From a virus, in the IMG/VR virus record IMGVR_UViG_3300042878_000085, positions 1-24,483 of that record: a stretch of 24,483 bases of DNA. One strand, given 5' to 3'. Positions 1-24,483 of this stretch are shown here, in pieces. Both the position numbers and the translations under genes were made by a program. The notes under the pieces were generated by a model. The model was given only the letters and a program-made list of their open reading frames with translations, was not told the origin of the DNA and made no database searches. How positions within the stretch are numbered: the stretch's first letter is position 1; each line of letters opens with the position of its first letter.

Positions 1-60
1 TTAGCGGGGGAAAAGGCGATTCGTTACCGTCCTGCCAGACCCACCCTTAGTAACGACTGA
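1..60 (+). CDS. Possible C-terminal end of an upstream gene (partial)
   Basis: The first 60 bases are open from the window edge to a TGA at 58-60 in frame 1, encoding a short basic tail that ends in RPTLSND. Frame 3 is also open to a TAG near 48-50, and frame 2 has an immediate stop. The next gene starts at 81, so a 3-prime end of a preceding early gene fits the tight packing. Nothing shows its function, and the frame choice is uncertain because the piece is so short. Confidence 0.3.
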   Translation, partial: LAGEKAIRYRPARPTLSND

Positions 61-80
61 CCTAGAACGTAAGGTTGTCA

Positions 81-848
81 ATGCACTACTACAGTTTCCA
101 CATCGGGGACTACAAGTCCCACACCCATCACTTGACGCTGATGGAAGACCTGGCCTTCAGGCGACTTCTTGATCACTACTATCTGCACCAGGCGCCGATA
201 AAGCAACGCGATATTGCCCGTCAGATTGGGATGCGCGATCAGGAGCAGGACGTTCTTACCGTTCTCAATGAGTTCTTTGTCAGCACGGAAGATGGGTTCA
301 TCAATCCGAGAGCAGACAAAGAAATAGCCGCCTATTGCTTGATGGCAGAGGCTGGAAAACGAGGTGCTGACAAGCGATGGAAGAAGGGAGGGGTTAGCCC
401 CCCTATAGCCCCCCCCGTGCCACCCTTAACACCCCCTAATAGCAACCATGAACCAGTAACCATTAACCATGAACCATTATTAATACCAGTAGCTAAAGCT
501 ACTTTGTCCACAGCAAAGCTGATGGCCTGTCCGCAAGAGGAAATTTTGAAACTTTGGGCAAAGCACTTACCGCACCTGGCGCAGCCGCGAAGCTGGGAAG
601 GATCACGCCGAGCAAACACCAAGCAACGATGGAACCAGGCCAGCAAGCCAAGCGCATACAGCCCTGACGGTTACCAGACAGAAGCCGCAGGCATCAAGTG
701 GTGGGACAGTTTTTTTAACTACATTGCCCGAGACACCAGCTTGTCAAACGGTTTTGAGACAGCAGGCAGAACGTGGCGGCCTGATCTGGAATGGGTAATG
801 AATGCCACCAACTTTCAAAAAATCATAGATGGGAAGTACACAAAATGA
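81..848 (+). CDS. DUF1376 (YdaU-like) protein, probable replication-associated
   Basis: The 255-residue product opens with MHYYSFHIGDY and continues with LTLMEDLAFRRLLDHYYLH, the hallmark of DUF1376 (YdaU-type) proteins found in phage and prophage replication regions. The conserved domain fills roughly residues 1-90. A low-complexity Pro-rich linker follows at about residues 105-125 (DNA 390-440), then a C-terminal part rich in Trp and basic residues (KWWDSFFNYIARD, about 200-213). The family is often described as replication-linked, but the biochemical role is not settled. I chose the ATG at 81 because AAGG at 71-74 is well spaced for it and the family starts with MHYY. A TTG at 75 would add two residues and sit directly on the AAGG. 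The stop overlaps the next start as ATGA. Confidence 0.85.
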   Translation: MHYYSFHIGDYKSHTHHLTLMEDLAFRRLLDHYYLHQAPIKQRDIARQIGMRDQEQDVLTVLNEFFVSTEDGFINPRADKEIAAYCLMAEAGKRGADKRWKKGGVSPPIAPPVPPLTPPNSNHEPVTINHEPLLIPVAKATLSTAKLMACPQEEILKLWAKHLPHLAQPRSWEGSRRANTKQRWNQASKPSAYSPDGYQTEAAGIKWWDSFFNYIARDTSLSNGFETAGRTWRPDLEWVMNATNFQKIIDGKYTK

Positions 849-1099
849 GTTTTGCACCACCAGAATCAAAGAACCGTGATGACGGCCCAAGCCTGCTGTG
901 CAGCGTCAACGGATGCGGCAACCTGTGGTCTGTACGCATGGACGGGCAGATGCCTAAGTGCTCTTTCCACCAATGGGGCGCAGCGAAGCCAAAGAACGAA
1001 AGCACGATGAGCTACAAGCAATGGGCAGATCGCCAGAAGCTGAGTAAGCCTGTGGCTGATTGGTACAAACAACCTGACCAACAGAAGGAGGAATGGTGA
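845..1099 (+). CDS. Small hypothetical protein with a zinc-finger-like Cys/His set
   Basis: This 84-residue protein starts at the ATG within the ATGA overlap with the DUF1376 gene, so it is probably translationally coupled. An upstream in-frame ATG at 791 lies inside the previous gene and is not needed. Cys19 and Cys24 (CSVNGC) together with Cys39 and His42 (CSFH) could form a small zinc site. The C-terminal half is charged and rich in Lys, Gln and Trp. I do not recognise a named family. Its place between a replication-type gene and a DNA methyltransferase suggests a DNA-metabolism accessory, which is inference. The TGA at 1097-1099 directly abuts the ATG at 1100 of the +1-frame ORF. Confidence 0.75.
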   Translation: MSFAPPESKNRDDGPSLLCSVNGCGNLWSVRMDGQMPKCSFHQWGAAKPKNESTMSYKQWADRQKLSKPVADWYKQPDQQKEEW

Positions 1100-2181
1100 A
1101 TGAGCTGGCTCTTTTCGCGGGTGCTGGCGGAGGAATACTTGGTGGACACCTCCTTGGATGGCGAACAGTCTGCGCTGTTGAATGGGAACCCTACCCAGCA
1201 AGCGTACTGTGCGCCAGACAAAATGACGGCCTTCTCCCGCCTTTCCCGATTTGGGATGACGTACAAACCTTTGACGGCAAGCCGTGGCGAGGAATTGTTG
1301 ACGTTGTATCGGGCGGGTTTCCATGCCAAGACATATCAGCCGCAGGAAAAGGAACAGGCATTGACGGAGAGCGCAGCGGAATGTGGCGAGAAATGGCACG
1401 CATCATTCACGAAGTACAGCCCAGATTTGCGTTTGTGGAAAACTCACCAATGCTCACTTCTCGGGGACTTGGAACCGTTCTTGGAGACTTGGCCGCAATG
1501 GGGTTTGATGCGCGGTGGGGAGTGCTGGGAGCAGCAGACATTGGCGCAAACCACCAACGCAACCGCATCTGGATTGTTGCCAACGCCATTGGCAAGCAAC
1601 ACAAAAGTCAACCATCTACGCAGCAACGGCAGGCCACCGCGCAGTTATTGGGCAACGCCAGCAGCATCAGACGGTCAGAGGGCCGGGACGATTACAGACA
1701 AGATGACGGGTCAAAGCCTGCCACAGATGGTCAACACGCCAGACAAATGGCCGACACCGACAGTGCAGGACTCGGAACAGGCGGGTGGGAAGGGTTGCAT
1801 AGCAAGCGGGAAACGGGGCTTATCGCTGCACCAAGCAACCCAACTATGGCCCAGCCCGAATGCGAGGGATTGGAAGGACAGCGGAGCCAGCCAAGGGAAC
1901 AGGAAGTCACCGAATTTAGGAACGCAAGTGCATTGGCCGACTCCTCGATCAGCAGATCACAAAGGAGCAACAAGCGCGGATGCAATGAGCAAGACAGCAG
2001 CAAGAGGTTTCAGTCCGAATTTACAAGAACTTACGGCAGCAATCTCTGGTGGTGGGCAACTGAACCCAACGTGGGTAGAGTGGCTAATGGGGTGGCCGCT
2101 AGGGTGGACAGACTTAAAGCCATTGGCAATGGACAAGTCCCACTCTGTGCCGCAACAGCATGGGAGCTTCTCAGTAAATAA
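1093..2181 (+). CDS. C5-cytosine DNA methyltransferase (Dcm-type)
   Basis: The 362-residue product carries the C5-methyltransferase motifs in order. Motif I (SAM binding) is FAGAGGGILG at about residues 8-17. Motif IV is GGFPCQD at 74-80, with catalytic Cys78. Motif VI appears as ENSP at 116-119 instead of the usual ENV. Motif VIII is QRNRIWIVA at 155-163. Motifs IX/X end in GNGQVP at 345-350. The enzyme would transfer a methyl group from SAM to cytosine C5, probably protecting phage DNA from host restriction or marking it. The region between motifs VIII and IX, where target recognition lies, is a low-complexity run of units such as MADTDSAGL and LADSSISRS. The start is ATG 1093 or GTG 1096, since motif I begins soon after. 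The gene is overlapped along almost its full length by another open frame at 1100-2200. Confidence 0.88.
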   Translation: MVNELALFAGAGGGILGGHLLGWRTVCAVEWEPYPASVLCARQNDGLLPPFPIWDDVQTFDGKPWRGIVDVVSGGFPCQDISAAGKGTGIDGERSGMWREMARIIHEVQPRFAFVENSPMLTSRGLGTVLGDLAAMGFDARWGVLGAADIGANHQRNRIWIVANAIGKQHKSQPSTQQRQATAQLLGNASSIRRSEGRDDYRQDDGSKPATDGQHARQMADTDSAGLGTGGWEGLHSKRETGLIAAPSNPTMAQPECEGLEGQRSQPREQEVTEFRNASALADSSISRSQRSNKRGCNEQDSSKRFQSEFTRTYGSNLWWWATEPNVGRVANGVAARVDRLKAIGNGQVPLCAATAWELLSK

Positions 2182-2200
2182 TGGTGAAATATGCCTCTAG
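1100..2200 (+). CDS. 366-codon +1-frame ORF overlapping the methyltransferase, WPTP-repeat protein
   Basis: A second open frame of 366 codons runs through the whole methyltransferase gene and 19 bases past it. Its ATG directly follows the preceding TGA and lies 8 bases after AGGAGG at 1086-1091, a better ribosome-site spacing than either methyltransferase start. The predicted protein is not random-looking. It has five related units: LPTPLASN (160-167), WATPAASD (184-191), WPTPTVQD (217-224), WPSPNARD (250-257) and WPTPRSAD (279-286). A Trp-rich segment, LNPTWVEWLMGWPLGWTDL, follows at 321-339. I recall similar WPTP and NP-WVEWLMG-P-GWT readings annotated in other phages, but cannot verify that here. 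Because that segment is read from the DNA of conserved motifs IX/X, apparent conservation could be passive. It may be a real overlapping gene or a by-product of methyltransferase coding constraint. Confidence 0.5.
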   Translation: MSWLFSRVLAEEYLVDTSLDGEQSALLNGNPTQQAYCAPDKMTAFSRLSRFGMTYKPLTASRGEELLTLYRAGFHAKTYQPQEKEQALTESAAECGEKWHASFTKYSPDLRLWKTHQCSLLGDLEPFLETWPQWGLMRGGECWEQQTLAQTTNATASGLLPTPLASNTKVNHLRSNGRPPRSYWATPAASDGQRAGTITDKMTGQSLPQMVNTPDKWPTPTVQDSEQAGGKGCIASGKRGLSLHQATQLWPSPNARDWKDSGASQGNRKSPNLGTQVHWPTPRSADHKGATSADAMSKTAARGFSPNLQELTAAISGGGQLNPTWVEWLMGWPLGWTDLKPLAMDKSHSVPQQHGSFSVNNGEICL

Positions 2201-2240
2201 CCCTTATAAACATTGACGTTATAGCTACAAAAGGAATAGC

Positions 2241-2483
2241 ATGAACTACTTTCAAGCCCACAAGCTGCTAGACGAAACCAGAGCAGGCCATGACCACACC
2301 GAAGCCGATATTACCGCAGCCCTGGAACTCACTGGAGACATTGATCCAGACATATGCACTGATGGCACTGGCTGGTGGAGATCAAGCCCTGAAGGATGGA
2401 CGCCGAGAGTACTTACTTCAACGTTTTCGGGAATTGGAACAAGATTTTCCGGGATTGCGATCAATGATCATCGAACGAATTAG
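2241..2483 (+). CDS. Small phage protein, N-terminal frame of a two-frame locus
   Basis: ATG 2241 follows AAAAGGA at a good distance. The 80-codon ORF begins MNYFQAHKLLDETRAGHDHT and continues through EADITAALELTGDI, which reads like an authentic small helical phage protein. After about residue 35 the sequence (DGTGWWRSSPEGWTPRV) looks less natural, while the frame at 2290-2496 becomes the better-looking one. Either two overlapping genes exist, or a single gene of about 85 codons has been split by a +1 shift near 2345-2360. No homologous function is recognised. Confidence 0.5.
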   Translation: MNYFQAHKLLDETRAGHDHTEADITAALELTGDIDPDICTDGTGWWRSSPEGWTPRVLTSTFSGIGTRFSGIAINDHRTN

Positions 2484-2496
2484 GCAAATCAAATGA
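2290..2496 (+). CDS. Small helical protein in the second frame, coupled to rusA
   Basis: This frame encodes up to 68 residues. From about residue 23 it reads like a real charged helical protein: ALMALAGGDQALKDGRR, then YLLQRFRELEQDFPGL. Its TGA at 2494-2496 forms an ATGA overlap with the RusA start, the same coupling used throughout this operon, which supports this frame as the genuine 3-prime end. The ATG at 2290 has only a weak purine stretch upstream. It could be an independent gene or the C-terminal half of the protein begun at 2241. No function is assigned. Confidence 0.5.
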   Translation: MTTPKPILPQPWNSLETLIQTYALMALAGGDQALKDGRREYLLQRFRELEQDFPGLRSMIIERIRQIK

Positions 2497-2915
2497 TGCA
2501 AATCATGTTCACAGTGCCTGGACAACCTCACGGCAAAGGACGACCGCGGTTTGCTCGACGAGGAAACTTTGTCGCAACTTACACCGATGCCAAAACCAGC
2601 AGCTATGAAGACCAGATCAGGTTTTACGCATTGCAAGCAATGGGAAGCAGTGAACCGCTTAAAACGGCGCTAGAGGCTTTTATTTACGTCAGGCTACCAG
2701 TGCCTAAGTCATACCCCAAAAAGCGAGCAGAGGCGTGTTTAAGTGGCTCTGAATGGCCTTGCAAGAAGCCAGACCTGGACAATGTTGTGAAATCTTTCAT
2801 GGATGCAATGAATGGCATTGTTTACGGTGATGACTCGCAAGTGGTGGAGATTCACACAACAAAGGTGTATGCCGAGACTGCTGGTGTTGACATTTTGGTA
2901 AAAGAAAAAGAATGA
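2493..2915 (+). CDS. rusA: RusA-family Holliday junction resolvase
   Basis: The 140-residue protein matches RusA, a homodimeric metal-dependent endonuclease that cuts four-way DNA junctions during phage recombination and before packaging. The N-terminus has the family pattern VPGQPHGKGRPRF (residues 8-20). The acidic catalytic set is visible as KPDLDN (Asp94 and Asp96), followed by DAMNGIVYGDD (Asp104, Asp113 and Asp114). Length is typical. Two adjacent ATG codons at 2493 and 2496 are possible starts; the first overlaps the upstream stop. The gene sits with NinB-like and HNH-type genes in a recombination module, and its own stop overlaps the next start as ATGA. Confidence 0.93.
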   Translation: MMQIMFTVPGQPHGKGRPRFARRGNFVATYTDAKTSSYEDQIRFYALQAMGSSEPLKTALEAFIYVRLPVPKSYPKKRAEACLSGSEWPCKKPDLDNVVKSFMDAMNGIVYGDDSQVVEIHTTKVYAETAGVDILVKEKE

Positions 2916-3367
2916 AACTTATTGCAATTCCTGTAAAACTTACAGAAGCAATTGAGTTTGTCCGAAATTTTCATAGGCACAACAAGCCGCCAGTTGGAGG
3001 ACTTTTTGCTGTTGGGGTTTCTGATGGTGAGCAATGCAAAGGTGTTGCAATTGTTTCAAGGCCCGTGTCTAGGTCATTGGATGACGGACAAACTGTTGAA
3101 GTAATACGATGTTGTGTGGTTGACGATGCGCCAAAGGGCTGCTGTTCTTTCTTGTACGCAAGATGTTGGAACGCTGCTAAAGAATTGGGTTGGCAAAAAA
3201 TGGTTACTTACACTTTGCAATCAGAATCTGGCGCGTCATTAAAAGGCGCAGGGTGGAAAGTTATTGCAGAACTAAAAGGTAGAACTGATCAAGGATGGCA
3301 GAACCGACCCGGCAGAGAGTGGCAGGAAGTTGTAGGTCAATCAAAATTTAGGTGGGAAAAAGAATGA
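2912..3367 (+). CDS. XF1762 family protein (GNAT-like fold suspected)
   Basis: The 151-residue product shows the pattern of the XF1762 family found in proteobacterial phages. It has FHRHNKPPVGG near residues 20-30, then KGVAIVSRPVSR, VIRCCVVDD, CSFLYARCWNAAKELGW and TYTLQSESGASLKGAGW. The arrangement of a strand, a helix carrying paired Cys and a Gly-rich turn resembles an acetyltransferase (GNAT) fold, but no activity is established to my knowledge. It overlaps rusA by ATGA and the next gene by ATGA, so it belongs to the recombination operon. Its codons look richer in A/T than those of its neighbours, which hints at separate acquisition. Confidence 0.8.
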   Translation: MKLIAIPVKLTEAIEFVRNFHRHNKPPVGGLFAVGVSDGEQCKGVAIVSRPVSRSLDDGQTVEVIRCCVVDDAPKGCCSFLYARCWNAAKELGWQKMVTYTLQSESGASLKGAGWKVIAELKGRTDQGWQNRPGREWQEVVGQSKFRWEKE

Positions 3368-3771
3368 AAGTCACAGTATGGGAACCCGTCCAGGCGCACA
3401 AAGAAATGATGACCGTTGTTTGGCCGATGCTGAAATCAATGCTGATGGCAGGCCACCGGATGACGATTGAGATAAAGCAGAGCAAACGCAGTGTGGAACA
3501 GAATGCGATGTTTCACGGAATCATTACCAAGATCAGCAAACAGATGAAGTCGGCAGGCAGCACCTGGACAGCAGATGACTGGAAACGACTGTTGATTGAT
3601 CAATGGGCAAATGACACCAACCGAAAGATCGGCAAAGTCTGCCCAAGCCTGGATGGTGAGAGAATTGTCCAGTTGGGCCTGCAAAGTTACGAGTTCACGA
3701 CAACAGAGAGCAGCGATTTCATAGAATTCCTGTTAGCCTGGTCAGCACAGAAGGGAATAGATGTTTCCTAA
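3364..3771 (+). CDS. ninB: NinB/Orf-like recombination mediator
   Basis: The 135-residue protein resembles NinB (lambda Orf), which binds single-stranded DNA and SSB and helps phage recombination in place of host RecFOR. Family-like features are KRSVEQNAMFHGIITKIS in the first third, WTADDWKRLLIDQW in the middle, and a C-terminal IEFLLAWSAQKGI helix. I chose ATG 3364, which forms ATGA with the preceding stop, over the in-frame ATG at 3352 inside the previous gene. Its 3-prime end overlaps the next gene by 11 bases. It is adjacent to rusA and an HNH-type gene, as in many nin-like regions. Confidence 0.82.
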   Translation: MKVTVWEPVQAHKEMMTVVWPMLKSMLMAGHRMTIEIKQSKRSVEQNAMFHGIITKISKQMKSAGSTWTADDWKRLLIDQWANDTNRKIGKVCPSLDGERIVQLGLQSYEFTTTESSDFIEFLLAWSAQKGIDVS

Positions 3772-4045
3772 AAGGCGTTATATAAGGGACAAGGAACTAC
3801 TCAAACGGGTATGCCAGCTGGATTGCCAGCACTGTGGGAGTGGTGAACAGGTACAGGCAGCGCACAGCAATTGGGGTGGTGGAAAAGGCAGAGGAATCAA
3901 AAGTGATGACAATCTGGTGGCCGCGCTATGCCAAAAATGCCATTGGGAAGTAGACCAGGGCCACACACTGACAAAAGAGCAAAGACAGGAAATGTGGCAA
4001 AAAGCCCACGAACGCACGACAGCACTGCTAAACGGACAAACATAA
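3761..4045 (+). CDS. HNH-type zinc-binding protein
   Basis: The 94-residue protein has a Cys/His layout typical of small phage HNH proteins. Cys22-x2-Cys25 and Cys57-x2-Cys60 could bind zinc, and AAHSN (His35), followed by DDNLVAALC and a further His61, resembles the HNH core. The predicted role is nicking or cutting DNA, or structure-specific processing near the recombination genes. Whether it is catalytically active cannot be judged from sequence alone. The start at 3761 is preceded by AAGGGA at 3751-3756 and lies inside the ninB end. The stop overlaps the next start as TAATG. Confidence 0.78.
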   Translation: MFPKRRYIRDKELLKRVCQLDCQHCGSGEQVQAAHSNWGGGKGRGIKSDDNLVAALCQKCHWEVDQGHTLTKEQRQEMWQKAHERTTALLNGQT

Positions 4046-4284
4046 TGAGAATCTGCCAATGCGGTTCAGCATTAACCCAGTATGCAATGACCAGAAACAG
4101 AGAATCTTGGGATTGCCACAATTGCGGACGGTATCAAATATTTGATATAATAAATACGTCAAGTGTTGCACCACACGACAATCATGAGGCCATTTTCTCA
4201 TGCGTTACCCCGAAAAGGGAACTGGTGGTGCAACATCAGAGCGCAGTAGAAAGTGGCTTTTTGCGTTCCAGTACCGATTGCTGA
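4045..4284 (+). CDS. Small zinc-ribbon protein with an atypical C-terminal extension
   Basis: The ORF starts at the TAATG overlap with the HNH-type gene and encodes 79 residues. The first 33 look like a compact zinc ribbon, with Cys4-x-Cys6 (CQCG) and Cys24-x2-Cys27 (CHNCG). Beyond that the reading frame crosses a 16-bp palindrome, a TATAAT-like box and a long inverted repeat (4132-4236), and the encoded residues look unstructured. The C-terminal half may be weakly constrained as protein, and the DNA there may serve mainly as a regulatory or RNA element. Function unknown. Confidence 0.6.
   Translation: MRICQCGSALTQYAMTRNRESWDCHNCGRYQIFDIINTSSVAPHDNHEAIFSCVTPKRELVVQHQSAVESGFLRSSTDC
4122..4151 (+). 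promoter_or_regulatory. Candidate promoter with a palindromic operator
   Basis: A perfect TATAAT at 4146-4151 is preceded, 18 bases upstream, by TTGCGG at 4122-4127, a poor -35 match. A perfect 16-bp palindrome (TATCAAATATTTGATA, 4132-4147) lies between them and overlaps the -10 box, as a repressor operator would. A transcript from here would begin just before the long stem at 4164. This is inferred from motif geometry alone, and a 16-bp palindrome is not rare by chance in a window this size. Confidence 0.3.
4163..4236 (+). ncRNA. Candidate structured RNA: 11-bp stem enclosing two hairpins
   Basis: A perfect 11-bp inverted repeat (TGTTGCACCAC at 4164-4174 with its complement at 4225-4235) can extend by one G-U pair (4163/4236). 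It encloses two smaller hairpins: CATGAG/CTCATG at 4183-4188 and 4197-4202, and a CCC/GGG stem around a GAAAA loop near 4208-4218. The result is a three-way-junction-like fold. It lies within the 3-prime coding part of the zinc-ribbon ORF and just downstream of the candidate promoter. It might be a small RNA, an RNA processing or antitermination element, or a translational control structure. I know no family match. Confidence 0.3.
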
Positions 4285-4294
4285 TGGCGAAACA

Positions 4295-4510
4295 ATGAAC
4301 CCTGTTACGGTTGCTATCGAGAGAAGTGATGCGCTTACTGACAAGCCAGCGCGAGAACTTGCAGGCGGTATCTCAGGAACAGAGCAGAACGGTGATGTGA
4401 CGATTAGCCCAACGATACGGGCGCTCTGGAAATGTAAGCCTGACCTTATGGGTGCAGTAGTCGGAAGATGGCTGAAGTCGGGGATATCACCCGCTTGGCT
4501 TGTCCAATGA
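4295..4510 (+). CDS. Hypothetical small protein
   Basis: The ORF is open from GTG 4253 (85 codons) or ATG 4295 (71 codons) to a TGA at 4508-4510. I chose the ATG because the region before it overlaps the zinc-ribbon ORF. Neither start has a strong ribosome site. The protein is mixed in character, with Thr/Asp-rich sequence first and then a hydrophobic and basic end containing ALWKCKPDLMGAVVGRWLKSG. No family is recognised. It occupies the space between the candidate RNA element and the next ORF, and could be an early regulatory or accessory protein. Confidence 0.5.
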   Translation: MNPVTVAIERSDALTDKPARELAGGISGTEQNGDVTISPTIRALWKCKPDLMGAVVGRWLKSGISPAWLVQ

Positions 4511-4520
4511 GAGAACCACA

Positions 4521-4760
4521 ATGGCAAGACCCGCAAGCGTAAAGAGCAGATTCTTTATGAGGCCAATGGCCCAAGCAGATAACCTGATCATGGCAGCCGC
4601 CGGAGAAGGAGACATCAGCCAAGGATTCCACAACCTGATAGCAATGTTCCAAGTTCTCTGGAATGCAGGATACCGCCCAGAGATCGATTTAACCGAATGG
4701 CTAACCCACCATAAGGGTGAACAGAACAAACCCAACCCAGACGATCCTGATGACAAATAG
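4521..4760 (+). CDS. Hypothetical small protein, last gene of the early cluster
   Basis: ATG 4521 gives a 79-residue protein, preceded by GAGAGAA as a weak ribosome site. A TTG at 4500 would extend it seven residues into the previous gene. The N-terminus is basic (ARPASVKSRFFMRP). A predicted helical centre (FHNLIAMFQVLWNAGY) follows, and the tail is acidic and Pro/Asn-rich. No family is recognised. It is the last convincing ORF before a 630-base stretch without a large gene. Confidence 0.6.
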   Translation: MARPASVKSRFFMRPMAQADNLIMAAAGEGDISQGFHNLIAMFQVLWNAGYRPEIDLTEWLTHHKGEQNKPNPDDPDDK

Positions 4761-5050
4761 AGCCACGACAGCCAATGACGGGAGACACAGTTCGAAAAGA
4801 ACGATAGGGAAAGACAATCAACAATCAGAATACAATAGCCAAAGACTAAAACAGAATAAGAACAATGGCTAAAGGGTGAGAGAGAGAACAGAGAGAGAAG
4901 GAACCAACAAGGTTATGCAAAGAACGCATGGAGTGGAGAGAAGGACGCCAGACGCATGGCAGATATGGGCTAAGTCATCACGACAAGACAAGTATCTAGA
5001 AAGCCGAAGTATCCGGAAAATGCACCATTCGTTCCTCATTGGTCTTGTTG

Positions 5051-5078
5051 GTCACAATCCATCCTGCTTAGTCACAAT
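5051..5078 (+). repeat. Direct repeat pair GTCACAAT, 20 bp apart
   Basis: GTCACAAT occurs at 5051-5058 and again at 5071-5078, a spacing of about two helical turns, which would put both copies on the same DNA face. It lies just upstream of the DnaA-type boxes. It may bind a phage initiator or regulator; only the repeat itself is seen. Confidence 0.5.
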
Positions 5079-5116
5079 TCAGACCGGAAGTTAGTGATTG
5101 CTCACTTCGATAGGAG

Positions 5117-5194
5117 TTATCCACATGGGCAAAGCGACAGTTATGCACATTGGCTACGAAATGCAGGCATCCGCCCGATTGAGCCTGTGGACAA
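5117..5194 (+). promoter_or_regulatory. Cluster of DnaA-box-like sites
   Basis: TTATCCACA at 5117-5125 and TTATGCACA at 5141-5149 both match the bacterial DnaA box TTATNCACA exactly, in the same orientation and 24 bp apart. TGTGGACAA at 5186-5194 is the reverse orientation with one mismatch (TTGTCCACA). Host DnaA binding here could start phage replication or control transcription. The boxes overlap the start region and body of a 31-codon ORF. Confidence 0.55.
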
Positions 5195-5220
5195 CCGTGC
5201 AATCTGCTGCCGTTTGTTAA
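5125..5220 (+). CDS. Possible 31-residue microprotein in the control region
   Basis: An ATG at 5125 is preceded by AGGAG at 5112-5116 with an 8-base spacer, an excellent ribosome site. The ORF runs 31 codons to a TAA at 5218-5220 and encodes MGKATVMHIGYEMQASARL followed by a short hydrophobic tail ending in AVC. The DnaA-like boxes lie partly in the spacer and partly in the coding part. It could be a leader peptide or small regulator, or the strong site could be fortuitous. Confidence 0.35.
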   Translation: MGKATVMHIGYEMQASARLSLWTTVQSAAVC

Positions 5221-5323
5221 CATAATGGAGGTTGTATCAAGCCAACACGGAAAACGTCAGGGCAAACCCTATGGTTTTTGGTATGTTAGTGCTTACTCCG
5301 ATTTCCTGTTGTTTTTTGGCACA

Positions 5324-5374
5324 GGGGGGGGAGGGGGTAGGTCATGCCAGAGTTTTTGTTGCACCCTCCTCCCC
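5324..5374 (+). promoter_or_regulatory. G8 tract and hairpin in the late-operon leader
   Basis: Eight consecutive G at 5324-5331 are followed by A and five more G. The run GGGGAGGGGGT (5328-5338) can pair with ACCCTCCTCCCC (5363-5374), with a one-base bulge and a 24-base loop. The hairpin ends eight bases before the ribosome site (AAGGA) of the first late gene. It could affect transcript stability or translation. No U-tract follows, so it is not a normal terminator. Confidence 0.35.
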
Positions 5375-5390
5375 ATAAAAAAAGGAAAAT

Positions 5391-5711
5391 ATGAAACTTA
5401 CTCCCGAACGATCTCTTCGCCTGCTGAAGAAGCCTGATAAGCTGGTGTTGCCTGTTACTGATCATCAGAGGTTGAAGGAGATCAAAGATTTGATGATTCG
5501 GTCATCTGGGAAGAATGTTGTTCAGAAGGTGATTGATATTGCGCTCAATGATGAACATCCTGGTCAGATGGCGGCTATCAAGATGTGTATTGACAGAACA
5601 CTGCCTGTATCGATGTTTGAGCAGAACAAGGCGCATCGTAGTGCGGTGACGATCAACATCACTGGGATTGGTGGGGACAGTACGCCTATTACGATTGATG
5701 CCAATGAGTGA
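5391..5711 (+). CDS. Putative terminase small subunit
   Basis: This 106-residue protein precedes the large terminase and overlaps it by 8 bases, the usual position of the small subunit that recognises packaging sites. The sequence is helical in the middle (LMIRSSGKNVVQKVIDIALND, about residues 35-55, then QMAAIKMCIDRTLPVSM), with a basic N-terminus. I recognise no classic helix-turn-helix, so the call rests mostly on gene order and on similar short proteins seen before TerL in other podoviruses. The start at 5391 is preceded by AAAAAAAGGA, a good ribosome site. Confidence 0.6.
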   Translation: MKLTPERSLRLLKKPDKLVLPVTDHQRLKEIKDLMIRSSGKNVVQKVIDIALNDEHPGQMAAIKMCIDRTLPVSMFEQNKAHRSAVTINITGIGGDSTPITIDANE

Positions 5712-6966
5712 TTTGAACTTTTCTCTACTTCCGTGGCAGCAAGAGGTTTTTGCTGATAAGACAAGGTTCAAGGTTGTTGCTGCTGGCAGGCGGTGTGGGA
5801 AGAGTAGGCTGGCTGCTACTACTCTGTTGATTGAGGCACTACGCTGTCCAACTGGATCTGCTGTGCTGTATGTTAGTCCTACTGCTGGGCAGAGTAGACA
5901 GATCATCTGGGACGTTTTGCTGGAGCTTGGGAGAGAGGTTATCAGCAACAGCCATATCAACAATATGGACATCACCATGATCAACGGGGCGAAGATTTAC
6001 GTTCGTGGTGCTGATAGACCGGATACCTTGCGGGGGGTGTCATTGACCTATGCCGTGCTGGATGAGGTTGCTGATATCAAACCAGAAGCCTGGGAGCAGG
6101 TCATACGGGCGTCCTTGAGCGACAAGAAGGGTAGAGCTATCTTCATTGGTACACCCAAGGGCAGGAACTGGTTCTACGACCTGTACAAGCTGGGTCAGAC
6201 GGAAGATGACAACGATTGGAAGTCTTGGCACTTCACCACTAAGGACAACCCTCTGATCGACCCTGATGAGATTGAGAGCGCTAAGAAGACCTTGAGCAGC
6301 TTTGCGTTTAAGCAGGAGTACCTGGCTAGCTTTGACAATGCCGGGTCCAATGTGTTTAAGGAGGAGTGGCTGAAGTACGGCGAGGAGCCAGAGCATGGCA
6401 GCTACTTTGTGGCGGTTGACCTGGCTGGGTTCGAGGAAGTGGCTAAACAGGCCGCTAACGCCAAGAAAAGACTAGATGAGTCTGCCATTGCGGTGGTGAA
6501 GGTCACTGATGACGGGAAGTGGTTTGTCAAAGAGATTGAGCATGGTCGGTGGGACATCCGAGAGACTGCATCTAAAATCTTGATGAAGATGCGTGATTAC
6601 CGTCCTGTCAGCATTGGGATTGAGCGTGGCGCCTTGAAGAACGCTGTACTGCCATACCTGTCAGACCTGATGCGAAAGAACAACGTCTACAGCCACATTG
6701 TGGATATGACGCACGGCAACCGCAAGAAAGCTGACCGGATTATCTGGAGTCTCCAGGGCAGGTTTGAGCATAGTCGCATCGTGCTGAACAGCAAAGAGGA
6801 TTGGGATTGGTTTACTGACCAGCTGCTGATGTTCCCAGCCCAAGGGGTACATGATGACGGGCCTGATGCTTTGAGTTATATTGACCAACTAGCGGTGACC
6901 AGTTACTTTGAGCAGGCAGAAGACGCCGAGGAATGGGAACCAATGGACATCATTGCGGGGATTTGA
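5704..6966 (+). CDS. Terminase large subunit (DNA packaging ATPase/nuclease)
   Basis: The 420-residue protein is the packaging motor. Its ATPase part has Walker A GRRCGKS at residues 28-34 and Walker B YAVLDE at 116-121, after the PWQQEVF adenine-side motif at 10-16. A coupling-type motif, IGTPKGR, follows at 148-154. The C-terminal RNase-H-like nuclease shows Asp239 in VAVDLAG, a Glu in IGIERGA, and Asp384/Asp385/Asp388 in HDDGPDAL. It translocates DNA into the procapsid through the portal and cuts concatemers. I chose ATG 5704; ATG 5698 is two codons upstream. No strong ribosome site is visible, so translation is probably coupled to the upstream gene. Confidence 0.95.
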   Translation: MSDLNFSLLPWQQEVFADKTRFKVVAAGRRCGKSRLAATTLLIEALRCPTGSAVLYVSPTAGQSRQIIWDVLLELGREVISNSHINNMDITMINGAKIYVRGADRPDTLRGVSLTYAVLDEVADIKPEAWEQVIRASLSDKKGRAIFIGTPKGRNWFYDLYKLGQTEDDNDWKSWHFTTKDNPLIDPDEIESAKKTLSSFAFKQEYLASFDNAGSNVFKEEWLKYGEEPEHGSYFVAVDLAGFEEVAKQAANAKKRLDESAIAVVKVTDDGKWFVKEIEHGRWDIRETASKILMKMRDYRPVSIGIERGALKNAVLPYLSDLMRKNNVYSHIVDMTHGNRKKADRIIWSLQGRFEHSRIVLNSKEDWDWFTDQLLMFPAQGVHDDGPDALSYIDQLAVTSYFEQAEDAEEWEPMDIIAGI

Positions 6967-6968
6967 CT

Positions 6969-9134
6969 ATGGCAACAGGAATGTTTAGCGGTGGTGGTGC
7001 AGCGTTTGGCGTCTTTCCACAGATGAAGCCCAGGCGAATGTTCCAAGACCCAGAAGGGTCTGCCAATGTGCCGTTGGATGTGTTGCGTGGACGTTTGGCA
7101 GGACTGCTGGGGTTGGCGCCTGACCTATTAAACTTCATGGGCCGCAGCCCAATTCCGACTGAGATGTTTGGCGAGACTCAATATGAACCGGCCCCGCAGC
7201 TGCCCTATGGCTCCGAATACTACCTTCAGAATCTGCCATTAAGACCAACTGCCAGGGTCGGGGAAGTCGCTGGACAAGCAGGCGCGTTCGTACCGCTAAA
7301 CCCAATGCCAGCAGCACGAGCAGTGGCAGCAGGCGCTAGGACACTAGCCCCAATAGCGGGACGAATGACAGAAGGCTACTTGCAGCGCCAGGGGTTGATG
7401 CCCAACATCGTTCCAAGTGAGCCAGTTGGAATGCTTGGTAGCCAAATCAAGCCGCAAGCACCAGTGTCCCCCATTGGTTTCTACTCAGCCGCCGAGCAAG
7501 CAGCATTGGCCCTTCCCCGTAAGTCAGGCACTGGTGATGCGTTCCTCAATGATTTGATGAAGGGGCAAGACGTTAAAAAGGATGAACTCTCTTGGATGGG
7601 GTTGGATGAGTATCTGAAGGGTAAGCCCAATGTGACCCGGCAAGAGGTGCAAGACTACATTGCTGGCAATAGGGTTGATGTGCAAGAGGTGAGGTTAGGG
7701 GATAAAGAAGTGAAATTCCCAAGCACAATTGGTCTTATGAAACGAGAAGAAGTACTCAACAGTTATCAACCAAAGTTAGATGCCCTGTATGCTGAAGATG
7801 CAAATTATGCAAATTTAACACCGCAAAGATATGAGGAACTAAGCCAAGAAATCCGTGCTTTGGAACGTCAACGAGATATAGATGCTGATGCGGCTTATGT
7901 AATGCCATCATTTAAGCCAGCACCTACCAAATACGAGAGTTACCAACTACCTGGCGGTGAGAACTACCGTGAGATATTGCTGACGTTGCCAGTGGATGCA
8001 CGTGCAACATATAACAAGATTGCCAAAGAAGAATTCTCTAATGCATATGCCGACCTGACACCAAGTCAACAAACACAAGTGCAAGGAATGGCGAGAGGAC
8101 GAGCGCAACAAAATTACGAAGGAGTTTACACATCATCCCATTTCAAAGAACCCAACATCCTGGCGCACATGAGGGTCAATGACCGCATTGATGCTGATGG
8201 CAAGAAGATGCTATTGATTGAGGAAGTGCAATCCGATTGGCATCAGGCTGGTAGAGAGAAGGGGTATCAATCAGCAAATTCAGTGAAAGCAAAACAAGCA
8301 TTTACTGATTATTCAAATGAACTTGCTAATAAATACAATTTAAACCCAGAGCAAAACCTTTCAATGTACGCAACCATGAAGGGCATGAAGCCCGAGGAAG
8401 TTGCCAAATACGATCAGTTGCAATCAGCTTGGATAAGCACCAAAGAAGGCGTACCAGACGCACCCTTCAAAGGCACCTGGCATCAACTGGCGCTGAAACG
8501 GGCGCTGAAGTACGCTGCTGACAATGGATATGACCGAGTTGGTTTGACAACGGGTAGTCAACAAGCAGAGCGTTATAAACTTTCAAAACAAATTAGCGAA
8601 GTGCATTACAGCGGGACAAACTTCAAAGCATACGATCTTGATGGTAATGAAGTGATTTCAAGAACAGGTGTAAAACCAGAAGATATAGCTGGACTGATTG
8701 GTAAAGAGCCAGCCAAAAAACTGTTGGAGCAACCAAAGCAGGGAACGCTTCAATCTCTTACAGGACAAAATCTTGATGTCGGCGGCGAAGGCATGAAGAA
8801 ATATTACGATGAGATTTACCCAGCGTTCTTTGAAAAGCAAGGCAAGAAGTACAACGCCAAGACAGGTGAGACAACGATTGGCAAAAAAGGAACAATTGAA
8901 AAATCTGGCACAAGTTACTACCAAACACCAGATACAAAGGCAACAGTTCGCTACATTGACATTAGCCCAGAGATGCGTGGCGGTGTAAAGAAAGGCCAGC
9001 CGCTGTTCACCGCTGCACCGATTGGTGGCATTGGCCTGGGGGCCGGGACGCAAGATAATGAAATGCCTGATGCCGTGCGACAATACATGGCAAACCCTAT
9101 GTATTCCGACCCGTTTGCTGATCCAATAAGGTGA
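6969..9134 (+). CDS. Polyvalent-protein-domain (LPD-like) protein
   Basis: The 721-residue protein sits between terminase and portal. Residues 1-160 are Ala/Gly/Pro-rich and resemble internal virion-type sequence. From 171 (FYSAAEQAAL) to about 245 there is a module with KSGTGDAFLNDLMKGQ and a WMGLDEYL motif. From about 397 come HMRVNDRIDADGKK, EEVQSDWHQ, FKGTWHQLALKRALKYAA and TGSQQAERY. These match my memory of the large polyvalent protein-associated domains known from phage and conjugative megaproteins, whose exact function is unknown. Those proteins are thought to be delivered with DNA into the host. I chose ATG 6969, three bases after the terL stop with GGGG upstream; an in-frame ATG at 6933 lies inside terL. 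DNA of about 7690-8960 looks more A/T-rich than its flanks. Confidence 0.72.
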   Translation: MATGMFSGGGAAFGVFPQMKPRRMFQDPEGSANVPLDVLRGRLAGLLGLAPDLLNFMGRSPIPTEMFGETQYEPAPQLPYGSEYYLQNLPLRPTARVGEVAGQAGAFVPLNPMPAARAVAAGARTLAPIAGRMTEGYLQRQGLMPNIVPSEPVGMLGSQIKPQAPVSPIGFYSAAEQAALALPRKSGTGDAFLNDLMKGQDVKKDELSWMGLDEYLKGKPNVTRQEVQDYIAGNRVDVQEVRLGDKEVKFPSTIGLMKREEVLNSYQPKLDALYAEDANYANLTPQRYEELSQEIRALERQRDIDADAAYVMPSFKPAPTKYESYQLPGGENYREILLTLPVDARATYNKIAKEEFSNAYADLTPSQQTQVQGMARGRAQQNYEGVYTSSHFKEPNILAHMRVNDRIDADGKKMLLIEEVQSDWHQAGREKGYQSANSVKAKQAFTDYSNELANKYNLNPEQNLSMYATMKGMKPEEVAKYDQLQSAWISTKEGVPDAPFKGTWHQLALKRALKYAADNGYDRVGLTTGSQQAERYKLSKQISEVHYSGTNFKAYDLDGNEVISRTGVKPEDIAGLIGKEPAKKLLEQPKQGTLQSLTGQNLDVGGEGMKKYYDEIYPAFFEKQGKKYNAKTGETTIGKKGTIEKSGTSYYQTPDTKATVRYIDISPEMRGGVKKGQPLFTAAPIGGIGLGAGTQDNEMPDAVRQYMANPMYSDPFADPIR

Positions 9135-9137
9135 ACT

Positions 9138-11180
9138 ATGGCAAAACTAGACCAAAACGAGTTTGATGAACCCTCGCAAGAGGACAAAGACCTGACTTCG
9201 TTTGTTACTGAACACTGCGACCGCTGGCGCGACTACCGAAACGCTAACTTCCTTGAGAGTTACCTGGAATACGAGCGTATTTTCCGAGGACAGTGGGCGG
9301 CAGAGGACAAAACCCGCGAATCTGAGCGCAGCCGCATCGTCACCCCCGCCACCCAGCAAGCCGTAGAGACTCGACACGCTGAGATCATGGAGGCCATCTT
9401 TGGTCAGGGCGAGTTTTTTGACATCACCGACGATTTGCGGGACGTAAACAATAATCCTCTGGACGTTGCAATGCTCAAAGCGCAACTGATGGAGGATTTC
9501 AAGCTCGACAAGATCAGGAAATCCATTGACCAGATTGAGTTGATGGCGGAAATCTACGGTACTGGCATTGGCGAGATCATCGTCAAACAAGAGAAGACAT
9601 TTATTGCTGCTACTCAGCCAATTCCAGGGCAAACAGCCGCTGCCATTGGTGTGATGGAGGGTGAGCGCACAGCAGTCAAGATTGTGCCGATAAACCCCAA
9701 GAATTTCTTGTTTGACCCCAACGGCACGAGCATTGATGACTGCATGGGCGTGGCAATCGAGAAGTACATCTCCATTCACAAGGTGGTGGAGGGCATCGAG
9801 AAGGGTATCTACCGCAAGGTGAACATCACCCCGACCTACGAGGACACCGACCTGGAGCCAACTCAGGAAATTAGCCAGTACCAAGACGAGAAGGTGCTGC
9901 TGCTGACCTACTACGGTCTGGTTCCCCGTGAACTGCTGGACAAGAAGGACGAGGAAATCGTCGATCTGTTCCCCGAGCAGTCAGCAGCCGACGAGTACAG
10001 CAACATGGTTGAGGCCATTGTCGTAATTGCCAATGATGGGATGCTGCTCAAGGCCGAGGCCAGCCCATACATGATGAAGGATCGCCCTGTCATCAGCTAT
10101 CAAGACGATACCGTGCCAAACCGCTTGCTGGGGCGCGGGACAGTGGAGAAAGCGTTCAATATGCAGAAAGCTATTGACGCACAGGTTAGGTCACACCTGG
10201 ACAGCTTGGCACTGACCACCAGCCCCATGATGGCAATGGATGCCACCAGACTCCCGCGGGGCGCCAAGTTTGAAGTGAAACCCGGCAAGGCTCTACTGGT
10301 CAACGGCAACCCCAGTGAGATCCTGTTCCCGTTCAAGTTTGGCGAGACTAGCCTGAACAACCTGAATACGGCAAAAGAGTTTGAGCGAATGCTGCTGCAA
10401 AGCACAGGCACATTGGACTCTCAGGGCATGGTAAGCCAGCAGGCCCGTGATGGCGGCGGCATGAACATGGCGGTTGCCACCATCATCAAGAAGTACAAGC
10501 GCACCCTGGTGAACTTCCAAGAAGACTTCCTGATACCGTTCATCCAAAAAGCGGCGTATCGGTATATGCAGTTTGACCCAGAGCGCTACCCCAGCGTGGA
10601 CATGAAGTTCATCCCAACGGCAACCCTTGGCATCATTGCGCGGGAGCATGAGCAACAGCAGTTCATTGGTCTATTGCAGACCCTGGGGCCAAATACGCCT
10701 GTCCTACCTTTGATACTCAAAGGAATCCTCAATAACTCCAGTCTGACCAACAGGTTTGAACTGATGGCGGCACTTGACCAGATGAGCCAACCTGATCCAA
10801 ACGCACAGCAGAAGGCCATGATGCAAGAGCAGTTGGCAATGCAAGCAGCACAGGCTCAGATTGCGGTGAACACCACCCAGGCAGAGCAGAACAGGGCAGA
10901 GGCTCAGAAGCTGATGACCGAGGCACAGTTGATGCCTGCCGAAGTGCAAGCCAAGATGAGCGCCAGCCTAACCAAAAACCTGCCCAACGAAGACTCAGCA
11001 AATGCCCGTGAGTTTGACAAGCGCGTCAAGATTGCTGAACTGATGCTCAAAGAAGCCGACATGAAGAACAAGAGCAAGATTGTTGAACTGCAAATGAACA
11101 ATGCACAGAGCAATGTTGTAGAGATGGAAAACCAGTTTCTTGAAAAACTAGCAACGGAGTTAAATTATGGCAATCGATAA
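9138..11180 (+). CDS. Portal protein
   Basis: The 680-residue protein matches podovirus portals that form the dodecameric DNA channel at the capsid vertex. Early features are HCDRWRDYR, YLEYERIFRGQW and RSRIVTPATQQAVETRHAEI, typical of portal N-termini. The middle contains NPKNFLFDP, GRGTVEKAFNMQKAIDAQVR and a block resembling the clip/stem region (FPFKFGETSLNNLN). The last 130 residues are a long Gln/Ala-rich predicted coiled coil (barrel-like), beginning QMSQPDPNAQQKAMM. AAGGTGA before ATG 9138 is a good ribosome site. The end overlaps the tail fibre gene by 14 bases. Confidence 0.9.
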   Translation: MAKLDQNEFDEPSQEDKDLTSFVTEHCDRWRDYRNANFLESYLEYERIFRGQWAAEDKTRESERSRIVTPATQQAVETRHAEIMEAIFGQGEFFDITDDLRDVNNNPLDVAMLKAQLMEDFKLDKIRKSIDQIELMAEIYGTGIGEIIVKQEKTFIAATQPIPGQTAAAIGVMEGERTAVKIVPINPKNFLFDPNGTSIDDCMGVAIEKYISIHKVVEGIEKGIYRKVNITPTYEDTDLEPTQEISQYQDEKVLLLTYYGLVPRELLDKKDEEIVDLFPEQSAADEYSNMVEAIVVIANDGMLLKAEASPYMMKDRPVISYQDDTVPNRLLGRGTVEKAFNMQKAIDAQVRSHLDSLALTTSPMMAMDATRLPRGAKFEVKPGKALLVNGNPSEILFPFKFGETSLNNLNTAKEFERMLLQSTGTLDSQGMVSQQARDGGGMNMAVATIIKKYKRTLVNFQEDFLIPFIQKAAYRYMQFDPERYPSVDMKFIPTATLGIIAREHEQQQFIGLLQTLGPNTPVLPLILKGILNNSSLTNRFELMAALDQMSQPDPNAQQKAMMQEQLAMQAAQAQIAVNTTQAEQNRAEAQKLMTEAQLMPAEVQAKMSASLTKNLPNEDSANAREFDKRVKIAELMLKEADMKNKSKIVELQMNNAQSNVVEMENQFLEKLATELNYGNR

Positions 11181-12897
11181 AATTTTTAAGAGTACCAATC
11201 TTGACGATGTGGCTGACAACATCTTGAGCGAAGTTGATGATTTTGTTTTTAGCGTTGACAAGATGCAACAACGCAAAGTAGCAGGCAATGTTCAGAAAGT
11301 TGTCCAGGCGTTTAGGCAGATTGAGACTGAGCTGCAAAAACGATATGACAACGTAACCGACGTACTTGAAAAACGCATTACATCGATCAACGATGGCCGA
11401 GATGGTCTAAACGGCACTGATGGCCGCAATGGTCGTGATGGCAAACCAGGGCGTGATGGCATCAACGGCAAACAAGGCCCACCAGGCACACCCGGCAAAG
11501 ACGGAGAAGATGGCCTAGATGGTGTATCCGTCACCAATGCCAATATCGACTTTGATGGTAGCTTAGTAATCAGCCTGTCCTCTGGTCAGCAAATCAATGT
11601 GGGCGAAATCGTACCGCCCGAATTGGAGCGACAGCTTGTTGAGTTGAGACAAGGCGGCGGCAGTGCTGGCAGCAGTGGCGATGTTATGGGGCCAACCGCT
11701 TCAACAGACAACGCCATTGTGCGGTTTGATGGAACCACTGGCAAGCTGGTACAAAACAGTGTAGTGACCATTGCCGATACCACTGGCAACATGGTTGGTG
11801 TGGGAGCTATGGGTATTGGAACACCCACTATTTCTTCTGGTTACTCTTTAGATGTGCAAAACGGATCGGTGCTGGCAAGGATTGAGTCAACAACAGGTAC
11901 AAATGCTGCTTTGTTTGTTATAAAAAACACTGCTGGAAAAACTATATTAGGAAATGAAGGCTCAACAGCTTCAACATTTACAGGAGCCTCAAACTATGCA
12001 AGTATTTTAGGTACAGATTCAGCTAGGGCATTGCAATTTGCAACAAACAATACAGTTCGCTTTGAGATTAATAGTGCTGGCATTGTTGCAACTTATGGGG
12101 CTATGACTGTAGGTGGAACCCTTGGCGTGACAGGAGCAACAACAGTCGACGGGACGCTGAGTGCAACGGGAACGGCATACCTTGCGAGTAGTGTGGCAAA
12201 CGATAGACAATTGCGCGTCACTCAAGACGCTACCCGAGTATATGTTGCGGCTATTGATATAGCAGAATCGCTTGTCAAAAATCTTCGCATACTAGGCGAC
12301 ACAGTAGAAATTTATTCGGGCGCAGGCAACGCTGTTTTGGCAACCTTTGGCACTTCAATAGTGTTCACCCCATCAGGCACTACTACCCTTTCTTTAAGTG
12401 CCAACAGTGCGTCGGTCACCGGGGCGCTGAGTGCGACAACAACAGGGCAAGTCGGCACAACCTTGGGCGTCGGTGGTGCAACCCCATCTACCTCTGGTTC
12501 CGGTATAACCTTCCCCGCAACGCAATCCGTATCGTCCAACGCCAACACGCTGGATGATTATGAGGAGGGGACTTGGACGCCGAATCAAGGGTCTGGGTTA
12601 ACTGTAGTGGGCGCGTTTAGCAGCGTTGGCAGATATACAAAAATTGGAAATGTTGTAACCGTATGGGGGGACGTAACGGGTGGAACATCTATAGCCGTTG
12701 CAGCAGTTGGCTTTATCTGTAGCAATTTACCTATTCCCATGTCAAGTGACATTGGCGCGGAAGGGTCGGCAACTGGATTTTGGACTTCAATGAATTCCGT
12801 AGCACATATATCTATTGGTAATCTTACGTCCATTTATTCAGCGCAAGCAATATCTGGATCGGCAACCATAGGATTCACCATTACCTATCGGGTCTAA
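11167..12897 (+). CDS. Tail fibre with collagen-like repeats
   Basis: The 576-residue protein has three parts. Residues 1-76 are helical and charged, a plausible trimer-forming anchor. Residues 77-119 contain 14 consecutive Gly-X-Y triplets (GRDGLNGTDGRNG and so on, with GPPGTPGKDG), a collagen-like stalk. The rest is Thr/Ser/Ala/Gly-rich beta structure with fibre-type repeats such as LGVTGATTVDGTL, ending in the common fibre module LDDYEEGTWTP. It probably mediates host contact. GGAG at 11156-11159 is spaced 7 bases from ATG 11167, inside the portal end. Its place between portal and scaffold is unusual. Confidence 0.87.
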   Translation: MAIDKIFKSTNLDDVADNILSEVDDFVFSVDKMQQRKVAGNVQKVVQAFRQIETELQKRYDNVTDVLEKRITSINDGRDGLNGTDGRNGRDGKPGRDGINGKQGPPGTPGKDGEDGLDGVSVTNANIDFDGSLVISLSSGQQINVGEIVPPELERQLVELRQGGGSAGSSGDVMGPTASTDNAIVRFDGTTGKLVQNSVVTIADTTGNMVGVGAMGIGTPTISSGYSLDVQNGSVLARIESTTGTNAALFVIKNTAGKTILGNEGSTASTFTGASNYASILGTDSARALQFATNNTVRFEINSAGIVATYGAMTVGGTLGVTGATTVDGTLSATGTAYLASSVANDRQLRVTQDATRVYVAAIDIAESLVKNLRILGDTVEIYSGAGNAVLATFGTSIVFTPSGTTTLSLSANSASVTGALSATTTGQVGTTLGVGGATPSTSGSGITFPATQSVSSNANTLDDYEEGTWTPNQGSGLTVVGAFSSVGRYTKIGNVVTVWGDVTGGTSIAVAAVGFICSNLPIPMSSDIGAEGSATGFWTSMNSVAHISIGNLTSIYSAQAISGSATIGFTITYRV

Positions 12898-12900
12898 TTA

Positions 12901-12920
12901 ACTGCATTGGATTATGCAGT
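12901..12920 (+). terminator. Hairpin after the tail fibre gene (weak terminator or processing signal)
   Basis: ACTGCAT (12901-12907) and ATGCAGT (12914-12920) form a perfect 7-bp stem with a 6-base loop, four bases after the fibre stop. No U-run follows, so it is more likely an RNA stability or attenuation element than a strong intrinsic terminator. Confidence 0.35.
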
Positions 12921-12944
12921 CGGACACTTAACTAAAGGAAAATC

Positions 12945-13162
12945 ATGTCTACATACACCGAAATTGTTTACATCTCTCAATTTGACATCCAGCCCAATGG
13001 GTGCATTGGCGTTCGCAAGAGCGCACAACTCTTGTGCCTAACGACCCACAAGCAGCCACAGTGCTGGATGAGGCGTACTATTTTAACATTGCCACCTACG
13101 CTTGGAGCCAACCGTCGCCACAGCCGTATGACCCGAACCCACCTAATGAAGCCAGCACCTAA
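12945..13162 (+). pseudogene. Frame-broken small tail-fibre-associated protein
   Basis: ATG 12945, after AAAGGAAAA, begins a frame reading MSTYTEIVYISQFDIQPNG and CIGV, an opening I associate with small phage proteins next to tail fibres. After about 13014 that frame becomes unnatural, rich in Cys, Arg and His. The frame two bases along is open only from 12986 and reads ERTTLVPNDPQAATVLDEAY, then an Asn/Pro-rich tail ending at a TAA at 13160-13162. Joining them by a -1 shift near 13017-13020 gives a protein of about 72 residues. No canonical slippery heptamer is visible, so an indel or short internal deletion is likelier, though an assembly error cannot be excluded. The original frame also stays open into the next gene. 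Confidence 0.55.
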
Positions 13163-13406
13163 ACCCATTCTGTGGTTCCTAAAAGCGACCAACTCGCTGG
13201 CAATCACCATGCCGTGGAAGACGGTTTACTGCCGCCCCGGTGAGCAGGGCAACCTGCCGCTGGCAGCGCATGAAGCGGTGCATTGTGAGCAGATCGAACG
13301 GGACGGGGCTATCAAGTGGACGATCAAGATACTGTACTACCTGCTGCGATATGGATACCTCAAAAGCCCATACGAAATTGAAGCACGAACAAAATCAGGA
13401 TACTGA
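13146..13406 (+). CDS. Mini-zincin, small HEAVH metallopeptidase-like protein
   Basis: ATG 13146 gives 86 residues whose centre is AAHEAVHCEQ, with the HExxH zinc motif at His42-Glu43-His46. A downstream Glu in SPYEIEAR (Glu77 or Glu79) could be the third ligand, as in gluzincin-type folds. TMPWKTVYCRPGE precedes it. Short HExxH proteins of this type occur in phage late regions, where their role is not established. It could cleave a virion or host protein, or act in lysis beside the following small membrane proteins. It overlaps the end of the broken gene by 17 bases. The same frame is open further upstream, but that sequence belongs to the broken gene. Confidence 0.7.
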   Translation: MKPAPKPILWFLKATNSLAITMPWKTVYCRPGEQGNLPLAAHEAVHCEQIERDGAIKWTIKILYYLLRYGYLKSPYEIEARTKSGY

Positions 13407-13407
13407 C

Positions 13408-13650
13408 ATGACTGAGCCTGAACGCCGAGTAGAACGCTGGCATCTTAAAAAAGAGATCCAGTTAACGCACATTATTAGCACTATCTTGCTGGTTGGTGCA
13501 GTGCTGGCATACGTCAATCAGATTGAGCAACGGTTGACTATTGTTGAGACTCAACTGCTGGCCCAGCGTGATGCAACAATTCTACAAAGGGCGCAGCTGG
13601 AGCGCATGGATGCCAAACTGGACAGGTTGATTGAACGTGGCAGCAAGTGA
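13408..13650 (+). CDS. Small membrane protein with a coiled coil, holin or spanin candidate
   Basis: ATG 13408, one base after the previous stop, gives 80 residues. A charged N-terminus is followed by a single membrane segment at about residues 20-37 (THIISTILLVGAVLAYV). A charged predicted coiled coil with heptad-like spacing (IEQRLTIVETQLLAQRD and so on) runs to the C-terminus. This architecture fits i-spanin-like or holin-like proteins, or a membrane-anchored virion factor. There is no sequence family match I can name. The next gene begins at the base after its stop. Confidence 0.65.
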   Translation: MTEPERRVERWHLKKEIQLTHIISTILLVGAVLAYVNQIEQRLTIVETQLLAQRDATILQRAQLERMDAKLDRLIERGSK

Positions 13651-13803
13651 ATGGACTTCTTTGACGTCCTCGCAAAGTCCTGGCCGATATTGCTGGCGCT
13701 GATCACTTTGATTATTGTTTTGGCAAAGTTGGACCTTCGCGTAGCCGTGTTAGAGGAAAAGATCAAAACGCTATTCGAGATGTGGAATAAAAGGGACAAA
13801 TGA
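13651..13803 (+). CDS. 50-residue membrane protein, holin-like candidate
   Basis: The ATG at 13651 directly follows the preceding TGA and the ORF ends at a TGA at 13801-13803. The 50-residue product begins MDFFDVLAKSW, has one strong membrane segment at about residues 11-25 (WPILLALITLIIVLA), and ends in a charged helix with EEKIKTLFEMW and a basic tail. It is too short for many gene finders. The ATGA overlap with the next gene supports it as real. A holin or small inner-membrane partner is possible, not proven. Confidence 0.65.
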   Translation: MDFFDVLAKSWPILLALITLIIVLAKLDLRVAVLEEKIKTLFEMWNKRDK

Positions 13804-14276
13804 TTGATCCGTTTACCGCCTTTGCTGTAGCCCAGGGAGCAATCAAAGGGGTACAGGCCGCGATCAAGATGGGCAAGGACATCAACGCTATATCAGGCGA
13901 CTTGATGAAGTTTTTTGAAGCAAAAGATGTTGTTGCAAAGGAAGCGGTCAAGAAGAAGCCCAAGGGGTTTGGCAAGAGCGACACGGCAATGGCATTTGAA
14001 ACGGTAATGCAACTCAAGCAGCTTCAAGACGCAGAGGAAGAATTGAAACAGATGTTGATTTGGAGTGGTAATGATGATGTATGGAATGCCTTGATGCTAG
14101 AGCGCAACCGGATGGTGACAGAACGGAAAACGGCAGAGGCTAAAGCAGCACAAGCCAAAGCGATAAGAGCAGAGGAGATCAGCGACATTATCAACATTGG
14201 GCTGTGGGCCGCGCTGGTGGCGTTTGTTGTTGGGCTAGTAGCGTATTTAACTTTGACTATTGTGAGTGACAGATGA
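13800..14276 (+). CDS. Membrane-anchored late protein of unknown function
   Basis: The 158-residue product begins MIDPFTAFAVAQGAIKGVQAA, an amphipathic Ala/Gly-rich helix. A basic linker (KEAVKKKPKGFGKSD) and a long charged helical part with EEELKQMLIWSG and RMVTERKTAEAKA follow. It ends with a membrane segment at about residues 130-153 (IGLWAALVAFVVGLVAYL). I recall similar proteins in environmental podoviruses, with no assigned role. Position among small membrane proteins suggests lysis or virion-membrane work. It overlaps both neighbours by ATGA. Confidence 0.68.
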   Translation: MIDPFTAFAVAQGAIKGVQAAIKMGKDINAISGDLMKFFEAKDVVAKEAVKKKPKGFGKSDTAMAFETVMQLKQLQDAEEELKQMLIWSGNDDVWNALMLERNRMVTERKTAEAKAAQAKAIRAEEISDIINIGLWAALVAFVVGLVAYLTLTIVSDR

Positions 14277-14500
14277 CTCCAGAATTGCAGAAATACTATG
14301 ATGATAGGTTTGATCTTTTCTCCAAGCCTGGTTGGGCTGACTTGATGGAGGATGTTGACAACGTGATCACATCCATCAACAATTTGAGTAATGTCCAAGA
14401 TGAAAAAGATTTACAATTCAAAAAAGGCGAGTTGTCTATCCTGATTTGGATAAAAAATCTGAAGCAAGTTAGTGAAAGAGCTTACGAGGATTTGTTGTAA
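14273..14500 (+). CDS. Small conserved phage protein of unknown function
   Basis: The 75-residue protein starts in the ATGA overlap. It is acidic and helical, with YYDDRFDLFSKPGWADLMED near the start and KKGELSILIWIKNLKQVSE in the second half. Similar short proteins occur before scaffold and capsid genes in other environmental podoviruses, as far as I recall, without known function. The stop overlaps the next start as TAATG. Confidence 0.65.
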   Translation: MTPELQKYYDDRFDLFSKPGWADLMEDVDNVITSINNLSNVQDEKDLQFKKGELSILIWIKNLKQVSERAYEDLL

Positions 14501-14727
14501 TGAACAGAATTTACGGATTTGTCTGTGAAAACGGACACCAGATTGATCGGTTTGTCAGTTATGAGCTAAAAACCGTTCAGTGCGAGTGTGGTGGGCAAGC
14601 TCACCGTGCTTTGCAAGCGCCAGCATTTCGGTTAGAAGGGTGGTCAGGTTCATTCCCGTCAGCGCACGGTAAGTTTGAAAAGAGCCACTTTGATAAGCTG
14701 AAATCAGAGCGAAAAGCCAGCGCATAA
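14500..14727 (+). CDS. Small zinc-ribbon protein (FmdB-like)
   Basis: The 75-residue protein has the layout of short FmdB-like zinc ribbons: IYGFVCENGH (Cys9, His13) followed by VQCECGG (Cys28, Cys30), then ALQAPAFRLEGW. It is basic at the C-terminus. It could bind zinc and assist virion assembly or transcription, but function is unknown. It starts at TAATG with the previous gene and ends 49 bases before the scaffold gene. Confidence 0.7.
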   Translation: MNRIYGFVCENGHQIDRFVSYELKTVQCECGGQAHRALQAPAFRLEGWSGSFPSAHGKFEKSHFDKLKSERKASA

Positions 14728-14776
14728 GCAGCAATGCCGCGCTAGTCCTACAACCTTAAACGGCAGGAAAAATATT

Positions 14777-15508
14777 ATGTTAGTTGACCAAGAGAATGAG
14801 ACGCTAGGCGAACTGGAAGTTGAAGAAGGCAAAGCCAATGAGATTCCCGAGAAATATCGGTCAAAGTCTCTAGAAGAAGTTGTGCGAATGCACCAAGAAG
14901 CTGAAAGGTATATTGGCAAGCAGGCACAAGAAGTTGGCGAAGTCAGAAAACTTGCAGACGAACTGATTAAGCAAAACCTCACTCCAAAGCAACTACCTGT
15001 TGAGGATGAACCAGAAGTTGACTTTTTTGAAAACCCGCAAAAGGCAGTCCAAAACACCATTGACAGGCATCCTGATGTTGTCAAAGCACGGCAAGCAGCC
15101 GTTGACTTCAACAAGATGCAGATGCAGCAGAAGCTAACGCAAGAACACCCTGATTTTGTCCAGGTGGCAAATGACCAGGGGTTTGTGGATTGGGTGAAGC
15201 AATCACCAGTCCGCCTGGGGCTGTACGCTAAAGCTGATGGTGAGTTTGATTTTGACAGTGCCAATGAGTTGTTGACCACCTTCAAGCAATTGAAAGGCGT
15301 CAGGGCCAAGCAAACTGATGAGTCAAGCCGACAAGTCAGGAGCCAGGCACTGAAAGCAGCAACCGTTGACACTGGCGGCACTGGCGAAAGCGGAAAAAGA
15401 GTTTACCGACGGGCAGACCTCATTCGATTGAAGATGACTGATCCCAATCGGTACGATGCCTTGAGTGATGAAATCATGGCGGCATATGCTGATGGGCGAG
15501 TGAAATAA
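14777..15508 (+). CDS. Capsid scaffolding protein
   Basis: The 243-residue protein is acidic and mostly helical, lies directly upstream of the major capsid gene, and has the Glu/Lys/Gln-rich profile of podovirus scaffolds. The N-terminus has ETLGELEVEEGKA and NEIPEKYRSKSLEEVVRMH. The C-terminus is a basic helical tail (YRRADLIRLKMTD, then YDALSDEIMAAYADGRV), the part that usually binds the capsid protein. It would guide procapsid assembly and then leave. GGCAGGAAAAA before ATG 14777 is a usable ribosome site. Confidence 0.82.
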   Translation: MLVDQENETLGELEVEEGKANEIPEKYRSKSLEEVVRMHQEAERYIGKQAQEVGEVRKLADELIKQNLTPKQLPVEDEPEVDFFENPQKAVQNTIDRHPDVVKARQAAVDFNKMQMQQKLTQEHPDFVQVANDQGFVDWVKQSPVRLGLYAKADGEFDFDSANELLTTFKQLKGVRAKQTDESSRQVRSQALKAATVDTGGTGESGKRVYRRADLIRLKMTDPNRYDALSDEIMAAYADGRVK

Positions 15509-15529
15509 CCTTTTTTTTGGAGTTTTATC

Positions 15530-16471
15530 ATGGCATTTCCCACCCCTGCGGTAACCGTCACTACGGCGGCTACATTTATCCCCGATATTTGGTCAGACGA
15601 AATTGTTGCGGCGTACAAGAAGAACTTGGTTCTTGCCAATGCCGTGATGAAGATGAGTTTCAAAGGCAAGAAAGGTGACGTTGTTCACGTTCCTGCCCCG
15701 ACTCGCGGTTCTGCGTCTGCCAAGGCTGCATCAACTGCCGTCACTCTGATTGCTGCAACTGAGACTGAAGTCACGATCAGTATCAACAAGCACTATGAGT
15801 ACAGCCGCTTGATCGAAGACATTGTTGAGGCACAAGCACTGAACAGCCTGCGTAACTTCTACACCAGCGATGCGGGTTATGCACTTGCCAAGCAAGTGGA
15901 TACCGATTTGGTGCAGTTGGGTCGCAGCTTCAACGGTGGTGCTGGCAACTCGACCTATGCAACTGGTTCGTTCATTGGCGGCGATGGCACTAGTGCCTAT
16001 GTTGCTGCCAGCAACAACGAGACTGCATTGACTGACGTTGCCATTCGCCGGACCATTCAGCGCCTGGACGACAACGACACGCCGATGGACAATCGCTTCT
16101 TCCTTATCCCACCCTCCAGCCGTAACACGCTGATGGGCCTCTCGCGTTACACCGAGCAGGCATTTGTGGGCAACGGCAATGCGATTCGCAACGGCGAAAT
16201 CGGGCAACTCTACGGTATCCCGGTCTACACCTCCAGCAACTGCGATACCACCAGTGGTAGTAACGCTGCCCGAGTGTGTTTGATGGGTCACCGTGATGCA
16301 ATGGTGCTGGTGGAGCAAGTCGCAGTGCGTTCGCAAGTGCAGTACAAGCAAGAGTATCTTGCTACCCTGTACACCGCTGACACGCTGTATGGTGTTGCCA
16401 ACCTCCGTGCTGCTGCATCGACGGGTGCTGCACTGTCGGCATCGGCCTTTGCCTTGATTGTCCCGGCCTAA
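15530..16471 (+). CDS. Major capsid protein (T7-like HK97 fold)
   Basis: The 313-residue protein forms the icosahedral shell. It matches the T7-like capsid class: PDIWSDEIVAAYKKNLVLAN at about residues 18-37, KGKKGDVVHVPAPTRG at 45-60, INKHYEYSRLIEDIVEAQ in the E-loop/long-helix region, PPSSRNTLMGLSRY in the middle, and GIPVYTSSNC plus AVRSQVQYKQEYLA late in the chain. GGAG upstream of ATG 15530 is the ribosome site. The stop lies inside a 16-bp repeat that is copied just downstream, followed by a hairpin. Confidence 0.92.
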   Translation: MAFPTPAVTVTTAATFIPDIWSDEIVAAYKKNLVLANAVMKMSFKGKKGDVVHVPAPTRGSASAKAASTAVTLIAATETEVTISINKHYEYSRLIEDIVEAQALNSLRNFYTSDAGYALAKQVDTDLVQLGRSFNGGAGNSTYATGSFIGGDGTSAYVAASNNETALTDVAIRRTIQRLDDNDTPMDNRFFLIPPSSRNTLMGLSRYTEQAFVGNGNAIRNGEIGQLYGIPVYTSSNCDTTSGSNAARVCLMGHRDAMVLVEQVAVRSQVQYKQEYLATLYTADTLYGVANLRAAASTGAALSASAFALIVPA

Positions 16472-16490
16472 TGTGATTGCCCCGGCCTAA
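16456..16490 (+). repeat. 16-bp tandem near-repeat over the capsid gene stop
   Basis: GATTGTCCCGGCCTAA (16456-16471) includes the last codons and stop of the capsid gene. GATTGCCCCGGCCTAA (16475-16490) repeats it with one mismatch, offset by 19 bases. The second copy is noncoding and supplies one arm of the following hairpin. Confidence 0.7.
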
Positions 16491-16501
16491 CGGCTAGGGG
16501 C
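16479..16501 (+). terminator. Hairpin between the capsid gene and the next gene
   Basis: GCCCC (16479-16483) pairs with GGGGC (16497-16501), with an inner GCC/GGC stem around a TAAC loop. It lacks a downstream U-run, so a stability, processing or partial-attenuation role is likelier than full termination. Confidence 0.4.
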
Positions 16502-16525
16502 GTCTAAACTCAAAGGAGAATCAAA

Positions 16526-16849
16526 ATGGCTGCTGCTACCGCTGTAGTTTCGCGTCGCGGAACTGATCAATTCCGAGGCTTGTTTTCGGATACTTTTTCT
16601 GTCGTTGCTACGCTCAACGCATCGTCTTTGGTAGACGGGGCTGGCGAAACCAACACGATTGCTGTGCCAGGCGTCAAGCTGGGCGACGTTGTGCTGGGTA
16701 TGTCAATGGGCGTTGATCTGGCTGGATTGAGCGTTGACCCTTATGTGTCTGCCGCTGATGCTGTATCAATTCGTTTCCAAAACGAATCTGGTGCAACTGT
16801 GGACTTGGCAAGCACTACCGTGCGTTGTGTTGTTGCTCGCATGGTGTAA
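16526..16849 (+). CDS. Capsid-associated structural protein, possible decoration protein
   Basis: The 107-residue protein follows the capsid gene and starts after CAAAGGAGAA, a strong ribosome site. It is rich in beta structure: VKLGDVVLGMSMGVDLAGLS, then YVSAADAVSIRFQN and TVDLASTTVRCVVARM. Comparable small proteins after T7-like capsid genes are often virion components. A decoration or head-fibre base role fits the position. No catalytic motif is present. Confidence 0.6.
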   Translation: MAAATAVVSRRGTDQFRGLFSDTFSVVATLNASSLVDGAGETNTIAVPGVKLGDVVLGMSMGVDLAGLSVDPYVSAADAVSIRFQNESGATVDLASTTVRCVVARMV

Positions 16850-16854
16850 GTTCC

Positions 16855-16875
16855 GGGGCGGCTAAAAACCGCCCC
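16855..16875 (+). terminator. GC-rich hairpin after the capsid-associated gene
   Basis: GGGGCGG (16855-16861) and CCGCCCC (16869-16875) form a perfect 7-bp stem with a CTAAAAA loop, starting five bases after the preceding stop. It is followed by ATCTAAGG, not a U-run, so it may attenuate or stabilise the very abundant capsid-region transcript. Confidence 0.5.
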
Positions 16876-16889
16876 ATCTAAGGGTAAAT

Positions 16890-17075
16890 ATGGCTACTTT
16901 CCAATGCTTGCAAAGCAAAAACTTTGTGACCTTTACGCAGCCCTACGACATCAAAACGATGATGGCGCACCCTGAGTATCGACTGGTGGAAGAAAAGCCA
17001 GCAGAGGCCCATCCAGAGCCTGTTAAACGTCCAATGGGAAGACCCCGTAAGGTGATGCCCAATGCTCTCAACTAG
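16890..17075 (+). CDS. Small protein with an AT-hook-like C-terminus
   Basis: The 61-residue protein starts at ATG 16890, with a weak GGG upstream. The N-terminal half (FQCLQSKNFVTFTQPYDIK, then MMAHPEYRLVEE) is compact. The C-terminal part is Pro/Glu-rich and then RPMGRPRK, which resembles an AT-hook DNA minor-groove motif. Function is unknown. It overlaps the next gene by 14 bases. Confidence 0.6.
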   Translation: MATFQCLQSKNFVTFTQPYDIKTMMAHPEYRLVEEKPAEAHPEPVKRPMGRPRKVMPNALN

Positions 17076-17466
17076 CTTATCTTGCCCAGTTGCGACTCAA
17101 GACGTTGCAATCAACCTGAAAAACAGGAACAACGCCTTTGCCAAATTTGGTTATGGGCCACCTAATCCTGATGAAACAAATGATGCGTTTTGGTTGAAGA
17201 AGGCCAAAATGTACAATTCACCGACCGACACAATCAAGGGTATGCGTTGCGGAAATTGTGCGGCGTTTATTCAGACTCCAAAAATGATGGAGTGCATCAT
17301 CGGAGGTCTGGAAAAAGACGAAGTTAAGAATGAATTGTCCTATGATAAAAACTTTGTCAAAGCGGCAAATCTAGGATATTGCGATTTATTTCAATTCACT
17401 TGTGCAGCGGCCCGTACTTGTGATGCCTGGAAATCTGGTGGGCCAATAACCAAGGAAAAACCATGA
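17062..17466 (+). CDS. Cys-rich phage protein, possible metal or Fe-S binding
   Basis: The 134-residue product has a conserved-looking Cys set at 63, 66, 78, 107, 114 and 120: MRCGNCAAFI, MMECIIGGLE, GYCDLFQFTCA and RTCDAW. This spacing, with GYC and CAAARTCDAW near the end, resembles short proteins in environmental phages and is compatible with a metal or iron-sulfur (HiPIP-like) site, though I cannot confirm the ligand. It lies in the capsid-to-adaptor nest of small genes, so it may be a minor virion component. It overlaps the previous gene, and its stop overlaps the next start. Confidence 0.65.
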   Translation: MLSTSLSCPVATQDVAINLKNRNNAFAKFGYGPPNPDETNDAFWLKKAKMYNSPTDTIKGMRCGNCAAFIQTPKMMECIIGGLEKDEVKNELSYDKNFVKAANLGYCDLFQFTCAAARTCDAWKSGGPITKEKP

Positions 17467-17615
17467 TGTACGGTAAATCTAAAGCATCCAAAATGCCTAA
17501 AGCACCAAAAAATAAAAAAGACGCCCCTGTCACCATTATGGTGGCGGTTGGCAAGCCCAAATTGCCTGTTAGGGGCCAGCGTACCGCAACCAACATGATG
17601 ACGCGCAAGAAATGA
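17463..17615 (+). CDS. 50-residue basic protein
   Basis: ATG 17463 (or 17466) opens a 50-codon ORF ending at a TGA at 17613-17615. It is very rich in Lys: MMYGKSKASKMPKAPKNKK, then a hydrophobic strand VTIMVAVG and a basic tail with MTRKK. Its start overlaps the previous stop and its stop overlaps the next ATG, which supports it as a real coupled gene. It may bind nucleic acid or be a virion component. Unrecognised. Confidence 0.6.
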   Translation: MMYGKSKASKMPKAPKNKKDAPVTIMVAVGKPKLPVRGQRTATNMMTRKK

Positions 17616-17764
17616 AAACCAAGGCTGAAAAGAAGATTGCTAAAGTGATGACTGAGTTTGGCAGTGGTAAGCTGCATTCGGGCAGCAAAAAAGGCCAGGT
17701 TGTTACTTCTCAAAAACAAGCTGTTGCTATTGCATTGTCTGAGGCTAAAAAGGCCAAAAAATGA
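17612..17764 (+). CDS. DUF6496-like small protein
   Basis: The 50-residue ORF runs from ATG 17612 to a TGA at 17762-17764. The sequence KIAKVMTEFGSGKLHSGSKK followed by QKQAVAIALSEAKKA is the typical DUF6496 pattern, a short domain common in bacteria and phages, of unknown function. It is basic and may bind nucleic acid. ATGA overlaps on both sides place it firmly in the operon. Confidence 0.72.
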   Translation: MKTKAEKKIAKVMTEFGSGKLHSGSKKGQVVTSQKQAVAIALSEAKKAKK

Positions 17765-18093
17765 GAGCATTGTCGGTTGGCGTTAGTCCCACAGCGGCAG
17801 TAGATACTACAGTCTATACCTGCCCAAAGGGTTATTACGCTAAATTTACTGTAATGTATATACACAATACAGGTGGCTCTACCAAGCATATAACTGTTCA
17901 ATGGTTTGACGCAAGTGCTAATACCACTCTTGATATATTGACTCAATACGATTTTTCAACAAAAACCTATTTGCAGTTTGATGGCAATGCCTATATTGTT
18001 TTAGAAGAAGGCGACAAAATCAAAATAACTACTCAGTCTGCAAGTTCATTCAGTTTTATAGCAACATTTGAAGAAGAAGGGTTGACCAGATGA
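17761..18093 (+). CDS. Small beta-rich structural protein, unknown
   Basis: The 110-residue product starts at the ATGA overlap and reads as a beta sandwich: MRALSVGVSPTAAVDTTVYT, then KFTVMYIHNTGG, HITVQWFDASA and YIVLEEGDKIKITTQSAS. Such short proteins before the adaptor gene are usually minor head or tail components. The DNA is more A/T-rich than its neighbours. No named family is recognised. Confidence 0.6.
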   Translation: MRALSVGVSPTAAVDTTVYTCPKGYYAKFTVMYIHNTGGSTKHITVQWFDASANTTLDILTQYDFSTKTYLQFDGNAYIVLEEGDKIKITTQSASSFSFIATFEEEGLTR

Positions 18094-18740
18094 CATTCCT
18101 CGAACTGATCAACGATGTTTTGATTCGCCTGCGTGAAACGCAAGTCTCCACCAATGCCGAGACAGGCTACTCAACGCTGATTGGCAAATTCGTCAATGAT
18201 GCCAAGCGCCAGGTGGAAGATGCGTTCAGTTGGAACATCTTGAGCACTGATATAACCATCACCACTGTGGCGGCAACCTACCAATACTCATTGACAGGTG
18301 CAGGTCAGAAATTCCAAGTCCAGGACGCCATCAACAGCACAGCCAACATCGGTCTGACAAACATCTCTTTCGTGGAGATGAACCGCTACCAAAACTTTGC
18401 GATCATTCCAGCAGCCACTATCCCATCCATGTACGCCTTTGAAGGGGTTGACGCCAGCGGGGACACCAAGGTAACCCTGTACCCCCGGCCTGATGCTGTT
18501 TACTCGCTACGGTTCTCCCTGACGGTTCCGCAGGCAACCCTGGCTGCTGATGGGACAGCGGTGCTAGTGCCTGATGTGCTGGTGGCTCAGAACGCCTATG
18601 CACGGGCCTTGGCAGAGCGTGGTGAGGATGGCGGCATCAACAGCAGTGAGGCATACCAACTCTATCGAACGATGCTCTCAGACTACATTGCTCTGGAAGG
18701 CACACGCTATCCCGAGAATCAAGAGTTCGTCGCAATATGA
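18090..18740 (+). CDS. Tail tubular protein A-like adaptor
   Basis: The 216-residue protein begins MTFLELINDVLIRLRET and has YSTLIGKFVNDAKRQVEDAF and WNIL, the pattern of T7 gp11-like head-tail adaptor (tail tubular A) proteins that ring the portal. Mid-chain beta segments, including FVEMNRYQN and DTKVTLYPRPD, and a terminal helix (ALAERGEDGG, then YQLYRTMLSDYIALE) agree with that family. It would bridge portal and nozzle. ATGA overlaps occur at both ends. Confidence 0.8.
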   Translation: MTFLELINDVLIRLRETQVSTNAETGYSTLIGKFVNDAKRQVEDAFSWNILSTDITITTVAATYQYSLTGAGQKFQVQDAINSTANIGLTNISFVEMNRYQNFAIIPAATIPSMYAFEGVDASGDTKVTLYPRPDAVYSLRFSLTVPQATLAADGTAVLVPDVLVAQNAYARALAERGEDGGINSSEAYQLYRTMLSDYIALEGTRYPENQEFVAI

Positions 18741-20296
18741 GCGAACCCCTGCAAATTGCTAGCATCTCGGCGCCGGGCTTCTTTGGGCTGAACACGCAGG
18801 ACTCGCCACTGGATTTGAACCAGGGGTTTGCTCTAGTGGCAACCAATGCTGTTATTGACCAGTACGGGCGTATTGGCTCACGGCAAGGTTGGTCACGAGT
18901 TAATGCAGCAGTAGGCACTTTAGGCGCAAACAATGTTGGTGTGATCCACGAGCTGGTGCAGTCTGATGGCACTCTGACAATCCTGTTTAGCGGCAACAAC
19001 AAGCTCTTCAAGCTGGATGGCTCAAACGTAGTCACCGAGTTGACCTATGGCGGTGGCGGCACTGCACCAACAATCACAGCCAACAACTGGCACTGCGCCA
19101 GCCTCAACAGCATTACCTATTTCTTTCAGACCACCTACAACGCTTTGATTTATGACCCGGCGGTCAGCACCTCAACCTTTCGCAGAGTCACCGAGAAAAC
19201 TGGCTATGTCGCAACAGTGCCAGATGCTGACATTTGTATAAGTGCTTATGGCCGACTGTGGGCGGCAAGCACATCAACCGACAAAACCACTGTCTTCTTT
19301 TCAGACCTGATTGCAGGTCATATCTGGTCAACTGGCACAGCAGGTTCTCTCGATGTCAATCGGGTATGGCCTAACGGCAGCGACGAGATCACCGGGCTGG
19401 CGGCTCACAATGGGTTCCTGATCATCTTTGGCAAACGTCAGATATTGATCTACGCCAATGCCACTACACCGTCCACGATGACACTGAGCGATACCGTGAC
19501 GGGGATAGGCTGCATAGCGCGGGACAGCATCTCCAACACTGGCAAGGACATTCTCTTTCTGTCCAACTCTGGCGTCAGGTCATTGGCGAGAACGATTACT
19601 GAGAAATCATCCCCGCTTGGCGACCTGTCCAAGAATGTTAGAAACGATTTAGTTGACTATGTAAGCACTGAAACGCTGGCAAACATTAAGTCTGTCTACA
19701 GTGAAAAGCAAGCCTTCTACCTGCTGACAATGCCAGCATCGTCAATGGCGTTTTGCTTTGATACCAGGACACAACTGCAAGACGGTTCATTCCGGGCGAC
19801 AACCTGGGACTCAATCAATCCAACTGCCCTTTTGTCCAGGCGCAACGGTGATTTGCTGCTTGGCAAAACTGGCTACATTGCCAAATATGAAACCAACCTA
19901 GATGACACTGCCAGCTATCGGTTTCAGTATTACACCAACAATGCCGACCTGGGAAACGCAAACGTCACCTCAATCCTCAAGAGATTAAAAGCGACTGTCA
20001 TTGGTGGCACAAATCAATTCGTCACCATCAAGTGGGGGTTTGATTTCAGTTCCAACTACAACGCTGCCAATGTTCAAATTCCAACACAGGGAACTAGCGA
20101 ATATGGCGTTGCTGAGTATGGCGCCAATGCCACCGTAGTAGCCCAATACAGCAGTGGCGTTGCCCTGCAAGAACTGTCAGTTCCAGCATCAGGCCAAGGT
20201 AAAATTGTCCAGACAGGCTACGAGACAGACATCAATGGTTCGTCGCTTTCAATTCAGAAGATTGAGATTCAGTTCAAAGATGGGAAGCAAGTATGA
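18737..20296 (+). CDS. Tail nozzle or stabilisation protein
   Basis: The 519-residue protein directly follows the adaptor. It starts with SAPGFFGLNTQDSPLDLNQG, a motif common to podovirus stabilisation or tubular-B-type proteins, then VIDQYGRIGSRQGW. Repeating beta segments such as LTILFSGNNKLFKLDG, ISAYGRLWAAST and GFLIIFGKRQILIY suggest a propeller-like domain. It likely closes the portal channel and forms the short tail tube. The exact homology class (P22 gp10-like versus T7 gp12-like) cannot be settled by eye. Confidence 0.72.
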   Translation: MSEPLQIASISAPGFFGLNTQDSPLDLNQGFALVATNAVIDQYGRIGSRQGWSRVNAAVGTLGANNVGVIHELVQSDGTLTILFSGNNKLFKLDGSNVVTELTYGGGGTAPTITANNWHCASLNSITYFFQTTYNALIYDPAVSTSTFRRVTEKTGYVATVPDADICISAYGRLWAASTSTDKTTVFFSDLIAGHIWSTGTAGSLDVNRVWPNGSDEITGLAAHNGFLIIFGKRQILIYANATTPSTMTLSDTVTGIGCIARDSISNTGKDILFLSNSGVRSLARTITEKSSPLGDLSKNVRNDLVDYVSTETLANIKSVYSEKQAFYLLTMPASSMAFCFDTRTQLQDGSFRATTWDSINPTALLSRRNGDLLLGKTGYIAKYETNLDDTASYRFQYYTNNADLGNANVTSILKRLKATVIGGTNQFVTIKWGFDFSSNYNAANVQIPTQGTSEYGVAEYGANATVVAQYSSGVALQELSVPASGQGKIVQTGYETDINGSSLSIQKIEIQFKDGKQV

Positions 20297-20997
20297 CAAA
20301 TTACGTTCAGTCCACTAACTTTGCGACTAAGGATGCGCTTACTTCTGGAAATCCTCTAAAGATTGTCAAAGGTACGGAGATAAACACCGAGTTTGCCAAT
20401 ATTGCTATCGCAGTAGCAACCAAGGCAGATACGTCAAGCCCTACGTTTACAGGTACTCCAACCCTGCCAACGGGGACTATTGGCGTAACGCAAAGTGCTG
20501 GTAATAGTAGTACGGCATTGGCAACCACTGCCTTTGTGCAAGCAGCATTCCAAATATTACATCCAGTTGGGTCGATCTACATCAATGCTACTAACGCTAC
20601 TAATCCTGGTACTTTGCTTGGATTTGGTACTTGGACAGCATTTGGTGCTGGGCGTGTACCAGTAGGTTTTGATTCTACAAATGTCTTATTTGATACAGCA
20701 GAAGAAACAGGCGGTAGTGCTACCGCAACATTACCAAGCCATACGCATACATTTACTGGTACTGCATTAGCAACGCATAGCCATCAAATTGGTTCTAGGG
20801 ACTCTACAGCTAATGATGGTGGTGGTAGTGCCCAAGAGTTTGTAAATGATTTTGGAACTGGAAGCGGTGCAGCGGCAACAACATCCTCAGTCTCTGGCGG
20901 TACGCCAGCAGGCACAAACAGCACAGAAGGCGCAAGCGCAACAAACGCTAACTATCAGCCCTACATTACTGTATATATGTGGAAGCGCACTGCATGA
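20293..20997 (+). CDS. Short tail fibre with collar domain
   Basis: The 234-residue protein has a helical N-terminus and then the fibre-type repeat SSPTFTGTPTLPTGT and STALATTAFVQAAF. The collar core is HPVGSIYINATNATNPGTLL (90-109) and FGTWTAFGAGRVPVGFD. Near 147-165, LPSHTHTF and THSHQIG give His150, His152, His162 and His164, the His pairs that bind metal in T4 gp12-type tips. It ends in YQPYITVYMWKR. It is a likely second host-binding protein, alongside the collagen-like fibre. Confidence 0.82.
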   Translation: MTNYVQSTNFATKDALTSGNPLKIVKGTEINTEFANIAIAVATKADTSSPTFTGTPTLPTGTIGVTQSAGNSSTALATTAFVQAAFQILHPVGSIYINATNATNPGTLLGFGTWTAFGAGRVPVGFDSTNVLFDTAEETGGSATATLPSHTHTFTGTALATHSHQIGSRDSTANDGGGSAQEFVNDFGTGSGAAATTSSVSGGTPAGTNSTEGASATNANYQPYITVYMWKRTA

Positions 20998-21287
20998 TCA
21001 CGCACCATTTCAGCGACAAGATTTACGCCAAGGAGATGCGTATTCCTGCAAACATGGCTATTTTGAAGCACACTCACAACTTCAGTCACCTGAGTGTGTT
21101 GGCGCAGGGCCAGGTTGCTATCCTGAAGGGCCAAGAGATTGAGATTGTGAACGCGCCTGCTTGCATCGAAATCAAGGCAGGACTGACGCATGGCGTCAAG
21201 GCAATTACTGATTGTGTTTGGTTTTGCATCCACGCGACTGACGAGAAAGACCCGTCTAAAGTGGATGATGTTTTGATTGGAGTTTGA
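20994..21287 (+). CDS. Cupin-fold small protein
   Basis: The ATG in the ATGA overlap gives 97 residues. KHTHNFSHLSVLAQGQVAI and a second His (LTHGVKAI), followed by CVWFCIHATDE, are the two conserved blocks of a cupin barrel. The His residues could bind a metal. Phage cupins next to fibre genes have no fixed role known to me; an assembly factor or a virion cap are options. An upstream in-frame ATG at 20979 lies inside the fibre gene. Confidence 0.7.
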   Translation: MITHHFSDKIYAKEMRIPANMAILKHTHNFSHLSVLAQGQVAILKGQEIEIVNAPACIEIKAGLTHGVKAITDCVWFCIHATDEKDPSKVDDVLIGV

Positions 21288-21289
21288 TC

Positions 21290-22282
21290 ATGCCTATTTA
21301 CGCAGCTGCAATTGGCGGTGGGTTATCCCTGTTTGGCAATATCCTTGGAGGAAATGCTGCTGCTGATGCTGAACGCAAACGCGCAGAGGCTTTGCGCCAA
21401 AACGCTATTGATCAACGGTTTAGCCCCATCGGGATGACCAACAGGTTTGGAACATCAACCTCGCAAATTGACCCGACAACTGGGAAAGTAATCAGCGCAG
21501 GTTACCAGTTATCACCAGAACTGAAAGCCTTCCAAGATCGGTTTATGACTCAGGCTGGTGGTGGTCTGACGCAAATCGAGAACGCGCCGGGGATGTACGC
21601 ACCACTGACGGGCGCTGCACGAAGTATGTACGACTTGGGAGCGCAGTACCTGGCTCAATCCCCTGATGAAGTCGCTGCGAAGTATATGCGTCAGCAGCAG
21701 GATTTGATTGACCCATCACGGCAGAGATCGTTTGCACAGTTACAACAAAACTTGTTCAACACTGGCACTGGTGGCCTGTCTGTCGGCGCTACCGGGATGC
21801 GTCCAGGTGGTGGTGAAGGGCTACGCGCTGCCAACCCGCAAACGGAAGCGTACTACAACGCACAAGCCCAGCAAGATCGTCAATTGGCTTTGGACTCTGA
21901 GCGAATGGGCATGGAACGCTACAAGTTTGGGCAAGGGTTGTTCAGAGCAGGTACTGACACACTAGGCGACTACTACGGCGGTTTGACAGATGCTTACAAG
22001 CCGTTCAATGCAGCCTTGGGCAGCGCAAAAGGCTTAGAGGGATTGGGCAGAATGTCATACGAAGATATGATTGCAATGGGCAAAGCAAACATGGGTGGCA
22101 GTAATGCGGCTGGCATCAATTCCCAATTCGCTGCCGATGCTTACAGCCCGTTTGGAGCCGCAGCGTCGGGGTTTGGCGGAAGTTCAGAATTGAGCAGTGC
22201 GCTGGCAAGATACTTACGACAGTCTGGGCCTGGATCAAATGCACCACCGTACTATGACTATGGGCGTTCTGGCCCTCAGTAA
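21290..22282 (+). CDS. Probable internal virion or DNA ejection protein
   Basis: The 330-residue product starts at ATG 21290, with GGAG at 21279-21282 giving an ideal spacing; a TTG at 21284 would add two residues. The N-terminus is a Gly/Ala-rich hydrophobic segment (YAAAIGGGLSLFGNILGG), followed by a charged helix (AAADAERKRAEALRQNAID). The rest is Gln/Gly/Ala/Tyr-rich, with QQQDLIDPSRQRSFAQLQQ. This matches small ejected core proteins by composition and position, not by a specific motif. Confidence 0.6.
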   Translation: MPIYAAAIGGGLSLFGNILGGNAAADAERKRAEALRQNAIDQRFSPIGMTNRFGTSTSQIDPTTGKVISAGYQLSPELKAFQDRFMTQAGGGLTQIENAPGMYAPLTGAARSMYDLGAQYLAQSPDEVAAKYMRQQQDLIDPSRQRSFAQLQQNLFNTGTGGLSVGATGMRPGGGEGLRAANPQTEAYYNAQAQQDRQLALDSERMGMERYKFGQGLFRAGTDTLGDYYGGLTDAYKPFNAALGSAKGLEGLGRMSYEDMIAMGKANMGGSNAAGINSQFAADAYSPFGAAASGFGGSSELSSALARYLRQSGPGSNAPPYYDYGRSGPQ

Positions 22283-22294
22283 CAAGGACACACC

Positions 22295-24037
22295 ATGAGC
22301 CAAATTGTTGAATCCTTATTCGGCGTCAGCCCCGAGCGTTACCAACAGCAGAAGGATGCAGCCTTGCAGCAAGAGGCAATTGCCTACGCCCTGGCCGACC
22401 CATTGCAACGCGCCACTGCTGGCATCTACGCTGGTGCTAGACAGCTTGGTGGTGGCATTGGCAGGATGCTGGGCGGGGAAGACCCAGGGATGCGCCGGGT
22501 CACTGAGCAAGACCAGATCATTCGCAGCATTGATTTGAACAACCCAGAGACATTTGGGCCTGCTGCTCAACGTGCTTACCAGTTGGGTCACACCGAGTTG
22601 GCTCAGAAAATCATGCTTGGTGCAGACACCGCATATCAACGTCAAGAGGTTGCACGGCAACGTGCCGCTGGTGTCCAATCACGCCAACAAACCCAAGCTG
22701 CTCAACAGTTGATACCGCGCCTGATGACACCAGGGCAGCAATCTCAAATGATGGTTGATGCAGAGCGTGGCAGCTATATGCAAGAAGCGCAAGCGGCTGG
22801 CATTGATCAGAACATCTTGCGCCAATTGATGGCAACGCCTGCTGGACGGGCTGAGTTAGCTGATTACCTGAGATTACAAGAAGCTACCCGCGGTAAGCGT
22901 ACAACCATTGCTGAAGGTGGTACTGTAATTGAAGAAGACCCATTCACAGGAGTTGTCAGAACAGTGGCTACTGGTGCAGTAAAGCCTGTTGCACCACCGT
23001 CATTTGGAAGTGAATTTTCACGAGTGGCAGCTGGAATGTTTCCTGGTGTTTCACAAAGTGCATTAACAGGGCCGCAGATTGAAGTGGTAAACAAGCGTAT
23101 TGATGCTGAAAGGACTACTACTGCTGCTGCTGGCGCTGCAAAACTTACCGTGCAAGGCAAACGAGATGATCTGTCTCTTAGAGAATTAGACATACCAAGA
23201 GCAAAAGAGTTTAGTGAGTCTGCTGCCTCTGCGCGAAGATTCGCAGCCGATGCTGAAGTAATATCTAAGTTGCTGAAAGGCAAGGGCGGCGGCACTGTTG
23301 TTAAAGTGGCTGCTGATTTGGCTAGAAGTTTTGGCCTTAAGTCAGACACAATTACCGCAAACGATTTGGCAAACTCCCTTTCAACCAGGGGTGCTGTGGC
23401 TATACGGGCGCCGGGTTCTGGGTCAACATCTGATATTGAGTTCAAGGCTTATTTAGAAGCATTTCCATCATTGTCAAACTCTGAGCCTGGCCGCGACTTG
23501 ATGGCAAAATATGCAAAAGAGTTTTCTAAGAGAAGTTCATTGCTTGCTGATCATGCGCGAAAGCTAATCCGTGCAGACAATTATTCTGAAGAAGAAATTG
23601 CTAGATATGATGAAAGTCTTGGCAAAGTTCTTAATGATGAGTTTTACAACTTTTCAAAATCTCCGAAAAGGACTTCTCAGCCTGCTGCACCATCACTGTC
23701 TGACATTATTCCCCCGTTGCCAGCAGCCACATCAGCGCCTGTTCGCGCAACTACCTCTATTGATGCAGGCATAGTTGCACCAGCTACCATTTTGAGGCCG
23801 CCACCCGCAAGAAATACACCGCCAGCAGTTAGGCAACCAGTGGCAGCGTCTGCATTTACGCGACAAGAAGCAGAAATCTACAACTCCATTAAACCGCAAA
23901 TTTTTGACAATGGCGATGTAGCCGTTAATATTGGAAACAAACAAATAATAATTGGTAATGTACGCGATGAGTCTGGTGCAAAAGAGTTAGTTCGTGAGTA
24001 CATTCGTGAAAACAAACTTGCCACCAAAGGTAAATAA
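22295..24037 (+). CDS. Probable internal virion protein
   Basis: The 580-residue product follows AACAAGGAC and ATG 22295. The first 230 residues are Gln/Arg/Ala-rich and helical (SLFGVSPERYQQQKDAALQQ, then AGARQLGGGIGRMLGG and VARQRAAGVQSRQQTQAAQQ). Later parts are mixed helical, with AKEFSKRSSLLADHARKLI, then a Pro/Ala-rich linker at about 470-520 and a short folded end. This composition is typical of ejected core proteins in podoviruses. No enzymatic motif, such as a transglycosylase Glu site, is evident. Confidence 0.6.
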   Translation: MSQIVESLFGVSPERYQQQKDAALQQEAIAYALADPLQRATAGIYAGARQLGGGIGRMLGGEDPGMRRVTEQDQIIRSIDLNNPETFGPAAQRAYQLGHTELAQKIMLGADTAYQRQEVARQRAAGVQSRQQTQAAQQLIPRLMTPGQQSQMMVDAERGSYMQEAQAAGIDQNILRQLMATPAGRAELADYLRLQEATRGKRTTIAEGGTVIEEDPFTGVVRTVATGAVKPVAPPSFGSEFSRVAAGMFPGVSQSALTGPQIEVVNKRIDAERTTTAAAGAAKLTVQGKRDDLSLRELDIPRAKEFSESAASARRFAADAEVISKLLKGKGGGTVVKVAADLARSFGLKSDTITANDLANSLSTRGAVAIRAPGSGSTSDIEFKAYLEAFPSLSNSEPGRDLMAKYAKEFSKRSSLLADHARKLIRADNYSEEEIARYDESLGKVLNDEFYNFSKSPKRTSQPAAPSLSDIIPPLPAATSAPVRATTSIDAGIVAPATILRPPPARNTPPAVRQPVAASAFTRQEAEIYNSIKPQIFDNGDVAVNIGNKQIIIGNVRDESGAKELVREYIRENKLATKGK

Positions 24038-24039
24038 TC

Positions 24040-24483
24040 ATGGCAACCAGAACAGAGCAAGTCCAGCAAGCACGATCAATGCTAAATCCTGATGGCAGCA
24101 GGATGTTCACCGATGAAGAAATTGCCCAACACTTGCAGCGAGTGGATTTGGAGCAAACATTTAGCCGCACTGTTCTCGACCCCAACCAGGCAGAGCCACC
24201 CTCACAAATGCTACGGCAGGCCGCACAAGGGTTAACGCTCAACACGGCTGATGAAATTGAAGCCTATGTAAGATCGTTGACGGGTCAATCCAAAGAAGAC
24301 GCCTTGAGAGACATTCGGCTAAAGCTGAAGAATTACCAAGCCGCGAGTCCAATTGCATCAACTGCTGCTGAGATTGCAGGGTCATTGCCGTTAGCGGTTG
24401 TAGGCGCACCAGCTGCTGGTGCAACATTACTACGGTCTGCCGCCAAGGTAGGTGCTGTTGGTGCTGGCATGGGTGCTGCAAGC
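24040..24483 (+). CDS. Probable internal virion or ejection protein, N-terminal part (cut by the window)
   Basis: ATG 24040 opens 148 codons with no stop before the window end. It starts MATRTEQVQQARSML and contains FTDEEIAQHLQRVDLEQTF, LTLNTADEIEAYVRSLTGQ and a long Ala/Gly-rich hydrophobic stretch (ASPIASTAAEIAGSLPLAVV, then GAPAAGATLL). The latter is a membrane-active-looking region as in large ejected virion proteins. The rest lies outside the window, so no function can be set beyond that. Confidence 0.6.
   Translation, partial: MATRTEQVQQARSMLNPDGSRMFTDEEIAQHLQRVDLEQTFSRTVLDPNQAEPPSQMLRQAAQGLTLNTADEIEAYVRSLTGQSKEDALRDIRLKLKNYQAASPIASTAAEIAGSLPLAVVGAPAAGATLLRSAAKVGAVGAGMGAAS

Follow-up and report, generated by a model that had tools for sequence, protein, structure and literature searches.

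One stretch of phage DNA read in two selected frames: a probable two-subunit C5-cytosine methyltransferase

Two-chain C5-cytosine methyltransferases (MTases) are the closest described systems to the locus analyzed here. In M.EcoHK31I (YGGCCR; 1995), the small subunit is reportedly encoded within the gene of the large one but in another frame, in about 176 codons. The large subunit of this enzyme contains motifs I-VIII and X, and the small subunit contains motif IX only; the predicted target-recognition domain (TRD) is located in the large subunit, not in the small one (PMC3404938). M.AquI is naturally split near the variable region, and its small (beta) chain contains motifs IX-X (PMC3404938). 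Few long same-strand overlaps have been proven, and annotation pipelines discard one frame of such a pair. We found no paper describing the present overlap in the literature searched.

The DNA analyzed, hereafter the window, is the whole stretch of 24,483 nucleotides at positions 1-24,483 of the viral record IMGVR_UViG_3300042878_000085 (IMG/VR); alpha, beta and the other parts of their locus lie on its plus strand. One open reading frame (ORF), alpha (1093-2181; 362 aa), was identified as a C5-cytosine MTase (PF00145, E 3e-31; phrog_363, 2e-66). A second ORF, beta (also called P1; 1100-2200; 366 aa), lies in the +1 frame and comprises an N-half, a TRD-like region with PTP repeats and a motif-IX-like helix. 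As the preliminary description had stated, both frames are open over approximately 1.08 kb, on the same strand and in registers that differ by +1. Its view that such double openness is unlikely by chance also held: upon permutation of synonymous codons with exact codon usage, a mean of 5.8 stops was expected in the +1 frame, and the probability of an open frame was P = 0.0005. The third frame contained about 20 stops per locus on average in 132 distinct loci.

Scans with either protein revealed at least 599 related stretches in viral contigs, and the nested arrangement was also present in bacterial and some archaeal assemblies, amounting to dozens of genomes; the overlap is old and very common. 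These genomes include Thiobacillus, Pseudomonas, Acinetobacter, Burkholderia, Halomonas, Verrucomicrobia, Planctomycetota and Poseidoniaceae, as well as a Leptospira plasmid and the chromosome of E. coli strain PT62, where the copy lies in a prophage, and Acinetobacter phage vB_AbaM_ABMM1 has the nested form as well; in E. coli PCP07014, one site carried stops in both frames. The relative register was +1 throughout the relatives. The +1 frame contained no stop in 129 of the 132 distinct loci, and the MTase frame contained none in 124. A rough division by architecture gave at least 185 nested loci, at least 27 with partial overlap in the +1 register and at least 21 fused genes, counts that are lower bounds because 72 loci escaped the regular expression used for motif IX.

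The +1 frame could be a mere shadow, kept open by composition and by the amino acids of the MTase alone. The codon usage of the locus indeed lowers the number of +1 stops, and with the codon usage of its own gene family, the window alone gave P(open) = 0.003 for this frame. However, in 121 aligned viral loci, with the expectation taken from the gene's own codon usage, no +1-frame stop was observed where about 369 were expected in the N-half and 144 in the middle. Upstream of the motif-IX region, the count was 0 against about 510 expected, and each sub-stretch was depleted. Frequent +1 stops in relatives, which the preliminary description had named as a result that would speak against a second gene, were thus absent. 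Overlap-type dN/dS ratios from 58 independent pairs pointed the same way. The beta dNN/dNS, a ratio that on its own is open to bias because codon positions 1 and 2 differ, was 0.42, 0.30 and 0.28 across the N-half, 0.14 in the middle and 0.095 at the end, and the beta dSN/dSS was 0.19 to 0.37. Selection was consequently not confined to the MTase frame, as beta dN/dS was below 1 in all regions. Relatives of the window's terminase gene, which is not overlapped, served as the control; the same ratios in its +1 frame were 1.8 and 1.1, with 20.6 stops per gene. Position bias is an unlikely source of the low beta ratios because the control deviated in the opposite direction and the other tests are free of this bias.

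The substitution pattern along the gene revealed where each frame is constrained. In close pairs, differences at MTase codon positions 1/2/3 were 0.057/0.031/0.142 in the N-half, 0.254/0.087/0.085 in the middle and 0.102/0.044/0.145 in the end region. The position that is free in the middle region corresponds to codon position 3 in the +1 frame, so the codon signal changes frame there, which is not expected of a shadow. The alpha dN/dS changed accordingly, being 0.037, 0.13 and 0.11 in the N-half, 0.65 (or 1.17) in the middle and 0.077 at the end. Between motifs VIII and X, beta carries the codon signal and the alpha sequence is a passive shadow. The caution that conservation of the second protein might be a shadow of the MTase is therefore reversed in the middle third, where the MTase frame is the shadow. 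Within the N-half, fourfold sites of the MTase showed from 0 to 48 changes, a dispersion of 7.9 compared with 1.2 in the control. Those under beta W113, Q117 and G135 had 0, 0 and 1 changes, respectively, compared with 17.4 on average, and the most constrained block of the beta N-half by this measure was KYxPxxxxWKTxQCSLLxDL...TWPxWGxMRxGECWE (1409-1549). Both frames were under purifying selection by comparison with the non-overlapping control, and the +1 frame constitutes a genuine gene selected along its whole length, as the preliminary description had suspected. Openness through composition and MTase amino acids is ruled out by the stop, codon-position and dN/dS tests with their control, unless the alignments are systematically wrong, and we regard it as exceedingly improbable. 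The locus thereby reveals which frame pays for which part.

Alpha contains motif I (LFAGAGG; 1111-1131; identified from sequence and alignment, with the same DNA read as the beta N-terminus), the catalytic PCQ motif IV (FPCQDIS; 1318-1338; in invariant alignment columns), the EN motif VI and motif VIII, as a C5-MTase catalytic domain does. Motifs I-VIII occupy about residues 3-165; motif X (GNGQVP; 2125-2142), nearly invariant across 58 homologues, is also present, and motif IX is missing. The PF00145 match covers only profile positions 5-196 of 324, and the TRD and motif IX that belong between motifs VIII and X are absent from the alpha chain. Its best PDB matches were M.HaeIII and M.HhaI (E 1e-12 over 168 columns). 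Residues 166-315 are near neutral and predicted to be disordered. In the AlphaFold model, the large domain had a pLDDT of about 80-95 and the C-terminal helix was confident, while about residues 192-340 were disordered with pLDDT < 50.

The middle region (1588-2037), where alpha is this near-neutral linker, encodes the PTP-repeat TRD-like segment of beta. The repeated PTP-type units that had been noted in the +1 product are present, and so is the segment LNPTWVEWLMGWPLGWT (2060-2110), nearly invariant across 93 homologues. The preliminary description had placed LNPTWVEWLMGWPLGWT on the DNA of MTase motifs IX/X; the segment stood, but it is itself motif-IX-like, and motif X lies just downstream in the MTase frame. 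Its assignment as a motif-IX-like element is based on position and resemblance, as Pfam stops short of the segment. Beta showed no match in Pfam, NCBIfam or PDB, and it matched phrog_1008, labelled 'DNA methyltransferase', with an E of 8e-35. In a profile comparison with the single-chain MTase of Mycobacterium phage WillSterrel, the beta C-half, including the motif LNPxWVEWLMGxPxGWT, aligned to the in-frame C-terminal half of that enzyme (E 7.5e-11). The phrog_1008 family spans this C-half in fused as well as split relatives. The +1-frame product and its motif-IX end are matched by PHROG 1008, 26627 and 35493, whose labels (DNA methyltransferase or unknown) conceal beta-type chains, such as beta, which has no catalytic domain. 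The AlphaFold model of beta alone was poor (pLDDT 53), which would fit a chain that needs a partner and proves nothing.

Beta could instead be an independent protein, acting for instance in antirestriction or regulation, that was overprinted on the MTase gene. The Pfam search found no known domain in the beta N-half, and four metagenomic loci (L016, L022, L056 and L145) carry one to three nonsense codons in alpha and an intact beta, both of which would suit such a protein; the nonsense codons could reflect decay, sequencing error or beta-only loci. Against this, single-chain C5-MTases have a C-half homologous to that of beta, which also contains the motif missing from alpha. A +1 product encoded without an MTase frame was also sought, and genomes searched via phrog_1008 and P1 yielded no convincing case; the good matches all overlap alpha, and one locus (L268) showed a weak C-terminal beta match only. 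A separate job for beta is therefore very unlikely. Since beta is homologous to the C-half of single-chain phage MTases and the anatomy is M.EcoHK31I-like, we interpret the pair as a split C5-MTase in which beta is very probably the detached half (TRD and motif IX) of the same enzyme rather than an unrelated protein.

The start region (1085-1102) contains an AAGGAGG at 1085-1091, two candidate alpha starts (ATG 1093 and GTG 1096), a TGA at 1097-1099 and the beta ATG at 1100. The distance from the AAGGAGG is 4 nt to GTG 1096 and 8 nt to the beta ATG, a spacing that suggests that alpha may start at GTG 1096 instead of ATG 1093. The beta start is ATG in 121 of 121 aligned loci. Of 156 relatives, 120 have an alpha start exactly 4 nt 5' of it (NTGAATG), usually with a Shine-Dalgarno-like tetramer upstream. 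An upstream ORF of 102 aa in the beta frame (791-1099) ends at the TGA abutting the beta ATG, and 70 of 139 relatives have at least 40 open codons ending at a stop before this ATG; translational coupling is possible. In E. coli, overlapping frames are translated from adjacent start codons and ambiguous initiation is documented (PMC9841429), and by analogy, dual initiation at adjacent codons may occur at the window locus. An internal beta start at Met137 was rejected as obligatory; the residue is Thr in 20 and Ala in 1 of the 121 loci, and such a start leaves the open N-half unexplained.

The two halves also occur in other arrangements. They form one chain in Mycobacterium phages WillSterrel and Philonius and in Gordonia phage Jabberwocky, and separate genes in the +1 register with short or partial overlap in Kratark (gp78/gp77), KBurrousTX (gp79/gp80) and Jarcob (gp69/gp70); in Kratark and KBurrousTX, the beta N-half is missing or shortened. 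In Philonius gp55 (L363, 601-2253), an alpha-linker-like stretch (ADPEGQRG...) precedes the PTP repeats in one frame, as though left over from an earlier frame switch. Motif X lies in beta in six nested loci. In some loci of this kind, namely L065 (4091-4414), L072 (3791-4141) and L081 (3863-4210), HNH-endonuclease-like ORFs were observed in the third frame between motifs IX and X, within an extended beta frame that is open through them and also encodes motif X.

These forms bear on a further possibility, namely that a programmed +1 frameshift near motif VIII lets alpha-started ribosomes make a single chain with the catalytic and PTP/motif IX parts and that no separate beta exists. In its favor, the single-chain MTases have the same order in one frame, and L197/L246, L196/L252 and L218 have many stops in the C-half of frame 0, with motif X in the +1 frame. 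However, a frameshift leaves unexplained the openness and selection of the +1 frame in the N-half and the ATG in 121 of 121 loci; moreover, motif X is in frame 0 in the window's clade, so the shifted product would lack it. We consider this frameshift improbable.

We conclude that the locus probably encodes one two-subunit C5-cytosine MTase from a single DNA stretch read in two frames. Alpha, in frame 0, would provide the catalytic domain (motifs I-VIII and the motif X helix), with a flexible linker replacing the TRD of a normal enzyme. Beta, in the +1 frame, would contribute its own N-half followed by the small domain missing from alpha, which comprises the target-recognition segment with its PTP repeats and motif IX. 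As a single Shine-Dalgarno sequence precedes both start codons, which are separated by 4 to 7 nt and lie beside the upstream stop, ribosomes could start either chain from the same site. Together, alpha and beta would methylate phage DNA against host restriction; we infer beta translation, alpha/beta assembly, activity and this role. Some points count against this two-subunit interpretation: the TRD of M.EcoHK31I is predicted in the large subunit (PMC3404938), the beta N-half is missing or short in split relatives, which the interpretation does not explain, and a strict heterodimer does not predict the four loci with broken alpha and intact beta unless these reflect decay or sequencing error. 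A more specific version, which could equally well prove right or wrong, is reciprocal overprinting with two starts 4 nt apart that yields an obligate heterodimer; the alpha linker would shadow the beta recognition domain, and the beta N-half, at first itself a shadow cast by the catalytic domain of alpha, would have become functional later. If true, this would be among the longest and most widespread same-strand overlaps in bacteria and phages.

Several neighboring features of the window were also observed. A Mom-like protein (phrog_1384, 1e-31; 2912-3367) is encoded near the MTase, directly after a RusA-like gene; it fits a DNA-modification role without proving it, and the phage may possess two types of DNA modification. 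Directly after the MTase, small ORFs at 2241-2483 and 2290-2496 overlap by about 190 nt in different frames and have no PHROG match. ORFs at 12945-13406 and 13240-13650 overlap by 167 nt, and with matches of their own (phrog_37302 and phrog_24782), both may be real. A 733-aa ORF between the terminase and portal genes (6933-9134) has no Pfam match.

Many annotated 'DNA cytosine methyltransferases' may be inactive if cloned without the +1 chain, and a mislabelled PHROG family is accounted for. The fused, split and nested forms of one enzyme offer material on the origin of overlapping genes, and an odd enzyme type of 1995 may be a widespread class.

Compared with the known systems, the locus shows likenesses to each and differences from each. 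The single-chain MTases of WillSterrel, Philonius and Jabberwocky share the catalytic half, the PTP repeats, LN/LAxxFxEWMM and motif X in the same order, but in one frame and one polypeptide. M.AquI is likewise split near the variable region with the distal part in beta; however, its motif X is in beta, whereas that of the window is in alpha, and motif X accompanies motif IX as in M.AquI only in side branches (e.g. L197, L196, L065, L072 and L081) and the split mycobacteriophage genes. The distribution of motifs is that of M.EcoHK31I as described in PMC3404938: the large-subunit motifs I-VIII and X were found in alpha, and the small-subunit motif IX has its counterpart in the motif-IX-like segment of beta. 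The frame, start codon and selection seen here would fit a small subunit translated from another frame. In contrast to M.EcoHK31I, the beta frame (366 codons) spans the entire alpha gene, the beta N-half is under selection and TRD-type constraint lies in beta, not alpha. The locus differs from M.EcoHK31I in that the overlap runs end to end, is distributed very widely and shows, by measurement, constraint passing from one frame to the other.
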